NCBI GenBank assembly: GCA_023664345.1
Contig: JAMPFQ010000003.1
Coordinates: 124,001-188,000 of the forward strand
DNA length: 64,000 bases
Direction: 5' to 3'
From: Lachnospiraceae bacterium
Lineage (GTDB): Bacteria > Bacillota > Clostridia > Lachnospirales > Lachnospiraceae
The translations under genes and the position numbers were made by a program. Below, in pieces: positions 1-64,000 of this stretch. The notes beneath the pieces were generated by a model. That model was not told the origin of the DNA. It searched no databases and saw only the letters and a list, made by a program, of their open reading frames with translations. Numbering within the stretch: the first letter of the stretch is position 1; each line of letters starts with the position of its first letter.

Positions 1-227
1 GAGATCATGCTCTGCAGCTGGGACAGGTATGCCACCGCCGACACCGCCAGAGCGCTGACGTGGGAAGCCATCATGGTATCCAGGATATTAAAGAGATGAT
101 TGATGAACTGAAAAAATGCCAGCGGCACACAGACATAAAAAATGACCCGCCACAGATTTCCCGTCAATGCAAATTCCCTGAATTTCCTGTCTTTCTCAGA
201 AAGAGATGCGCTTCCTGTTTTCGCCAT
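1..227 (-). CDS. MATE-family efflux transporter, N-terminal part (runs off the left edge)
   Basis: Only the first 75 codons are inside the window. Translation from the ATG at 225-227 gives a polar start with many Lys, Arg, Glu and Ser residues, then GNLWRVIFYVCVPLAFFQF and NHLFNILDTMMAS. This is the typical opening of a MATE (multidrug and toxic compound extrusion) protein: a short cytoplasmic tail, first membrane helix, and the N-x-x-D-T-M-M region entering helix 2. MATE proteins export drugs or metabolites by Na+ or H+ antiport. A GAGAGGTGAAG ribosome site precedes the start. The substrate cannot be inferred. The gene has its own AT-rich upstream region, shared with the end of radA. Family assignment is fairly safe although most of the protein is not visible. 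Confidence 0.8.
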   Translation of the reverse strand, partial: MAKTGSASLSEKDRKFREFALTGNLWRVIFYVCVPLAFFQFINHLFNILDTMMASHVSALAVSAVAYLSQLQSMI

Positions 228-294
228 AAGATATTTCTTCACCTCTCACTGTCCCAGTGGGCAGTTTCTTTCTTTCGCTTTATATGTGTTTTTG

Positions 295-373
295 CAAAAC
301 ACTGTAAAAAATCTACCACTAAATAAGAGTTTTTTCTACTTAAGAATCAAGATATTTTTAACAAAACACTGTA
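295..373. repeat. Two 12-bp direct repeats upstream of the MATE gene
   Basis: CAAAACACTGTA occurs at 295-306 and again at 362-373, 67 bp apart, in the AT-rich gap between radA and the MATE gene. Same-orientation copies in a promoter region could be regulator binding sites. No matching regulator is visible nearby. Confidence 0.4.
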
Positions 374-396
374 TATTTGCCATTCAAAACATCAGG

Positions 397-1773
397 TCAA
401 AATATCCGGCTCATGGCGTCCTGCACCGTTCTGACCCCGATGATCCTGATCTTACTGCTCTTCCTGCAATCCTCCGCACAGACAGCAGGAAGGATGCAGG
501 TATCAAAGCCCAGCTTTTCCGCCTCCGCCACGCGCTGTGCCGCCTGGCTGACGGCACGCACCTCGCCGCTCAACCCTACCTCGCCAAAAGCGATCAGTTT
601 TGGGTTCAAAGGCTGATTCTTAAAGCTGGAAAGGATGGCCAGGATAATCCCCAGATCGATGGCCGGTTCCGCCACTTTCATGCCCCCTGTGATGTTCACA
701 TAAGCGTCGCAGCTTCCCAGCTGCACGCCGGAGCGCTTTTCCAGCACTGCCATCAGCAGGTTTACCCGGTTAAAATCCGTGCCTGTGGTCTGCCGTCTGG
801 GAATCCCGAAATTACTGTGGCACACCAGCGCCTGGATCTCGATAAGGAGCGGCCTGGTTCCTTCCATGGTGCATACCACCACCGATCCGCTGGCCTCCTC
901 GGGCCGTCCGTTGAGCATATATTCGGAGGCATTCTGCACCTCCACAAGACCCTGCTCCTGCATCTCAAAGACTCCAATCTCATTAGTGGAGCCGAAACGG
1001 TTCTTCACCCCACGCAGGATGCGGTAAGAGGCGTGGCGGTCTCCCTCAAAATAGAGCACGGTGTCAACCATATGTTCCAGCACTCTGGGGCCTGCCACGG
1101 TTCCTTCCTTTGTCACATGGCCCACTATCATCACAGAAACCCCCAGCCCCTTTGCCAGCTGCAGCAGGATGCCGGTGGATTCCCTGACCTGGGACACGCT
1201 GCCGGGAGCCGCCGTGACCGCTTCGTTATACATGGTCTGGATGGAGTCGATGACTACCGCCTCCGGCTGGTTCTGGCGGATCACCTCCCCAATCTCGTCC
1301 AGATTCGTCTCACAAAGAAGCAGCATATTTCCGGTAAACTCTCCGATCCGGTCTGCCCGCATCTTGATCTGAGCCAGGGATTCTTCTCCGGATATGTATA
1401 AGACCTTATGTCCGTCAGAAGAAAGGTTCCTGCACACCTGGAGCAGCAGCGTGGATTTGCCGATGCCGGGGTCTCCGCCCACCAGGGTCAGCGATCCCCG
1501 CACGATTCCCCCGCCCAGGACCCGATCCAGTTCCCCCATGCCGGTGGACAGTTTATCCTCCTCCTTTATCCTGATCTCTGACAAAATGCTGGGAGTGTTC
1601 TTCTGCGCCCGTCTCACCGACGAAGACGCCGCCACTCCCATATGGGGCGTCTTTGCCACCGTTTCTTCCACGAAAGAATTCCATTCTCTGCATCCCGGGC
1701 ACTGCCCCATCCACTTGGATGACTCATAACCGCAGTTCTGACAGAAAAATACGGATGATGGTTTTTTTGCCAT
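397..1773 (-). CDS. radA: DNA repair protein RadA (Sms)
   Basis: 458 residues, the usual family length. A C4 zinc finger sits at the N-terminus (CQNCGY and CPGC, Cys 11, 14, 25 and 28). A RecA-like ATPase follows with Walker A GDPGIGKST near residue 100 and the RadA-specific KNRFG motif near residue 257, then a Lon-protease-like C-terminal domain. RadA is a RecA-assisting, DnaB-like helicase that drives branch migration in recombinational repair and transformation. The start is set by AGGAG seven bases upstream. It lies downstream of clpC with one small gene between. clpC-radA linkage is classical in Firmicutes, which supports the call. Confidence 0.97.
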   Translation of the reverse strand: MAKKPSSVFFCQNCGYESSKWMGQCPGCREWNSFVEETVAKTPHMGVAASSSVRRAQKNTPSILSEIRIKEEDKLSTGMGELDRVLGGGIVRGSLTLVGGDPGIGKSTLLLQVCRNLSSDGHKVLYISGEESLAQIKMRADRIGEFTGNMLLLCETNLDEIGEVIRQNQPEAVVIDSIQTMYNEAVTAAPGSVSQVRESTGILLQLAKGLGVSVMIVGHVTKEGTVAGPRVLEHMVDTVLYFEGDRHASYRILRGVKNRFGSTNEIGVFEMQEQGLVEVQNASEYMLNGRPEEASGSVVVCTMEGTRPLLIEIQALVCHSNFGIPRRQTTGTDFNRVNLLMAVLEKRSGVQLGSCDAYVNITGGMKVAEPAIDLGIILAILSSFKNQPLNPKLIAFGEVGLSGEVRAVSQAAQRVAEAEKLGFDTCILPAVCAEDCRKSSKIRIIGVRTVQDAMSRIF

Positions 1774-1862
1774 AAAAATCTCCTATTCCAGCATAAATTG
1801 ACTGTGCGGGGTAAGCCGCTGCCCGCCCCGCACAGTTTATTTTGATTCCGGTATGTCTATCT

Positions 1863-2276
1863 TTACACACGCACGATCCTTACAGGGATCTCACCCACGG
1901 CTCCCAGTTCCACACTGAGGGAAAGCTTGCCGCCCAGGCCTGTCTTCATGGTTCCGGTACTCTTGCCCCCTACGAACACCTCGTACTCGGTATCATCGTC
2001 CAGTCCAATGGTGATCTGCGCGTCCTCATCGCCCTCCACCACGAACTCCACGCCGTCTTCTTTTTCCACGAAGTCCAGCACGCTGGTCCCGGGCACCGAC
2101 TCGTAAAGGAACATCCCGTTCTTCTCAAGCTTGGTGATCTCATTGTAGGTCTTGACCTTCAGCAGGTCTCCCGCATGCTTGAAATCCTCCACTTTCGCTT
2201 TCCGGGGTAATTTGTGATTGCCAAAACTGATTGCGCCGCTCCCCTCGCTGCGGAGCAATTCTTCCACAACTGCCAT
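1863..2276 (-). CDS. Conserved 137-aa protein of unknown function between clpC and radA
   Basis: A soluble acidic protein with no signal peptide or membrane segment. The N-terminal half is Lys-rich; the C-terminal half is beta-prone with Gly turns and Val/Leu alternation (FVVEGDEDAQITIGLDDD, FVGGKSTGTMKTGLGGKL), suggesting a small beta-sandwich. I recall relatives in Lachnospiraceae carrying the legacy label 'endosialidase', but nothing here supports that activity: the protein is far too short and I see no catalytic motif. The position between clpC and radA suggests a link to proteostasis or DNA-repair stress, which is inference only. The gap to clpC is 110 bp and may hold a separate promoter. 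The product is unrecognised; the gene itself is convincing. Confidence 0.75.
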   Translation of the reverse strand: MAVVEELLRSEGSGAISFGNHKLPRKAKVEDFKHAGDLLKVKTYNEITKLEKNGMFLYESVPGTSVLDFVEKEDGVEFVVEGDEDAQITIGLDDDTEYEVFVGGKSTGTMKTGLGGKLSLSVELGAVGEIPVRIVRV

Positions 2277-2386
2277 GTGTATATCCTCCTGTTATTTAGT
2301 AGCCGGAACGCTTCCGGCTATATCTACAGTATAATATAAAGTGCGGCATTAATCCACACAATTTTCCACAAAAATTTTGTAAATTT

Positions 2387-4825
2387 TTACTTAACGGTAA
2401 AGCATACTTTCCCGTTCTTAAAGCCCGCGGACACCGTATCTCCCGGCTGGACTTTCTTCATCAGGATCTCCTCCGCCAGGGCGTCCTCCACCACCGACTG
2501 GATGGCTCTCTTCAAAGGCCTCGCCCCCATCTTGTTATCCGCGTACTTCTCCACCAGATGCTCTTTCAGGGAAGAAGTCAGGCTTAAATGGATATCCATC
2601 TGCGCCTCGCAGCGTTTCGTCAGGTTGACCGCCAGCAGATTGACAATGGATCTCATATCCTCGCTGCTCAGCTGATGGAATACGATGATCTCATCGATCC
2701 TGTTGATGAACTCCGGCTTAAAGCTGCGTTTAACCTCCTCCATGACGCCGGATCTCATCTTCTCATAGTCTTTCTTCGCGTCGCTGGCAGAGGCAAAGCC
2801 AAGATTCTTCGGATCCACGATCCTCTGCGCACCCGCGTTGGAGGTCATGATCAGGATGGTATTCTTAAAGCTTACCTTCCTGCCCTTGGAATCCGTGATA
2901 TGTCCATCGTCCAGCACCTGGAGCAGGATATTGAACACATCAGGATGGGCTTTCTCGATCTCGTCAAAGAGCACCACGGAATAAGGGTTCCTGCGCACTT
3001 TCTCGCTAAGCTGTCCCCCTTCTTCAAAACCCACGTATCCAGGCGGCGAACCGATCATCTTGGACACCGAATGTCCCTCCATATACTCCGACATATCCAC
3101 CCTGATGATGGCGTCCTCGGAGCCGAACATGGCTTCCGCCAGAGCCTTGGAAAGTTCCGTCTTACCCACGCCGGTAGGCCCCAGGAACAGGAACGAACCG
3201 ATGGGACGTTTCGGGTCTTTCAGCCCTACCCTGCCCCGGCGCATTGCCTTTGCCACCGCCGTCACGGCCTCCTCCTGTCCGATCACGCGCTTATGCAGCA
3301 CGCTTTCCAGCTTTAACAGCCGCTCGCTCTCTTTCTGCGCCAGCTTCTGCACGGGAATCTTCGTCCACATTGCCACAGCCTCGGCGATTTCGTTCTCGCC
3401 GATGGAATACTGCCGCAGGGTCTCTTTATTTTCATTGCGCTTTTTCATGCGCTCGTATTTTTTCACCAGTTCATCCTGGTTATGCTTGATCTCCGCCGCC
3501 TGAGTGAAAGCTTCCATGCGGATGGAACGCTCGATCTGGAGATCCATCTTCTTGATCTGCTCCAGCAGTTCTTTCTGCTTATCCGGCATATCCATGACCT
3601 TAAGCCTTGCGCTGGCAGCGGCCTCATCGATCAGGTCTATGGCCTTGTCGGGCAGGTTCCTGTCATTGATATAGCGGGCGGATAGCCTCACGGCCGCTTC
3701 TACCGCCTGGGAGGTGATGCTGACCTGATGGTGCTCCTCGTATCTTCCTTTCACACCCTCCAGGATCCGGATGGCCTCTTCCTCCGTGGGCTCTTCCACG
3801 TTCACCGGCTGGAAACGACGCTCCAGCGCCGCGTCTTTCTCGATATATTTGCGGTATTCCACAATGGTGGTGGCCCCGATCAGCTGCAGTTCCCCTCTGG
3901 CCAGGGACGGTTTTAAAATATTGGAAGCATCGATGGCTCCCTCCGCGCCGCCTGCTCCGATAATGGTATGCAGCTCATCCAAAAACAGGATCACATTGCC
4001 ATCCTCAATGACTTCTCTGATCAGCTTTTTGATCCTCTCCTCAAACTCGCCCCGGTATTTGCTGCCTGCCACCATGCCGGAAAGATCCAGAGTCATCACG
4101 CGCTTCTCTTTCACCGTGGCGGGCACCTTTCCCTCCACAATACGGAGCGCCAGCCCCTCCACCACGGCGGTCTTTCCCACACCGGGTTCCCCGATGAGAC
4201 AGGGATTGTTCTTAGTCCGGCGGCTTAAGATCTGGATCAGCCTGCGGATCTCATCTTCCCTTCCGATCACCGGATCCAGCTTTCCCTCCCGGGCCATGGC
4301 GGTAAGATCGCGGCTGTACTGGTTCAGGGCGGAAGCTTTCCCTTTGCCGGAGGGCCTCCTTACCAGATCCTCCTTATAGAGATTCCCGTCCTGGCCTATG
4401 GCGATCAGAGTATCGGAATAAATTTTCTGGATGTTGGCGCCAAGGGTATTCAGGAGGCGCACCGCCACATTTTCACCCTCCTTGATGATCGCCATCAAAA
4501 GGTGTTCCGTGCCCGTTTCCCTGTGGCCGAACCTGGCCGCCTGCCTGTGAGCCTCCTCTATGATCTTCCGTGCTCTGGGAGAATACCCCTCCCTTTCCTT
4601 GACCGGAGCGCCGTTGTCAAAAGCGATCAGTTCCTGGATCATATCCAGCACGCCGGATACTTCCACTCCATTGTCCGTCAATACTCTGTAGGCCACGCCG
4701 GACTGCTCTTTCAAAAGCCCCACCAGGATATGTTCCGTGCCCACATATCCCTGTTTCAGGCTCCTCGCGCATTTGGAAGCATAGGACAGCGCTTCCTGGG
4801 CCTTATCTGTAAACCGTGACTGCAT
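2387..4825 (-). CDS. clpC: ATP-dependent Clp protease ATP-binding subunit ClpC
   Basis: 812 residues, the usual ClpC length. A double Clp-N repeat domain covers about residues 1-145. AAA module 1 has Walker A GEPGVGKT near 208. A coiled UVR-like middle region lies around 415-450, and AAA module 2 has Walker A GPTGVGKT near 545. A NLGF loop in the second module could be the ClpP-docking tripeptide. ClpC unfolds substrates and feeds them to ClpP, and also controls regulators of competence, stress and sporulation. The ribosome site GGAGG is 7-8 bases upstream of the ATG. The gene lies 18 bp after a GntR-type regulator and is probably co-transcribed with it. No McsA, McsB or CtsR gene is present nearby, unlike in Bacillus. 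Confidence 0.97.
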
Positions 4826-4843
4826 ATATCAAACCTCCGTCTG

Positions 4844-5212
4844 TTAAATATAGTCCTGATAGATCTCTTCGATCAATTCATGTATCTCCTCTTTGGAGAT
4901 ATTTTTGCAGCTGCTCTTCGCCAGAATGACCTGCAGTTCCTTTTTCAGTTCCGCAAGCGTCCGCATACGATCCGGATCGATGGCGATCACAGCGCCCCTG
5001 CGTCTGTCCACCTTGACATAGCCTTCCTCTTTCAGTACCGTATACGCCTTGTTCACCGTATGCATATTGATGCCGATGGCATCCGCCATCTGCCGGACGC
5101 TGGGAAGAGGATCGCCCTCCTGGAACTGTGAGGTGGCGATCCCCATGATGATCTGATTGTACAGCTGCATATATAACGCTTCATCACTGTTGAAATCCAC
5201 TTCTATTATCAT
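4844..5212 (-). CDS. GntR-family (YtrA-type) transcriptional regulator upstream of clpC
   Basis: 122 residues with an N-terminal winged helix-turn-helix of GntR type: LYMQLYNQIIMGI, then EGDPLPSVRQMADAIGINMHTVNKAYTVLKEEGYV (positions about 16-65), followed by a short helical tail. The absence of a large effector domain places it in the YtrA subgroup, whose members usually control ABC transporters or cell-envelope stress genes. A strong AAGGGGG ribosome site precedes the ATG. It is the first gene of a likely operon with clpC, where Bacillus has CtsR, so it may be an autoregulated repressor of clpC. That role is inferred from position alone. Confidence 0.88.
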   Translation of the reverse strand: MIIEVDFNSDEALYMQLYNQIIMGIATSQFQEGDPLPSVRQMADAIGINMHTVNKAYTVLKEEGYVKVDRRRGAVIAIDPDRMRTLAELKKELQVILAKSSCKNISKEEIHELIEEIYQDYI

Positions 5213-5257
5213 GCCGGCCCCCTTTCGACCACCGTACCCCGATCGTCTGATATACTT

Positions 5258-5285
5258 ATCATAGCACAGATATCACTTCTGTCAA
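5258..5285 (-). promoter_or_regulatory. Sigma-A-type promoter for the gntR-clpC operon
   Basis: On the minus strand TTGACA (5280-5285, perfect -35) is followed after 16 bp by TATGAT (5258-5263, 5/6 to the -10 consensus). It lies about 46 bp upstream of the GntR start. A short TGATA/TATCA inverted repeat overlaps the start region and could be a GntR operator. Confidence 0.65.
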
Positions 5286-5429
5286 CCTTTGTTTCCGAGA
5301 CCAACATATAACAGTTTTCCCCAAAGACACCGCCGTATGCGCAGGCCGGAAACAGAAACTGTTCCAAGACCGCAGAAAACCGGAAACGCCCGCATACCGA
5401 CGCCTCCGGTCCCTCTGATCGTGGTAAAG

Positions 5430-6920
5430 CTATTTCTGCTCGTCCCCGTCATAATTCAGGAATTCAAACTCAAACTCATCCTCATCCGCCATGAAATTCT
5501 TGGACTGCCACCCGGGTGACTGCTGCCCCTGAGCCGACCTGTTGCCCTGGGGGCGCTGACCCTGGGACGCAGGGCGCTGCTGTCCCTGGGCTGCACCGGA
5601 GGGCCTGGCTCCCTGGGATGCGGGACGCTGCTGTCCCTGGGATGCACCGGAGGGCCTGGCTCCCTGGGATGCGGGACGCTGCTGTCCCTGAGTTCCCGCG
5701 GGCCTGGCTCCCTGAGGCCTCTGACCCTGGGACGCTCCCGCAGGCCTGCTTCCCTGGGGCCTCTGGCTCTGAGTTCCCGCAGGACGTGTTCCTGCAGGTC
5801 TGCTTCCCTGCCTGTCGCCGCCCGCCGTCTGTGCTGTCCTCTGCCCGCTGCCCTGAGGTCTGGCAGTGGTGCGGCGCTTCAGAGCATCTTTTTCCACCTC
5901 ATTAAAATACTGCGCATCCGTCATGTCCTTCACTTTAAATATCAACAGTGTGATGGCTGCCGCCGCACCCAACAACAGGATCACCAGGATGATCAGGATG
6001 ATCTTCTGCGTTTTCACGGTCTTCTCACTCTCTTCGAGCAATGTCTTATTTTGCTTCACGGCATTGAACATTTCCTCAATCTCAAAGCCCTGGCCGGGAA
6101 CATCGGAATGTTTGCCCTCATAATCCACCAGCCACCACTTGCCATCCTGTAACACAGCGCCATATCCCTCTGTCCCCGCGGGAGCCGGTTCCTCCGTATC
6201 CGCGGGCGGTTCCTCTACAGGACCGGGATCCTCCGCAGACGGCTCTTCCGTATAAGGAGTCAGATCTTCCGGCTTCACCGTGGTATAATCGGAGCGGATA
6301 AAACCGGTCACTTCTGTCCCGTCAGCAACATATGTCACCTGATACCATACTTTCCCGTCCTTGCCATTGGCTGTACCGGTGATCGTCAGCGCCATGCCGC
6401 TCCTGACCCTGTTCAGGATACGGCTGGTAGTGGACGCATTCTGACGGATCCGCACGGAGTCACCGCCGGTCACGGACGCACTGGCAGGATTCACCGCCGT
6501 TACATCCACCAGAGGCTCATCCGGCACCGGGGTAGCCGCAGCCGCGGGCGCAGCCGTAGCAGCCGCAGGCGCTGTGCCTGTGGGGGGCGTTGTGCCGTCC
6601 GTGATCTGTACCAGGTCGGAACGGATATAGCCTAACGTATCGGCATCCACATACACTTCATACCATGTATAGCCGTCAGCCCCCTGCACCTGGCTTTTAA
6701 TGGAGATCACCTTATCCTTTTCCGTGCTGCCGATAGTCGCACTGGACGAACTCGGTTCTTTCCTGATATTAGCGCTGGTAGCAGTCACTTTTGCCGCGCT
6801 CTCCGCATGGCTGACAATAGAAAATCTGTCCGACGATAATGCCAGCAGCAATATCGTCCCTATCATTACTACGCCTGCCAGGAGATACCGTCTCCATTGC
6901 AATTCTTTTGTTCTTCTCAT
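5430..6920 (-). CDS. Membrane-anchored SH3b-domain protein with repetitive cytoplasmic tail
   Basis: 496 residues. An N-terminal membrane anchor (about 12-30) is followed by two bacterial SH3 domains (about 42-107 and 145-215, each with VRIRQNAS/NIRKEPSS-type openings), a Pro/Glu/Thr-rich linker, and a second membrane helix around 305-330 (IILIILVILLLGAAAA). A cytoplasmic tail rich in Gln, Arg, Pro, Gly and Ser comes next, with 17-residue repeats of the RPASQGARPSGASQG type, ending in an acidic FEFEFLNYDG peptide. SH3b domains usually bind peptidoglycan or peptides, so an envelope-sensing or scaffold role is likely. GAGAGG precedes the ATG. A second two-SH3b protein is encoded at 60875-61987. 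No exact function can be assigned. Confidence 0.8.
   Translation of the reverse strand: MRRTKELQWRRYLLAGVVMIGTILLLALSSDRFSIVSHAESAAKVTATSANIRKEPSSSSATIGSTEKDKVISIKSQVQGADGYTWYEVYVDADTLGYIRSDLVQITDGTTPPTGTAPAAATAAPAAAATPVPDEPLVDVTAVNPASASVTGGDSVRIRQNASTTSRILNRVRSGMALTITGTANGKDGKVWYQVTYVADGTEVTGFIRSDYTTVKPEDLTPYTEEPSAEDPGPVEEPPADTEEPAPAGTEGYGAVLQDGKWWLVDYEGKHSDVPGQGFEIEEMFNAVKQNKTLLEESEKTVKTQKIILIILVILLLGAAAAITLLIFKVKDMTDAQYFNEVEKDALKRRTTARPQGSGQRTAQTAGGDRQGSRPAGTRPAGTQSQRPQGSRPAGASQGQRPQGARPAGTQGQQRPASQGARPSGASQGQQRPASQGARPSGAAQGQQRPASQGQRPQGNRSAQGQQSPGWQSKNFMADEDEFEFEFLNYDGDEQK
5560..5709. repeat. Tandem repeat, 51-bp unit, about three copies, inside the SH3 protein gene
   Basis: Units begin at 5560, 5611 and 5662. 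The first two are 51 bp and nearly identical, and the third is shortened to 48 bp. They encode the 17-residue RPASQGARPSGASQGQQ-type repeats of the cytoplasmic tail. In-frame length means copy-number change would alter tail length without frameshift. Confidence 0.85.
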
Positions 6921-6977
6921 AAGTCTTCCTCTCTATTCCCTTTCTCTCTTCTGTCCCATGACAGATCCATGGCAATC

Positions 6978-7430
6978 TTATTCCCTTCTCATGAAACGGC
7001 GCTGCCCCTCATCGCCTTTCTGCCCCATAGCCACAAATTTGTCACGCTTCTGGTTAAGGGAACGCTGCTGTTCCTCGATCCTGTGATGCACTTTCTTCTC
7101 ACACTCCGGACAAAACTGCCCTGACCGGATGCTTTTTCCGCACACTTCACAGCGGAGAAAAGATTTGGAACCCTCCGCCACTTCTATCCTGCCGTCTTTC
7201 AGCAGACGCCGGATTATCTTCTGTGACACGCCTGTATTATCCTCCACCTGTGCCGCGTTGGCGCCGGGATGCTTTTCTATGTACAGCCTGACTTTTCCAT
7301 AGTCGTCATAATCCACTTCCCCGCACATTTCACAGTGATATTCCCCTACGCCTTTAAATATCATTACCCCGCCGCACTCCTTGCAGACCTTGGGTATATG
7401 GTATTGCTCCAACATACCAAAATCTTCCAT
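6978..7430 (-). CDS. YvyF-like zinc-ribbon/HTH protein
   Basis: 150 residues in three parts. An N-terminal zinc ribbon (CKECGG and CEMCGE, about 16-37) is followed by a helix-turn-helix-like stretch (YIEKHPGANAAQVEDNTG, then IIRRLLKDGRIEV, about 50-82), a second zinc ribbon (CEVCGK and CPEC, about 94-112) and a basic helical tail. This order matches the flagellar-operon-associated YvyF family (TIGR03826) as I remember it. In Bacillus yvyF neighbours flgM and other late flagellar genes, but its biochemical role is poorly defined. Here it is not in a flagellar cluster but between the SH3 protein and purD. Start choice is uncertain: a second in-frame ATG lies five codons downstream. Confidence 0.7.
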   Translation of the reverse strand: MEDFGMLEQYHIPKVCKECGGVMIFKGVGEYHCEMCGEVDYDDYGKVRLYIEKHPGANAAQVEDNTGVSQKIIRRLLKDGRIEVAEGSKSFLRCEVCGKSIRSGQFCPECEKKVHHRIEEQQRSLNQKRDKFVAMGQKGDEGQRRFMRRE

Positions 7431-7472
7431 ATCAGCACCATCCTCCCACTACAACATCTGCCCTAAATCCTC

Positions 7473-8750
7473 TCATGTCTCATCGATTGCTTTTCCGATG
7501 TCATGACGCATATATTTATTGTCAAAGGAAACCCATTCCGCAGCGGCATACGCCTTTGCGCGGGCTTCCTTAAGGCTGTCCCCTTTAGCCGTTATACCCA
7601 GCACGCGGCCGCCATTGGTGACCACCCTGCCGTTATCGTCAAACCTGCTTCCCGCATGGAAACAGAAGTAATCATCCTTCCCTTCAAAATTCTCCAGACC
7701 GGTGATCTCATAGCCTTTCTCATAAGACTCCGGATAGCCGTCAGATGCCAGCACCACGCACACAGCGGCGTTATCCTCAAACTGCAAGTCTACCTGATCC
7801 AGCGTGCCGTCGATACATGCATCTATCACATCCACGATATCATTCTTCATGCGGCAGAGCACCACCTGGGTCTCCGGATCGCCAAAACGAGCGTTGTATT
7901 CCAACACCCTGGGCCCCTCCGGCGTCAGCATCAGCCCAAAGAAAATCACCCCTTTAAACGCCCTTCCTTCGGCTGCCATGGCATCCACCGTGGCCTGATA
8001 AATATGTTCCTGACAGAACCGATCCACTTCCTCCGTATAAAAAGGGCTGGGGGAAAAGGTTCCCATACCTCCCGTGTTCAGCCCCTGATCTCCGTCCTTC
8101 GCCCTCTTATGATCCTGGGCGGAGGTCATGGTCCTGATCGTCTTTCCGTCCACAAAAGACAGCACGGAAACTTCCGGGCCTGTGATAAATTCCTCAATGA
8201 CCATCCGGTTTCCTGCGCTGCCGAAATGCTTATCCAGCATGATCTCTTTGACACCCGCCCTGGCCTCTTCCAGCGTATTACAGATCAATACGCCCTTGCC
8301 CAGAGCAAGCCCGTCTGCCTTTAACACAATGGGCATTTTCGCCGTCTCCAGATAGGCAAGGGCCTGATCCGGGTCGTCAAAATTCCGGTAGTCCGCAGTA
8401 GGTATCCCATATTTTTTCATCAAATCCTTGGAAAAAGCCTTGCTGCCCTCCAGGATCGCCGCATTCTTTCTGGGGCCGAAAGCCCGGATGCCTTCCGCCT
8501 CCAGTTCATCCACCAGCCCACCGGCCAGGGGATCGTCAGGCGCTACAAACACCAGATCCACCGCTTTTTCTTTCGCGTAGGCAATGATTCTGTCAAAATC
8601 CATTGCGCCGATGGAGGGTTCGCATTCCGCCAACTGCGCGATTCCCGCGTTTCCAGGCACGCAGTAAAGTTTTTCCACCCTGCTGCTCTTAGCCATGCTG
8701 GCCGCAATGGCATGTTCCCTGCCGCCGCCGCCTACGATCAACACTTTCAT
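7473..8750 (-). CDS. purD: Phosphoribosylamine-glycine ligase (GAR synthetase)
   Basis: 425 residues. The N-terminal Rossmann-like start MKVLIVGGGGREHA is followed by an ATP-grasp fold (KADGLALGKGV around 145, and EYNARFGDPETQ around 285 with the Mg/ATP ligands). It joins glycine to 5-phosphoribosylamine with ATP, step 2 of de novo purine synthesis. An ATG two codons upstream (8756) is possible, but the AAGGGGG ribosome site is seven bases from the 8750 ATG and touches the earlier one, so 8750 is preferred. It is the last gene of purE-purM-purN-purD, 12 bp after purN. Confidence 0.97.
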   Translation of the reverse strand: MKVLIVGGGGREHAIAASMAKSSRVEKLYCVPGNAGIAQLAECEPSIGAMDFDRIIAYAKEKAVDLVFVAPDDPLAGGLVDELEAEGIRAFGPRKNAAILEGSKAFSKDLMKKYGIPTADYRNFDDPDQALAYLETAKMPIVLKADGLALGKGVLICNTLEEARAGVKEIMLDKHFGSAGNRMVIEEFITGPEVSVLSFVDGKTIRTMTSAQDHKRAKDGDQGLNTGGMGTFSPSPFYTEEVDRFCQEHIYQATVDAMAAEGRAFKGVIFFGLMLTPEGPRVLEYNARFGDPETQVVLCRMKNDIVDVIDACIDGTLDQVDLQFEDNAAVCVVLASDGYPESYEKGYEITGLENFEGKDDYFCFHAGSRFDDNGRVVTNGGRVLGITAKGDSLKEARAKAYAAAEWVSFDNKYMRHDIGKAIDET

Positions 8751-8762
8751 GCACATACCCCC

Positions 8763-9386
8763 TTATATCCTCTGCACTCTGCCGTCCGCCACTTTGATCT
8801 TCCCGTTCGCGATATCGTTGATGGCCGCCGGCAAAAGAATCCATTCCGCCTGTTCCATGACACGCCGCTGCAGGATCTCGGGCGTATCGTCTTCCTCCAC
8901 TGTCACCGCTTTCTGGGCGATGATAGGCCCCTCATCCATTCCCTCATTGACGAAATGAACCGTGGCCCCCGTCACCTTTGCTCCCCTCTCCAGGACTTTC
9001 TCATGCACTTTCAGGCCATAATAGCCCACGCCGCAGAAAGCCGGGATCAGGGACGGATGGATATTGATGATCCGGTCAGGAAAACGCTTCACCATTTCCT
9101 CCGGGATCTTGACAAGAAAACCGGCCAGCACGATCAGGTCGGGCGCAAGTTCACACATTTTCTCCGTGAAAGCATGGTTAAAGCTTTCCCTGTCATCATA
9201 CCCTTTCGGGCTCATCAGGATGCCCCGGATTCCATGCCTTTGTGCCCGTTCCAGCGCTTTCGCCCCGGCGTTGTTACTGAACACCGCCACGATCTCCGTA
9301 TTGGTGATCCTGCCGCTGTCAACGGCGTCCAGGATCGCCTGCAGGTTTGTGCCGCCTCCTGATACACAGACCACCGTTCTCAACAT
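8763..9386 (-). CDS. purN: Phosphoribosylglycinamide formyltransferase
   Basis: 207 residues from the ATG at 9386. The N-terminal [10 protein letters not shown] binds the phosphoribosyl substrate; [10 protein letters not shown] carries the catalytic Asn and His; [15 protein letters not shown] carries the catalytic Asp region. It transfers a formyl group from 10-formyl-tetrahydrofolate to GAR, step 3 of purine synthesis. The reading frame is open for ten further codons upstream, but the chosen ATG aligns with the family start. It also overlaps the purM stop (ATGTTGA, 7 nt), a normal translational-coupling arrangement. Confidence 0.96.
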
Positions 9387-10405
9387 AGGATCACACCCTT
9401 TTCTCCCGCTTCGCACTTGCCCACGATATAGGCTTTCTCGCCTGCCCCGCAGAGCGCGTCCACGGTCTTTTGGGCATCGACCGGATCCACCGCAAGCACC
9501 ATGCCAAGGCCCATATTATATGTATTATACATCATCTGTTCCGCGATATCGCCTGTCTTTTGCAACAGCCTAAAGATAGCGGGAACCTGATAACTGTCCT
9601 TCTCTACCCTTGCAGTGATCCCCTCAGGCAGCATTCTGGGAATATTCTCATAGAAGCCGCCGCCCGTGATATGGCTGCACCCTTTCACCGCCACTCCTGC
9701 GTCTTTCACCGCTTTCAGCGCTTTCACATAGATTCTGGTGGGAGTCAACAGCGTTTCGCCCAGAGTGGCTCCCAATTCCTCATAATAGGTATCCAGGCTT
9801 TCTTTTGTCATCTCAAAGACCTTACGGATCAGGGAAAAGCCGTTGGAGTGCACACCGGAAGAAGCTATCCCCACGAGGACGTCCCCTGCCTTGATATTTT
9901 CACCAGTGATCAGGTCTTTCTCATCCGCCACGCCCACCGTAAATCCCGCCAGATCGTATTCGTCCTCCGGCATCAGTCCGGGATGCTCCGCCGTCTCGCC
10001 GCCTATCAGCGCCGCGCCCGCCTGTTTACAGCCCTCCGCCACGCCTTTTACAATGGATGCGATCTTCTCAGGATAGTTTTTGCCGCATGCGATATAGTCC
10101 AGAAAGAACAACGGCTCGCCGCCTGCGCAGGCCACATCGTTGACGCACATGGCCACGCAGTCGATGCCCACCGTATCATGCTTATCCAGCAGAAACGCCA
10201 GCTTGATCTTCGTACCCACGCCGTCCGTGCCGGACAGCAGCACGGGCTTCTCCATGCCTTTCACCGCCTCCATGGAAAAGGCTCCCGAAAAACCGCCCAG
10301 GCCGCCGATCACCTCGGGGCGCATGGTTCCCTTTACATACTCTTTCATCAGTTCCACTGACCTGTATCCCGCTTCGATATCTACTCCAGCTTTCTTGTAA
10401 TCCAT
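9380..10405 (-). CDS. purM: Phosphoribosylformylglycinamidine cyclo-ligase (AIR synthetase)
   Basis: 341 residues, normal length. It opens with the [11 protein letters not shown] motif, then GGFSGAF, the substrate loop [11 protein letters not shown] near 60, and GGETAEHPG near 140, all hallmarks of PurM. It closes the imidazole ring of FGAM with ATP to give AIR, step 5 of the pathway. It lies 33 bp after purE and overlaps purN by seven bases. purF, purL, purC, purB and purH are not in the window, so the pathway is completed elsewhere. Confidence 0.97.
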
Positions 10406-10438
10406 TGTTCTCCTCGTTTCTTTATCTGCCCTGTCATA

Positions 10439-10957
10439 TTACTTTTTCATATTTTCAAGATATGCTTGATAGCCCTGCTCCTGCAGTCTGGCATCCTTTG
10501 CCGCTACCTGGTCTTTCAGCCTGGCACTGTAATCTTTCAGTTTCTGCAGCAGCGCGCTGTCGGCGGTCGCCAGGATCTTAGCCGCCAGAAGTCCCGCATT
10601 GGCGCCGCCGTTGATGGCCACCGTAGCCACCGGGATACCGGAGGGCATCTGTACGATGGAATAAAGGGAATCCCGTCCTCCCAGGGAGGCAGTGTGCATG
10701 GGGATACCGATCACCGGCATGGGAAAGATTGCCGCGCACATGCCGGGCAGATGCGCCGCCATGCCCGCTCCCGCGATGATGACTTTAAAGCCTTTTTCCT
10801 CCGCGCTCTTCGCGTATTCGAAAAAAACGTCCGGCTCCCTGTGGGCGCTGATAATGGTCATCTCATAGGAGATTCCAAGTTCTTCCAGTATATCCGCCGC
10901 CTTTGCCATGATGGGCATATCGGAATCGCTGCCCATTACAATACCTACACTAGCCAT
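10439..10957 (-). CDS. purE: 5-(carboxyamino)imidazole ribonucleotide mutase, class I PurE
   Basis: 172 residues from the ATG at 10957. The motif MGSDSDMPIM at the N-terminus, ISAHREPD near 45 and AGAGMAAHLPG near 75 identify class I PurE, which converts N5-CAIR to CAIR. The frame extends 13 codons upstream, but AGGAGG lies just before 10957 and MASVGIVMGSDSD is the expected family start. It is the first gene of the purine operon, preceded by a plausible promoter. A partner purK gene is not in the window. Confidence 0.96.
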   Translation of the reverse strand: MASVGIVMGSDSDMPIMAKAADILEELGISYEMTIISAHREPDVFFEYAKSAEEKGFKVIIAGAGMAAHLPGMCAAIFPMPVIGIPMHTASLGGRDSLYSIVQMPSGIPVATVAINGGANAGLLAAKILATADSALLQKLKDYSARLKDQVAAKDARLQEQGYQAYLENMKK

Positions 10958-11017
10958 GATATCCTCCTGTTTCAGTACCTGGACTGTTATGATCATCTAA
11001 AAAACTTCACTACTTTT

Positions 11018-11046
11018 AGTTTACTAAAATTAGGGGCTGTATGCAA
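11018..11046 (-). promoter_or_regulatory. Promoter of the purEMND operon
   Basis: Minus-strand TTGCAT (11041-11046) and TAAACT (11018-11023) are separated by 17 bp, about 60 bp upstream of purE. A 6-bp inverted repeat TTTTAG/CTAAAA overlaps the -10. I saw no purine-riboswitch core in the leader. Confidence 0.45.
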
Positions 11047-11091
11047 TAGTTTCTTCCTTAATTATTCGTAAACATGTAACAGTTCAGCCTC

Positions 11092-13167
11092 TTACTCCCG
11101 AAACGCCTCGTTCAGCACTTCGCAGCCCGGAAGCACGAATCTCCCTTTCCGGATAATGGGGATCCTGCTCCCGTCCGCCCTCACCGCCGCCAGTTCCTCC
11201 AGTTCGTCATAGGGAATGGTAATATCCGTATGGCAGTTGAAATACGCCTCCGAAGGCTTCTCCTTTCTCAGCAGGGTCACCTCGTTATCCCGCGCTACGA
11301 TCTCCTTTCCGTCAGGATTGTGGACCACGATATCTTCCACATGGGAATAGCAGGTATCCCCCACCGCGAAGTGAGGCCCCATTTTCTCCGCGATCAGGAT
11401 GGGAAGCTTATCTTCCACTCCCAGCCGCCTTGCCGCCACGTAAGCCGTGGTGTTGGTGCCGATGGCGAACTCCCCCATGGGAAGCGTGGGGTGGCGGAAG
11501 AGGATGTTCTCGCTGATGAACGCACGATTCTCCTCCTCGGAGGCAAAATTATCACAGCTGTAGCCATCGATCATGCCATCCTTGAAAGTGATCGCAAGAT
11601 CACGAAATTCCAGCCCGTTCAGGTATACGCGACTGACATGGAGCACCCCGTCCGTTCTTTTTAAGACCGGTGAAGTGAACACCTCGCCCACGGGAATGTT
11701 CACGTCCGCCACGCAGTTTTCAAATATGGTCTCTTTCTCGGGATCCTCTAATTTATGCAGGTTCACCCGCAGATCCGTGCGGTTGCCGTTTCCGCCCTTA
11801 ATCTCGCAGTGATCCGCGGTATCCAGCACGTCTATGATGTTCTGCTGCACTTTCCGATATGCCATATAGTCCAGCGTGTTGATGCGTACGGTCTCCTGAA
11901 ACAGTTCCCGGAATATCGGGCCGATCTCAGGGACAGGAAAGGCTATGATCGTAAAGCTGCGCTCTTCCTCCAGAATATACTCCCTCTGGATCTCACCTGA
12001 CCGGGTACGATATTCTACCCAGAGCCTGTTCTGCTCCTCACTCAGTTTCAGGGCTTCTTTCTTCGCTACAGGGGTAAAGGGCTGCTCCCCGAATGTCTCC
12101 ACTACTGCAGGTCCCGCATAACCTCTTGCCTGCTCCCTGTACTCCTCATAGGCAGTACGAGTCGCCTCCAACCTGCGGTTTACATAATTCCTATCCAGGA
12201 AAAGAGCCTTGTCGTCCTTATGATCATAGGCATATTGCCTGTTAAGCATCCCTCCATAAAATCCATGAGGGCTTAAGACAGGATTATCCAGCGCACTGGC
12301 CGCATTGCGGAAGATCACCGGCTTCAGCCCCATTTTTTCAAAATTCTCAATGGCACGTCTCATCATACGCTCGAATCCAATCTGGTAATGCAACGCTACC
12401 GTCTGCTTTTTGGACAGATCCTTATTGGTCACTTCAAAACCGATGCGGTATCCCTCCGTATAGGTATCCGCCATGGCGGCAATGGTCTCCTCAGGCAGGC
12501 TGTTCAAAAATTCCGCCATCTCCAGCACGCTGTCGCTGACATACTCGCCATAGGCATAGAGATAGCGCAGATCCGTAAGGTCGCTGCCGCAGATGATCCG
12601 CGCCGCGAAGCAGTCTTCCGGACATAACTGCTCCCTGATCCTGCGCTCCGCCGCCACATCGGCGTAATCGCTGACAAACCAGTAAAGGATCTTCCGGATA
12701 TCCTCCCTGCGGGGAAGCTTTTGACTTTCCTGCCATTCATAGACCACCGCCGTATAGACCTCCGAAAAAAGTTCCAGGCGGATCACCATTTCCTCCAGCT
12801 TTCCCTCATAACAGAATCCGATCATGCTGCGGAGTTCCACATAGAGGAAAGAAAGTTCCGCGCCCAGTTCTTCTCCCAGCTGTGATACCGCATATGCGGG
12901 ATCCGCGTAACCGGAACCGTAATTTTCCGGCATGATATCCCGATACAGCGCCAGATTCCTCTCTTTCAGCTGCTCCAGGGAAGCGCCGGAAGATCCGTCC
13001 TCCTTTTCCAGAAATGCCCTGTTCTCATCGATCAGCAGTATAAATTCCGCCATGGCGGCAAAATAGGATTCCAGCGCCGGAACCCCGAAATGTTCTCCGG
13101 GAATCTCTCGGATCCTGTCCAATGCCAGTTCATATCTCTCTTCATATACACCTGTCATACACATCAC
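11092..13167 (-). CDS. M29-type aminopeptidase homologue with long N-terminal extension
   Basis: 691 residues, against about 410 for typical M29 aminopeptidases (AmpS/AmpT). The C-terminal 400 residues carry the family pattern: DVNIPVGEVFTSPV, LPMGEFAIGTNT, then MGPHFAVGDTCYSHVEDIVV. These would supply the two Glu and two His metal ligands; the usual Asp of the last H-x-D motif appears as Glu (HVED). The first ~290 residues are helical and unlike known peptidases. A cytoplasmic metal-dependent exopeptidase role is likely but substrate and activity are unproven. The start overlaps the stop of the preceding gene (TGATG), with AGGAG ten bases upstream, so translation is probably coupled. Confidence 0.75.
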   Translation of the reverse strand: MMCMTGVYEERYELALDRIREIPGEHFGVPALESYFAAMAEFILLIDENRAFLEKEDGSSGASLEQLKERNLALYRDIMPENYGSGYADPAYAVSQLGEELGAELSFLYVELRSMIGFCYEGKLEEMVIRLELFSEVYTAVVYEWQESQKLPRREDIRKILYWFVSDYADVAAERRIREQLCPEDCFAARIICGSDLTDLRYLYAYGEYVSDSVLEMAEFLNSLPEETIAAMADTYTEGYRIGFEVTNKDLSKKQTVALHYQIGFERMMRRAIENFEKMGLKPVIFRNAASALDNPVLSPHGFYGGMLNRQYAYDHKDDKALFLDRNYVNRRLEATRTAYEEYREQARGYAGPAVVETFGEQPFTPVAKKEALKLSEEQNRLWVEYRTRSGEIQREYILEEERSFTIIAFPVPEIGPIFRELFQETVRINTLDYMAYRKVQQNIIDVLDTADHCEIKGGNGNRTDLRVNLHKLEDPEKETIFENCVADVNIPVGEVFTSPVLKRTDGVLHVSRVYLNGLEFRDLAITFKDGMIDGYSCDNFASEEENRAFISENILFRHPTLPMGEFAIGTNTTAYVAARRLGVEDKLPILIAEKMGPHFAVGDTCYSHVEDIVVHNPDGKEIVARDNEVTLLRKEKPSEAYFNCHTDITIPYDELEELAAVRADGSRIPIIRKGRFVLPGCEVLNEAFRE

Positions 13168-13478
13168 ATATTCGCTCCTACATATAAAATAAAACCGATC
13201 CCGCCCAGAGCCGCCAGGTTCAGCAGTATCCCCAGCACAGGAAAAAACCGATAATAATCCTTGTCCTGAAAGGTCACGATCCCCAGTCCAAGACCTACAA
13301 CAGAAAAGATCGTGGCAAGGAGCCCTGTGAAGCCGAATCCCACCGCCGCCTCGCCGTCATTCCTGTATGTCATAAACAGCACGATCCCCATGGAGACCAG
13401 ACTGATGATTCCCAGGATGGTAGCCATTATGGCTCGATCTGAATGTTTTTTGTTTGTAAAAAGATAGCTTTTTTTCAT
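13164..13478 (-). CDS. Small three-helix membrane protein (possibly DUF6142)
   Basis: 104 residues. A Lys/Asn-rich N-terminus is followed by three hydrophobic segments at about 17-36 (IMATILGIISLVSMGIVLF), 48-66 and 79-100. I believe this resembles the Lachnospiraceae family DUF6142, but I cannot confirm it from sequence alone. It overlaps the M29-type peptidase gene by a few bases (TGATG), so the two are likely co-translated. This may be an integral-membrane partner or merely an operon neighbour. No catalytic motif is visible. Confidence 0.7.
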   Translation of the reverse strand: MKKSYLFTNKKHSDRAIMATILGIISLVSMGIVLFMTYRNDGEAAVGFGFTGLLATIFSVVGLGLGIVTFQDKDYYRFFPVLGILLNLAALGGIGFILYVGANM

Positions 13479-13548
13479 AAAATTCTAAAGGGCACTCCCT
13501 ACGGAAGTGTGAAACCCCCTCAGGAAATGCCCGTCCCGACTCCTCATA

Positions 13549-13701
13549 TCAAAATAAGATCTTGGACTTTCCGGCGATCAGTCTGGCCCCGGTGACGATC
13601 ATCAAAATACCGGTCACGATCCCCACGATCAGTGAGATCACCCCTAATGCGATATTGGCCGCCCCTGCGCCTTTCATGATCTTATAAACTTTTTCTTCCA
13701 T
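13549..13701 (-). CDS. Very small single-helix membrane protein
   Basis: 50 residues from the ATG at 13701: a short charged start (MEEKVYKIMKG), one long hydrophobic helix with IALGVISLIVGIVTGILMIV, and a basic end (GKSKILF). A longer frame begins at 13779, but GGGAG precedes 13701 and the extra N-terminus is uncharacteristic. It sits 49 bp downstream of pyrE. Function is unknown; it could stabilise a membrane complex. The ORF is short, so confidence is moderate. Confidence 0.55.
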   Translation of the reverse strand: MEEKVYKIMKGAGAANIALGVISLIVGIVTGILMIVTGARLIAGKSKILF

Positions 13702-13750
13702 GGTCCTGCTCCCTTCACGTTTTTCTCCTGCCAACAGGATATCCCTCTCA

Positions 13751-14425
13751 TCATGCACCATATTTTTCATAATATTCATCTATCGCCGCCTTCAATTTAT
13801 CGTCAATGTATATCTGCCCTTTATAAGGCCTGTTGTATAAGTGTTCAATGACCTCCTGCATGGTCACAATGGCATGTGCGTCAAATCCGTATTTTTCTTT
13901 GATCTCCGCCAGTGCGCTTACTTTTCCGCCAAGGCCTTTCTCCATGCGGTTCAGGGAAACCATCAACCCCCTGATCTCCACATTCCCCTGTGCCTGGATG
14001 ATGGGAAATGTCTCTTCGATGGATTTGCCGGAGGTGGTCACATCCTCGATGATCACCACCCTGTCACCGTCCTGGATACTGCTGCCAAGGAGAATGCCCA
14101 CATCGCCGTGATCCTTGACTTCCTTGCGGTTGGAACAGTAACGGATCTCTTTGCCGTAAAGTCCGCTGTAGGCAATGGTCGTCGCCACGCTCAGGGGAAT
14201 CCCCTTGTACGCAGGGCCGAACAGCACATCAAAGCCATCTCCGAAATTATCGTGGATCGCTTTCGCATAATACTCGCCCAGCCTGCGAAGCTGCGCACCG
14301 GTAACGTAAGCCCCCGCATTCATGAAGAAAGGAGACCTCCGCCCGCTCTTTAAAGTAAACTCGCCAAACTTCAATACCTGGCTGTCCACCATGAACTCAA
14401 TGAATTCCTGTTTGTACTGCTCCAT
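13751..14425 (-). CDS. pyrE: Orotate phosphoribosyltransferase
   Basis: 224 residues from the ATG at 14425. GEFTLKSGRRSPFFMNAG near the N-terminus and the PRPP-binding signature VVIIEDVTTSGKS near 125 identify PyrE. It converts orotate and PRPP to OMP in de novo pyrimidine synthesis. The frame extends 15 codons upstream, but AGGAGGT lies eight bases before 14425 and MEQYKQEFIEFMV is the family-type start. Other pyr genes are not in the window. Confidence 0.95.
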   Translation of the reverse strand: MEQYKQEFIEFMVDSQVLKFGEFTLKSGRRSPFFMNAGAYVTGAQLRRLGEYYAKAIHDNFGDGFDVLFGPAYKGIPLSVATTIAYSGLYGKEIRYCSNRKEVKDHGDVGILLGSSIQDGDRVVIIEDVTTSGKSIEETFPIIQAQGNVEIRGLMVSLNRMEKGLGGKVSALAEIKEKYGFDAHAIVTMQEVIEHLYNRPYKGQIYIDDKLKAAIDEYYEKYGA

Positions 14426-14522
14426 TTCCGCATACCTCCTGCCGTAATGGTCTTGTAAAAACATCGACATTTAATATACTATACCATAAAACATTGTACT
14501 TTTCAATCGTTTCGGGAAGCAT

Positions 14523-16415
14523 TTACTCCATGTAATATTTCGCCTGTGCGTTCCACATCTCCGCGTACTGTCCCTGTCTGTCCAGCAGTTCCTCATGGCT
14601 GCCCCGCTCTGTGATCCGGCCCTGGTCAAAGACAATGATATCGTCGCAGAACCGACAGCTGCTCATCCGGTGGGAGATATAGATGCTGGTCTTTTCCTTT
14701 ACCATCTCGTCAAAGCCCGCATAGACCTGGGCCTCACTGATGGGGTCAAGGGCGGCGGTGGGCTCGTCCAGCACCACAAAGGGCGCATCCTTATACAAAG
14801 CCCTGGCCAGCGCCAGCTTCTGTGCCTCCCCGCCGCTGATCTCCACGCCCCCGTCCTTTGTATCATATAGCAGCGTATCCACGCCTGCAGGCAGTTCCCT
14901 GACGAATCCCGCCGCCCCCGCCCGTTCCAGGCAGTCCCGGAGCCTCGCGTCATCCCGCTCATAGCCCGCCGCCAGATTGTCGGAAACAGGAAAAGCAAAC
15001 AGCTTGAAATCCTGGAACACCACGCTGAACAATTCCCTGTACTCCTCTTCCTTATACTTCCTGATATCCACGCCGTTTAAAGTGATGCTCCCCTCCGTAG
15101 GCTCATACAGGCGGCACAACAGCTTGATGAAAGTGGTCTTGCCCGCGCCGTTCCTGCCCACCAGGGCCATTTTATCCTTCGTGGTCAGCTTACAGTTGAC
15201 GTGCTTTAAGACCATCTCCTCACTGCCCGGATAATGGAAACTCACATCCTTAAACTCGATCTCGTATTCCCCGTCCAGGCGTTTCTCCACAGGGATACTG
15301 CCCACCGCATGGCTGCTCTCCGTGTGCAGGAATGCCAGGAGATCCTCCATGTAAATGCAGTTCTTCCGCAGCGAGGTGTTGCCATGCACCAGATTCTGGA
15401 ATCCTTTTGCCAGCTTCGTCAATGCTCCCGCGTACTGGGTAAAGGTTCCTATGGTGATTGCTCCCGCCAGTGCTTTTACGGCCACAAACAGATATGCGCA
15501 CACCACAAAGGTTCCGTTGACCGTATTCTGGAACAGTGCGCCCTGCTCACTCACAACGTACCACCGATCAAAAAATGATAAGGACAATGCTTCAAATTCC
15601 CGAAAATTGGCCAGCAGCATTTCTTTCATATCATAAATGCGGATCACCTTTGCCGCCTTGCGGTTCCTCAGGATATGCTCCAGCATATAACTCAGTTTTA
15701 TCTCCACATCCGTGTGACTGTTAAAGGTAGCTTCATCTTTCCTGCTGAATACCCTGTTCCCTTTCGCATAGATCACACACACCGCACAGATAAAGACTGC
15801 TGCCAGCGCCAGGGAAACCGTCGGCTGCGCTGCCACGGCAAGAATACCGCTTTCCGTCACCGGACGGGCAAAACACAAAGCCACCGTCAGTCCCACTGCC
15901 ATGACTATGGTCAGCAGGCTTTCCAGCAATTCTCCGTAAGCAGACAGTGTCCCGTTCAACCCGCCGTACATGGACGCGGTCCGCTCGGAACGGATGATCC
16001 GATCCACCACTTCCGGCTGTTCCATGGTCTCATAATCCAGGGAAAACGCCTTATCACGCACCATGATATAAAAGCCGATACAGAGTCGGTTCCAGGAATT
16101 ATCCTGGGCTCCGTCCAGCAGCAGGCCCGCCCCCGCAAGGAGCAGTTCTGCCAGGATCAGCGCCCCCGCATAGAGAAACGCCCGGGAAAATGCCGCTGCC
16201 AGCAGGCTGTCGATCAACCCTGCGGTAAAAAACAGTCCCAGATAGATACCAGCCACCTGGACCACCGCATCCAGGATCTTCAGTGGGATCGCGGAAGAAT
16301 CGATCCCGTGGATGATCCTCAGCATTTCCAGCCCTTTCCTGTGGATGTCCGCCGCATCCCTGATCTGATCCAACATATTCTGCCGCCACTTTGGCCGTTG
16401 ATTCCGTGTCTCCAT
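14523..16415 (-). CDS. ABC exporter half-transporter (fused permease and ATPase), second of a pair
   Basis: 630 residues. An N-terminal six-helix exporter domain covers about 40-340, followed by a nucleotide-binding domain with Walker A VGRNGAGKTT near 428, signature EISGGEAQK, and Walker B FVVLDEPTAALDP. This is the type IV ABC exporter layout used for peptides, lipids or drugs. The start is the ATG at 16413-16415, overlapping the upstream gene's TGA by one base (TGATG), with AGGAGG seven bases before it; an in-frame GTG immediately upstream is less likely. With its equally sized neighbour it probably forms a heterodimer. The cargo is unknown. Confidence 0.92.
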   Translation of the reverse strand: METRNQRPKWRQNMLDQIRDAADIHRKGLEMLRIIHGIDSSAIPLKILDAVVQVAGIYLGLFFTAGLIDSLLAAAFSRAFLYAGALILAELLLAGAGLLLDGAQDNSWNRLCIGFYIMVRDKAFSLDYETMEQPEVVDRIIRSERTASMYGGLNGTLSAYGELLESLLTIVMAVGLTVALCFARPVTESGILAVAAQPTVSLALAAVFICAVCVIYAKGNRVFSRKDEATFNSHTDVEIKLSYMLEHILRNRKAAKVIRIYDMKEMLLANFREFEALSLSFFDRWYVVSEQGALFQNTVNGTFVVCAYLFVAVKALAGAITIGTFTQYAGALTKLAKGFQNLVHGNTSLRKNCIYMEDLLAFLHTESSHAVGSIPVEKRLDGEYEIEFKDVSFHYPGSEEMVLKHVNCKLTTKDKMALVGRNGAGKTTFIKLLCRLYEPTEGSITLNGVDIRKYKEEEYRELFSVVFQDFKLFAFPVSDNLAAGYERDDARLRDCLERAGAAGFVRELPAGVDTLLYDTKDGGVEISGGEAQKLALARALYKDAPFVVLDEPTAALDPISEAQVYAGFDEMVKEKTSIYISHRMSSCRFCDDIIVFDQGRITERGSHEELLDRQGQYAEMWNAQAKYYME

Positions 16416-18310
16416 CACTGCGCCTCCTTTTCCGCCTGATAATACCTGGCCTGGGTTTGGAACATGTCGGCATAGGCGCCCTGCCTTGCCAGCAGTTCCT
16501 CGTGTCTGCCCTCCTCCGTGATCTGGCCGTTTTCCATAAACAGGATACGGTCGCAGAACTTGGTGGAACTGAGCCTGTGGGAGATGAAGATGCTGGTCTT
16601 CTCCCTGGTCATCTCGTAATATTTCTCATAAAGCCTGCTCTCTGCGATCGGGTCAAGGGCGGCGGTGGGCTCATCCAGTATCAGCACCGGAGCATCCTTG
16701 TAAAGAGCCCGTGCCAGCATCAGCTTCTGCAGTTCCCCACCCGACAGCTGCACGCCGGATGGGTCGATGTCCCTGTTCATGTAAGTCCTCTCCCCGCTCT
16801 CCAATGTCTGTACTTTGTCCCATAATTCCGCCTTTTGCAGGCTCGCCCTTAAACGCTCCTGATCCGCTGCCGCCTCGTCCTTACAGGTCACATTGTCCCC
16901 CAGGCGAAAAGAGAACACGAACACATCCTGAAAGACCACCGCAAATTCCCTGTAATACTCTTTCGCGGTAAAATTTGAAATATCTTTTCCGTCCAGGCAG
17001 ATCTTGCCCGAGGAGGGGCGGTAAAGCCCGCAGATCAGCTTGATCAGAGTGGATTTCCCCGCGCCGTTCATGCCCACCAGCGCCACTTTCTCCCCGGGCG
17101 TGAAAGTCAGGGACAGATCATGGATGGTATCCTCCTGGTTCCCCTCATAGCGGAACGAGACATGTTCCAGGCGGATCTCATGGGTCTTTCCCACCCGCGG
17201 CACAGGCTGGCAGACTGCCTTTTTCCTGTCCTTATCCGACTGCTTCCGCGATCCCGCCGTCAGCTGTTCTCCCATTGTCTTTTCCAGCCCCGCTTCCGCA
17301 AATTCCAGAAAGGCGCGGTAATCGTCCATATACCTGTTATTTTCCAATATGGCGGTGAGTGCGTCCAGCAGCGGCGTCATCCAGCCGCCGAATCCTGCTG
17401 CCACACCGATATAGACCAGGAACGCGCTGATCTCCATGTTTCCCTGCGCCATCTGGCCGATCAGGTAGCCGTATACCAGAAGATTCCTCAAAAAGGCAAG
17501 GCCTTTTTCCGCAATCCCCGCATAGCCCCGGTTGCATTTCCAATATCTATGCCCCCAATAGACAAACTTTTCTTTCAATCTGTCAAATTCTGCAGAAAAC
17601 CATTTCCACATGTGATACATGCGAATGTCCTTGCCATTGACGGAAGCGATCACCTCCCCACCGAAACGGTTGTAATCCTGCCATACCTTTTCATATTCAT
17701 CATCATATTTTACGGCGCACTTATGGGCATGCCCATGGATCCAGGCCGCAGCGCCCGCTGTCAGCAGCGACAGCGCCAGGATCCCCAGACTCTGCCTGCC
17801 GATCACCACGGAATAAAGGATCAGACCCAGCAGATTGATCTGAAAGTCACCCAATACCCTTAAATAGGCCTCGATCCCCTTGTGGTTGCCCACATATAGA
17901 TTCACTTTCGCGTCTCCTAACAGCTTCTGGCCCGCCTCGCTCTCCAACGCCTGATAATCCGCGTCCATGCTGGCTCCAAAATACTGGGTCCCCAGGTTCA
18001 GTCGCAGCGACATCTGCTTATTGCCACAATACCCTCTCAGATACTCTGCTGCCACATGCATCCCCTGCAGCACAAACACATACCCCGCCAAAGCAGGAAA
18101 AATCCTCCCCGGCTCCCAGCCGCTCCCCAGCAGATACACCACCGCCCCGGGCAGGGCCATGGCCAGAAAAGGCTGCACCACCGCCAACGCCACATACATC
18201 CCCTGCCAGAGAAAATACCCCGCCCCCTCAAACTCTTTCATCCAAGAAAAAGCCATGTGATAGTTACTCCAGATTGAGTGACGGTTTTTCTTTTTCAAAC
18301 TCTTCTCCAT
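16415..18310 (-). CDS. ABC exporter half-transporter (fused permease and ATPase), first of a pair
   Basis: 631 residues with an N-terminal membrane domain (several helices between about 35 and 330). The ATPase has Walker A VGMNGAGKSTL near 425, signature QLSGGELQK and Walker B VLILDEPTAALDP. It is similar in size and order to the downstream gene; the overlapping pair points to a heterodimeric exporter. A GHKL/LytTR two-component system lies directly upstream, separated by an intrinsic terminator. That is the usual setting for a peptide-responsive or antibiotic-responsive exporter. No precursor-peptide gene was found between them. Confidence 0.92.
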   Translation of the reverse strand: MEKSLKKKNRHSIWSNYHMAFSWMKEFEGAGYFLWQGMYVALAVVQPFLAMALPGAVVYLLGSGWEPGRIFPALAGYVFVLQGMHVAAEYLRGYCGNKQMSLRLNLGTQYFGASMDADYQALESEAGQKLLGDAKVNLYVGNHKGIEAYLRVLGDFQINLLGLILYSVVIGRQSLGILALSLLTAGAAAWIHGHAHKCAVKYDDEYEKVWQDYNRFGGEVIASVNGKDIRMYHMWKWFSAEFDRLKEKFVYWGHRYWKCNRGYAGIAEKGLAFLRNLLVYGYLIGQMAQGNMEISAFLVYIGVAAGFGGWMTPLLDALTAILENNRYMDDYRAFLEFAEAGLEKTMGEQLTAGSRKQSDKDRKKAVCQPVPRVGKTHEIRLEHVSFRYEGNQEDTIHDLSLTFTPGEKVALVGMNGAGKSTLIKLICGLYRPSSGKICLDGKDISNFTAKEYYREFAVVFQDVFVFSFRLGDNVTCKDEAAADQERLRASLQKAELWDKVQTLESGERTYMNRDIDPSGVQLSGGELQKLMLARALYKDAPVLILDEPTAALDPIAESRLYEKYYEMTREKTSIFISHRLSSTKFCDRILFMENGQITEEGRHEELLARQGAYADMFQTQARYYQAEKEAQ

Positions 18311-18365
18311 ACTACCCTCCAGCTATATAAAGTATTGTCTTACTAAACACAACAAACCATAATGC

Positions 18366-18390
18366 AAAAATCCCCTGACCGGGGATTTTT
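18366..18390 (-). terminator. Intrinsic terminator after the two-component system
   Basis: AAAAATCCCC and GGGGATTTTT form a 10-bp perfect inverted repeat around TGACC. The T-run on either strand makes it bidirectional. It separates the histidine-kinase gene from the ABC exporter pair. Confidence 0.85.
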
Positions 18391-18461
18391 CGCGTGAAAT
18401 GTTCTTTTTTCTACCTCAAATGCACAGGAAATGCCACCGCCGTCCCCCTCGTCCCATCCCC

Positions 18462-19694
18462 TTACCACACCGGCAGAGTCAGTTCCGCCGCAAAGATCCC
18501 CGGCTCATTTGCCAGTGTCAGATACCCCTCATACTTATCCGTCAGCGCTTTCACCCGTTTCATGCCCAGCCCGTGATTCCCCCGCTTCTGTGAAATATAA
18601 TTCCTTTCATTAAAATTCAGTTCCTCCTTTGCGGAATTTTGTATCGAGATATACAGCTGGAATCTGTTCACCACCATATAAACGCGCAGGAAACGCTGCT
18701 CCTGAGGAATCTGCTCACAGGCTTCCAGCGCATTGTCCAACAGATTTCCCAGCAGCACGCACAGATCCACGTCCTCCACGGACAGCTTCTCCGGCAGGGC
18801 CGCCCTGCAGTTGACCCTGATCTGCTTCTGCTCCGCCAGCGTCAGCTTACTGTTCAAAATGGCGTCCGCCATCAGATTTCCCGATCTCACGTAAGTATCC
18901 ACACTGTCCAGGCTCTGCTCCAGGTCGTCCAGATACTGCTTCATCTCCTCCGCCTGGCCTGCGGCAAGCTGGGCTTTCATCACCTGCAGATGGTTGTGAT
19001 AATCATGCTTCCAGCTGCGCATGTTCAGGTAGATCTCCCTGATCTCCTCATACTGATGTCCCAGGATCTGGCGCTGGAACTGCTCCGTCTGGGCCTCGAA
19101 ACCGCGCTGATAGGCAAATAGCGTACCCTCCAGCGAGAAAAACAACAGCAGTTCCAGCGCCAGAACCCCTGTAAAAAACCATGTTTCCACAGTCCCGTCC
19201 CAGCCCCGGGCGGAAGATCCCACATAATAGATCATTCCCAGAAGAACATACGCCGCCAGATTCAGAAAGCCGTTCCACACATGCAGATGGCCGCGCTCAT
19301 ATCCCAGCATCAGCAACAATACGGCCAACACTGCTCCGGTACATAAGACCAGCGCCAGTCTCACTCCCAGGATCATACCCAGCCGCTCCAGCGCCGCCGA
19401 ACAGACCGACATCAGCAATCCCGGCGCCAACGCTTTCCACCACTGATATTTAAAAGGCTTCCCATCATAAAACAGCACATATAACAAGAGAATCCCTGTG
19501 ACCGCCAGCCAGCCCGCCAGATGATGCCACAAACCTCCCCACCCGGGAAAGGGCAGGTTCACGATCAAAAGGCTCCCAAACGTCAATGCCAGAACAATAA
19601 CCCGTTTGGCATATCCCTTCTCCATCTCACCGATCTGCTCTATATAATAGTGATACAGCATCAGCCATACCGCCTGGATCCCTGCCTGCAACAT
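18462..19694 (-). CDS. Sensor histidine kinase, GHKL (AgrC/VirS) type
   Basis: 410 residues. The N-terminal half has about six hydrophobic helices (to ~190), a typical AgrC-like membrane sensor. The cytoplasmic half has the dimerisation motif WKHDYHNHLQVMKAQL, whose first His is the expected phosphorylation site, the N-box LLGNLLDNALEACEQI and the G-box NHGLGMKRVKAL. Kinases of this class sense extracellular peptides or envelope signals. It starts one base after the response-regulator stop, so the pair is one operon. No AgrB or AgrD gene is nearby, so autoinduction is not supported. Confidence 0.92.
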   Translation of the reverse strand: MLQAGIQAVWLMLYHYYIEQIGEMEKGYAKRVIVLALTFGSLLIVNLPFPGWGGLWHHLAGWLAVTGILLLYVLFYDGKPFKYQWWKALAPGLLMSVCSAALERLGMILGVRLALVLCTGAVLAVLLLMLGYERGHLHVWNGFLNLAAYVLLGMIYYVGSSARGWDGTVETWFFTGVLALELLLFFSLEGTLFAYQRGFEAQTEQFQRQILGHQYEEIREIYLNMRSWKHDYHNHLQVMKAQLAAGQAEEMKQYLDDLEQSLDSVDTYVRSGNLMADAILNSKLTLAEQKQIRVNCRAALPEKLSVEDVDLCVLLGNLLDNALEACEQIPQEQRFLRVYMVVNRFQLYISIQNSAKEELNFNERNYISQKRGNHGLGMKRVKALTDKYEGYLTLANEPGIFAAELTLPVW

Positions 19695-19695
19695 A

Positions 19696-20433
19696 TTACA
19701 TCCCCTTCGATTCCATTTCCCTGTGGAAATATCTCATATACGCCCGACTCAGTTCCTCATGCTTTCCCCTGGCAATAGGGATCTCCGTACCGCCCTCCAT
19801 CCGCACGTCTTTCCTGGTGATCCGCTCCACATACCCCAGGTTGATCATATAGGATCTGTGAGGCTTGAAAAAAGCATCCGACCTTTCTTCCAGTTCCTGC
19901 TCCAGCTGCCGCAGCGGCTCCTTGCAGACAATGCGCCCTCCGCCTCGGATCCTGAGCATCGTTTCATGGCCCTCGCTTTCCAGAAAGCAAATATCCGACA
20001 CATACACTTTCTCCACCTCCCCGGCGGAAACCGCCACCAGGAGCGCCTCCCTGCTGCCCGACTGCCTGGCCGCCCGTTCCAGCGCCGCTCGCAGCCGTTC
20101 CCTTTTCACCGGCTTCACCAGATAGGACACAGCTTCCAGATCATATCCGTCCAGGGCATGATCGGGATTTCCCGTGACAAAGATGATCCCCAGCCTCTCC
20201 CCTTTCCGCCGCAGCATCTTCGCCAGTTCCATCCCGTCCATGCCGGGCATCTCGATATCCAGGAGCAGTATGTCAATATCTTTCCTCTCCTCCCAGGCAA
20301 ATAAAAAAGGCTCCGCGGCGGCAAAGAGTTCCACAGTGCATGTCGCCTGTTCCTCCCGCGCCCAGAGTTCCACTTCCCTGCCCAGATCTTCCAGCAGGAA
20401 TCTATCGTCGTCACATATCGCCACATGAAGCAT
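19696..20433 (-). CDS. LytTR-family response regulator (AgrA type)
   Basis: 245 residues. The receiver domain (1-120) has acidic residues in CDDD, the phospho-acceptor Asp in LLLDIEMPGMDGMEL, and the conserved Lys in YLVKPVKRERL. The LytTR DNA-binding domain (about 145-240) has FLESEGHETMLRI and FFKPHRSYMINL. It is partner of the GHKL kinase encoded immediately downstream. The nearby exporter pair is the most likely target, by position. AGGAGGGG precedes the ATG. Confidence 0.93.
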   Translation of the reverse strand: MLHVAICDDDRFLLEDLGREVELWAREEQATCTVELFAAAEPFLFAWEERKDIDILLLDIEMPGMDGMELAKMLRRKGERLGIIFVTGNPDHALDGYDLEAVSYLVKPVKRERLRAALERAARQSGSREALLVAVSAGEVEKVYVSDICFLESEGHETMLRIRGGGRIVCKEPLRQLEQELEERSDAFFKPHRSYMINLGYVERITRKDVRMEGGTEIPIARGKHEELSRAYMRYFHREMESKGM

Positions 20434-20481
20434 AGTGCCCCTCCTGTTTTGACCTTGTTCTTATTCCTCCGCACATTCCCC

Positions 20482-20946
20482 TCAGCCGTTTTTATATGCC
20501 CAGAATTTATTGACAAAAAAGTTCATGGGAACCGTAATGAGCAGATTGATCCCCGCCGCCAACACCTGCCCCAGGAAATCCACGTCAAACTGCGGCAATC
20601 CGTGTTCCGCAAATAGTCCCGCCAGACCTCCCAGATATTGGGAAAGCTGTACCAGATCGACCCATACCACCAAAAGGACCGAACTGACTATAAATCCCCA
20701 GAAATACGCCAGATAGGTCTTGATGAGCACTTTCCACCAGACACGCTCCCCCTGCCCGGGATCTTCTTTGAACACATATTTATTGCTCCAATAATAGGCA
20801 TTCAGCACACTCAGGGAAAAACCGATAAAATACGCCAGCAGATACGGCACCTTGAAGAACACCAGGACACAGTAGATGCCCTCACTGATCAGCGTATTGG
20901 ATACTCCCACGATCCCAAATTTGATAAACTGCCACAGATTCTTCAT
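20482..20946 (-). CDS. GtrA-family membrane protein (putative polyprenyl-linked sugar flippase)
   Basis: 154 residues with four hydrophobic helices and the family opening FIKFGIVGVSNTLISEGIY, plus LNAYYWSNKYVF. GtrA proteins are thought to flip undecaprenyl-phosphate-linked monosaccharides across the membrane for surface-polymer decoration. The gene starts 3 bp after the glycosyltransferase stop, the last of a five-gene sugar cluster. Its neighbours match the flippase and undecaprenyl-phosphate transferase of Gtr-type glycosylation systems. Confidence 0.9.
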   Translation of the reverse strand: MKNLWQFIKFGIVGVSNTLISEGIYCVLVFFKVPYLLAYFIGFSLSVLNAYYWSNKYVFKEDPGQGERVWWKVLIKTYLAYFWGFIVSSVLLVVWVDLVQLSQYLGGLAGLFAEHGLPQFDVDFLGQVLAAGINLLITVPMNFFVNKFWAYKNG

Positions 20947-20949
20947 GGC

Positions 20950-21894
20950 TTACTCGCCTTTCTCTGAACGATCTGCGTCTTTTATCTCATCAATGATAAA
21001 AGGCGGCCGGGTCCTCGCCGCATCCAGAGTACGCCACACATATTCCCCCAGGATTCCCATCATCAGGAGGATCAGTCCGGAAGAACACAGGACCACGCAC
21101 ATCAGGGAGGGCCAGCCCGCTATGGGCGTTCCCACCGTACAATACTCCACGATCACGCTGATAAACAGCACCACTGCCAGCAGATCGAACAGGATCCCCA
21201 CATAGGTCATCAGACGGATGGGCATATAGGAAAAACTCATCATGGAATCCAGCACCAGCTTGAACTTCTTGCCGAACGTCCAGCGTGAGACTCCTTTCTC
21301 CCTGTCTTTTCTGTCAAAATAGACCATGTCCGTCCGAAAGCCCGCCCACAATACCTGCAGTGTCAGGCTGGAATTCTTCTCGTCCAGACGCTCCAGGACT
21401 TCTATCACCTTGCGGTCGATCAGATAACAGTCGCAGCCACCCGCCGGCATATTCTTGTTCACGAACTTACGCACCAGCGAATAGTACATATTGGCAAAGA
21501 ATACCTTCACCTTTGACTCATCCCTGGACCTGCGGACAGCCAAAACTACCTTATTTCCCTGCTTCCAGCGCTCATACATCTCCGGGATCAGGGTGGAATC
21601 TTCCTGCAGATCCGCCTGCTTCGTCACCGCACAGTCACCCGTGCAGACCGAAAGTCCCGCCAGAAGAGCCGCATGCTCGCCAAAATTGCGCGAAAGCTTC
21701 ACCAGGCGCACATTCCTGTCAAGTTTCCGGATCTGGTTCATCACCTGCCAGGAGTTATCACCCGAACCATCGTCCACGAATATGATCTCATAGTCGCCGA
21801 GGTCTCCCAGTATCTTCGCTCTCATATCTTCATACAGATCCATCAGTGTATCCTCGTTATAATACACCGGGACTACTATCGACAGCTTGCTCAC
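20950..21894 (-). CDS. Family 2 glycosyltransferase, GtrB/DPM1-like
   Basis: 314 residues. The GT-A fold (about 1-220) starts SKLSIVVPVYYNEDTL, with FVDDGSGDNSW and KQADLQEDSTLIPEMYERW. Two C-terminal membrane helices follow (about 230-285). This layout fits GtrB/bactoprenol glucosyltransferases that load a sugar onto undecaprenyl phosphate on the cytoplasmic face. The start codon is GTG (21892-21894), overlapping the previous stop in GTGA. It is probably coupled to the FdtA-like gene upstream and to GtrA downstream. Confidence 0.92.
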   Translation of the reverse strand: MSKLSIVVPVYYNEDTLMDLYEDMRAKILGDLGDYEIIFVDDGSGDNSWQVMNQIRKLDRNVRLVKLSRNFGEHAALLAGLSVCTGDCAVTKQADLQEDSTLIPEMYERWKQGNKVVLAVRRSRDESKVKVFFANMYYSLVRKFVNKNMPAGGCDCYLIDRKVIEVLERLDEKNSSLTLQVLWAGFRTDMVYFDRKDREKGVSRWTFGKKFKLVLDSMMSFSYMPIRLMTYVGILFDLLAVVLFISVIVEYCTVGTPIAGWPSLMCVVLCSSGLILLMMGILGEYVWRTLDAARTRPPFIIDEIKDADRSEKGE

Positions 21895-22358
21895 TCTTCC
21901 AAAGACTCCTTTTCCTTTTTTGCTCCCGCTTCAGGGCCGCTGTCCTCCAGCGCCCGCAGATAAGCGTCATAATCACGGATATACTCTTTCTCATCATAAT
22001 GCCTGCCGGCTAACACCAGCAGCACGGAATCATCCGAAAAATCGTACATATCTTTCCACAGCATAGAGGACAGATAAAGCCCCATGCGCGGCCTGTTGAG
22101 TTCGATGACCGCCGATTCCCTGCCATTGTCCACTTTCACCTTACTGCTCCCGCTGACATTGACCAGCAGAAATTCCGTTTCCCGGTTGGCATGCTGGCCG
22201 CGGATCACCGTGCTGTCGGAACCGTATATATAGAATACCCGTTTGATATCAAAGGGGATATCCATCCCATCCCCTTCAATGACCACCAGATTCCCTCTCT
22301 CATCACCCAGATCCGCAAATTCAATTATCCTGTACTGCTCTTCTAATCTCAATCTCAT
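21891..22358 (-). CDS. FdtA/QdtA-like dTDP-sugar 3,4-ketoisomerase (cupin)
   Basis: 155 residues forming one cupin. The run RGNLVVIEGDGMDIPFDIKR, the YIYGSD segment, then VIRGQHANRETEFLL and VKVDNG match the WxcM/FdtA family. FdtA converts dTDP-4-keto-6-deoxyglucose to a 3-keto isomer, the substrate for a 3-aminotransferase. The catalytic His of the RGxHA motif is present. It overlaps its neighbours by 4 nt on each side (ATGA and GTGA), so it is clearly in an operon with the aminotransferase. The exact stereochemistry (Fdt versus Qdt) cannot be read from the sequence. Confidence 0.85.
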   Translation of the reverse strand: MRLRLEEQYRIIEFADLGDERGNLVVIEGDGMDIPFDIKRVFYIYGSDSTVIRGQHANRETEFLLVNVSGSSKVKVDNGRESAVIELNRPRMGLYLSSMLWKDMYDFSDDSVLLVLAGRHYDEKEYIRDYDAYLRALEDSGPEAGAKKEKESLEE

Positions 22359-23485
22359 TCTCCAATTCCGGTTCGATCCTCCACTGCCCTAAAGTCATTC
22401 AGGCACCGGATCACTCTCACCTGCTCTTCCTGTGTCATTCCATTATACATGGGAAGCGACAACACCGTATCCGCATATTTTTCCGTTATCGCCAGGTCGC
22501 CTTTCCGATAGCCCAGATAAGCATAGGCCTCTGACAGGTGGGGAGGCACCGGATAATGTATGATCGTCCCGATTCCCCTCTCCTCCAGATGAGCAATCAG
22601 ATCCTGACGGTGTTTTGCACGGATCACATATTGATGCCATACATGGGTCACGCCCTCCCTGACAGCAGGCAGGATCAGCTTATCATTGTGGAGCCCTTCT
22701 GCATAACGGGCCGCTATTTCCCGGCGTTCCGCCGCGATCTCACCCATATGGGCAAGACGCACCCGGAGCATGGCCGCCTGCAGTTCATCCAGCCTGGAAT
22801 TGGCGCCCACCACTTTATTATAATACCGTTTCTCGCTCCCATAATTGCGGTACATCCTCATGGCGCGGGCAATCTCCTCATCATCGGTGACGATCGCACC
22901 CGCATCGCCGAAAGCTCCCAGATTCTTCGAGGGATAAAAGGAAAAACAGCCTATGTCGCCAAACGTCCCTGTCATCTTCCCGCCTGCCATGGCGCCGTGG
23001 GACTGAGCGCAATCCTCCACCAGACGCAGATCATATTTCCGGCAAAGCTTTACGATCTTGCCCATCTCAGAAGCCTGTCCATAGAGATGTACCACCAGAA
23101 CAGCCTTTGTCCTTTCGGTGATCTTCTCCTCTATCTTATCCGCATCGATGTTATAAAACTCATCCGGCTCCACAAACACCGGCGTGGCTCCATTGATGGT
23201 GATCCCCATCACACTGGCGATATAAGTATTTCCCTGAACGATCACCTCATCCCCGCTGCCGATCCCCAGCACCCGGAACGCAAGCCAGAGCGCGTCCAGT
23301 CCGCTGGCGAGACCTACGCAATATCCGGAACCCACATACCCGGCAAACTCTTCCTCAAAAGCCGACACCTCCGGCCCCAGCACATACCAGCCGGAACGCA
23401 GGACCCTTAACGCCGCCGCTTCTATTTCTTCCTGATATCTCTCAAACCCTCTGTCCAGTCGGTTGGGCATGATCTTATCGGGCAT
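22355..23485 (-). CDS. DegT/DnrJ/EryC1 sugar aminotransferase (FdtB/QdtB-like)
   Basis: 376 residues, PLP-dependent. YVGSGYCVGLASGLDALWL near 50, EDCAQSHGA near 160 and the Schiff-base lysine in FSFYPSKNLGAFGDAG near 185 are family signatures. Together with the adjacent ketoisomerase it would make dTDP-3-amino-3,6-dideoxyhexose. GGGAGG lies eight bases before the ATG. No acetyltransferase (FdtC/QdtC) gene is adjacent, so the sugar may be used unacetylated or modified elsewhere. Confidence 0.9.
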   Translation of the reverse strand: MPDKIMPNRLDRGFERYQEEIEAAALRVLRSGWYVLGPEVSAFEEEFAGYVGSGYCVGLASGLDALWLAFRVLGIGSGDEVIVQGNTYIASVMGITINGATPVFVEPDEFYNIDADKIEEKITERTKAVLVVHLYGQASEMGKIVKLCRKYDLRLVEDCAQSHGAMAGGKMTGTFGDIGCFSFYPSKNLGAFGDAGAIVTDDEEIARAMRMYRNYGSEKRYYNKVVGANSRLDELQAAMLRVRLAHMGEIAAERREIAARYAEGLHNDKLILPAVREGVTHVWHQYVIRAKHRQDLIAHLEERGIGTIIHYPVPPHLSEAYAYLGYRKGDLAITEKYADTVLSLPMYNGMTQEEQVRVIRCLNDFRAVEDRTGIGE

Positions 23486-23564
23486 ATCCGCATCCTCCCA
23501 AATACAAAACTATACCAATTTTACCCTATTTGGCATAAGATTTCAAGGGACTTGCGCTAACCTC

Positions 23565-25310
23565 TCACTTCCGGTAAAATCGCACATAATCCCCGTCCTG
23601 CATCCGGGTATAGCCAAACTCATTTTCGATATAGCGCATGATCCAGCTATCCTGCGGTTCATACAGCACTCCATACCAACAGTCCACCACAATGACATCC
23701 GGTCTCTTCTCGGGATATTGCTCCCAATATTCCAGAAGCCGCCCGTCATAATAAGTAGGATCGATCACGGAATAATGAGATACCCCATAATCACCAAACA
23801 GATACGCCGTTGTCCCCGCTGACATCACTGTGTTCACCACGATCAACACATTGTCTCTCTCATCCAGATTTTCACGATAGAACCTGTAATTGGAATGATA
23901 GATATACGCGCCGATATAATCCGTCAAGATACCTGCCGCCGGCCCGTTTTTCATGATCCCGCTGACTTTCAGGATCGTATTGTTCTCTTTCCCGCCGCGC
24001 AGGGTATAGCCCTTCCCAAAGATGCAGCAGAGGCACAGACTTACCAGCAGAAGATAAGCCCAGGGCTTGCCGGACGCTCCCATCACCTTTTCCAGGGCAA
24101 AGACAATGACCGCCGCCGCGAACACGATCCCCAGCGCTCCATGGGGCAGCGTGTAGTAGAACGTCAGGTCGCTGATATACATCACTCCCGCATAAGCCGC
24201 AAGCGTTCCCATCACGCCCCAGAAAAGCGTCTTCCTGCGCCCGTCAGCCCAGGGCCACACCACAGCGGCCGACAGCCAGAGGAGCAGCAAGTGCATCTGC
24301 AGATACTCGTATCCTATCCCCTGTACCGCCCAGTAATAGATCTGCACGCACTCCGCGGTCATAACGGCTATGACCAGCCAGGTCAGGCACGCCGCCCTGC
24401 CCTCCACAGCTTTGCCTTTCCGTTTGAGTGACCTTCTCACCAGAAAGCCGATCAGACCGCTGACCACTCCGGTCACTGCGAGCCATATCCCCCAGAGCGC
24501 CAGATTATCCGCATAGGTATGGGTCTTCTCTTCCGTGATCCCCGACACTTCATGGGTAGTATCATAGGAAATCAGCCTGCTTATATTTTCCCCAAATTCC
24601 TGCAGGCTTACATTCCGGAATACATGCATAAGCCATATACCGCCGCACACCGCGCAGGCGGCAGTCAGTATCGCGCAGTTCTTCCAGCGCCTTTTCCCCG
24701 ATTCGAGGAAGATCCAGAGCAGGAAAAAGGGGAACAGGATGATACAGGTGGGATATGTCAATACCTCGCAGGACAGGGAAATCCCCGCCGCCACCAGCAG
24801 ATACCATCTGTTTACCTGTTTTTCCTCCAGGTCATAAAAATATTGCATCACTGATAAGATACAGACGGTGAGGAACCACAGCTGCATATTTCCAAACTCC
24901 GGTATCTGGATGTTTTTCGGAACAATATTAAAATACAGCGCCGCAAGCAAAAAGGCATACTCTTTCTCCGTCAGCCTTGCCAACGTCCTGTAGACCCACC
25001 AGGCAAGAACAAACTGAATCACCGTCGTGACGGAACGCAGGAACAGGACCACCCCCGTAAAAGTACCTGTCACCGCCCGGTATATCCACATCAGACCAAC
25101 GCATAAAAAAGCGGAAGTCTGATGCGGCTCCCACATTTCCTTAAACAGCATATCCCCATTTAAACGGCGGTATGCCATCACGATCTGATATTCTTCGTCA
25201 AGAGTATAATCCACAAATATCAATTTCAGCGCCGCAAGGAAACTTCCCAGCAGTATGATCACTTTGACTGTTTTCCATTTTTTTTCTGACACGATCCGCT
25301 TATGCTCCAT
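23565..25310 (-). CDS. Polytopic membrane protein, GT-C-like glycosyltransferase candidate
   Basis: 581 residues with roughly 11-13 hydrophobic helices. After the first helix is an extracytoplasmic loop with VDYTLDEEYQIVMAYRR, reminiscent of the acidic first-loop motif of GT-C enzymes, then LFKEMWEPHQTSAFLC. The C-terminal ~120 residues form a soluble extracytoplasmic domain. Position next to GtrA- and GtrB-like genes suggests the third, acceptor-specific transferase. No clear Shine-Dalgarno precedes the ATG. Function is inferred from topology and context, not from a recognised signature. Confidence 0.6.
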   Translation of the reverse strand: MEHKRIVSEKKWKTVKVIILLGSFLAALKLIFVDYTLDEEYQIVMAYRRLNGDMLFKEMWEPHQTSAFLCVGLMWIYRAVTGTFTGVVLFLRSVTTVIQFVLAWWVYRTLARLTEKEYAFLLAALYFNIVPKNIQIPEFGNMQLWFLTVCILSVMQYFYDLEEKQVNRWYLLVAAGISLSCEVLTYPTCIILFPFFLLWIFLESGKRRWKNCAILTAACAVCGGIWLMHVFRNVSLQEFGENISRLISYDTTHEVSGITEEKTHTYADNLALWGIWLAVTGVVSGLIGFLVRRSLKRKGKAVEGRAACLTWLVIAVMTAECVQIYYWAVQGIGYEYLQMHLLLLWLSAAVVWPWADGRRKTLFWGVMGTLAAYAGVMYISDLTFYYTLPHGALGIVFAAAVIVFALEKVMGASGKPWAYLLLVSLCLCCIFGKGYTLRGGKENNTILKVSGIMKNGPAAGILTDYIGAYIYHSNYRFYRENLDERDNVLIVVNTVMSAGTTAYLFGDYGVSHYSVIDPTYYDGRLLEYWEQYPEKRPDVIVVDCWYGVLYEPQDSWIMRYIENEFGYTRMQDGDYVRFYRK

Positions 25311-25352
25311 TGGTTGTATATTTTCAGCTGATTATCGGACTGCTTTTCAGCC

Positions 25353-25404
25353 TTACCTGGTATTATATCATGAATCTTTGATTTATGATATAATATCCAG
25401 GTAA
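25353..25404. repeat. Long AT-rich inverted repeat between the FtsX-type permease and the sugar cluster
   Basis: TTACCTGG/CCAGGTAA outer arms and ATTATATCAT/ATGATATAAT inner arms form an ~18-bp stem with a small bulge and 12-nt loop. Each arm contains TATAAT in one direction. There is no T-tract on the minus strand. It could be a processing site, a weak terminator or a regulator site. Confidence 0.6.
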
Positions 25405-25441
25405 AATATCACTCTTTCTGACGGCATAAGCCTGTGTTTTT

Positions 25442-26602
25442 CTATTCGGCCATGATCCCCCTGATGGAAAGCCTGTCGATCATCCGGGAATAGCAGCAGA
25501 TCACCGCTTCATAGGCAAGGAGAAAGAGCGCCAGCGAAAGGAGGCATCCCTTTATGTCAAAGCCGTAGGCAGGCAGATCCTCATAATCCGCAAACACCAC
25601 CGAGACCATGATCTGCAGGAGCAGATACTGATACGCCGTCCCGAGCGCGAAACCGATGTAGGACACCGGCCTGTATCCCTCTAAGAGGGATCTGCTGCAT
25701 TCCCTCCGGGAATATCCGAAGACCTTCATCATGGCAATGGTCTTGGTGTTTGCTTTCATCACACTGGTCAGCGACAGCAGCAGCGTCATAAAGGCCAGGA
25801 CCAGGCCGATGGCCAGCATAATCCACGCCATCTCTTCGCTGGCCAGATCATCCATGGACATAGCCATCTGGGTCATGGCCGAAAAACAGAACGCGGAGAA
25901 TCCTATAAAGAATACCAGTATCTTCCTGCTTCTCAACGTATTTTTCCTCAGATCCTGCAAGAAGGACAGATCTTCTCCCGACTCTTTCCTGCCTGCGCTT
26001 TGCAGGAACCCTTTTCCCATGCGGTACTCCCGCACCTCCCTCAACAGGTTCATCACAGGACTTTTCATCTTAAAGTAAGCGTACAGAACCGACAGCCCCA
26101 TAAAGAACAGTGTGGGCAATACGATAAAGAAGCATACCAGTTCCGGGTGCAGATGGGGCGTCATATCCGGGAAAAAGTGCCCATCGTTCTGGACTTCATA
26201 AAATGCAGGCATATAGAGCCATGCCCCCACATAACCGATCGCACTGCCTGCCAGCACGCTGAGCCCGAATACCCAGAAATGACCCGCCACTTTCAGATCC
26301 GGATACCCCAAAGCTTTCAGGATGCCGAGTTCTTTCCCATGGCTGTCTATGTAATTCTTGACATAGAAGATCAGCAGGATCACGGAGGTAAGGAACAGAC
26401 TGCCCCCGGACACAGCGGCCACCACCTTGCCCGTCAATATGACCGCATCGTACATGACGATCCCCTGAGGGCTCGTGATCTCATCCTTTATCCCGATCAC
26501 ATCCGCGTTATAATTCAGAAACAGTGCGCAGACAAAGACCGCGCAGCCTACCACCACCGATATGGCAAACAATTTTTTTAAATCTTTTATTCCAATCACC
26601 AT
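25442..26602 (-). CDS. FtsX-like ABC transporter permease
   Basis: 386 residues. An N-terminal helix (12-32) is followed by two FtsX-type cores: helices at about 60-85 and 108-135 around YIDSHGKELGILKALGYPDL, then a second set from 225 on around TKTIAMMKVFGYSRRECSRS. Each core has the cytoplasmic coupling motif with GxLKALGY/MMKVFGY. Such permeases pair with MacB/LolD-like ATPases and act as mechanotransmitters, often in peptide-antibiotic resistance. The gene is third in a TetR-ATPase-permease operon. AAGGAG precedes the ATG. Large extracytoplasmic domains of BceB/MacB type are absent. Confidence 0.88.
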   Translation of the reverse strand: MVIGIKDLKKLFAISVVVGCAVFVCALFLNYNADVIGIKDEITSPQGIVMYDAVILTGKVVAAVSGGSLFLTSVILLIFYVKNYIDSHGKELGILKALGYPDLKVAGHFWVFGLSVLAGSAIGYVGAWLYMPAFYEVQNDGHFFPDMTPHLHPELVCFFIVLPTLFFMGLSVLYAYFKMKSPVMNLLREVREYRMGKGFLQSAGRKESGEDLSFLQDLRKNTLRSRKILVFFIGFSAFCFSAMTQMAMSMDDLASEEMAWIMLAIGLVLAFMTLLLSLTSVMKANTKTIAMMKVFGYSRRECSRSLLEGYRPVSYIGFALGTAYQYLLLQIMVSVVFADYEDLPAYGFDIKGCLLSLALFLLAYEAVICCYSRMIDRLSIRGIMAE

Positions 26603-26634
26603 ACTGATCTCCTTCCTGTAACTTTTCCATTACC

Positions 26635-26720
26635 GAAAGAATCGCTCCAGCGATTCTTTCAGGCGAAACATAGCTTTTCTTAGACGGTATATTTTACCGT
26701 CTTAGAAAAGCTTTTCGCCT
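26635..26720 (-). repeat. Two-hairpin intercistronic element, copy A
   Basis: On the minus strand the element starts two bases after the ATPase stop codon (TAA-CA). It comprises a ~25-bp stem with a 3-nt bulge (26661-26720), then a 12-bp stem GAAAGAATCGCT/AGCGATTCTTTC (26635-26660), ending about 32 bases before the permease start. There is no U-tract. Copy B at 51865-51956 has the same fold, placement and partly the same sequence. Confidence 0.75.
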
Positions 26721-26722
26721 TG

Positions 26723-27415
26723 TTACCATCCTATTTCATATGCGGCCTTCTGCGTCTTGTTCTTATAGATATCGGATATCCGTCCGCTGTTCATCCTGAT
26801 CACCGTTTTTGCCATCTCCGCAATGTTCAGGTTATGAGTCACCATCACGATGGTGAAACCGTACTCTTCCTGCAATCTGCATATGTAATCCAGCACCTGC
26901 CTGCCCGTCTGTTCATCCAGGGCGCCGGTGGGTTCATCCAGGAACAGCACCCCCGGCTTCTTCGCAAGCGCCCTTGCCACGGAGACTCTCTGCTGCTGGC
27001 CGCCGGAAAGTTCGCCGGGATACTTCTTCAGCTTATCCTCCAGCCCTACCGCCCTGATAATCGCCCTATAATCCTTATTCCCTGCCAGATCGGCTCCCAT
27101 CCTGACGTTCTTATCCACATTCAGGTTGGGCAGCAGATAATACTGCTGGAAAATGAACCCCACATTCTTTCTTCGAAATTCCGTAAGCCTGCTGTCCGTC
27201 AGGGTCGTGATATCCTCCTCATCATAGAAGATATTGCCCCCATCCGGCCTCTCAAGCCCGGAGATCGTATTCAGCAAGGTAGATTTCCCGGAACCTGACG
27301 CTCCCAGGATCACCGCGAAATCTCCCTCCTCTATCCTCAGGCTGATATCTTTCAGCACCTGAAAACGGCTCTCCCCGCTTCCATAAAACTTCGTAATGTT
27401 CTTGACATCTATCAT
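26723..27415 (-). CDS. ABC transporter ATP-binding protein (MacB/LolD type)
   Basis: 230 residues from the ATG at 27415. Walker A LGASGSGKSTLL near 40, Q-loop GFIFQQYYLLPNL, signature LSGGQQQRVSVARAL and Walker B VLFLDEPTGALDEQTG are all intact. It is the ATPase for the FtsX-like permease downstream. The open frame extends upstream into the TetR gene, but MIDVKNITKFYGSG is the normal family start. The start also overlaps the TetR stop as ATGA, indicating translational coupling. Confidence 0.94.
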   Translation of the reverse strand: MIDVKNITKFYGSGESRFQVLKDISLRIEEGDFAVILGASGSGKSTLLNTISGLERPDGGNIFYDEEDITTLTDSRLTEFRRKNVGFIFQQYYLLPNLNVDKNVRMGADLAGNKDYRAIIRAVGLEDKLKKYPGELSGGQQQRVSVARALAKKPGVLFLDEPTGALDEQTGRQVLDYICRLQEEYGFTIVMVTHNLNIAEMAKTVIRMNSGRISDIYKNKTQKAAYEIGW

Positions 27416-27999
27416 GTTCGTTCCTCTCCTTTTCTCCCTTTTATCCTGCCCACCAGACTGGTGCTCACTTCCGCGAGCATCTCCTGTATCTCCCCGCTGC
27501 TGAAATGGCACATCTTCGTGGCGCACAGGGCCGCGATCCCATGGGAATAGATCCACATATGTCGGTACAGCCTCTCAGCCTCGGCTCCGAACAATCCATA
27601 ACTGGTTCCCACGGAAGCAAGAATCTTATCATAGCTTTCCTCGATCAGCATCAACACTCCCGCCAGGTCGGGAATCTGCTCCTGTTCCGCCATGAACAGC
27701 AGCTGGAACAGTTTCGGCTCCTGTATGGCAAAGAGAATATACTGGGTTCCCACGCCCCGGAACGCGATGGTGTCCGTCAGCCCCCTCTCCACATATCCCT
27801 TATAGACCGCTTTCGCTGCCCTGATCACCGCGTCCTGTACTTCTTCCATATTCTGGAACACCGTAAAGACCGGCCTGGCTGAACTTCCCAGCTTCTCCCC
27901 CAGCGCCCGGGCCGTCAACGCCTGAATGCCGTCTGCTCTGACAATGCTTAAGGCGGCGTCCACGATTTCTTCTTTCATAAATTTTGCTCTCGGCGGCAT
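27412..27999 (-). CDS. TetR/AcrR-family repressor of the downstream ABC transporter
   Basis: 195 residues. A helix-turn-helix covers about 10-55: IVDAALSIVRADGIQALTARALGEKLGSS, then RPVFTVFQNMEEVQ. A helical ligand-binding domain follows. TetR repressors release DNA on binding a small molecule. It is the first gene of the operon with ATPase and permease, so autoregulation with the transporter is likely. A 24-bp imperfect palindrome just upstream is the probable operator. AGGAGGG precedes the ATG. Confidence 0.92.
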   Translation of the reverse strand: MPPRAKFMKEEIVDAALSIVRADGIQALTARALGEKLGSSARPVFTVFQNMEEVQDAVIRAAKAVYKGYVERGLTDTIAFRGVGTQYILFAIQEPKLFQLLFMAEQEQIPDLAGVLMLIEESYDKILASVGTSYGLFGAEAERLYRHMWIYSHGIAALCATKMCHFSSGEIQEMLAEVSTSLVGRIKGRKGEERT

Positions 28000-28015
28000 G
28001 TGTGACCCTCCTTTT

Positions 28016-28053
28016 ATTATAAATCACATGTTTTAAATCAATTGTTCTAAAAC
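28016..28053 (-). promoter_or_regulatory. TetR-operon promoter region with palindromic operator
   Basis: GTTTTAAATCAA and TTGTTCTAAAAC (28030-28053) form a 24-bp inverted repeat with 10 of 12 pairs matching, centred on CAATTG. A minus-strand TATAAT lies at 28016-28021. The palindrome would cover the -35 region. CATGTTTTAA is also directly repeated at 28027 and 28055. Confidence 0.6.
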
Positions 28054-28108
28054 GCATGTTTTAATTATAAGACTTTTGTATCCTCATGTCAATACAAAAA
28101 TACCGATC

Positions 28109-28137
28109 AAAAAGGCGCCCCCCATAGGAGGACGCCT
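28109..28137 (-). terminator. Intrinsic terminator of the chemosensory operon
   Basis: An AGGCG-rich stem (28113-28137, about 11 bp with G-U pairs, loop ATA) is followed on the minus strand by TTTTT. It lies 41 bp after the MCP stop and closes the long operon. Confidence 0.8.
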
Positions 28138-28178
28138 CTTCTCTTTTACAACATTCTTAAACTCAACTGCAGGTTCGA

Positions 28179-29774
28179 TCAATACTTGTCAAACCCATCG
28201 CCCAGAGAAATGATCTGCTCATTGGCGCTTGCATTACCGCCTGCTGTGCCATCTCTGTAAGCGGAACCCTTCTTGCCGCCCAGATTGTAAACGGAAAGCA
28301 GTTCACGCATACGGGATGCCTGGTTGGACAGTTCCTCACTTGCAGCGGCACACTGCTCGCTGGTAGCGGAGTTGGTCTGAACCACCTGAGAAACCTGTGT
28401 GATCGCCTGCTCGATCTGCGCGATAGCGGTAGCCTGGTAATTGGAAGATTCCGCAATATTGTTGATGATGACCTCGCTCTGCTGTACCACATCGGAGATC
28501 ACGCTCAGAGCCTTTGCGGTCTCATCAGCGATCTTGGAACCTGCGCCCACCTTGTTGATGGAATCCTCGATCAGTTCCGCTGTCTCAGCAGCTGCTGCAC
28601 CGCTCTTTGCAGCCAGGCTTCTTACTTCCTCCGCAACAACCGCGAAGCCCTTGCCTGCCTCACCAGCCCTTGCTGCCTCTACAGCCGCGTTCAGAGCCAG
28701 GATGTTGGTCTGGAACGCGATATTGTCAATGGTCTTGATGATAGTGGAAATGCTCTCGGAAGACTTGTTGATATCCTCCATTGCCGCCATCATATCGCGC
28801 ATCTGCGCATTGCCCTGCTGTACATCCTGGATAGCCTTGCTTACCAGTTCTGCTGCGGAGTTAGCCTGCTCTGCGTTCTCTTTTGTCTTGTCAGCGATCT
28901 CATCGATGGAAGCTGTGATCTGCTCAACAGCGCTTGCCTGCTCTGTGGAACCCTGTGCCAGGGACTGGCTTGCATCTGCCACCTGGGAAGAACCGATGGT
29001 TACCTGGTATGCCGCGTCGTTGATGTTGCTCAGTGCGTGATGGTTGTCGTCCACCAGTTTCTTCAGGGACATACCCAACACGTCCTCAGCGGACTTGGGC
29101 GTAACGTCTATGGTCAGGTTACCGTTGGAAACCTCTTCCGCAATATTTGCCTGATACTTGATATTCTCGATCACCTGTGTATATTCATCAACCAGTTCAC
29201 CGAACTCATCATTACCGCCCTTGGTCAGCTGAATATTCACACGGCCCATGGCGATATCTTTCGCCGCGTCGGAAAGCTGCTTGATGGACACTGCGATCAC
29301 CTTGACCAGAGCAGCGCCGATCACAACCGTGATCACCACGGAAAGCACCAGAAGGGCGATGCTGACGAGATTGGATATGTTCATGATCCGCTCTAATTCA
29401 GCGATCCTCGCGTCCATATCCTGGGCAACAAAAGCTTTCATCTGCTCATTGTTACTTTCCATTGTAGCAACTTTGGTCGCGTTGTCAGCCTCGATAATGT
29501 CAACCAGCGCTTGCCGGTCCTCGGCGCTGATACCGGACATTGCAGCAAGCTTATCTTCCAGCGCATCCACGCTTGCCCCGTCCATATCGCTGATAGAAGC
29601 TACCAGCGCATCCAACGCACCGTCAATGGTCTGAGCGCTGGTCTCCTCCATGCCATCGATGGTCTTGACCGCGTAATTGGTAATAAATACTCCTACAAGG
29701 ACATTGACAATTGTCAGTATGACCGGGATAGAGAATCCCAGGATCAACCTTGTTTTGATTTTCATGTTTTTCAT
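28179..29774 (-). CDS. Methyl-accepting chemotaxis protein
   Basis: 531 residues. Transmembrane helix 1 covers about 10-31, an extracytoplasmic helical sensor of only ~100 residues 35-133, and helix 2 134-158. A HAMP domain follows to ~210. The signalling hairpin tip is [32 protein letters not shown]. The C-terminus ([12 protein letters not shown]) lacks a CheR-tethering pentapeptide. The short helical sensor resembles 4HB-type domains, so it may sense small ligands. It is the last gene of the chemosensory operon and the only receptor in it. Confidence 0.95.
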
Positions 29775-29779
29775 AATTC

Positions 29780-30322
29780 TTATACCTCTCTTTCATCCTC
29801 TTCAACCATGTCACCGGCCTGCTCCCCCGCAGCCTGGCTGTCATCATTTAATAATTTGTCAGGGTCTATCAACAGCTTCACGGTATCCCCGACCCGTCCG
29901 ATTCCATAGACATACTTGTTTTGAATTTTATCCCCTCGCATGATAGTCGGGGGTGGCAGGATATTCTCGGCAGCGATCTCCACGACCTCCGCGATCTGTT
30001 CCACCACCAGGCCAACCATCGTCTCCCTGACCATAATGACGATGATACAGGTCCTGTCATTATACTCAAAGGGCGCCTGCTTGAACCTGAGCCGCACATC
30101 AATAACAGGAAGAATCTTTCCCCTGAGATTGATCAGACCCTTGATATAATCTTCCGTCTCCGGAATGGCGGTTATGGCCTGAAACGGTATGATCTCACTG
30201 ACATACTGTATCTTCAGCGCATAATGCTCCTTACCGGACTTGAAAGTCATGTACTTATCTTTCTGGTCGTCATGCCCACGGGCGTTTTCTGTGATTTCAG
30301 TGATTTCTGCAGTTTCACTCAT
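29780..30322 (-). CDS. cheW: Chemotaxis coupling protein CheW
   Basis: 180 residues. After a charged, disordered first ~25 residues, the CheW fold follows: [46 protein letters not shown] and [11 protein letters not shown]. CheW links receptor tips to CheA in the array. It lies 26 bp after cheA and 5 bp before the MCP gene, so these three form a compact receptor-kinase module. The acidic C-terminal tail ([15 protein letters not shown]) is a small extension. Confidence 0.94.
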
Positions 30323-30348
30323 TTATGGCACCATTCCTTTCTTCCAGT

Positions 30349-32520
30349 TTAATCTATCAATCCTGCCGGATCCAGTATCAAGGCAATGCTGCCGTCTCCC
30401 AACTGGGTACAGCCGGAAATCCCCTTTACCTTTTTGATGTAGGAAGGAATGGGCTTTACCACGATCTCCTGCTTTCCGATCAATTTATCCACAAAGAGAC
30501 AGATGGTTTTTCCCTCTACTTCAAACAGCAGCATCATTCCTTCTTCCACATCCGAGTGGTAATCTTCCAGACCATACCAGTCGCCGATTCGGAGTACGGG
30601 ATAACACTCGTCTCTGATCATGACGTATTCCTCGCCTGTGGGCTCGTGGATCATCATATCCTTTGTCACCTGGACAAACTGCTTGATGAATCCTGTCTCC
30701 ACCACAAAGGAAGTTGTTCCTGTCTCTATCACGACCCCATCGATGATCGCCAGGGTCAGCGGAATCTTCAGGATCATGCTGCTCCCCTCGCCGGGCGTGC
30801 TCTCGATCTCCAGCGTTCCGCCGATGGACTGGATATTCTGTACCACAACGTCCATTCCCACGCCTCTGCCGGAATATTCGGTCACCTGCTCGTTGGTAGA
30901 AAAACCGGGAAGCGTGATGAACTGGTACACTTCCTTATCTTCATAGGAGGCTTCCGACCTGTCAGGATCCAGAAGTCCCTGCTTCTTTGCTTTCGCCAGG
31001 ATCTTCTCCCTGTCAAGTCCCGTTCCGTTGTCCGTCACGATGATCCATACCTTGCCGGCCTCCGTCTTGGCGGACAGCGTAACCTTGCCTTTCTCTGTCT
31101 TGCCCTTTGCGGCACGTTCCTCATTAGGCTCTATCCCATGATCGACGGAATTCCTCACCAGATGCATCAGAGGATCTGAAATCTTCTCACTGATATTCTT
31201 ATCCACCTCTGTGTGCTCGCCCACCATCTCGAACTCCACATCCTTGCCCAGCTTCCTGGACACATCAAACACAAGACGGTTCATCTTCTGGAACAGATTG
31301 GTCAGTGGAACCATTCTCATGGACATGATCACATTCTGCAGGTCGGTAGCGATCTTCGCCATCTGCTGCGCCGCCTTGTTAAAGTTGGCAAGGTTCAGTC
31401 CGGGCACTTTCAGGTCAGGGTTCTGCAGCACTACCGATTCGGAGATCACCAGTTCCCCGATCAGATCCATCAGCTGATCCATCTTCTGGACATTGACGCT
31501 GATGAAAGCCGCTTTCTCACCCTTGGGCTTATCCTTTGCCAGCTTCTTCGGCTTGCCGGGAGACTTGGACTGGATAACGAAATCACCGGGAGCCATCTTG
31601 GGTTTCTCCGGCTTTTCCGCCTCTTTCTGCTCTCCGCCCTCCTGAGGTGCCTGCGTTGCCTGGACTTTCGCCTCAATCTCCTCCGCGCTGGATTCCAGGT
31701 CGATGTGCTGCGCCGGATGATCCCCAAAGTCAAAGCCTTGCAGGAATTCCTCCGCCTTGCATTCATAGATATCTACTTTTTCAATGTCATAACCGGGCTT
31801 GACCACATTCCTGATGTCCGCCTCGGTGCACTGCGCCTGGAGCAGGATCCGGAACCCGTCCTCCATCAGAGTGCTGATGCTGCTGTCATCGGAGATCAGA
31901 TCCTCCGGCTCATACAAAAGATCCTCCGCCAGCTCTTTCAGGGCATACACTGTCTTGTACGCGTGAACATTTGCCATACCCGTGTCCGGAGAAAAAGTTA
32001 TGTATATTTTGTAGAAGTGGCTGGCGCTGTTCGCTACGGGCGCGATATAAAAGTGCTTGGGCTCTTCGCTTACATTTTCTTTCGGCAGTTCCTTGCCTTC
32101 CTTTACCGTGCCGCTTTTGATCTCATCCAGAAAGCGATCCAATTCGGCAATGATCGCTGACGGATCTCCATCCGCCGTGTTCCCATCCTGAATCTTGTCC
32201 ATCTCGCCGGTAATGAAATCCACCACCTGCAGCACATGTTCCACCAAGACCTCATGGACAATATTCTGGGGATGGGACTCTCTGATGTAATAGAACACAT
32301 CCTCCAGCTTGTGTGAGATGGCTGTCACATTGTCAAACATCATAATGCCGGAAGAGCCCTTGATGGTATGCATCGTTCGGAAGATCTCATTGATGGTATC
32401 TTCGTCAAAACAGTCCGCATCTTTCTGTTCCAGAACCGTTTCCTGCAGCTGCTCCAGCAGCTGGCCGTTCTCGAACAGATACATATCAAGCATCCCTTCC
32501 ACGTTAAATTCTTCAGCCAT
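30349..32520 (-). CDS. cheA: Chemotaxis histidine kinase CheA
   Basis: 723 residues with all CheA domains. P1 Hpt has phosphorylatable His51 in RTMHTIKGSSG. A receiver-docking region lies at about 150-270, then an Ala/Glu/Lys-rich linker. P3 dimerisation starts at FISVNVQKMDQLMDLIGEL, and the P4 kinase has HLVRNSVDHGIEPNEERAAKG and DNGTGLDREKI, with the G-box GRGVGMDVV. P5 is the CheW-like regulatory domain to the C-terminus. CheA phosphorylates CheY-type and CheB receivers in response to MCP state. It sits within a nine-gene minus-strand operon. Confidence 0.97.
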   Translation of the reverse strand: MAEEFNVEGMLDMYLFENGQLLEQLQETVLEQKDADCFDEDTINEIFRTMHTIKGSSGIMMFDNVTAISHKLEDVFYYIRESHPQNIVHEVLVEHVLQVVDFITGEMDKIQDGNTADGDPSAIIAELDRFLDEIKSGTVKEGKELPKENVSEEPKHFYIAPVANSASHFYKIYITFSPDTGMANVHAYKTVYALKELAEDLLYEPEDLISDDSSISTLMEDGFRILLQAQCTEADIRNVVKPGYDIEKVDIYECKAEEFLQGFDFGDHPAQHIDLESSAEEIEAKVQATQAPQEGGEQKEAEKPEKPKMAPGDFVIQSKSPGKPKKLAKDKPKGEKAAFISVNVQKMDQLMDLIGELVISESVVLQNPDLKVPGLNLANFNKAAQQMAKIATDLQNVIMSMRMVPLTNLFQKMNRLVFDVSRKLGKDVEFEMVGEHTEVDKNISEKISDPLMHLVRNSVDHGIEPNEERAAKGKTEKGKVTLSAKTEAGKVWIIVTDNGTGLDREKILAKAKKQGLLDPDRSEASYEDKEVYQFITLPGFSTNEQVTEYSGRGVGMDVVVQNIQSIGGTLEIESTPGEGSSMILKIPLTLAIIDGVVIETGTTSFVVETGFIKQFVQVTKDMMIHEPTGEEYVMIRDECYPVLRIGDWYGLEDYHSDVEEGMMLLFEVEGKTICLFVDKLIGKQEIVVKPIPSYIKKVKGISGCTQLGDGSIALILDPAGLID

Positions 32521-32554
32521 GTACTTCTCCTTTCCTTTTTATTTTTTGATATTT

Positions 32555-32947
32555 TCAAATCAGATTGAGTTTTTTCATAGCCTGCTCAAATCTGGTCTGA
32601 TCGATAGGTTTCCCGGAATAAATGGTACATCCCAGGTCAAATGCCATTTTTACATTCTGCTCATCGTTCAGGGCGGTGGTCATGATCACCTTGACTCCCT
32701 GATCCTTTGGAATGTTCTTCTGCTTCTCCAGATTGCGGATCCCCTGCAGAGCCTGATACCCGTCCATGACCGGCATCATGATGTCCAGACACACCAGGTC
32801 GTAGGGCTCCTCGTCCTCCAGCGCCATCAGGAAAGCGTCCACCGCTTCCATGCCATCCACAGTCACGTCGCATTCCCCGTACTTCGACAGGAAACCCGAC
32901 ATGAACTTTCTGGTTGCATAATCGTCTTCAGCCAATAAAATTTTCAT
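32555..32947 (-). CDS. Single-domain response regulator (CheY-like)
   Basis: 130 residues, receiver only. Acidic pair in LLAEDDYATRKF, phospho-acceptor Asp in LVCLDIMMPVMDGYQAL, Thr in IMTTAL, and Lys in YSGKPID. It resembles stand-alone receivers of non-motor chemosensory systems rather than canonical CheY, since the usual FVVKPF ending is replaced by IYSGKPI. It is encoded between cheA and cheB and is the likely fast output or phosphate sink of this CheA. GGGAG precedes the ATG. Confidence 0.9.
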   Translation of the reverse strand: MKILLAEDDYATRKFMSGFLSKYGECDVTVDGMEAVDAFLMALEDEEPYDLVCLDIMMPVMDGYQALQGIRNLEKQKNIPKDQGVKVIMTTALNDEQNVKMAFDLGCTIYSGKPIDQTRFEQAMKKLNLI

Positions 32948-32959
32948 ACTCCCTCTCCT

Positions 32960-33988
32960 TTACATTGTGTTCAACACATAATATGTTTTGTCTGCAATAT
33001 TTGACAGTTTCTCCTGAAACTCTACTGCACCCAGATCATATGCCACCTTGGGCATTCCATATACCACGCAAGTGGATTCGTCCTGACCGATGGTCCTGGC
33101 GCCTGCTTTCCGCATGGCCAGCAGTCCTTTGGCGCCGTCCCCGCCCATTCCGGTCAGTATGATCCCCAACGCATTGGGGCCCGCCACTTTGGCTACGGAC
33201 TCAAACAATACATCCACCGACGGACAATGGCCGTTCACTTTCGGCCCTGCTTTGACCTCCACCTGATATGCACCGTTTACTTTCACGAGGTGCATGTGCT
33301 TGTCGCCTCCCGGAGCGATCAATACCGTTCCGGGCAGCACCCTGTCCCCGGTCCTTGCTTCCTTTACCCGCACCCGGCACTGGTTATCCAGCCTCTTGGC
33401 GTACATATCCGTAAAGCCGGGGGGCATATGCTGTACCACCACGATCCCCGGCAGATCAGCGCCGTAATCTTTCATAACGGAAAAGATAGCCTCGGTTCCT
33501 CCTGTGGAAGCCCCGATGGCAATCACAAGGTTCTTCCCCTGGGCCTTAAAGGTCTCCGGTTCATGAGGCTTCACCTGCTGCTTGATCCTGCTGATCTTGG
33601 CCGTGGAAGCGATCTTGATCTTCACCAGCAGTTCATTGCGGATAAAGCTTTCCAGCTGCTTACGCTCCGATACCGCGGGCTTCGCCACGAAATCCACCGC
33701 ACCGGCGTTCATGGCGTCGAATACCTTATCGGAAAGGGAGCTGATGACAACCACCGGAAGAGGATACTGAGGGATCAGCTTCCTTAAAAATTCGATCCCG
33801 TTCATCCGGGGAAGTTCCACGTCAAGCGTCATCACATCGGGATGTAATTTTAATATGGCATCCCTGGCCTCAAAGGGATCCTTGGCCACACCCACGACCT
33901 GAATGCTGGGATCCTTGCTGAGACCCTGTACCAGAAGTTCCCTGAACACCAGGGAATCTTCCACAACCAAAACTTTAATCGGGTTCAT
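32960..33988 (-). CDS. cheB: Chemotaxis response regulator protein-glutamate methylesterase CheB
   Basis: 342 residues. The N-terminal receiver (VLVVEDSLVFREL; acceptor Asp in MTLDVELPRMNG) is joined by a linker to the esterase domain. The esterase has catalytic Ser in GASTGGTEAI, His in VVVQHMPPGF, and Asp in ILTGMGGDGAKG. CheB removes methyl groups from MCP glutamates, resetting receptor sensitivity after CheA phosphorylates it. Immediately after cheR and before the receiver-only gene, it gives the operon a complete methylation-adaptation pair. Confidence 0.96.
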   Translation of the reverse strand: MNPIKVLVVEDSLVFRELLVQGLSKDPSIQVVGVAKDPFEARDAILKLHPDVMTLDVELPRMNGIEFLRKLIPQYPLPVVVISSLSDKVFDAMNAGAVDFVAKPAVSERKQLESFIRNELLVKIKIASTAKISRIKQQVKPHEPETFKAQGKNLVIAIGASTGGTEAIFSVMKDYGADLPGIVVVQHMPPGFTDMYAKRLDNQCRVRVKEARTGDRVLPGTVLIAPGGDKHMHLVKVNGAYQVEVKAGPKVNGHCPSVDVLFESVAKVAGPNALGIILTGMGGDGAKGLLAMRKAGARTIGQDESTCVVYGMPKVAYDLGAVEFQEKLSNIADKTYYVLNTM

Positions 33989-34022
33989 AAATTAAGTCCT
34001 TCCTCTTATATCTCTGCTCTCA

Positions 34023-34829
34023 TTATTGCTTTCTGAATATGGACGGCTGTATGATCTGGAACGGTGTGCTGTCCCTGTCTATGGTCTCCGTCATCCCAAT
34101 AAAGAAATAACCTCCCGGCTCCAGGGAGTCATACACCTTCTGCACCACCTGACGCTTTGTCGCCTCGTCAAAGTAGATCATTACATTCCTTAAAAAGATA
34201 GTATGCATCTTTTTCTTAAAAGGGAACGGATCCATCAGGTTAAACTTTCGGAAGATCACCTGCTGTTTGATCTCGTCCTCCACGGCATAATTCCCATCTT
34301 TCGTTTTGTGGAAGAAATGGCGTCTCCAGTTCTCCGGTATCTTCGCCATATGTTCCTGGTCATAGACACCCCTGATCGCCTGGCTCAGCGCTTTCGTGGA
34401 AATATCGGTGGCAAGGAGTCTTGCATCCCAGTGTTCATGATCCAGCCCCAGGAAATCCCTTATGGTCATAGCGATCATATAGGGCTCCTCCCCGCTGGAT
34501 GCCGCACCGCACCAGACACGCAGGTCTTTTGTATGCATCTCCTTTTTCTGTGCCCAGGGAAGCACTTCTTTTTTAAAGAACTCAAAGTGCCCGAACTCCC
34601 GCATGAAATAAGTGTGGTTCGTAGTCAGATAATTGACCAGCGCCCTCTCCAGTTCGCCGGATTTATCTTTCTCCACATCGTTCATGAACGCCCCGAAATT
34701 ACCCCATCCTCCTCTTTTCAGGTAATTTTCCAGCCTTCCGTTGATGATCGTTTTCTTGCCGTTTAAGTCAATGCCGTATTTCTTTTTTACAAAAGATACT
34801 ATCCTTATAAATTCCTCATCCGAAATCAT
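34023..34829 (-). CDS. cheR: Chemotaxis protein methyltransferase CheR
   Basis: 268 residues. The N-terminal helical domain (FVKKKYGIDLNGKK, RLENYLKRGG) binds the receptor. The SAM-dependent methyltransferase core has VWCGAASSGEEPYMIAM, LATDISTKALSQA and NVMIYFDEATKR. CheR adds methyl groups to MCP glutamates. The ribosome site is weak (AAGGGG about 14 bases upstream), perhaps giving low expression, as is usual for CheR. Confidence 0.96.
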   Translation of the reverse strand: MISDEEFIRIVSFVKKKYGIDLNGKKTIINGRLENYLKRGGWGNFGAFMNDVEKDKSGELERALVNYLTTNHTYFMREFGHFEFFKKEVLPWAQKKEMHTKDLRVWCGAASSGEEPYMIAMTIRDFLGLDHEHWDARLLATDISTKALSQAIRGVYDQEHMAKIPENWRRHFFHKTKDGNYAVEDEIKQQVIFRKFNLMDPFPFKKKMHTIFLRNVMIYFDEATKRQVVQKVYDSLEPGGYFFIGMTETIDRDSTPFQIIQPSIFRKQ

Positions 34830-34923
34830 AATACCACTTTTTTACCCCTTTTACAAAAACAATATCTTATATTCCCATATCGAAAAAACTGACGTGCTGC
34901 CGTTCACTCCGTGAACAGTGACC

Positions 34924-35997
34924 CTAACATAACTGCCTGGCTATCTTGCAGAAGATCTGGAAGATCTCCGGATGGAACTTCCTGCCGGATTCCTCTTTCA
35001 TGATCTGCAGCGCCTCCTCCTTGTTGTAGGCGTCCCGGTAACTCCTCTTCTCCGTGAGCGCACAGTAAACATCTGCCACGGATACGATCCTGGCCGCCAG
35101 GGGAATGTCCTCTCCTTTCAGCCCCGCGGGATATCCGCTGCCGTCCCAGTTCTCATGGTGATAACTCACCACATCCACGGAAATACGGATGAAATCATTG
35201 AAATCGCTGGTCACATGCAGATCTCTGAGCAGCTTCGCGCCCACCTCCGCATGGCTCTGTACCAGTTTTCTCTCCTCCTCGTCAAGTGCTGACGCCTTTT
35301 GCAGGATGTATTGCGGGATACCGATATTCCCAATATCGCAGAGGGCGGCCGCCGCTTCGATGGTATCTATATATGTATCTGAAATATGTTCCGCGAATAA
35401 CGGCGAGAACTGCATGCTCTGTGCCAGCATCCTGCAGTTCTTCTGCAATCTCTCCCTGTGCGCAGGTGTGTAAAATGATTTCTCCGCAGCCATATTAGCC
35501 AGGGCATACAGCACGTTCTTACGCTCCTGTTCGATCTGATGCACCTGCTCCTGGACCGATTTCTGGAGCCGTCTGTTATTTTCACTGATCTTCCGTGTGG
35601 CGGCATGGAGCGACAGGTGAAGCCTGACTCTCGCCTGCACCACCTCCGGGATGAACGGTTTGACGATATAATCGTTCCCCCCCAGTGAAAATCCCTTTAC
35701 CACATCCTCGGACTCCCCGAAAGCGGAAATGAAGATTACCGGGACATCCCTGGTCTGTGCTTTTCCTTTCAGGATTCGGCACAGTTCATGGCCGTCCATC
35801 TCCGGCATGGAAACATCCGTCAGCACCAGGTCGGGATCACAGTTCCTGAATTCCTCCAGCGCCTGAACACCATTTTCCGCCAGCACGGGACGGCATTTCA
35901 TATCCTTTATGATCTCTTCCAGGATCACCCTGTTCATCTCAACATCGTCAACGATCAGAATGACCGAATCACGGATCTCTTTTTCTTCAATGGCCAT
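34924..35997 (-). CDS. Response regulator with degenerate HD-GYP domain
   Basis: 357 residues from the ATG at 35997. An ATG three codons earlier sits directly on the AGGA ribosome site, so the later one is preferred. The receiver domain has acceptor Asp in LVLTDVSMPEMDG and Lys in YIVKPF. A coiled linker leads to an HD-GYP domain. Its HD signature is LCDIGNIGIPQ instead of LHDIGKIGIPD, so the first metal-binding His is Cys and the Lys is Asn. The later HH and DGSGYP motifs are intact. Catalysis of c-di-GMP hydrolysis is therefore doubtful; it may bind c-di-GMP or act as a scaffold. The gene overlaps the upstream kinase by 11 nt. Confidence 0.88.
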   Translation of the reverse strand: MAIEEKEIRDSVILIVDDVEMNRVILEEIIKDMKCRPVLAENGVQALEEFRNCDPDLVLTDVSMPEMDGHELCRILKGKAQTRDVPVIFISAFGESEDVVKGFSLGGNDYIVKPFIPEVVQARVRLHLSLHAATRKISENNRRLQKSVQEQVHQIEQERKNVLYALANMAAEKSFYTPAHRERLQKNCRMLAQSMQFSPLFAEHISDTYIDTIEAAAALCDIGNIGIPQYILQKASALDEEERKLVQSHAEVGAKLLRDLHVTSDFNDFIRISVDVVSYHHENWDGSGYPAGLKGEDIPLAARIVSVADVYCALTEKRSYRDAYNKEEALQIMKEESGRKFHPEIFQIFCKIARQLC

Positions 35998-37465
35998 CCT
36001 CTGCATTCCTTTCTTCCGGTTTCTGTTCCATGTTCACGCGCAGTTCTTCCAGACCTGCCATGGCCTTATCGTAATTTTCTTTCTGAACCGCCATCTTAAG
36101 ACGGAGCACGCTTCTGGCTGCGTCATGGGGCGCCCCCTCCGTCAGCTGCCTTACCGTCTCCATAAAGTCCTCCGCTTTCTCCCAGTTCTCCATCTCAATG
36201 CAGAGGACCATCTTTGACAGAGTCTTATCCAGCAGTTCCAGGTTCTCCGGCGTGCCGAAAGTGCGCATCGCGCCTCCGTCCTCCGTTTCCTGTACCTCCG
36301 CCGCCGTGATGGACAGGCCGGCGTTGTTCCTGCGGGCCGCAGCATCCGGCAGGGTATATTCCTCCGTGCCCGAATCGCCGTCCCCCACCCATATGGAAAA
36401 GGCGAACGTGGTCCCCTTATTCTTCTGGCTCTCCACGCTGATGCTCCCGCCCATCATTTCCACAAACTGTTTTGTGATGTTCAGCCCCAGGCCCGTGCCT
36501 CCGTATTTCCGGGAGATGGATGCATCCACCTGGGAAAAGGCCTTGAACAATTTATCCTGATTCTCTTTCTCAACACCGATCCCCGTGTCCATCACGAGGA
36601 AATAGAGTTCGATGGTGTTCTGTATCTGCGCTGTCTTGAGGATCTCCACGGAGATTTTGCCCACATGGGTGAACTTCTGGGCATTGGACAACAGATTGTT
36701 CAGTATCTGCACGATCTTCAGTTCGTCTCCCACAATATACTCCGGCACCTCAGGAGACACTGTGACGAAGAAATCCAATCCTTTTTCTGTAATTTTGTTC
36801 TGATGATTGCCCCTTACGTAGTCAATCATATTTCGAAAATGAAACCTGCGCGTTTCCAGTACAAACTTCCCGGCTTCAAGTTTAGAGAAGTCCAGAATAT
36901 TATTGATCAGCCTGTTCATATCCCCGCAGCAGCGCTCGATCAGCTGCAGGATCCTTTTCTTATGCTCATCATCCTCTTTCTCTGCCAGTTCCATTACGTT
37001 GCCCAGGATACCGTTCACAGGCGTCCTCAGTTCATGAGTCACATTAGCGACAAACTCGGACCTTACCTTGAGGGCCTGCGCCGCCTCCTGCTTCACGCGT
37101 TCCATTTCCTGATTCAGATGCTCTTTTTCCAGGATATCATTTGCCATGCACAGGTATCCGGCACACTCTTCCTGCCAGGCTATCCTCGCTTCCACGGGAA
37201 AACAGGTGAGATTCTTCCGATAAGCGGTCAGATTCCGCGTCTGAACGCCAAAAGGATATTCCGTGCCAAACCCCTCTTTTGTCCTTTTAAACTCATTTGG
37301 GAAAATATCGCTGATGTGGGTCCCGCACATCCCATTTCCATATTCCAACCTGTCTCTTGCAGCGGCGTTCGCATAAAAAATGACCCCATCCGCATCAAAA
37401 AGGAAGAACATTTCCAGGCTGTTCTCAACAGGCAGCAACTTTGTCCCATCCCCATTCATAACCAT
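35987..37465 (-). CDS. PAS-type soluble sensor histidine kinase
   Basis: 492 residues without membrane helices. A PAS-like sensor covers about 12-112, then a coiled coil. HisKA carries phospho-His144 in FVANVTHELRTPVNG. The ATPase has NNLLSNAQKFTHVG, DTGIGVEKENQ and YGGTGLGLNITKQF, ending near 385. The last ~100 residues are a helical domain without a receiver or recognisable Hpt motif. It overlaps the response-regulator gene by 11 nt, so the two are a likely pair. A free-standing Hpt protein encoded divergently at 39100 could connect it to the other receivers. Confidence 0.9.
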   Translation of the reverse strand: MVMNGDGTKLLPVENSLEMFFLFDADGVIFYANAAARDRLEYGNGMCGTHISDIFPNEFKRTKEGFGTEYPFGVQTRNLTAYRKNLTCFPVEARIAWQEECAGYLCMANDILEKEHLNQEMERVKQEAAQALKVRSEFVANVTHELRTPVNGILGNVMELAEKEDDEHKKRILQLIERCCGDMNRLINNILDFSKLEAGKFVLETRRFHFRNMIDYVRGNHQNKITEKGLDFFVTVSPEVPEYIVGDELKIVQILNNLLSNAQKFTHVGKISVEILKTAQIQNTIELYFLVMDTGIGVEKENQDKLFKAFSQVDASISRKYGGTGLGLNITKQFVEMMGGSISVESQKNKGTTFAFSIWVGDGDSGTEEYTLPDAAARRNNAGLSITAAEVQETEDGGAMRTFGTPENLELLDKTLSKMVLCIEMENWEKAEDFMETVRQLTEGAPHDAARSVLRLKMAVQKENYDKAMAGLEELRVNMEQKPEERNAEDGH

Positions 37466-37594
37466 ACCCCTTGCCCGCTTTCAGATTTCTTCTACAAGCA
37501 GACAGGCAGCGAGATCTTAGTACTGATCTTCCCCTTATCCCGCTGTCTGTTTCTATCCACCTCATTACAAAACTGCACAGCGTGTTCTCTTTAT

Positions 37595-38677
37595 CTATAC
37601 AAAACTGAATATCTTGTTCACTTCCACCATATCATAGAAATCCTGTTTCGCAAGCTGGAAGCATTCCATGATGTCCGGTGAGAACTGGCCGCACTCGCCG
37701 TTCTGGATCATCTCATAGGCCTCCGCGTGGGAATAGGCTCCCTTATACACTCTCACACTGATCAGCGCATCGTAAACGTCCGCAATGGATACGATCTGGG
37801 CGCTGATGGGGATCTCATCCCCTTTCAGGTGATCCGGATATCCCTTGCCGTCCCATCTCTCATGATGATGGCGGCAGATTTCATAACAATACTGATAAAA
37901 TTCCGGTTCCACGCCTTTCTTGAAAGTCTCCAGCATCTCGCATCCTATGGTGCTGTGGGTCTTCATGATCTCGAACTCCTCCGGCGTCAGCCTGCCCGGC
38001 TTCATCAGGATGGCGTCAGGGATGCCGATCTTGCCGATATCATGGAGCGTCGATGCTTTCGTGATCTCCTCGATCTGCACGGGTGTGATCCCATACTCAG
38101 GGAAATACTTTGCAAGATATTTCAAAAGGACCCTGGTAAAATACTTGATCCGGCGCACATGGTCTCCCGACTCGGAACTTCTGAACTCGACCACGGAACT
38201 GAGCGCTTCGATCATGAACTCATTGTTCTCGCGAATCTTCTTCTGCTGCGCCAGAATGGCGATCTCCTGCTCTTTCAGGCGTCTTTCCATGTTTGCCTTG
38301 TTCTGGTACAGTTCGATCAGGTTCTTGGACCTTCTCTTTACGATATCGGGATAAAAAGGTTTATGTATCACATCCGCGATGCCGTACTTATACGCCTTGT
38401 CCTCGCTGTCCCTGACGGTCTCGCTGGTGATCAGGATGACCGGAATCTTCTCGATCAGGTCTTTCTGCTTCATATACTCCAGCACGGCAAACCCGTCCAT
38501 GACCGGCATGATGATATCCAGAAGCACCAATACAAAATTCGGATTCTTCTCAAGCTGGTCAACCGCGTCCTGACCGTTCTCCCCCTGGATAACCTCATAT
38601 TGTTCGCCAAACATTACCTCCAGTATTGTCCTGTTGACTTCCTCGTCGTCTACGATCAATATTCTCTCTTTGTCCAT
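37595..38677 (-). CDS. Response regulator with intact HD-GYP c-di-GMP phosphodiesterase domain
   Basis: 360 residues. The receiver has IVDDEEVN, acceptor Asp54 in LVLLDIIMPVMDG and Lys in IHKPFYP. A coiled linker leads to an HD-GYP domain with HDIGKIGIPD, HHHERWDGKGYP and SIADVYDAL, all expected metal and substrate residues. Such proteins cleave c-di-GMP and usually favour motility. The ATG at 38677 is preferred over 38689 because GGAGGAGG lies directly before it. It is the first gene of the chemosensory operon behind a good promoter, and a paralogue of the degenerate HD-GYP protein at 34924. Confidence 0.92.
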   Translation of the reverse strand: MDKERILIVDDEEVNRTILEVMFGEQYEVIQGENGQDAVDQLEKNPNFVLVLLDIIMPVMDGFAVLEYMKQKDLIEKIPVILITSETVRDSEDKAYKYGIADVIHKPFYPDIVKRRSKNLIELYQNKANMERRLKEQEIAILAQQKKIRENNEFMIEALSSVVEFRSSESGDHVRRIKYFTRVLLKYLAKYFPEYGITPVQIEEITKASTLHDIGKIGIPDAILMKPGRLTPEEFEIMKTHSTIGCEMLETFKKGVEPEFYQYCYEICRHHHERWDGKGYPDHLKGDEIPISAQIVSIADVYDALISVRVYKGAYSHAEAYEMIQNGECGQFSPDIMECFQLAKQDFYDMVEVNKIFSFV

Positions 38678-38779
38678 GTCCTCCTCCATTCCAGTTCCGC
38701 TTCCGCGCTTTCACTCCGAAAGCGTTTCCCTGGGCAACCGCTCCTTTATCAGTGGTTTTTACTACAAAATATCAGTTAT

Positions 38780-38808
38780 AGAATATTATTTATTTGCCCA
38801 AATGTCAA
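38780..38808 (-). promoter_or_regulatory. Promoter of the chemosensory/HD-GYP operon
   Basis: Minus-strand TTGACA (38803-38808) and TATTCT (38780-38785) are 17 bp apart. A leader hairpin CGCTTTC/GAAAGCG (38706-38724) lies between it and the first gene. The promoter is sigma-A-like; no sigma-28 site was seen. With the divergent Hpt promoter this accounts for the 38678-39099 gap. Confidence 0.65.
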
Positions 38809-38903
38809 TATGAATCGCCCATTTTTTCACATGAAAATACCTCCATTTGGCCATGAAATAATTACCAGGAGCCAAAGTCCGTTGAAAAAAAGCCTTTTTT
38901 TAT

Positions 38904-38932
38904 TAGACAAGCTTCCTGAAATGGAATATAAT
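38904..38932 (+). promoter_or_regulatory. Promoter of the Hpt gene
   Basis: TAGACA (38904-38909, 5/6) and TATAAT (38927-38932, perfect) are 17 bp apart, giving a leader of about 160 nt before the Hpt start. Confidence 0.7.
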
Positions 38933-38999
38933 AGGAACGGAGTCTTTATAGATAAAAATCTGATCCACAGCATACAGGTATAACAGTCTCGGAACGGAG

Positions 39000-39058
39000 A
39001 TGCCCGGAAGAGATTTCAGACGCGCGGCGGCTGAATATCTCTTCCCCGCCAAGGGCAT
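39000..39058 (+). other. Large hairpin in the Hpt mRNA leader
   Basis: Arms pair as ATGCCC/GGGCAT, GGAAGAGAT/ATCTCTTCC and TTCAG/CTGAA, about 20 bp in total, with a 7-nt internal bulge on one side. No T-tract follows, so it is not a terminator. It is 40 nt before the ATG, and does not match a c-di-GMP riboswitch that I know. Confidence 0.6.
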
Positions 39059-39099
39059 TGAAGTGAAGAGACGGAACTGGAAGAAAAAGGAGGGTAAAA

Positions 39100-39474
39100 A
39101 TGAACGCAGATTTTAAAGCAGCACTGGAAGAAATGGGGATGAATGTGGACAACACGGTCAAACGCTTTATGGGAAATGAGACGCTGTATCTCAAGTTCCT
39201 GAACAAATATCAGGCAGACCAGAGCGTTGCCAGCATCCAGCAATACATTGCGGAGCAGAACGCGGAGGAAGTGTTCAAGAGTGCGCACACTCTGAAAGGC
39301 GTTGCGGCGAACCTGGGACTGGATCCCATCGCGCAGCACGCTTCCGATATCGTGGAGCTGTTCCGCGGCAAGACCCAGTTCTCGGAAGTTGACACAGACA
39401 GGGTAAACGCGCTGAATGAAGAACTGAAGAGCAAGCATGACGCGCTGCTGAAACTGTTGGCGGCACAGCAGTAA
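39100..39474 (+). CDS. Free-standing histidine phosphotransfer (Hpt) protein
   Basis: 124 residues, entirely helical. The phosphotransfer motif is FKSAHTLKGVAANLGL with His63 as expected acceptor. Hpt proteins shuttle phosphoryl groups between receivers in phosphorelays. It is transcribed divergently from the HD-GYP/chemosensory operon, whose soluble sensor kinase and multiple receivers are the likely partners. AGGAGGG lies seven bases before the ATG. A strong bidirectional terminator follows. Confidence 0.93.
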   Translation: MNADFKAALEEMGMNVDNTVKRFMGNETLYLKFLNKYQADQSVASIQQYIAEQNAEEVFKSAHTLKGVAANLGLDPIAQHASDIVELFRGKTQFSEVDTDRVNALNEELKSKHDALLKLLAAQQ

Positions 39475-39506
39475 AAGATGCAGCAGGAGACATCCGCGCC
39501 ATCAAA

Positions 39507-39560
39507 AACAGTGTGGGCGACAGAAAGAAGATTCTTCCTGTTCCCACACTGTTTTCATTT
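39507..39560. terminator. Bidirectional terminator between Hpt and the DUF6033-like gene
   Basis: AACAGTGTGGG (from 39508) and CCCACACTGTT (to 39553) form an 11-bp perfect stem around a ~24-nt loop. T-rich tracts follow in both directions, serving the two convergent genes. Confidence 0.85.
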
Positions 39561-39582
39561 TGTTTTCATTTCACCACACTGC

Positions 39583-40341
39583 CTACAGCCTGAAATCGAT
39601 GTTCTGCCCCCACTGTCTCTCTTCATCGGTCCGCACCTGATCGCTCCATGCGGCATAAAGCACATTATCCACCTTTTTCTGCAGTTCGTCTATGGAAGAC
39701 GCGGTAACGGTCACATACTCGCCCTTTGTACCTTTCGCCTTATCCGGGTCACGACGTTCTTCCAGCGCTTCCGCCTGTTTTTTCTTCTCCGCCTTTTTTG
39801 CTTCCTTTTTAGCATTTTCTTTCTTTTCGGCAGATTTTTTCGCAATGCGGTCTTTCTGTGCCGCCAGAGACTTATCCACTACCGCGAAGAAAGAGGCGGT
39901 CCCATTGTCGTTTACCTGTATGCCAAAACCTTTGACGCTGCTGTTGGAGCCCACACTGCTCTTCAGCTGGCCCATCTGTGCCGCCGCGCTGCGGATGATC
40001 CCCTCATACTGCGCCCGAAACGTCTCGTCCTCCGCCATCTTTTCCAGCTTATCCTCGTCGATCAGCACCACTGTCCTGACCGGATTGGCGTAATTTCCCG
40101 CCTGTGCCTGCGCGGCTGCTTTCTGATCCTCACTGACCAGAATGAAGTCCATGTTGGAGAATTTCTTCTTCAACTCCTCATAATACTTGGCCGCCTTGTC
40201 GCTGAGTTTGGGCTGTCCGATGGTCTTTCCGTAATTGCCCGCCTTTCTCGTATCGGCGGTCTTTTTGGCATCGGCTGTCTTCTCAGCCTCTGCGCCATAG
40301 ACCCTCGCTACATTTTCCTCCACACCTGATATACTGCTCAT
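39583..40341 (-). CDS. Conserved protein, possibly DUF6033 family
   Basis: 252 residues, soluble, highly charged. The first ~60 residues are Lys/Ala/Glu-rich. A central ordered part has FSNMDFILVSEDQ, VRTVVLIDEDKLEKMAEDE and FGIQVNDNGTASFFAVVD, followed by a long Lys/Ala/Glu coiled stretch (~165-205). I recall similar proteins filed as DUF6033 in Lachnospiraceae, often near motility genes, but this cannot be confirmed here. The gene lies between the chemosensory locus and the flagellin region, so a motility-related role is conceivable. No enzymatic motif is visible. Confidence 0.65.
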   Translation of the reverse strand: MSSISGVEENVARVYGAEAEKTADAKKTADTRKAGNYGKTIGQPKLSDKAAKYYEELKKKFSNMDFILVSEDQKAAAQAQAGNYANPVRTVVLIDEDKLEKMAEDETFRAQYEGIIRSAAAQMGQLKSSVGSNSSVKGFGIQVNDNGTASFFAVVDKSLAAQKDRIAKKSAEKKENAKKEAKKAEKKKQAEALEERRDPDKAKGTKGEYVTVTASSIDELQKKVDNVLYAAWSDQVRTDEERQWGQNIDFRL

Positions 40342-40461
40342 AAAGATCCCTCCCTGGTTTTGTGCCTCCCGTGGAAATCCGTTCCCACAGGGTCTGAGTA
40401 TAGTTTCCTGTATTTTATATCGGCGGCTAGGACGGAAATATTAAGGGGAAAAAGAAAAGTT

Positions 40462-41631
40462 TCAGGACTGCCCGGAAGCCGCCTGAAAAGCCTGTTCCAG
40501 ATCCTCTGTCAGATCCCGGATATTTTCGATCCCCACAGAAAGCCTTAAAAGGGTGTCGTCCACACCCAGCCGCTTCCTCAATTCTTCGGGCACCTCCGCG
40601 TGGGTCTGCCTGTATGGATAGGTCAGCAGGCTTTCCACTCCGCCCAGGCTCTCCGCAAAACGGATCAGCTTCACTTCTTTCAGCAGATTTTCCGCTGTTG
40701 CGGGAGGATCCACCCGAAAGGACAGCATACCGCCATAGCCGCTGCACTGGCTGTCGGTGACAGCCTTATCCGCCCGGTCGGGAAGCCCGATGTAATACAC
40801 CTGGGATACCCGTGGCTGCTTTTGCAGCCACAGCGCCAGTTTCAGAGCATTCTCCTGATGCCGCTCCATGCGCAGCGCCAACGTCTTGATCCCCCGCAGG
40901 GTCAGAAAACTGTCCATGGGAGACAGGCATGCCCCTGTGGTCTTATAGATCAGTCTCAGCTTTTCCGACAGTTCTTTATCCTTCACCACCGTAAAACCCG
41001 CCAGCACATCATTATGCCCGCCCAGATACTTTGTGCCGCTGTGGATCACTATATCTGCGCCCAGATCCAGCGGCTGCTGGAAATAGGGAGAAAGGAACGT
41101 ATTGTCCACGATCAGCAGACAGCCATGCCGCCTTGCGATCTCCGCCGCCCCCCTGATATCTGTCACTTTCATGGTGGGATTGGAGGGCGTTTCCAGGAAA
41201 ACGGCCTTAGTCTCCGGCAGGATCGCCGCCTCCAGTTTGTCCAGATCTGTGGTATCCACACTGCTGACCTGCAGACCGAACCTTCTTCCCAAATGCTCCC
41301 ACAGGCGGACGCTTCCGCCGTACACATCATCCGTTGCCACCAGATGCGCCCCTGTGCCAAAAAGTTCAAACACTGCCGTAATGGCAGCCATCCCGGTGGA
41401 AAAAGCCAGCGCGTCAGTTCCTTTCTCCAGCGCTGCCACTGTTTTCTGCAATTCATCCCGGGTAGGGTTATTGACCCGTGAATACGCGTACCCGGTGGTC
41501 TCTCCCAGCGCCGGATGGGCGTATGTAGCTGAGAAGTATACCGGGGCACTGACCGCGCCGTACACATCGTCCCTGTCCCCGCTCCCCTGCACACAGATCG
41601 TTTCCGGCCTGACTTTGTTTTCGTAAGCCAT
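40462..41631 (-). CDS. Cys/Met-metabolism PLP enzyme (cystathionine gamma-synthase/lyase family)
   Basis: 389 residues from the ATG at 41631. Family markers: SRVNNPTRDELQKTVAALEKG near 50, FSTGMAAITAVFE, LETPSNPTMKV near 150, and the PLP lysine in VIHSGTKYLGGHNDVLAG near 205. SVGIENIRDLTEDLEQA at the C-terminus is also typical. Members interconvert homoserine esters, cysteine, cystathionine and homocysteine; which reaction applies is not decidable here. The frame runs 29 codons further upstream, but AAGGAGG precedes 41631 and MAYENKVRPETICVQ is a normal start. Confidence 0.92.
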   Translation of the reverse strand: MAYENKVRPETICVQGSGDRDDVYGAVSAPVYFSATYAHPALGETTGYAYSRVNNPTRDELQKTVAALEKGTDALAFSTGMAAITAVFELFGTGAHLVATDDVYGGSVRLWEHLGRRFGLQVSSVDTTDLDKLEAAILPETKAVFLETPSNPTMKVTDIRGAAEIARRHGCLLIVDNTFLSPYFQQPLDLGADIVIHSGTKYLGGHNDVLAGFTVVKDKELSEKLRLIYKTTGACLSPMDSFLTLRGIKTLALRMERHQENALKLALWLQKQPRVSQVYYIGLPDRADKAVTDSQCSGYGGMLSFRVDPPATAENLLKEVKLIRFAESLGGVESLLTYPYRQTHAEVPEELRKRLGVDDTLLRLSVGIENIRDLTEDLEQAFQAASGQS

Positions 41632-41753
41632 TTTATCCGCCTCCTTCCGCATTCCGATACTCTTTTTACAGGAAAGACCGTAGGCACTCCGTCCCCATAC
41701 ACATCCTCCGCATTGCAACGATCCCCATGTTTTTCAGAATTTTCTCTTTTTAT

Positions 41754-41787
41754 AATCCATATAATCCCCATCTGTTTTATATGGATT
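41754..41787. repeat. Perfect 11-bp inverted repeat in the leader of the PLP-enzyme gene
   Basis: AATCCATATAA and TTATATGGATT flank a 12-nt loop. It lies just downstream of the promoter at 41799-41827, inside the transcribed leader. It may be an operator or 5' mRNA hairpin. I found no SAM-riboswitch core. With the promoter, this covers the 41632-42011 gap. Confidence 0.6.
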
Positions 41788-41798
41788 AATGTAATTGT

Positions 41799-41827
41799 AT
41801 GTTACATCTGAAAAATCATTTTGTCAA
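41799..41827 (-). promoter_or_regulatory. Promoter of the Cys/Met-metabolism gene
   Basis: Minus-strand TTGACA (41822-41827, perfect) and TAACAT (41799-41804, 4/6) are separated by 17 bp. Confidence 0.6.
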
Positions 41828-41924
41828 TACTTCTATCTCATATTTTTCAGTCAAAGACCTCGCAGCCAGCAGCGGGTGGGCAACATTCAGTGACCTGCCT
41901 GAACTGTTGCAATGGGTGAACAAA

Positions 41925-41956
41925 ACCGCAGGAGGGGCTTTCGCCTCTCCTGCGGT
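41925..41956 (-). terminator. Terminator of the Rpn-family gene (copy 1 of a duplicated hairpin)
   Basis: ACCGCAGGAG and CTCCTGCGGT form the outer stem, with TTTC in the loop, and the minus strand continues TTTTG. It is nearly identical to the hairpin at 43016-43047 after flagellin. Confidence 0.85.
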
Positions 41957-42011
41957 CTTCACACCGCTTATAAGATCGTATCGATCCTGCCGCGCTCACG
42001 CAGGGAATTTT

Positions 42012-42956
42012 TCAGGATGTTGCCTGAAGCCCTGCAAACTGCTCTATCTCCTCAACGCTCAACCCTGTGCATTCCGCAATCTCCTCGATCGTCAGCTTCC
42101 CTATTTTTAGCATCCTGAGCGCCGTTTCTTTTTTGCCCTGGCTTATCCCCTGGCTGATTCCCTGGCTGATCCCCTGGTCCAGGATCCTCCTCGCCTCTGT
42201 CTTGATCATTGCGCCTCTCATCATATCACCTACACCTTTCTGCACATTCCCATACTTCTGCGCGATCTCATGGATAACATCGCCCGACAGGTCGATGATC
42301 GTCCGCTTGTCAAACGCCCCGATCACTCCCTGTTGTTCCAGTTTGTCAAGCCTTTCCAGTATGACCTGATACTCCGCTTTCAGTTCCTCCAGTTCCCGCT
42401 CATTACTATTATACTCCGGAAAACTTTTCTCATGCGAGAAGATGTAAAACGGGATCAGCATCAGCAGGCGCTTCTCAAAAATAGCGTCAAGCGAATAAGC
42501 CTGCACTTTCATGACCGGTATGTCATACTGTACCGTACCGCCGGGCGTGGCAATGACATATCTCATTTTATCAGGCGTCTTTTGATATGTCCGCAGATAC
42601 AGAACCGCTGTGTTGGGGAATGTCACTGTCAGGGTTTCCTCGCTGGTTTCCCCCTCGTCCAATGCTATCTGCGCGTCATACTCAAAAAGCCGCACTGTGA
42701 TCCTGCCATCCGGCAAGCTGCTCTCACACTCGATATGGTATTTCTTCTGTACCTTTCCGAAGATCGTGAAATTCGTATCCGTGATACGTTCTCTGTCCGC
42801 CTCATCCTGCTGGTCCATAAAATGTTCATTGGGGAAAAACCGGATCTCTTCCTCTCCCGTATAATCTTCCCCAAAGATCTCATTGATCACCGGGATGACC
42901 AGTTTCCTGCAGTCATTCAGGATCGTGCGGAACGCCCCGTCATATATATTTGCCAT
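42012..42956 (-). CDS. Rpn-family recombination-promoting nuclease / PD-(D/E)XK transposase-like protein
   Basis: 314 residues. The N-terminal nuclease-like domain has YDGAFRTILNDCRKLVIPVINEIFG, then TNFTIFGKVQKKYHIECES with the putative catalytic Asp/Glu-x-Lys region, and LFEYDAQIALDEG. The C-terminus carries a GISQ repeat (four 12-bp units, near 42135-42182) before a helical EIAECTGLSVEEIEQF tail. Rpn proteins are RpnA-like DNA nucleases that often occur in many copies and vary by repeat slippage in this repeat region. It lies between a Cys/Met gene and flagellin. Confidence 0.82.
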   Translation of the reverse strand: MANIYDGAFRTILNDCRKLVIPVINEIFGEDYTGEEEIRFFPNEHFMDQQDEADRERITDTNFTIFGKVQKKYHIECESSLPDGRITVRLFEYDAQIALDEGETSEETLTVTFPNTAVLYLRTYQKTPDKMRYVIATPGGTVQYDIPVMKVQAYSLDAIFEKRLLMLIPFYIFSHEKSFPEYNSNERELEELKAEYQVILERLDKLEQQGVIGAFDKRTIIDLSGDVIHEIAQKYGNVQKGVGDMMRGAMIKTEARRILDQGISQGISQGISQGKKETALRMLKIGKLTIEEIAECTGLSVEEIEQFAGLQATS

Positions 42957-43015
42957 TTAGTATTCCTTTCCTGTTCATGGCTTCATCATACCACCTTTTT
43001 CTTATAAATACAAGA

Positions 43016-43047
43016 ACCGCAGGAGGGGCTTTCGCCTCTCCCGCGGT
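43016..43047 (-). terminator. Flagellin terminator hairpin (copy 2 of a duplicated hairpin)
   Basis: The same ACCGC-rich stem as at 41925-41956, with one arm changed to CTCCCGCGGT. It is 50 bp after the flagellin stop on the minus strand. The following T-tract is weaker (TTCTTGTATTT). Flanking bases downstream also resemble copy 1. Confidence 0.75.
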
Positions 43048-43096
43048 TATCGTACTGCTTATGAAACTGTGTCTCCGTCCTAACGCCATCCCGTCA

Positions 43097-44788
43097 TTAG
43101 CCGAGCAGGGACAGAACACCCTGGTTTGCCTGGTTAGCCTGTGCCAGCATCGCCTGGCCAGCCTGTGCAAGGATGTTGTTGTTCGCGTACTTGACCATCT
43201 CGGTAGCCATGTCAGTATCGCGGATAGCAGACTCAGCGGACTGCGTGTTCTCAACGATATTGTCAAGGTTGTTGATGGTGTGCTCCAGACGGTTCTGGAC
43301 TGCACCCAGGTCAGAACGCTGCTGGGATACTTTCTTGATCGCCGCCTTGATGGTCTCGATGCTGGCGGTAGCTGCTTCTTCCGTCTTCACGCCGGAACCT
43401 TTTAACCCATCAATGCCGATCCCCTTTGCGCTCATGGCTTCAATCTTAACGGTGATCTTGTTTGCGATAGCTTTCTCATCGGTCATCGCGCCGCCTTCTG
43501 CACCTACATGGAGGTTGAACTCCAGGACGGAGCCTGACGCTGCCGCGCCGTCTTCACTTTCCGCGTTCTTAAATGTGAAGTACTTGCCGATCTGTTCTGC
43601 ACCGATTTCTTTCATAGCGCCGTCCTTATCCTCCAGATAAAGACCTCCCTTGTAAACGCCATACTCATCAAAATAGGCGGACATATCTGCATCTTCTGCC
43701 AACGCGTCGGATGTGGCTGTAGCTCCCGTGCGGATGGGTGTTCCCTTTAATTCAAAGTAATCATCCAGGTCATCTACCGCAATCTGGTTCGCGGTCTGAT
43801 TCACTACCTGAGCGCCATGCTCACCTTTTTCATCAGCCGCCACCTTGTAAAGCATCTGGCCGTCTTTGTACTTCAGCTTGCCATCTTCCCCAACTTCCAC
43901 ATACTTGTTGACATCGCCGGTTACTGCACTTGCAGCATCTTTCTTTGCTGTACCGGTTACATAGTCCGTAACATCTGCTGCCGTTGCCCCCTTGGCCTGA
44001 GTAGTATTAGCGCCTACTTTAATAACGACACCTGTACCTGCTGAAACTGTACCATTGTCTGCCACAGAAAAATATGTTGTCAAATCAGTAACCGTATTCA
44101 ACTCCACATACTTTGCTTCATCACTGGCATCGTTTGTCACGTAAACCTTGCTACCACCATCGATCTGTGCTTGAATTGCGTCTGCATCTAACGCCATCGT
44201 TGCCGCTGCAGCAGGTGTTGCCGCGCTGTCAGATGTCACTTCCTTTGTCGAGCCTACCGCAAACGCTTTCTTACCAGCAATAACAGAAATCTGCTGTTCC
44301 GCCAGCTTCTTCGCCGTATCATTCATAACTGCGGTTTTCTTAACTGCCGCTGTATCGTCGGAATCGCTTGCCGCGCCTTTCAGCAGGTAGATCTCGTTGA
44401 ACTTGGTGGTCTCGGACACACGGTCGATCTCGCTGATCAGGGCGTCAACCTCGCTCTGGATATAATCGCGCTCTTCCGAAGAGTTGGTCCCGTTTGCGGC
44501 CTTGGTCGCCAGCTCGTTCATCCTCTGGAGCATATCATGGACTTCTGTCAATGCGCCCTCTGCGGTCTGCACTGCGCTGATACCGTCCTGTGCGTTTGAG
44601 GATGCCTGGGTCAGGCCCCTCACCTGTCTTCTCATCTTCTCGCTGATCGCCAGGCCTGCTGCATCGTCAGCCGCGCGGTTGATCTTGTAACCGGAAGAAA
44701 GTTTCTCGGTGGACTTTGCCTGTGACTTGGTCGTCAGACCGAGCATCCTGTTAGAGTTCATTGCTGTTAAGTTGTGCTGTACTACCAT
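43097..44788 (-). CDS. fliC: Flagellin
   Basis: 563 residues. Conserved D0/D1 N-terminus (MVVQHNLTAMNSNRM, LSSGYKINRAADDAAGLAIS, then MLQRMNELATKAANGTN) extends to about 140. A long variable, Ala/Thr/Asp-rich central domain runs ~145-480. The conserved C-terminal D1/D0 begins near 480 (RSDLGAVQNRLEHTINNL) and ends ANQANQGVLSLLG. It forms the flagellar filament after export. The TLR5-contact helix keeps the QR..EL residues. The mRNA leader has a CsrA-type hairpin and AAGGAGG. The gene follows csrA by 171 bp with no convincing promoter between, so co-transcription from the invertible region is likely. Confidence 0.97.
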   Translation of the reverse strand: MVVQHNLTAMNSNRMLGLTTKSQAKSTEKLSSGYKINRAADDAAGLAISEKMRRQVRGLTQASSNAQDGISAVQTAEGALTEVHDMLQRMNELATKAANGTNSSEERDYIQSEVDALISEIDRVSETTKFNEIYLLKGAASDSDDTAAVKKTAVMNDTAKKLAEQQISVIAGKKAFAVGSTKEVTSDSAATPAAAATMALDADAIQAQIDGGSKVYVTNDASDEAKYVELNTVTDLTTYFSVADNGTVSAGTGVVIKVGANTTQAKGATAADVTDYVTGTAKKDAASAVTGDVNKYVEVGEDGKLKYKDGQMLYKVAADEKGEHGAQVVNQTANQIAVDDLDDYFELKGTPIRTGATATSDALAEDADMSAYFDEYGVYKGGLYLEDKDGAMKEIGAEQIGKYFTFKNAESEDGAAASGSVLEFNLHVGAEGGAMTDEKAIANKITVKIEAMSAKGIGIDGLKGSGVKTEEAATASIETIKAAIKKVSQQRSDLGAVQNRLEHTINNLDNIVENTQSAESAIRDTDMATEMVKYANNNILAQAGQAMLAQANQANQGVLSLLG

Positions 44789-44793
44789 AATTT

Positions 44794-44831
44794 ACCTCCT
44801 TGGTCTTACCTGGTGCAAATCCGTTTGCACC
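44794..44831 (-). promoter_or_regulatory. CsrA-binding leader of flagellin mRNA: loop hairpin plus Shine-Dalgarno
   Basis: On the minus strand GGTGCAAA and TTTGCACC form a perfect 8-bp stem with loop CGGA (44812-44831), presenting ACGGA as CsrA sites usually do. The second GGA lies in the AAGGAGGT Shine-Dalgarno (44794-44801), about 20 nt downstream. The paired-site layout resembles Bacillus hag mRNA. Confidence 0.75.
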
Positions 44832-44959
44832 GGTGTTGAAATGTTTGATTGTTGCTTATATAATGACCGGATGGTCCTGCCCCGCTGCCGGGCCCTGACA
44901 GCAGCGCCGGGCCGTCCGGTTATTACCCTGATTGCTTCCCGCCATTTGGACGGGATGGC

Positions 44960-45340
44960 TTACCTGCTCCCCGTGTTTCTGTGGGTGATGATGATCCTGG
45001 GATTTTTCAGCGCCCCGGGCTCTTTCCCTTTCCCTATGGGCTCCGTTTTCCCTGTCTCCGCCTCTTCCATGGGAATCCCCGCCCTTTCGGGTTTTGTTTT
45101 CCTGGCGTCTTTCCTCACATATTTCTCCGGGTGCTCTTCCTCCGCGTAATATTTTGGAAGTTTCGCCCTTTCCTCCGGATCCGTGATGTTCCTCTCCAGC
45201 ACGGTGCTCCTGACGATGTTCTTGTCCCTGGGGGCGTCCACCATGATCCTCAAGTGCTTCCCCGTCCCGCCGAGGAACACCAGCTTGATGTCCTCGCCGA
45301 TCATCAGATATTCTTCCGTACTAACCGTAAGTCTTAACAT
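44960..45340 (-). CDS. csrA: CsrA-family translational regulator with long C-terminal extension
   Basis: 126 residues from the ATG at 45340, against about 60-75 for ordinary CsrA. The first ~52 residues match the family: MLRLTVSTEEYLMIGEDIKL, HLRIMVDAPRDKNIVRSTVLER, with the conserved Arg before the C-terminal strand end. The usual Arg6 is Val. The remaining ~70 residues are charged, Lys/Glu/Pro-rich and probably disordered. CsrA dimers bind GGA motifs and block flagellin translation until FliW sequesters them. No fliW gene is in the window. AAGGAGG precedes the ATG; the frame stays open upstream, but that part is not CsrA-like. It is probably co-transcribed with flagellin. Confidence 0.85.
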   Translation of the reverse strand: MLRLTVSTEEYLMIGEDIKLVFLGGTGKHLRIMVDAPRDKNIVRSTVLERNITDPEERAKLPKYYAEEEHPEKYVRKDARKTKPERAGIPMEEAETGKTEPIGKGKEPGALKNPRIIITHRNTGSR

Positions 45341-45380
45341 GCTAACCTCCTTGTCGCTCTCAGCGATCCCTGCCTGTTTT

Positions 45381-45412
45381 GAATACAACACTTTACTAAC
45401 AAGTGTTGCATT
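45381..45412. repeat. Left recombination site (IRL) of the invertible segment
   Basis: A 32-bp site matching the reverse complement of 46158-46189 at 30 of 32 positions. It contains near-inverted arms (AATACAACAC, GTGTTGCATT; one mismatch) around an asymmetric 11-bp centre TTTACTAACAA. This is the layout of a tyrosine-recombinase core site. It lies 41 bp upstream of csrA. Confidence 0.9.
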
Positions 45413-45415
45413 ATA
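45410..45415 (-). promoter_or_regulatory. Isolated -10-like element at the left end of the invertible segment
   Basis: Minus-strand TATAAT overlaps CCCGATAT, which is 7/8 to the sigma-28 -10. No matching -35 exists: CCCT stands where TAAA is expected, and at best 3/6 for sigma-A. It could give weak csrA-flagellin transcription in the present orientation. Confidence 0.3.
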
Positions 45416-45498
45416 TCGGGAACGGCCTCCATCACAGGGCTGTCCTGCATCGCACGACGATCCGTCAGGGTACGGTACTGAAACAGAAAGGAGACAAC

Positions 45499-46083
45499 AT
45501 GAGCACGACACAACCGATCAGGGATCCGGCACGGCTCCATGAATTTAAGAACTTTTATCTGGAAAAAGAAAGGAACATCCGCAACTACACGCTCTGTGTC
45601 CTGGGGCTGAACACCGCCCTGCGCATCACGGACGTCCTGGGATTGAGATGGGGAGATATTTATGATCTTCATAAGGAATGTTTCCTGGAACATCTGACAG
45701 TCATAGAAAAGAAGACGGGTAAGACCAACACCATAGCCTTAAACCGCGCCATCATCGATACCCTCACCGCATACAGGGCACAGTTTTCTTCCGCCCCCGG
45801 GCCAGATGCCTGCCTGTTTCCCAGCCGCAAGGGCGCAAACTGTCCCATCAGCCGCTGCCAGGCTTTCCGCATCATCAAGAAAGCCGCCCGGTCTGTGGGA
45901 CTGAACCATAATATCAGCTGTCACTCCCTGCGGAAGACTTTCGGCTACCACGCATGGCAGCAGGGGACGCCGCCCGCCCTGCTGATGAACATCTACAATC
46001 ATTCTTCCTATCAGATCACAGAGAGGTATCTGGGAATCGAACAGGATGACAGGGACAATGTTTTCAAGAATATTTCCCTGTAA
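45499..46083 (+). CDS. Tyrosine recombinase of FimB/FimE size, inside the invertible segment
   Basis: 194 residues from the ATG at 45499 (GAAAGGAG precedes it). All catalytic residues are present: Arg42 in NTALRITDVLGLRW, Lys72 in IEKKTGK, His142 and Arg145 in CHSLRKTFGYH, His168 in YNHSS, Tyr177 in ITERYLGI. It has little N-terminal core-binding domain, like FimB, FimE and other inversion recombinases (~190-200 residues). Phage integrases are usually 300-400. The gene is enclosed by its likely target sites. In the present orientation it reads towards argG; after inversion it would read towards csrA-flagellin. Confidence 0.9.
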   Translation: MSTTQPIRDPARLHEFKNFYLEKERNIRNYTLCVLGLNTALRITDVLGLRWGDIYDLHKECFLEHLTVIEKKTGKTNTIALNRAIIDTLTAYRAQFSSAPGPDACLFPSRKGANCPISRCQAFRIIKKAARSVGLNHNISCHSLRKTFGYHAWQQGTPPALLMNIYNHSSYQITERYLGIEQDDRDNVFKNISL

Positions 46084-46113
46084 AAGAAAATGAAAAAAAG
46101 TTGCGATCTGCCC

Positions 46114-46140
46114 TAAAGTATTTCCGGATCCGTCCGATAA
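46114..46140 (+). promoter_or_regulatory. Sigma-28 (flagellar) promoter inside the invertible segment, facing out
   Basis: TAAAGTAT (46114-46121), 11 bp, TCCGATAA (46133-46140). This matches TAAAGTTT-N11-GCCGATAA at 14 of 16 positions, with the TAAA-N15-CCGATAA core exact. The start point would fall around 46147, just before the right site. It points away from csrA-flagellin in this sequence. Confidence 0.85.
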
Positions 46141-46157
46141 ATAAAGTAACAGGCACG

Positions 46158-46189
46158 AATGCAACATTTGTTAGTAAAGTGTTGCATTC
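46158..46189. repeat. Right recombination site (IRR) of the invertible segment
   Basis: Inverted partner of 45381-45412. Its own arms GAATGCAACA-type and TGTTGCATTC pair perfectly around a 12-13 nt centre. It also forms the stem of the terminator-like structure described separately. Confidence 0.9.
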
Positions 46190-46200
46190 GCCCTTTTTTT
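46158..46200 (+). terminator. Terminator-like structure at the right recombination site
   Basis: The ~10-bp stem formed by the site's arms is followed by GCCC and TTTTTTT (46194-46200). It would stop rightward transcripts from the sigma-28 promoter before argG. The left site has no following T-tract, so leftward transcripts after inversion would not be stopped. Confidence 0.6.
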
Positions 46201-46224
46201 ATGCAAACTCGCACCGCGTTTTCC

Positions 46225-46253
46225 TTGCAATTATAGCCTTTCTGTTGTATAGT
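46225..46253 (+). promoter_or_regulatory. Sigma-A promoter of argG
   Basis: TTGCAA (46225-46230) and TATAGT (46248-46253) are spaced by exactly 17 bp, about 43 bp before the argG start and outside the invertible segment. argG therefore need not depend on the sigma-28 promoter. Confidence 0.7.
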
Positions 46254-46295
46254 GGTTTCGAATTGATTTTACATATGTTTATGGAGGAGATCATC

Positions 46296-47519
46296 ATGAA
46301 AGAAAAAGTAGTCCTTGCTTATTCCGGCGGTCTGGACACTACCGCCATCATTCCCTGGTTAAAGGAAAATTTTGACTATGAGGTAATCTGCGTCTGCGTG
46401 GACTGCGGACAGGCCGAGGAACTGGACGGCCTGGAGGAGCGGGCGAAGTCCTGCGGCGCTTCCAAACTTTACATTGAGAACGTGATCGATGAATTCTGCG
46501 ACGAGTACATCGTTCCCTGCGTGCAGGCCAACGCCATTTATGAGAATAAATATCTGCTGGGCACATCCATGGCAAGGCCCCTGATCGCCAAAAAGCTGGT
46601 GGAGATCGCCAGGAAAGAGGGCGCTACCGCCATCTGCCACGGCGCTACCGGAAAGGGCAACGACCAGATCCGTTTTGAACTGGGCATCAAGGCCCTGGCT
46701 CCCGATATCAAGATCATCGCCGCATGGAGGAATGACAAGTGGACCATGGATTCCCGGGAGTCCGAGATCGCCTACTGCCAGGCCCACGGCATCCATCTTC
46801 CTTTTTCCGCAGATTCTTCCTACAGCCGGGACCGCAACATCTGGCACATCAGCCACGAGGGTCTGGAACTGGAGAACCCCGCCAACGAGCCTAACTTCGA
46901 GCATCTGCTGGTGCTGGGGACCACGCCTGAGAAGGCGCCCGATGAGGGCGAGTATGTGACCATGACTTTTGAAAAAGGCGTTCCCACCTCCGTAAACGGC
47001 CAGAAGATGAAAGTTTCCGAGATCATCAGCGCCCTGAACGAGCTGGGCGGAAAGCACGGCATCGGCATCATCGATATCGTGGAGAACCGTGTTGTGGGCA
47101 TGAAGTCCAGGGGCGTTTACGAGACTCCCGGCGGCACCATCCTGATGGAGGCTCACCAGCAGCTGGAGGAACTGATCCTGGACCGCGACACCTACGCGAT
47201 GAAAAAAGAAATAGGCAGCCGTTTCGCAAGCCTTGTATACGAGGGCAAGTGGTTCACTCCTCTCCGTCAGGCGGAGCAGGCGTTTATCAAGGAAACGCAG
47301 AAATATGTCACCGGCGAGGTGAAATTCAAGCTTTACAAGGGCAACATCATCAAGGCAGGAACCACCTCTCCTTATACCCTCTATAATGAGAGCATCGCTT
47401 CTTTCACCACGGGCGACCTGTACGATCATCATGACGCGGAGGGCTTCATCAACCTGTTCGGCCTTTCCTGCAAGGTAAGGGCCATGAAGATGCAGGAGCA
47501 GGGCGAGGAACTGTTCTAA
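46296..47519 (+). CDS. argG: Argininosuccinate synthase
   Basis: 407 residues from the ATG at 46296, chosen because GGAGGAG precedes it and KEKVVLAYSGGLDTTAIIPW is the family start. The ATP pyrophosphatase loop is SGGLDTT; further marks are GATGKGNDQIRFELG near 115 and DSSYSRDRNIWHIS near 170. It condenses citrulline and aspartate using ATP, the penultimate step of arginine synthesis. argH is not in the window. The gene abuts the invertible segment but has its own promoter. Confidence 0.97.
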   Translation: MKEKVVLAYSGGLDTTAIIPWLKENFDYEVICVCVDCGQAEELDGLEERAKSCGASKLYIENVIDEFCDEYIVPCVQANAIYENKYLLGTSMARPLIAKKLVEIARKEGATAICHGATGKGNDQIRFELGIKALAPDIKIIAAWRNDKWTMDSRESEIAYCQAHGIHLPFSADSSYSRDRNIWHISHEGLELENPANEPNFEHLLVLGTTPEKAPDEGEYVTMTFEKGVPTSVNGQKMKVSEIISALNELGGKHGIGIIDIVENRVVGMKSRGVYETPGGTILMEAHQQLEELILDRDTYAMKKEIGSRFASLVYEGKWFTPLRQAEQAFIKETQKYVTGEVKFKLYKGNIIKAGTTSPYTLYNESIASFTTGDLYDHHDAEGFINLFGLSCKVRAMKMQEQGEELF

Positions 47520-47617
47520 GCTAAATGGATACCGGCGTATCCGCCCGCCTCATTGCCGCAGGAATAAGCGGTGAATGTGGCAACATACGCTAACCGTGTG
47601 TATTTAGGGATATTGAT

Positions 47618-47899
47618 ATGATTTTTACGATACTTCTGGGAGGATATCTCCTTGTAACCAACCTGATCGGTTATATCATGATGGGCGTGGATAAAAAAAG
47701 AGCCATCCGGGGTGCCTGGCGCATCTCGGAGGCTTCTTTATTTACCGTCGCACTGCTGGGCGGCGCATTGGGGTGTACCCTTGGCATGAACCATTTCCGC
47801 CACAAGACGAAGCATTGGTATTTTAAGTACGGAATGCCCGCGATCTTTGTGGCGCAGGCCTGTGTGCTGGGGTATCTCCTGTGGAAAGGGTGGCCCTGA
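47618..47899 (+). CDS. DUF1294 small membrane protein
   Basis: 93 residues with three hydrophobic segments (3-22, 41-60, 72-90). The family pattern is NLIGYIMMGVDKKRAIRGAWRI, followed by LLGGALGCTLGMNHFRHKTKH. DUF1294 proteins are widespread integral membrane proteins of unknown function. It is 98 bp after argG on the same strand and converges with degV, whose end is 4 bp away. Confidence 0.88.
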   Translation: MIFTILLGGYLLVTNLIGYIMMGVDKKRAIRGAWRISEASLFTVALLGGALGCTLGMNHFRHKTKHWYFKYGMPAIFVAQACVLGYLLWKGWP

Positions 47900-47903
47900 C
47901 GCG

Positions 47904-48740
47904 CTAGGTCGTCACGATCACCCCGCCATCATTGGCGTACATACTGCTGATGCCCCGCATATCCATCACAACACATTCTTTAAATTTCCGTTTGGCCAGG
48001 ATAATGTCTTTCACCATTTCCGCCCTGGAAAGTTCGTTGCAGTGGGTGATGATCAGGCGGCGTTCCTCGGAATTTTCCACCTCCGCCGCAGCGAATTCCG
48101 CCATCTTCACCAGCGCTTTCCTGATACCGATGGACTGGCTTTTCTGCTCAATCTTCCCCTTGACACCTATCATCACGGGCTTGATGTTCAGGCTGGACAC
48201 CGCCAGAGCCTTGATGCCCGATATCCTGCCGTTTTTAATGAACGTATCCAGATTGTCCAGCACAAAATAGGTGTGCACGCTGTCGCGGTATTTCTCAATC
48301 TGTTTTACGATCTCCTCAAAGGGCAGTCCCGCCTCTTCCAGTTCGATCAGCTTCAGCGCCAGCTGTGTCTCACCGCCGCTGGCGGATTCCGAATCTATCA
48401 CATGAATCTGTTTATCGCCATATTTTTCCCGGAAAAGATCCATTCCCAGCTTAGCGCTGTTGTAGCTTCCGCTGAGATGGGACGACAGGGTTACGGCATA
48501 TACATGATCGGCCTCTCCGCAATAAGCCTCCATGAAAAGTTCCGGCGAAGGGCAGGATGACCTGGGACACTGGGGAGATTCCGCCACCTTTTTCAAAAAC
48601 TCTTTCTGATTAAAATCATCATCATCCAGGATCCTGTAATCCCCCACCTCAATCCCCAGGGGCACACGCACGAAGCGAGGATCATCCAGCAATTCTTTCG
48701 GAAGTTCACAGCAACTGTCTACCACTATCTTGTAACTCAT
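47904..48740 (-). CDS. DegV-family fatty-acid-binding protein
   Basis: 278 residues from the ATG at 48740 (GAGAGGAAAT upstream). The start YKIVVDSCCELPKELL, SSHLSGSYNSAKLG near 90 and VLDNLDTFIKNGRISGIKA near 160 are DegV signatures. Relatives (FakB) bind a fatty acid and present it to the FakA kinase for phospholipid synthesis. No fakA-like gene is adjacent, and the ligand cannot be deduced. A later SLNIKPVMIGVKGKI segment fits the second domain. Confidence 0.93.
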   Translation of the reverse strand: MSYKIVVDSCCELPKELLDDPRFVRVPLGIEVGDYRILDDDDFNQKEFLKKVAESPQCPRSSCPSPELFMEAYCGEADHVYAVTLSSHLSGSYNSAKLGMDLFREKYGDKQIHVIDSESASGGETQLALKLIELEEAGLPFEEIVKQIEKYRDSVHTYFVLDNLDTFIKNGRISGIKALAVSSLNIKPVMIGVKGKIEQKSQSIGIRKALVKMAEFAAAEVENSEERRLIITHCNELSRAEMVKDIILAKRKFKECVVMDMRGISSMYANDGGVIVTT

Positions 48741-48791
48741 ATTTCCTCTCATTCCGCCGCATAAGCGACATGGTAATTACTTTTCGTAACC

Positions 48792-48836
48792 AAAAATGCT
48801 ATCACATATGGTTTTCATTACCATATATGATAGCAT
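48792..48836 (-). terminator. AT-rich hairpin with T-tract between DUF2335 and degV
   Basis: ATGCTATCA/TGATAGCAT and ATATGG/CCATAT arms (48796-48836) form a ~15-bp stem with one mismatch. The minus strand continues TTTTTGG. It may insulate degV from the DUF2335 gene. Confidence 0.6.
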
Positions 48837-48906
48837 CCAAGATGCAGTATGTAAAGCATATTATTTCCATATTGGGGATTTTTTACAACTTTTTCTCTTT
48901 AGATAG

Positions 48907-48936
48907 AAAAACAGTCTCTTTTTCATGACTGTTTTT
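48907..48936. terminator. Hairpin overlapping the end of the DUF2335 gene
   Basis: AAAAACAGTC and GACTGTTTTT are perfect 10-bp arms, with the DUF2335 stop codon in the 10-nt loop. T-runs are present on both strands. Confidence 0.65.
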
Positions 48937-49504
48937 CCTTTTCGCTATTTTTTCCCTCTTTATTCTGTTTTCGCGTATTTTGCAGAAAAGCTGTTATAAT
49001 GGCACTGATTCCTGTAACCCCTAAAACAGACCCGCATATAGCCCCTGCCGCATTAGGCACATTTATCACCATGATTACACACGCTGCAAGGCATCCCATC
49101 CCCAGCATAAAAGCAAAAATCACGCCAAGCAAACTGTCTCTGCTTTCTGCCCTTACTTGAATTGCTTCCATGCTTTGTCGATGTCCTGATTGCTTTTCCG
49201 CCATTGCTATGATCCTATCTGTAGCTCCAGGCATGATATCCTCGTAACCCGACATAATATCAGGTGACGGGATTGGTCCATGGAATTCTCTTTCGATCAC
49301 TTTTGCCACTACTCTGGCCATCTTTTCAGGATTATCCAGATTGACAGCATCCGGTTCTGACCGCATGACATTTTCTTCTGTTTTCTGCGCTTCTAAAGCA
49401 ACATCTTCCATATGTTTGACTGACTCAGTTCCAACTTCTTTATCACTTGCATCTTCAAACTCTGGGACAGCTTTGAAACTCTCTTCTAATGGCTTTTCCA
49501 ACAT
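48923..49504 (-). CDS. DUF2335 membrane protein
   Basis: 193 residues. An acidic N-terminus is followed by the family core EREFHGPIPSPDIMSGYEDIMPGATDRIIAMAEKQSGHRQ (residues ~72-112, given here only as a landmark of GPIP, PGATDRI and EKQ.HR). Two membrane helices follow (~125-147 and ~150-170), then a Lys-rich tail. DUF2335 proteins are of unknown function and often lie in accessory regions. It overlaps a small upstream gene by 50 nt, so the pair may be co-translated. No further role can be deduced. Confidence 0.85.
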   Translation of the reverse strand: MLEKPLEESFKAVPEFEDASDKEVGTESVKHMEDVALEAQKTEENVMRSEPDAVNLDNPEKMARVVAKVIEREFHGPIPSPDIMSGYEDIMPGATDRIIAMAEKQSGHRQSMEAIQVRAESRDSLLGVIFAFMLGMGCLAACVIMVINVPNAAGAICGSVLGVTGISAIITAFLQNTRKQNKEGKNSEKEKQS

Positions 49505-49637
49505 CTTCCCAATCGCTCCTCAGGGCCTCGTAATCTCTGCTCATACTGTCTGTGATCTTCGGCCATTCTTTTGTTCCGCTCAAATCCAGCGTTCTTGCAA
49601 ACCCTCTAATGAAGTCTGCGCTAATCTCTCTCTTCAT
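49455..49637 (-). CDS. Small 60-aa protein overlapping the DUF2335 gene
   Basis: 60 residues from the ATG at 49637, preceded by AAAGGA with suitable spacing: MKREISADFIRGFARTLDL, then EWPKITDSMSRDYEALRSDW and a basic C-terminus. The sequence is hydrophilic and amphipathic-helical, without membrane segments. It shares 50 nt with the start of the DUF2335 gene in another frame, suggesting a coupled pair. No family is recognised; it is supported mainly by its ribosome site and protein-like composition. Confidence 0.55.
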   Translation of the reverse strand: MKREISADFIRGFARTLDLSGTKEWPKITDSMSRDYEALRSDWEDVGKAIRREFQSCPRV

Positions 49638-49822
49638 CCTTTGATTCCTTTCTTGATCCAAACGAGTCTGATGTTATTGAATATTAACACATCTGCATCG
49701 AACACGCAACCGAACAAATTTTGAATTTATAAGAGTACACATCCTTACTTTATTATACCGCTCACTATAAGTTTTGTCACTCATTTTGAAAATTATTCTT
49801 CTGACAGATTTTTATGATCCAT

Positions 49823-50749
49823 TCACATTTTCCCAAATCCCTCTTTCACTTCTCTGTCATTTGCCAGGATGAAATGGCCGGGGCGGATTTCCTGCCATTT
49901 AGGCGGATCTTTATCATAGTCGTGGACGGACGGGTCATAGACCGTCAGTTTCTTCTCCCGCTCCCTGATGGGATCGGGCATGGGGATCGCGGAAAGCAGC
50001 GCCTTTGTGTAAGGATGGGCAGCATGGGTGATCAGTTCCTCCGTCTCCGCCAGTTCCACGATACGCCCCTTATACACTACCGCGATCCTGTCGGAGAAAT
50101 ATCGCATCACCGACAGATCGTGGGCAATGAAGATATAGGTGATCCCACGGGATCTCTGCAGAGAGGCCAGCAGGTTCAGCACCTGGGCCCGTATGGACAC
50201 ATCCAGGGCGGAGATGGGCTCGTCCGCGATGATGCACTCCGGCTCCATGATCAGGGCCCGGGCAATGCCGATCCTCTGCCTCTGTCCGCCGGAAAATTCA
50301 TGGGGAAAACGGCTGGCAAACTCCGGCAGCAGCCCCACTTCCGCCAATGCTTTCTGCACCCTGTCCATCCGCTCCTCATTGCTGATCTTCTTGTTCAGGT
50401 TCAGCAATCCCTCGCTGACGATATAGTCCACCTTTGCGCGTTCGTTCAGGGAGGCCATGGGATCCTGGAATATCATCTGGATCTCCTGGATGATCTGTCT
50501 GTCCAGCTGGCGGCTGATCTTGCCGTTGATCCTGTTTCCCTTATAACGGATCTCTCCCGCCGAAGTGGGGTGGATCCGCATGATGGCGCGTCCGATGGTT
50601 GTCTTGCCGGAGCCGGACTCTCCCACGATGCCGAAAGTCTCCCCGCGATATACCTGAAAACTTACGCCCCTGACCGCCTCGAAAGCTTTTTTGCCGTTTC
50701 CGAAAGTGACGTGTAAGTCCCTTATGTCCAATAACACTTCTCTCTCCAT
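49823..50749 (-). CDS. oppF: Oligopeptide ABC transporter ATP-binding protein OppF
   Basis: 308 residues from the ATG at 50749 (GGAGG five bases upstream). Walker [16 protein letters not shown] near 45, signature [16 protein letters not shown] and Walker [19 protein letters not shown], followed by the C-terminal oligopeptide extension ([16 protein letters not shown]). OppF pairs with OppD to energise OppBC. It is the last gene in the A-B-C-D-F series. The narrower substrate class (peptides, dipeptides or others) is uncertain. Confidence 0.95.
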
Positions 50750-50780
50750 ACTAACCTCCATGCCGCCGCTCTGCGGCGGC

Positions 50781-51827
50781 TCAAATCCGGATGATTTCCA
50801 GATTCTTCAGATTACGGATACTCTCAGGAGGCTCCAGTTTCGGCGCCCTGGGGTCTAAGAGCCAGGTCTTCGCTTTATGGGTCTCGCTGATCTCGAAATA
50901 GGGCGGCGCCATCAGGAAATCAATCTTCAGCGCTCTGGGATTCCTGGGTGCGAAAGCGTCTCCCTCTATGGTCTTATACAGGCTGGGAGGCGTCCCCTGG
51001 ATGGTAAACAGTTCCTCTCCTTTCTGCCCCAGCTGGGGAAGCGAGGAAAGCAGCGCCCATGTGTAGGGATGCCTGGGATCGTAGAACACATCCTCCGCCG
51101 TCCCGATCTCCACAAAGTCCCCGGCGTACATGACTGCCACCCTGTCCGCGATATTGGCCACCACACCAAGGTCGTGGGTGATAAAGATGATGGTCAGGTC
51201 ATACTTTGTCTTTAACTCTTTTAACAGGCTCATGATCTGAGCCTGGATAGTCACGTCCAGCGCCGTGGTGGGTTCGTCGCAGATCAGTATCTTCGGATCG
51301 CAGGCCAGGGCGATGGCAATGACCACACGCTGCCGCATTCCCCCTGAGAACTCGTGAGGATACTGTTTATAGCGTCTCTCCGGCTCCCGGATGCCCACAT
51401 CCCGCAGATAGGAATACACCTTGCTTTTCACCGCTTCCCTGCCTTTTATATCCGGCTGGTGGAGGCGCACCGCCTCGGCGATCTGTTCCCCGATGGTCTT
51501 CAACGGATTCAGGCTGGTCATGGGATCCTGCATGATCATGGCGATCTCTCCGCCCCGGATCTTCTGCCATTCCTTTTCCGTCTTATATTTCGCCAGATCC
51601 TTGCCGTCATAAAGGATTTCTCCCGAGGAGATGAATCCGTTTCCGTCCAGCAGCCCCATAAAGGACTTGGTCAGCACCGACTTGCCGGAGCCGGATTCCC
51701 CTACCACCGCGATGCTCTCGCCCCTGTACACGTCCAGGGACACATTCCTGATGGCGTGGAGCACCTGTCCCCGCAGGGTAAATTTGATATTCAATTCCCT
51801 GACCGATAACATTACTTCCTGGTTCAT
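50781..51827 (-). CDS. oppD: Oligopeptide ABC transporter ATP-binding protein OppD
   Basis: 348 residues from the ATG at 51827, set by GAGGAG nine bases upstream. The longer frame to 51920 runs into the hairpin element and is rejected. Walker [16 protein letters not shown], signature [16 protein letters not shown] and Walker [19 protein letters not shown] are intact. The C-terminal [16 protein letters not shown] region and Cys-poor tail are typical, although the Fe-S cysteines of some OppDs are absent. Its 5' region carries copy B of the two-hairpin element. Confidence 0.95.
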
Positions 51828-51864
51828 ACTCTTTATCTCCTCTATCAAGTCCATCTGCACCTGA

Positions 51865-51956
51865 GAAGAATCGTGCCAACGATTCTTCGGTGTGAGACTT
51901 AGAACTTCTTGGCGTCCCATCCCATGATGGGACGTCTTTAGAAGTTCTTCTCACAC
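51865..51956 (-). repeat. Two-hairpin intercistronic element, copy B
   Basis: On the minus strand it begins two bases after the oppC stop (TAA-CA). A long stem with a 3-nt bulge (GTGTGAGA/TCTCACAC outer arms, 51890-51956) is followed by GAAGAATCGT/ACGATTCTTC (51865-51888), ending 37 bases before oppD. Fold, bulge position and placement match copy A at 26635-26720, with many compensatory base changes. Confidence 0.75.
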
Positions 51957-51958
51957 TG

Positions 51959-52981
51959 TTAACGGTGGTTTTTGGGATCCGCCGCGTCAGAGAACGCATT
52001 TCCCACAATGTAAAAGGAGATTGTCACAATGGACAGGATCACCGTAGGATAGATCAGCTGATATCGCTGGGATACGTTCATCATCACCGCCCGCCCCGCG
52101 TCGATCAGGTTCCCCAGGCTGGGCGTGGACGTGGGCAGACCCAGGCCTATGTATGTGACAAACACCTCGTTGCCGATGGCTCCCGGGATGGACAGCGCCA
52201 TGCGCAGCATGATCACGGAGACCAGATAAGGCAGCAGATTCTTCAGTACCAGCCTTCTGGTAGGCGTTCCCAGACACCTGGATGCCAGGTTATAATCCCT
52301 GTCGCGGATGATCAGGATCTGGTTGCGGATGAACCGCGCCATGCCGATCCAGCCCGTCAGGGACATGGCGAAGATCAGCGTCTTCACGCTGGGGGATAAA
52401 ATATATGCCACAAGAATCAAAATAATGGTCTGGGGAATATTGTCCAGCACATTGTATAATTCCGTAAAGAAGAAATCCAGTTTCCGCAGATACCCCCACA
52501 GAACACCCATGGTGATGCCCACCGCCGCCTCTATCATGGCCACCGCGAAACCGATCAGGATGGAAGTCCTTGTTCCTGCCCAGATGCGCGCCCAGAGATC
52601 CTGCCCGATATTGTTGGTGCCGAAACGGAATGTCTCATTGGGGGGTACATTCCGCAGCGCCATGGAGGTGTTCGGATCGTTATTCACCGTATTGGGGTCG
52701 AACTGCCCCGGCAGATGGGGCTGGATAAAGGTAAACAGCAGGATGGCAAGCATTAACAGCATCACCGCCACCGCGCCTTTATTCTTAAAGAACATCCGCA
52801 CCGTGCTGCCCCAGTAGGAATAATTGCTGTAGCCGGTCTTCTCCGCCTCTTTCTCATCATATCCGGCATAGGAAAAGAGTTCCTCATCGCTGATGCCCGC
52901 CGTTTTATCCACTTCAGCCCTGATCTGCGCTTCCGCAGCCTCCTCCAGATTTTTAGAAAGCTTATCTTTCAAAGAAAACAT
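51959..52981 (-). CDS. oppC: Oligopeptide ABC transporter permease OppC
   Basis: 340 residues. A ~75-residue cytoplasmic N-terminus precedes the first helix (~82-105, AVAVMLLMLAILLFTFIQP), and the binding-protein-dependent permease core has five more helices. The coupling (EAA-like) loop is around SRCLGTPTRRLVLKNLLP. The sequence FGTNNIGQDLWARIWAGTRTSILIG before helix 2 is characteristic of OppC/DppC. It overlaps oppB by one base (TGATG). Confidence 0.95.
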   Translation of the reverse strand: MFSLKDKLSKNLEEAAEAQIRAEVDKTAGISDEELFSYAGYDEKEAEKTGYSNYSYWGSTVRMFFKNKGAVAVMLLMLAILLFTFIQPHLPGQFDPNTVNNDPNTSMALRNVPPNETFRFGTNNIGQDLWARIWAGTRTSILIGFAVAMIEAAVGITMGVLWGYLRKLDFFFTELYNVLDNIPQTIILILVAYILSPSVKTLIFAMSLTGWIGMARFIRNQILIIRDRDYNLASRCLGTPTRRLVLKNLLPYLVSVIMLRMALSIPGAIGNEVFVTYIGLGLPTSTPSLGNLIDAGRAVMMNVSQRYQLIYPTVILSIVTISFYIVGNAFSDAADPKNHR

Positions 52982-53922
52982 CAGCGTCCGCCCTCCTTCC
53001 TGCCAAGACTGATCCTGGGATCTAAGACCGTCATCATGATGTCGCCCAGCAGCAGACCTATGACGCCCACCGTGGCGTATAACAGGACAATGGCCTGAAC
53101 CATGTTGTTGTCATTATCCTTGATCACCGTTACCAGCAGACCGCCCATACCGGGGATGCTGTACAGGGATTCCACATAGATGGAACCAATCACCGTATTT
53201 AAAAAGGATGATGGCAGATACTGCACCATGGGCACAAAGGCATTCCGAAAAATATGGCGGAACATGATCCTGTTGCCGGAAGCGCCCTTCGCCTTGGCCA
53301 GGCTCACATAGTCCTTATTACTCTCATCCACCATATAACGCCTCAGCCACATGCCATAATAGGCGATATTGCCCAGGGACATGGAAAGCACCGGCAGGAT
53401 CCAGCTTCTCCAGTTGTTCGGGTTAAAAAGCAGTGGAATGTTCAGCAGCGTAGTCCCGTACATCTGGATGAACAGATAATAGACCGCCGCAGGCACCGCC
53501 TGGATGAATACGATAAAGAGCGTGCCGAATTTATCAAAGAATCTGCCCTTATACCGCGCCATCAGCGTCCCCAGCGGAATGCCAAGACACATAGCCGTAA
53601 GGATGGACAGGCAGCCCAGCCTGATGGATACGGGCAGCTTATCTTTCAGAATCTCCGTCACGGGAACATTGACCCGGTAGCTGTGGGACACACCAAAATC
53701 CCCCTTGAACATATCCCGGAAGAAATGCACCAGCTGCACCGGCAGGGGATCTAAAAGTCCCTGCTCCCTTAAGCCCGCCTGGATCTGCGCGTCTGTCAGT
53801 TTGTCAAAATTCTGGAAATAACCCTCGATGGGCATCTGGCGCATCAGGATAAAGACGATGCATATGATCAGCGCCAGCGTCAAAAAGGATCTTCCGATTC
53901 TCTTTATCAGGTATTTTGCCAT
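52981..53922 (-). CDS. oppB: Oligopeptide ABC transporter permease OppB
   Basis: 313 residues. N-terminal helix IGRSFLTLALIICIVFILM, then the OppB-type loop FRDMFKGDFGVSHSYRVNVPVTEIL, five further helices, and the coupling loop around YVSLAKAKGASGNRIMFRHIFRN. It forms the membrane channel with OppC. It is separated from oppA by a terminator and a structured repeat block, so BCDF expression is probably lower than that of the binding protein. Confidence 0.95.
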   Translation of the reverse strand: MAKYLIKRIGRSFLTLALIICIVFILMRQMPIEGYFQNFDKLTDAQIQAGLREQGLLDPLPVQLVHFFRDMFKGDFGVSHSYRVNVPVTEILKDKLPVSIRLGCLSILTAMCLGIPLGTLMARYKGRFFDKFGTLFIVFIQAVPAAVYYLFIQMYGTTLLNIPLLFNPNNWRSWILPVLSMSLGNIAYYGMWLRRYMVDESNKDYVSLAKAKGASGNRIMFRHIFRNAFVPMVQYLPSSFLNTVIGSIYVESLYSIPGMGGLLVTVIKDNDNNMVQAIVLLYATVGVIGLLLGDIMMTVLDPRISLGRKEGGR

Positions 53923-53945
53923 AATATCATAATCTCCAAGATGAA

Positions 53946-54087
53946 GTCAATAACCCCGCTGCAAGCAACGGGGCATGGAATTTGAAGCGCTGCAAAGCAA
54001 AATGTGCTCTTTGAGCACATGGGTATTGACCCTCGCGGCATTCGCCAAATGTCCATGCAAGCATGGCCGTTTGGCTCATTGCTCGCG
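53946..54087 (-). repeat. Multi-hairpin structured block between oppA and oppB
   Basis: An outer stem GTCAATA/TATTGAC (53946-54030) encloses two internal hairpins (CCCCG.../...CGGGG and ATGTGCTC/GAGCACAT), giving a branched fold. A second nested hairpin (54034-54087) has arms CGCG/CGCG, GCCAAA/TTTGGC and CCATGC/GCATGG. It is non-coding. It looks like a REP/MITE-like remnant or a structured RNA. Confidence 0.6.
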
Positions 54088-54091
54088 GGAA

Positions 54092-54131
54092 TAAAAACGG
54101 ACAGGTACAGGAACCCCTCCTATACCTGCCC
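54092..54131 (-). terminator. Intrinsic terminator after oppA
   Basis: GGCAGGTATAGG and CCTGTACCTGTCC pair imperfectly and are followed by GTTTTTATT on the minus strand. It would end most oppA transcripts, with readthrough supplying oppBCDF. Confidence 0.75.
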
Positions 54132-54175
54132 CCTACTATCTTATTCTAATGTATTGCGCCTGTCAAGATTTTTGG

Positions 54176-56110
54176 CTATTTATGCTCCGCCATAGAAGCC
54201 TCGAACTCCTCCATGGAGATCGGCTGGTCGTACAGCTTCTGTCCCTTATAACGGAGATTGGATACGCCGAACGCGGCATACTGTCCCTCCCAGGGATTCA
54301 GCCTGGAAACCACGAAGTCGCTGACCGTCACGCCGTAAGGCACCGCAAGGGCATGTTCGATCAGATAACTCTCCGCCTCCGCGAATGCCGCGTAACGGGC
54401 TGTTGTATCATCAGTGATGGCCTTGGCAGCCTCCACCAGAGCAAAGTACTCTTTCACTGTCTCGGCGGAAGCAGTGTTATCTTCAATAGCATATGCCATA
54501 TAAGCGTATCTCATGCCGCGGTTGTAAGTGCCGTCGCTGTTAGCGGACTGATAGAAAGGATCCGTCCATGTCTCGGGATCGGCATAGTCCGCGCCCCAGT
54601 TGCAGAGGAGCAGCATGTAATCGCAGGAACGGCGCACATCCGTCAGGAAGCTGTCGGAGGGACCCGCCTCCACGATGATGTCAATATAATCCGTGCCCAG
54701 AACACTCTCCAGCTGCTGCTCCAGTACCACACATTCTTCCTCCCAGTTGGTAGTGGAGGGATTATAACGGACCAGTGTCTTTACAGGGAAAGTAACACCC
54801 TGGGAACCCAGTTCCGACATGGCAGCCTCCTTGTAAGCCACCGCCGCGTCAGGATCGTAGAAATCTTTGGATGTAATGTCCGCAAACGCCTCCTGCTCCG
54901 TGTAATCCTTTCCGGTGGACTCATCCACGGAGAATCCCGCGGGCGTGATGGTATTCTGAATGTAATTGGCGGGATCCGCGTAATCGCCGGTGCTGATATA
55001 TACGGTGCTGGTGCGGTTGATGGCGTGCATGATGGACTGGCGGAAATTCTCGTTGTTCACGGCGATCTCCCAGTTTGCGGGCTCATACTTCTCATCGATG
55101 CTGTAGCCGGTCATGCCATCCCTGTAGAAATCTTCGTTTAACGCGTGTACGTTAAAGTTAAAGCAGTAAAAATAGTCAAAATCGATCTTAGGCCTCTGCA
55201 TGCTGACCATATTGCTGGTAGCGGGATCGCTCATCCACGCGTCAACAATGTCGGAACCCAGGGTGGTCTGGTCAATCTCGCCCCTCTTTGCCATCTCTGC
55301 GCCAATGGTGTCAGCTTCTGCATTGTAGGTTCTCTGGATGGCATCGATGTAGACATGCTCCGCGTCCCAATTGTTGGGATTCTTGGTCAGGACCATCTGT
55401 ACCTGGGGCTCGAAAGCGGAAATGTAATATGCGCCGCAGTAGTACATGGTGTCCGCAGTGGTGGCAAAATTCGTGCCCTGCTCCTCCAGCTGGGGGCCAT
55501 AGGCGGGCATGAAGCACACATAGGTCAGCATGGACAGGAAATAAGGACACTCCGCCGCCAGGGTATACTGCAAGGTGGTGGCATCCACAGCCTTTACGCC
55601 CACCTCGGAGAAGTCGATCTTAGCCGCGCCCTCCTCTCCCGCAAGGCCGTTGTAATACTCTTCCGCGTTCTTGATGGTGCCGAACAGGTTGCTTGCGGTA
55701 GCGCTGTTGTTGGCAGGATCCAGCACATATGCCATGGCGTCCACAAAGTCCTGCGCGGTCACATCCGCAACCGCCGCGCCGGTATTGTCCACCCACTTCT
55801 GCCCCTCACGCAGGGTAAAGGTCCAGGTCATGGATGCTTCGTCATAACTCCACTCCGTTGCCAGGCCGGGCTGCAGGTTCGCGAAGTTATCGTATTCAAC
55901 CAGGGTATCGATCACATTTGCGCCGATCTGGTATTCATTGGTAGTTGCGGTGATCAGGTAATTCAGCGTGGAAACCTCGCCGGAATACAGGACGCGGTAC
56001 ACGCTGCTGCCGTTTCCGGAAGCGCTTGCCGACTGACCGTCTCCGCAGCCCGTCAGCATGGCTGCTATCATTGCCGCAGACAGAGCCATGGAAAGCCATT
56101 TCTTCTTCAT
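54176..56110 (-). CDS. oppA: Oligopeptide-binding lipoprotein OppA
   Basis: 644 residues. A lipoprotein signal peptide MKKKWLSMALSAAMIAAML ends in lipobox LTGC (Cys22). The mature protein has the SBP family 5 layout: GLATEWSYDEASMTWTFTLR, then VTAQDFVDAMAYVLDP, and a C-terminal YADPETWTDPF stretch. It binds extracellular peptides and delivers them to OppBC. It is larger than usual (about 540), due to loop insertions. AGGAGGAG precedes the ATG, and a terminator-like hairpin lies in the leader. Confidence 0.95.
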   Translation of the reverse strand: MKKKWLSMALSAAMIAAMLTGCGDGQSASASGNGSSVYRVLYSGEVSTLNYLITATTNEYQIGANVIDTLVEYDNFANLQPGLATEWSYDEASMTWTFTLREGQKWVDNTGAAVADVTAQDFVDAMAYVLDPANNSATASNLFGTIKNAEEYYNGLAGEEGAAKIDFSEVGVKAVDATTLQYTLAAECPYFLSMLTYVCFMPAYGPQLEEQGTNFATTADTMYYCGAYYISAFEPQVQMVLTKNPNNWDAEHVYIDAIQRTYNAEADTIGAEMAKRGEIDQTTLGSDIVDAWMSDPATSNMVSMQRPKIDFDYFYCFNFNVHALNEDFYRDGMTGYSIDEKYEPANWEIAVNNENFRQSIMHAINRTSTVYISTGDYADPANYIQNTITPAGFSVDESTGKDYTEQEAFADITSKDFYDPDAAVAYKEAAMSELGSQGVTFPVKTLVRYNPSTTNWEEECVVLEQQLESVLGTDYIDIIVEAGPSDSFLTDVRRSCDYMLLLCNWGADYADPETWTDPFYQSANSDGTYNRGMRYAYMAYAIEDNTASAETVKEYFALVEAAKAITDDTTARYAAFAEAESYLIEHALAVPYGVTVSDFVVSRLNPWEGQYAAFGVSNLRYKGQKLYDQPISMEEFEASMAEHK

Positions 56111-56150
56111 AATATTCTCCTCCTGTTATGATCTACCTCGGCATAATGAC

Positions 56151-56186
56151 AAAAATGGGGTAGCATTCACATTGAAGCTACCCCAT
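56151..56186 (-). terminator. Terminator-like hairpin in the oppA leader (attenuator candidate)
   Basis: ATGGGGTAGC (56155-56164) and GCTACCCCAT (56177-56186) form a perfect 10-bp stem with a 12-nt loop, and the minus strand continues TTTTTG. It lies between the likely promoter (56211-56238) and oppA. It may also end the transglutaminase-like gene's transcript. Confidence 0.8.
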
Positions 56187-56210
56187 CGTAACCACTCGCC
56201 AATTACTATT

Positions 56211-56238
56211 AGTATACTGTATTCTGCGGGAAAATCAA
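56211..56238 (-). promoter_or_regulatory. Probable oppA promoter
   Basis: Minus-strand TTGATT (56233-56238) and TATACT (56211-56216) are separated by 16 bp, about 100 bp before oppA and upstream of the hairpin. Confidence 0.5.
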
Positions 56239-56245
56239 GCTTTTT

Positions 56246-57787
56246 TTATTCAATTTCCGCTTTCCAGACCATATCCTCGAATCCAAGCCCTCTGTCCTCA
56301 TACTCCGCCTCGCCCCTCTGGTTATCATAGGGGTCGGCCCGCAGAAAATTCTTTTTGACATCAAATTCACACTGGAAGCGGGAATTTGCCGCCATACGGA
56401 AAGGATCCAGATTGCCGAAATAAAACCTTCTCCCCTCCTCATTGCCCTCCCTGTGCGCACTCCCCCCAAAGGAACAGTCCACGCATCTCCAGCCGTAGGG
56501 AGCGATATAAACCTGCGCCCAGTCATGGCAGCCTGCGGAAAAGGGCGTGGTATACAGGCCGGACTGCCACCTGGCGGGAACTCCCGCGATCCGGCACAGG
56601 GTGATGAACATCAGCGCCTGGATTCCGCAGTCGCCCCGGCCGCCGATGGCTGCGTATTCCGCCAGGTTCTCAATGGTAAGATAGCTTCTCACGAAAGAAT
56701 ACTCCACATGGGCAGTGATATAGTCATAAATGCTCCGCGCCCGATCCAGCGGGTTCTCCAGCCCCTCCGTCAGCTTCCCCGCCAATGTGCGCATATAGGG
56801 CGTAAAGCGGATATGGGGCAGCTGCTCCGCCAGGTCCGCCGCAAATTCCGCCGGGTCTATGGGCTGTACCTCATCCGGATCCATCTCCACATAGTCCGCC
56901 CGGTTCACATAGGAATATTCTACCCAAAATTCGTGATTTTCCCGCATATTCTCCTGAAAACAGACGGCACGCTGGGGACTGTGGGGAGGGGCAAGTTCAT
57001 AGGGTTCCGGAAAAGCAGCAAGGATCCGGATATCCCGAAGCTGTGCACATTCCGCCGGGATGGGAATATGTACTTTTACACGGCCTTTCTGAAAACTTTC
57101 GTCCCTGATGCGCAGGGATGCCCTGATATGGAAACGGCATTCCGCCGATCCCTGCTCCCTGATCTGTCGTACCACGTCCAACAGAGCCTGCTTCTCCCGG
57201 TCAGCGGGCTGTTGGCTGCTTCTCTCCCGGGAAGCCGCCGCAAGCGCACTATCCGCGCTTTTTCTGCCCGTGCGCGTCTTGTCCTCTTCCGCTTTGCCTG
57301 CGTGCGGCCTGTCCGCTTCCACTCTGCCCATGCGCGGCCTGTCCGCTTCCGCTCTGTCTGCGTGCGGCCTGTCCGCACACGCGCTGGCCTCCCTTGCCCT
57401 GTCCGCACGCTCTGTCAGGGAGAAATCGACTTTCAGCAGCGTTTCCACAAATCGGCCAAAAAACCGCTCCTCCCCGTCCACATAGATCCAGTCTATCCTG
57501 CCCTGATCCTGCAAGGCGCGAAATTCCTCTTCCGTCAGATCCGGCACCGCCTCCCGCAGTTTTGCCAATGCCTCCGCGTATGTATACGGATATTCCCCGG
57601 GAAGCCGTTTCAGAATTTCCCGCTCCAGGATCAGCTTTTTCCTGAGTGCGCCAGGAATATCCCTTTCCAGCCACAGCCCGATCAGCCTGTCCGCTCCCTG
57701 AAAGTCCCCGTGCCACTTCCGTTTCAGGATATCCTCCGGAAGTTCCACGGATAAGCACTCTATGTACTCGAATCTGAAATCATTCAT
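56246..57787 (-). CDS. Transglutaminase-like domain protein with repetitive linker
   Basis: 513 residues from the ATG at 57787 (AAAGGA upstream). The N-terminal ~120 residues are unassigned. An Arg/Ala/Asp/Glu-rich linker with 10-residue repeats (ADRPHADRAE type) follows. The C-terminal half is a transglutaminase-like cysteine-protease fold: Cys in GGRGDCGIQALMFITLCR, His in CHDWAQVYIAPYGW, Asp in CVDCSFGG. No signal peptide is seen, so it is probably cytoplasmic. Relatives may be peptidases or cross-linking enzymes; the substrate is unknown. The linker DNA is a 30-bp tandem repeat. Confidence 0.85.
   Translation of the reverse strand: MNDFRFEYIECLSVELPEDILKRKWHGDFQGADRLIGLWLERDIPGALRKKLILEREILKRLPGEYPYTYAEALAKLREAVPDLTEEEFRALQDQGRIDWIYVDGEERFFGRFVETLLKVDFSLTERADRAREASACADRPHADRAEADRPRMGRVEADRPHAGKAEEDKTRTGRKSADSALAAASRERSSQQPADREKQALLDVVRQIREQGSAECRFHIRASLRIRDESFQKGRVKVHIPIPAECAQLRDIRILAAFPEPYELAPPHSPQRAVCFQENMRENHEFWVEYSYVNRADYVEMDPDEVQPIDPAEFAADLAEQLPHIRFTPYMRTLAGKLTEGLENPLDRARSIYDYITAHVEYSFVRSYLTIENLAEYAAIGGRGDCGIQALMFITLCRIAGVPARWQSGLYTTPFSAGCHDWAQVYIAPYGWRCVDCSFGGSAHREGNEEGRRFYFGNLDPFRMAANSRFQCEFDVKKNFLRADPYDNQRGEAEYEDRGLGFEDMVWKAEIE
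57271..57376. repeat. 30-bp tandem repeat within the transglutaminase-like gene
   Basis: Units start at 57271, 57301, 57331 and 57361 (last partial), sharing TGCGGCCTGTCCGC-like cores. They encode a charged 10-residue repeat. The unit is in frame, so length variation would be tolerated. Confidence 0.85.
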
Positions 57788-57893
57788 GTACGATTCCTTT
57801 CTCCCTGAAAATCGTTTATCCACATTCCCTTGACTATCTTCCCCGCAATCAGTATACTACAGTTAATCACAATTTGAAAGGCATGGTTATAAA

Positions 57894-58397
57894 ATGGTCG
57901 CGTTACAGATCACATCCATGAAACAATTTATGAACCAACTGCTGGCCGCGGATACGTTCGATATGTTCCTGCTGGAGGAGGCCGTAATCAGCGCCGCCTG
58001 CACTTTTACCATAGACGGGCGCATCAACCGGGAATTTTTCAGCGGCGGGAACGGGGAGCCCGTGGAACTGCCCTATGACTTCCGTCCCTGGAACGAAGTA
58101 AAAGGGCTGTGCTTTGACCTGATCAAAGGAAAGCGCACCCCTTTATTTTTCCGTTTTGTCCTCCATCTCATGCCCGAAAAGGCTGCTGCCCTGCTGTCAA
58201 AGGAAAACAGCGACGTGGATCCCTCTCTGGTGAAAGCGCTGGTGCTAAACATCCGCTATGACGGCTCCAGGGCAGTCCTGACCACAGGCACGGCCTATCA
58301 CACTTTCCTGCTCTCCAAAGAGCCGGAAGCCATCTGGGACAAAGCATTGATGAAGTATCTGGAGGCAAAAGGCATCCCTACTTCATTTTTGACTTAA
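57894..58397 (+). CDS. Conserved protein, probably DUF5721
   Basis: 167 residues, soluble: MVALQITSMKQFMNQLLAAD, FLLEEAVISAACTFTIDGR, and WNEVKGLCFDLIKGKRTPLFF. I recall this arrangement from DUF5721 proteins of Lachnospiraceae, but the function is unknown. No ideal ribosome site is seen (GAAAGGCATGG lies ahead). Its 3' end overlaps the oppositely transcribed spoVAEb gene by 20 bp, so the two mRNAs are complementary there. Confidence 0.7.
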   Translation: MVALQITSMKQFMNQLLAADTFDMFLLEEAVISAACTFTIDGRINREFFSGGNGEPVELPYDFRPWNEVKGLCFDLIKGKRTPLFFRFVLHLMPEKAAALLSKENSDVDPSLVKALVLNIRYDGSRAVLTTGTAYHTFLLSKEPEAIWDKALMKYLEAKGIPTSFLT

Positions 58398-58734
58398 ACA
58401 CCAGGCTGGCCAGATAGCCGAAGATCAAAGCCGCAGAAGTGCCCACCGCGCCGGCCTTGAAACCGCCCGCGAAGACCCCCAACAGCCCCTGTTCGTCCAC
58501 GGCTTCTTTGACTCCTTTCATCAGTACGTTTCCAAAACCCAGAAGAGGCACGCTGGCTCCCGCTCCCGCATATTCCTGAAAGGGCTCGTACCAGCCGAAA
58601 AAGCTGATCACTGCCCCCGACACCACCAGCAGCACCATGATCCTGCCCGGCATCATCTTGGTCTTTTCCATCAGGATCTGCACCAACGCGCAGATCAGCC
58701 CGCCTACCCAGAACGCATTCACATAATCCATCAT
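58378..58734 (-). CDS. spoVAEb: Stage V sporulation protein AEb
   Basis: 118 residues with three to four hydrophobic helices. The family sequence is recognisable: FWVGGLICALVQILMEKTKM, FFGWYEPFQEYAGAGASVPL and a C-terminal GYLASLVF. SpoVA proteins form the channel that loads dipicolinic acid into the forespore and releases it on germination. The partner spoVAD is 1 kb upstream with two unrelated genes between; spoVAC is not seen. Confidence 0.92.
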   Translation of the reverse strand: MMDYVNAFWVGGLICALVQILMEKTKMMPGRIMVLLVVSGAVISFFGWYEPFQEYAGAGASVPLLGFGNVLMKGVKEAVDEQGLLGVFAGGFKAGAVGTSAALIFGYLASLVFKSKMK

Positions 58735-58900
58735 CGCAGACTACTCCTTTATATACCCCTGTTCCAAAGGGCTTTCTTGGAAACAGTATCTGCAGGGGAT
58801 GCCTGTTTTATGCATGCTTTCGATGATTCTGTCAATACCACGCGTTCATGCGGCCCCGGCATCCTGAACGGTTCAGCCATCCTATCATCAACTTGCGCCT

Positions 58901-59275
58901 TTACAGCGCTGCTATGACCTCCACCTCGCACAGCACGTTCTTAGGCAGTGTCCTGACCGCCACACAGCTTCTCGCCGGCTTCTCGGTAAAATACTTTGCG
59001 TACACCTCGTTAAATGCAGCGAAATCACCCATATCCGCCAGGAAACAGCTGGTCTTTACCACATTGGCATAGTCGGTGCCCGCCGCTTTCAAAATCTCAC
59101 CCACATTCTTACACGCCTGCTCCGCCTGGGCGGTGATATCCGTACCCTGGATCTCACCCGTGGCGGGATCGATGGGAATCTGACCGGAGGCAAACAACAT
59201 ATTGTTGACGATGATACCCTGTGAATAAGGCCCGATCGCCGCGGGCGCCTTGTCTGTTGAAACTTTCTGTAACAT
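58901..59275 (-). CDS. ridA: RidA-family reactive enamine/imine deaminase
   Basis: 124 residues, standard length. APAAIGPYSQGIIVNNMLFASGQIPIDP at the N-terminus, and VRTLPKNVLCEVEVIAAL with the conserved Arg at the C-terminus. RidA hydrolyses reactive enamine/imine intermediates made by PLP enzymes, protecting them from damage. It lies between spoVAD and spoVAEb. The link to sporulation is positional only. Confidence 0.95.
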   Translation of the reverse strand: MLQKVSTDKAPAAIGPYSQGIIVNNMLFASGQIPIDPATGEIQGTDITAQAEQACKNVGEILKAAGTDYANVVKTSCFLADMGDFAAFNEVYAKYFTEKPARSCVAVRTLPKNVLCEVEVIAAL

Positions 59276-59312
59276 AGTCTTATCCTCTTTTCTGTTTTTC
59301 TGTATTACCGTA

Positions 59313-59564
59313 TTATCTGCTCATATCCGCTTCCGGCTCGTCAAATTCCGCCGTCACATAGAACCCCCTGGCGTTTTCCACCACATCCGTCACTGTTCCC
59401 TCCCTGCTCTTAAGCCGGTAACGGAACGGGATATTGGCAGACATGGCAAGCGCCGGATCGATGGTGTAATAGTAATTGCTGGGCAGCACCCCCTCTGTCA
59501 CCGTGATCTTCTGTCCCGCCTCCAGCAGTCCGGGGCGCTCCATCTTAAATTCCATCCGCCGCAT
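59313..59564 (-). CDS. Small conserved protein of unknown function
   Basis: 83 residues: MRRMEFKMERPGLLEAGQKI, then a beta-rich middle (VTEGVLPSNYYYTIDPAL, FRYRLKSREGTVTDVVENA, FYVTAEFDEPE). It is soluble and acidic at the C-terminus. GAGGGTGGGA precedes the first ATG, which is chosen over two later in-frame ATGs. It lies between ridA and spoVAD on the same strand. No known motif is visible; it may be a DUF family specific to this group. Confidence 0.65.
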   Translation of the reverse strand: MRRMEFKMERPGLLEAGQKITVTEGVLPSNYYYTIDPALAMSANIPFRYRLKSREGTVTDVVENARGFYVTAEFDEPEADMSR

Positions 59565-59726
59565 AGATTCCCACCCTCAGTTTTCTACCGCCGACATTCC
59601 TGCGGCATTCACTAAATCCCTGTGCATGCATGACACCCGGCCAGCTGCCCGCGGGAGTCAATCTGCCCCGCACGTCCGGCACATCGGATATCCGCATATC
59701 AAGAATAGCCTAAACGAAAGGGAAAG

Positions 59727-60758
59727 TCAAGACTCCAGTACCAGCGCGTGGGCGATCCCGGGAACGCTTTTTCCCTCGTTGAAGCTGGTCTTGGAGAGCA
59801 GCGCTCCCGTAGGCATGAAAAGGACTCTCTTCCAGTTGCCCTCCTCAAGCTGTTTCAGGATATAGGCCGACAACGTCACGGCGCTGCAGCCGCAGCCGCT
59901 GCCTCCCGCATGGGTATCCTGGGATGCTGCGTCATAGATCTCAATGCCGCAGTCCATGTGCTGCTCGGAAATGTCGTACCCTTTTTCTCTCATCAGATCG
60001 ATCAGCACTTTCTGACCCACTTTTCCCAGGTCTCCTGTGATGATCTTATCATATTCCTCCGGTTGACTTTCGAAGTCATTAAAATGCTGTTCCAGCGTGG
60101 AAGCCGCCGCAGGCGCCATACAGGCTCCCATGTTCATGGAATCCTTCAATCCGTAATCCACGATCTTCCCCACTGTCATTCCCATGATCCTCGCCCTGGG
60201 CTTATCCCCATAGGCCGACAGCGCCGCCTGGTTTCCCAGCACAAAGGCGCCGCCTCCCGTGACGGTCCAGGTGGCGGACAGGGGACGCTGGTTCCCATAC
60301 TCCAGAGGAAAACGGAACTCCTTTTCCGCGCTGGCAAAATGGCTGGAGGTAACGCAGACAACTCTTTCCGCAAATCCGCCCGCTATGGCCATGACTCCAA
60401 TGGTCAATGACTCTCCGCAGGTCGAACATGCCCCATATACACCCAGTAGTGGTATCTGGAATGTCGATATACCAAATGATGTGGCTATGGACTGACCGAG
60501 CAAGTCACCAGCAAAGATGAACCTGACATCCTCCGCCTTTACTTTGGCCTTTTCCAGGGCCAGCCGGACCGCGGTCTTCTGCAGGCTGCTCTCCGCTTCC
60601 TCCCAGCTTTCACAGCCAAACATATCATCGCTGCCCACCATGTCGAAGAGCAGCCCCAGCGGCCCCTGCCCCTCCTTGGTCCCTACAATGCTGCCGCTGT
60701 TTAAAATATAGACCGGCTGCCCCGGTCTTACGCTTGCTTTTCCTAAAATCTGATTCAT
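59727..60758 (-). CDS. spoVAD: Stage V sporulation protein AD
   Basis: 343 residues from the ATG at 60758 (GGAGGG seven bases upstream). The thiolase-like fold is evident: GPLGLLFDMVGSDDMFG, ESWEEAESSLQKTAVRLAL, and LLGVYGACSTCGESLTIG with the thiolase-type Cys region. SpoVAD binds dipicolinic acid and docks to the SpoVA channel. Two other genes lie between it and spoVAEb, and an SH3 protein lies upstream, so the usual spoVAC-AD-AE order is broken here. Confidence 0.95.
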   Translation of the reverse strand: MNQILGKASVRPGQPVYILNSGSIVGTKEGQGPLGLLFDMVGSDDMFGCESWEEAESSLQKTAVRLALEKAKVKAEDVRFIFAGDLLGQSIATSFGISTFQIPLLGVYGACSTCGESLTIGVMAIAGGFAERVVCVTSSHFASAEKEFRFPLEYGNQRPLSATWTVTGGGAFVLGNQAALSAYGDKPRARIMGMTVGKIVDYGLKDSMNMGACMAPAAASTLEQHFNDFESQPEEYDKIITGDLGKVGQKVLIDLMREKGYDISEQHMDCGIEIYDAASQDTHAGGSGCGCSAVTLSAYILKQLEEGNWKRVLFMPTGALLSKTSFNEGKSVPGIAHALVLES

Positions 60759-60874
60759 AAAAATGCCCTCCGGATAGAATAATGTTTTAGTCATTATCCC
60801 CTGTCCGGAGGGAATTCATTCATAAGAAGCGGGTGCTTTGTGTGCAAGCACCCACGCACAGCTTGCAGATCATT

Positions 60875-61987
60875 TTATGGCTGAACTGTATACATATAAC
60901 TGCTGACCACATACAGAACCTCGCCGTTATATTCCACCCTCGACCATCCCGCGTCCGGGCTGTATCCTGTCCGGTGCACCACTTCGCCATTGCTGATCTG
61001 GCAGCGGACAGTGGTCTCTCCCTCGGAAGTACTGGGCTCCGTCCGCAGGTTCACATACTCCTTGGGCGTAATATCATCACTGCAGTCCGTAAAGATGATG
61101 ATCCGCCCGTCCAGGGTGTTGACCCTGTTGGGATCCGCCGCCTGAACTGGTGTCTTATAAGTCAGATCGGTAGTCAGATACTGTGACACCGCATACAGCG
61201 TCTCCCCATTGTAATCCAGCCTTGTCCAGCCGGTGGCCTCGTTGATGCCGGTGCGGTTCAATATCTCCCCGTTTTTCGCCTGCACCACGATATTGTCCGC
61301 GTTCAGGGTGCTTGGCTCAGAACGCAGGTTGATCACGTCTTTCGGCGTTACATCCGCATTATCCTGGGTAAATTCCATGGCCGTCGTTCCCGATACCGGC
61401 TCCTGCACAGCCGCGGAGGGCGGCGTAGTCTGGGAAGCCGCAGGCGTGGGCGTTACCGCGGGAGCAGCGGTGGGTGTGGGGGAAGCAGTGGAAACAGGCG
61501 CTGATTCCGGCAGCTCCGTGGGCTCGGATGTGGGTGCGGACACAGATGCGTCTGATGCCGCTTCCGTGGATCCGTCCGCTCCCATGGAAGTCGATGCGGC
61601 ATACTCCGAGGAAACGGAAGCAGACGGTCGGGACTCGCCCTCTTCGTCTTTTGGCTCCAAATGGGTAAAATGCCATAAGACCGCACATATGATGGCCGCC
61701 AGCGCTATGACCCCTGCCATTGATACTGCGATCACCCAGGGCTTCACCGAATCATTATCATCCTCTTCCCATTCATCCTCCGGTTCCTCTTCCGGGAATT
61801 CACCCTCACCGTCAAATCGTTCTCTCGAAATCCGCCCTGAAGTCCGGCTGCCCGAACGCGATTCCCTGCTTTCCTCCCGGATATCCTCAAACACGATCTC
61901 CTCGAGTTCATCCTCCTCATTTCGGCTGATCCTCGATTCCAGTTCCTGCGCCAGTTCCTCCACGCTCTCGTCTCTCGTCTCTTTCAT
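60875..61987 (-). CDS. Single-pass membrane protein with two SH3b domains
   Basis: 370 residues. An acidic cytoplasmic N-terminus (1-77), one transmembrane helix (~80-107, VIAVSMAGVIALAAIICAVLWHF), a Ser/Thr/Pro/Ala linker (~115-200), and two bacterial SH3 domains (~208-275 and ~293-368). The SH3 domains share DVTPKDVINLRSEPSTL and DITPKEYVNLRTEPSTS openings. The topology would place both outside the membrane, likely contacting peptidoglycan. It shares domain type with the 5430-6920 protein. Specific function is unknown. Confidence 0.82.
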   Translation of the reverse strand: MKETRDESVEELAQELESRISRNEEDELEEIVFEDIREESRESRSGSRTSGRISRERFDGEGEFPEEEPEDEWEEDDNDSVKPWVIAVSMAGVIALAAIICAVLWHFTHLEPKDEEGESRPSASVSSEYAASTSMGADGSTEAASDASVSAPTSEPTELPESAPVSTASPTPTAAPAVTPTPAASQTTPPSAAVQEPVSGTTAMEFTQDNADVTPKDVINLRSEPSTLNADNIVVQAKNGEILNRTGINEATGWTRLDYNGETLYAVSQYLTTDLTYKTPVQAADPNRVNTLDGRIIIFTDCSDDITPKEYVNLRTEPSTSEGETTVRCQISNGEVVHRTGYSPDAGWSRVEYNGEVLYVVSSYMYTVQP

Positions 61988-62020
61988 ACCGATAGCCCCG
62001 CCTTTCCACTGTTTCCATAT

Positions 62021-63103
62021 CTACCTGTACATTTCACTCTGTGCCCGGATCAGATCCTGATCTTCAAAGTAATCGATCTTCATGGCGCTCTTCACCTCGG
62101 AAAGGGTCTGCGCAGCCACCTCTCTCGCTGCATCACTGCCTTTTTTCAACACATCGTATATGGCGGGAATATCTTTCTCCAGTTCTTTCCTGCGGTTACG
62201 GATAGGCTCCAGCGTCTCCTGCATGATATTGTTCAGGAATTTCTTTACTTTCACGTCTCCCAGCCCTCCGCGCACATAGTGCGCTTTCAGTTCATCCAGG
62301 TTCGGATACTCAGGCAGATACCTCTCAAAATGCTCCGGCCTGCAGAAAGCATCCAGATACGTAAACACCGTATTACCCTCCAGATGTCCGGGATCGCTCA
62401 CCTGCAGGTGCTGGGGATCCGTGTACATGCTCATGACCTTGGTGCGCACCTCATCCGCACTGTCAGCCAGATAGATGCAGTTCCCAAGGGACTTGCTCAT
62501 CTTCGCCTTTCCGTCAATGCCGGGCAGCCGCTTGCAGGCCTCGTTTTCCGGCAGCAGCGCCGCAGGCTCCACCAGAACGGGCGCGTATACTGTGTTGAAT
62601 TTATGCACGATCTCCCTTGTCTGCTCGATCATGGGCAGCTGATCGTCGCCCACGGGCACGGTGGTCGCCTTAAATGCCGTGATATCGGAAGCCTGGCTGA
62701 TGGGATAGGTGAAAAAGCCCACCGGTATGCTGGCCTCGAAATTGCGCATCTGTATCTCGCTTTTTACCGTAGGGTTCCTCTGCAGTCTGGCCACAGTGAC
62801 AAGATCCATATAATAAAAGGTCAGCTCACAAAGTTCGGATATCTGGGACTGTATGAACAGAACGGACTTCGCCGGATCCAGGCCGCAGGACATATAATCC
62901 AATGCCACTTCGATGATATTCTGCCTCACTTTTTCCGGATTTTCGATATTATCCGTCAATGCCTGCGCATCGGCGATCATGATATATGTCTTCTTATATT
63001 CTCCCGAATCCTGTAATTCCACTCTCCGGCGCAGAGAGCCCACATAATGCCCCACATGCAGCCGTCCTGTAGGTCTGTCCCCTGTTAAGATTATCTTATC
63101 CAT
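62021..63103 (-). CDS. trpS: Tryptophan-tRNA ligase
   Basis: 360 residues, class I aminoacyl-tRNA synthetase. The HIGH-type motif is [12 protein letters not shown] at 11-22 and the KMSKS motif is [10 protein letters not shown] near 200. [20 protein letters not shown] near 150 is typical of TrpS. It charges tRNA-Trp. The gene is 33 bp after the SH3-protein start and divergent from the PqqD-like gene. The leader is short and shows no T-box. It is slightly longer than usual (~330). Confidence 0.96.
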
Positions 63104-63130
63104 TTTTTTACTCCTTTATCATCCTGTTCA

Positions 63131-63188
63131 TTGACAGCAAAAACTTCACCCGTCTATTGTAGCATTTTCTTTGAGAGAATGCTATAAT
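63131..63188. promoter_or_regulatory. Divergent promoter region between trpS and the PqqD-like gene
   Basis: Plus-strand TTGACA (63131-63136) and TATTGT (63155-63160) are 18 bp apart. An inverted repeat TAGCATT/AATGCTA (63160-63184, 10 of 11 pairs) overlaps it, with TATAAT at 63183-63188. The repeat may be an operator. Confidence 0.35.
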
Positions 63189-63234
63189 AATCTTATGTTT
63201 GGACGAAACAGTATTGCACATAAGGATGGGGAAC

Positions 63235-64000
63235 ATGCGGCGAAGCAATGATTTTTCACTTTTTTATATAGCGGACGTGCCTTATCTGCTGCCTTTCGGA
63301 CAGGGCATAGCGGATTTAAGGAGGGGCATCCAGATCAATGATACCGGAGCGTATCTCTGGACGCTTTTGGCGGAAGAGCGCTCGGAGGACGAACTGCTCT
63401 CCCTCTGCACCGCACATTATGAAACCCCTGATCCTCAGCTGCCGCAATTGAAATCTGACCTGCTGCAGTTTCTCCATATGCTGGATATTTTCGGGATGCT
63501 GGATTGGTCTGATGACCTGGCCCGTTCCAATGCCAAATCTGATCCCTCCAGTCATGATACCGGAAATATCTCCCTTTCGGACACCGATAACGGCCTCGCT
63601 TCCCCCGACGGCACAGGCGCACAGGGCAGTCCGGGAACTGCTCCCGTCCATTCTGCCGCTGTAAGGCGTTATCTGTCCATCGGCGGCCTTATGCTTCTGC
63701 TCCGTGGATCCGCCGAGGCATTTTCGCAGGAATTTGACGCTTTCGAGATCTTTCCGGAACCTGATCCGGCTGGCATCCCTGCATCAGGCGATGCCGTTCA
63801 CGTTGACCAGACGGTCATCGTCACAGAACTTGCGCCCGAAGTCCGCCCCGAAAGCAAAACCTTGCTGCAAAATCACGAACTGACTGTTATGGAAAGCGAT
63901 CTGCAATATATCTTCCTGTTTCCTGCATCGCCGGGGATCCGGGAAGCACGGCTGACAAAGGACGGGACGGATGCACGTTATCATTGCTGCCCACCCTATA
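63235..64000 (+). CDS. PqqD-like domain protein with possible HprK-like second half (runs off the right edge)
   Basis: 255 codons visible, open to the window end. From the ATG at 63235 (GGATGGGGAA upstream): FYIADVPYLLPFGQGIADL, then INDTGAYLWTLLAEERSEDEL and a helical end to ~85, which fits PqqD-type peptide-binding domains. A Ser/Asp/Gly-rich linker leads to RRYLSIGGLMLLLRG from ~142, similar in pattern to the N-terminal part of HPr-kinase-like proteins seen with PqqD domains. Such genes accompany peptide-modification or polysaccharide loci, but neighbours are outside the window. The first part is moderately secure, the second tentative. Confidence 0.6.
   Translation, partial: MRRSNDFSLFYIADVPYLLPFGQGIADLRRGIQINDTGAYLWTLLAEERSEDELLSLCTAHYETPDPQLPQLKSDLLQFLHMLDIFGMLDWSDDLARSNAKSDPSSHDTGNISLSDTDNGLASPDGTGAQGSPGTAPVHSAAVRRYLSIGGLMLLLRGSAEAFSQEFDAFEIFPEPDPAGIPASGDAVHVDQTVIVTELAPEVRPESKTLLQNHELTVMESDLQYIFLFPASPGIREARLTKDGTDARYHCCPPY

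Follow-up and report, generated by a model that had tools for sequence, protein, structure and literature searches.

A segment of about 0.8 kb in the window, by which we mean the whole 64,000-nucleotide stretch of Lachnospiraceae DNA analysed here, is very probably a self-contained promoter switch for the csrA-flagellin gene pair beside it, flipped by its own predicted recombinase. Between two inverted sites the segment holds the recombinase gene and a predicted promoter; the gene to its right is apparently argG, a name that we accept from the translation. Our best reading of the sequence is a Hin-like flagellin phase switch that would be built from a tyrosine recombinase and belong to a family in Lachnospiraceae. 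The locus has the following features.

45381..45412, plus strand: csrA-side recombination site, with 12-bp arms about the 7-bp asymmetric core TACTAAC (sequence, repeat and genome search).
46158..46189, minus strand: far-side recombination site, an inverted copy matching at 30/32 positions (sequence, repeat and genome search).
45499..46083, plus strand: tyrosine recombinase of 194 aa including the initiator Met, with an ATG start, inside the segment (ORF and PF00589).
46114..46139, plus strand: predicted sigma-D (sigma-28) type promoter motif TAAA-N16-CCGATA, facing away from csrA-flagellin, i.e., OFF (sequence, motif scan and weight matrix; consensus from the available text of PMC3720852).
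46156..46200, plus strand: the far site as RNA, a 14-pair hairpin followed by T7, terminator-like (terminator scan and folding; T-run in 62/73 modules).
44960..45340, minus strand: csrA paralogue, 126 aa (Pfam).
43097..44788, minus strand: flagellin, 563 aa, with no sigma-D-type motif of its own found within 500 bp (Pfam and motif scan).
44812..44831, minus strand: leader hairpin GGTGCAAA-CGGA-TTTGCACC before the flagellin gene, a predicted CsrA target (folding and leader comparison).

The original prediction had placed two 32-bp inverted sites with 30/32 identity at the ends of the segment, and a repeat search of the window recovered them at the same coordinates as 32-nt inverted repeats that are 94% (30/32) complementary. 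Read in one direction, the sites are GAATACAACACTTTACTAACAAGTGTTGCATT and GAATGCAACACTTTACTAACAAATGTTGCATT, in agreement with the inverted arms around an asymmetric centre that had been described. The core CAACACTTTACTAACAA, allowing up to 2 mismatches, occurs at these two places only in the 3.88-Mb genome, and a control pattern gave 0 matches. Pfam confirmed both csrA and flagellin, the genes said to adjoin the segment.

The 194-residue tyrosine recombinase claimed between the sites was found as well: it scores 85.2 bits in a Pfam search with PF00589 (cut-off 27.1), and an alignment of 19 proteins shows no variation at R41, K71, K74, H141, R144, H167 and Y176 (initiator Met not counted). We take R41, K71/K74, H141, R144, H167 and Y176 to have the catalytic roles in this enzyme. 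The protein belongs to the tyrosine recombinase family, with a catalytic domain carrying R, K, H-x-x-R, H/W and Y; the Pfam match starts as early as residue 22, which leaves little space for an N-terminal core-binding domain. Its proposed likeness to FimB/FimE extends to size and mode of action only and not to the family models, since two NCBIfam 'tyrosine-type DNA invertase' models, presumably those of FimE and FimB, give 47.4 and 42.1 bits, far below their cut-offs of 222 and 221. At the window locus, a sigma-70 scan upstream of the recombinase gene found no promoter. In 9 of the 73 modules compared below, the recombinase match starts just 23-29 bp past the 28-nt site match, so that the promoter of this gene may extend into the site or be located beyond it; one idea is that expression of the recombinase may depend on the orientation of the segment.

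The predicted promoter, TAAAGTATTTCCGGATCCGTCCGATA at 46114-46139, lies between the recombinase stop codon and the right-hand site. In work on flagellin genes from Eubacterium and Roseburia, the accessible part of PMC3720852 gives a general sigma-28 consensus of TAAA-N15-CCGATAT and a Butyrivibrio form of TAAA-N16-17-MCGATAa, and the motif fits the sigma-28 form from these genes. The pattern TAAAG-N15-CCGATA has 7 matches genome-wide versus 2 for a reversed control, so what gives the motif weight is where it stands and that it recurs. The right-hand site with its seven T is the sole terminator-like match in 45200-46350, where shuffled sequences average 1.0; given these control and shuffle counts, lone terminator or promoter matches mean little without the family pattern. 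As RNA, the far-site hairpin folds at -22.5 kcal/mol (z -4.8), and 0 of 200 shuffles were as good. The csrA-side site likewise folds well (z -3.1), and the terminator is therefore marked by the T-run and not by the hairpin alone. The sigma-D motif and the terminator-like site, both absent from the original prediction, give the inversion a meaning.

In the mechanism that we propose, the segment would be flipped by the predicted recombinase through recombination between the inverted sites at its two ends, so that the predicted sigma-D promoter would face csrA-flagellin in one state (ON) and point the other way in the second (OFF, as found in the window). Transcripts started in the OFF state would reach the far site, where the arms and T-run form the predicted terminator, and argG would be protected; those started in the ON state would read through the csrA-side site, where such a T-run is lacking, into csrA and flagellin. 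Our inference is that these sites are the substrate of the recombinase, that the promoter is used by sigma-D, that flagellin expression depends on the orientation, and that CsrA expressed together with flagellin targets flagellin mRNA. As the present orientation of the motif faces argG, the promoter could instead serve the far side, with the switch controlling argG and csrA-flagellin being a bystander. We consider this extremely improbable: the terminator-like hairpin lies between the motif and argG, and a scan predicts a sigma-70-like promoter at 46225-46253, ahead of argG and past that hairpin. Moreover, csrA/flagellin is the common neighbour (by selection) of the 73 modules, whereas, of the loci compared, BLAST matched the argG flank in G082 and G001 alone.

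A recombinase match of some kind was obtained in 124 of 146 related genomes, 51 of them at E 1e-20 or better and the others weak. For comparison of the surroundings, we assembled 116 loci from the 60 stretches at the top of the match list, the best 80 of 565 relatives (named records) and the window, which counts among them; each has a recombinase with at least 45% identity over more than 140 residues, and identical ones were merged. The titles of the locus records name Lachnospiraceae, Acetatifactor, Lachnoclostridium, Roseburia, Eubacterium, Petralouisia, Clostridium, Clostridiales, 'bacterium' and Lactobacillus rogosae. In 73 of the 116 loci, the recombinase lies within an inverted site pair and csrA or flagellin starts outward on one side, the csrA/flagellin neighbour being a criterion by which the 73 were selected and not a result. 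The other 43 were set aside for lack of a site pair, because their repeat was weak or not a site, or because csrA/flagellin was out of reach, in some cases owing to contig ends. Because near-identical relatives were kept (L138/L152/L158, L065/L069 and L040/L041), the 73 are loci and not independent events. L109, L055 and L115 were left out, their best repeat being flagellin coding or leader sequence. L128 and L147 have a related recombinase and a site pair without csrA/flagellin in reach, and other genes may be switched there; L064 is a related recombinase segment, also without csrA or flagellin in reach. Two further loci outside the 73 (L052 3213-5761 and L230 3080-5086) have segments of approximately 2 to 2.5 kb in which additional sequence separates the recombinase from the motif.

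Within the 73 modules, the central 8 bp of the two sites are alike at 8/8 positions in 62 loci and at 7/8 in 11. Mean agreement is 98% for the two sites of one locus, as against 42% for sites of different loci and 41% when the second site is reversed, and there are 60 distinct cores. Such private, matched and asymmetric cores are, we infer, what strand exchange within pairs would keep. That the layout of sites recurs in 73 loci, with different cores, rules out a chance origin in the window. The recombinase gene is divergent from csrA in 65/73 and runs in the same direction in 8/73. A run of at least 4 T stands just outside the far site in 62/73 modules versus 9/73 for the csrA-side site, which supports the proposal that the far site doubles as the OFF-state terminator. 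A recombinase flanked by terminal repeats, with relatives that have no csrA/flagellin in reach (L064, L128 and L147), might also be expected of a small mobile element that excises and integrates and is here by happenstance. This is very improbable, given that the recombination-type sites are inverted and not direct, that the csrA-flagellin neighbourhood and the position of the promoter recur over 73 loci, and that sister modules occur in opposite orientation.

The window genome itself has 10 Flagellin_N matches and 5 csrA genes; four of the latter (57-59 bits) are in modules, and one (91 bits) is on contig C4 near fixed flagellins. A second recombinase, 63% identical, is present on C14 with the same layout and a different core. 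The third module, on C17 (L037 4799-5056), spans approximately 0.25 kb and consists of csrA-flagellin, two sites and a sigma-D-type motif facing away. No recombinase was found between its two sites; this segment could be flipped only in trans and might be served by another recombinase. A fourth module, on C11, is cut by the contig end. All three resolved modules of the genome are OFF.

To score orientation across the family, we used a promoter weight matrix that is partly circular, having been trained on 54 motif hits from the same loci, with the maximum of 730 shuffled stretches as threshold. The promoter scores above this maximum in 68 of the 73 modules and points away from csrA-flagellin in 66 and toward it in 2; a fixed motif expression alone settles 55/73 (53 OFF and 2 ON). 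Of the five loci below the matrix threshold, four (L065, L066, L067 and L069) carry a similar motif in the corresponding position. In the 66 OFF loci, 40-51 bp (once 63 bp) separate the end of the motif from the far site's outer edge. In the ON loci, L057/L153 (one record) and L105, the predicted promoter leads into csrA-flagellin.

One ON module can be compared with an OFF module of another species that shares its core, TGGGGGA: L057 (ON) and L051 (OFF). The outer half of the csrA-side site, TAACAGAATGCAACTTTC, is the same in both, and it joins the recombinase-side inner half in L051 and the promoter-side inner half in L057. The far outer half (one difference) shows the opposite joining, i.e., half-sites are exchanged reciprocally. 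In a BLAST comparison of L051 with L057, the segments match forward (73%) and the csrA flanks reversed (76%). Since the far flanks beyond the site are mostly unlike, the two are sister modules and not proven orthologues.

Assembly breaks point in the same direction. In the window genome (G000), the end of contig C11 (csrA side) and the start of C10 fall on the same base of two partner sites, the 19 nt up to that base being common to both; contigs C48 and C47 of G089 break off likewise, with 24 nt in common. These are the two cases found in the part that was checked of 46 csrA matches (33/101 genomes, genus search). A search of the window genome did not find the segment that would lie between C11 and C10, the close recombinase matches being only those of the window locus and C14. 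The coincident contig ends suggest that both orientations were present within one population, which breaks assemblies in this way; a short repeat alone is the weaker explanation (24 nt could break a short-word assembly, 19 nt less so). Site-specific inversion at a flagellin locus, as originally predicted, is hence supported by the matched cores, two relatives in opposite orientation, the half-site exchange and the contig ends. The reversed segment that was sought in relatives is seen in sister modules, but the argG-flanked orthologues of G082 and G001 share the window orientation (both OFF), so that no inverted copy of the locus itself has been observed. In the G001 orthologue (L229 3834-4640, G001:C6), the recombinase is in pieces and the N-terminal region of the flagellin is matched only in part, which has the appearance of module decay.

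Candidate reasons for the 66:2 skew are selection against the ON state, directional recombination, or the loss of mixed loci from assemblies. Because assembly loss removes mixed loci and not pure ON ones, a real OFF bias is likely. With 66 of the 68 scored modules, the three resolved modules of the genome and both argG-flanked orthologues OFF, a locked or rarely switched state is possible; the cassette may once have inverted, leaving the flagellin as a silent archive behind a promoter fixed OFF, a reading that the broken recombinase and flagellin genes of G001 would also fit. That the locus is such a relic seems unlikely to us: the catalytic-type residues are invariant in 19 relatives, cores are matched within the pair and different between loci, and both ON examples and contig forks exist. 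A segment that its own recombinase can still flip is the reading that we prefer.

We found no sigma-D-type motif within 500 bp upstream of any of the four module flagellins of the window genome; the fixed flagellin at C4:45572 in the same genome has its own at -223. Leaders could be obtained from 71 of the 73 modules, and a GGA-loop hairpin of at least 6 pairs is present in 60 of these 71 versus 9 of 355 shuffled leaders. For the flagellin of the C11 module, the final 75 nt yield a stem of just 4 bp, and a longer GGA hairpin lies further upstream. All 73 module CsrA proteins have arginine 44, a residue that we assume to have a role in RNA binding. The leaders of the fixed flagellins C4a and C4b carry a GGA-loop hairpin too, and CsrA made only in the ON state could thus hold down resident flagellins. 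In Salmonella, FljA holds down the resident flagellin; by analogy, module CsrA, made only when ON, could act as a repressor of resident flagellins.

Several known systems resemble the cassette. In Salmonella, the Hin gene and the promoter of fljBA lie in an invertible segment, and FljA is a post-transcriptional regulator. In the window locus, too, one predicted invertible segment combines a recombinase gene with an outward promoter, and the flagellin operon next to it also encodes a post-transcriptional regulator, CsrA in place of FljA. It differs in its tyrosine recombinase, in having several modules per genome with private cores, and in a site that is also terminator-like. The sections available of PMC9368917 describe the Hin segment and the fljBA promoter in Salmonella, and those of PMC3798978 describe Hin as a serine recombinase needing a Fis-bound enhancer. 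The recombinase in the present segment is of the tyrosine and not the serine family; with regard to an invertible promoter for a flagellin operon, a predicted promoter lies within inverted sites and both orientations occur among relatives, as read from sequence alone.

FimB and FimE are short recombinases that switch fimbriae, and their genes lie outside fimS. The E. coli fimS system and the cassette have in common a short tyrosine recombinase and an invertible promoter; in contrast to FimB/FimE, the recombinase here lies inside the segment, and it falls below the cut-offs of the NCBIfam invertase models. The accessible text of PMC5386303 presents fimS as an invertible promoter. According to the parts available of PMC7241687 and PMC5386303, inversion controls flagella in C. 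difficile through the tyrosine recombinase RecV, which inverts several switches; the flagellar switch is 154 bp with 21-bp repeats, lies upstream of the early flgB operon, and a post-transcriptional mechanism has been suggested for it. That system shares with ours a Firmicute host, a tyrosine recombinase and flagellar control by inversion (proposed here). It is unlike ours in that here the recombinase is inside the segment, a promoter motif is carried and single flagellins are concerned. Most modules have their own recombinase, and the C17 module, which has none, might be served in trans. Finally, the predicted promoter of the window locus is, by sequence, enclosed by inverted repeats, as in the invertible promoters or 'invertons' of gut bacteria, reportedly promoters between inverted repeats (Jiang et al. 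2019). The cassette would work like Hin/fljBA and fimS and is a member of neither by the tests made. A literature search, with most subscription papers outside its coverage, found no description of this layout.

A wider proposal, which we offer tentatively and hold to be somewhat improbable as a whole, is that the flagellin repertoire of Lachnospiraceae resides in privately addressed inversion cassettes, each with its own recombinase, a sigma-D promoter, a site serving as OFF terminator, and a CsrA that when ON would repress resident flagellin mRNAs via GGA-loop hairpins. The outcome would be filament replacement and antigenic variation in commensals, with an origin separate from Hin. If true, there would be a second route, via a tyrosine recombinase, to a Salmonella-type flagellin switch. 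If many flagellin genes sit behind mostly-OFF private switches, detecting a gene in a metagenome is not enough to say which flagellin the cells display, and orientation must be read too. Antibodies to gut microbiota flagellins have been studied in Crohn's disease and chronic fatigue syndrome, and Lachnospiraceae are named in the portions available of both texts (PMC11285207 and PMC11580831). For three flagellin genes of Eubacterium and Roseburia, the accessible part of an earlier study reports that no promoter was found upstream (PMC3720852); cassettes of this kind may explain these missing promoters.

A different arrangement is seen in L055 (4521-5588) and L115 (4874-5722), the latter a record of Eubacterium xylanophilum ATCC 35991. 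In both, a recombinase and one predicted promoter lie between sites flanked by two divergent flagellins, so that inversion would swap one flagellin for the other. In G053, L231 5146-5171 (csrA-flagellin with one site) and L064, both on G053:C11 and approximately 105 kb apart, have the core TTTGTATATTGTG in common, as if the two had been parted by a large inversion between sites. In the window, the ORF at 42012-42956 (minus strand), downstream of the flagellin gene, has a short repeated ISQG stretch near its end.
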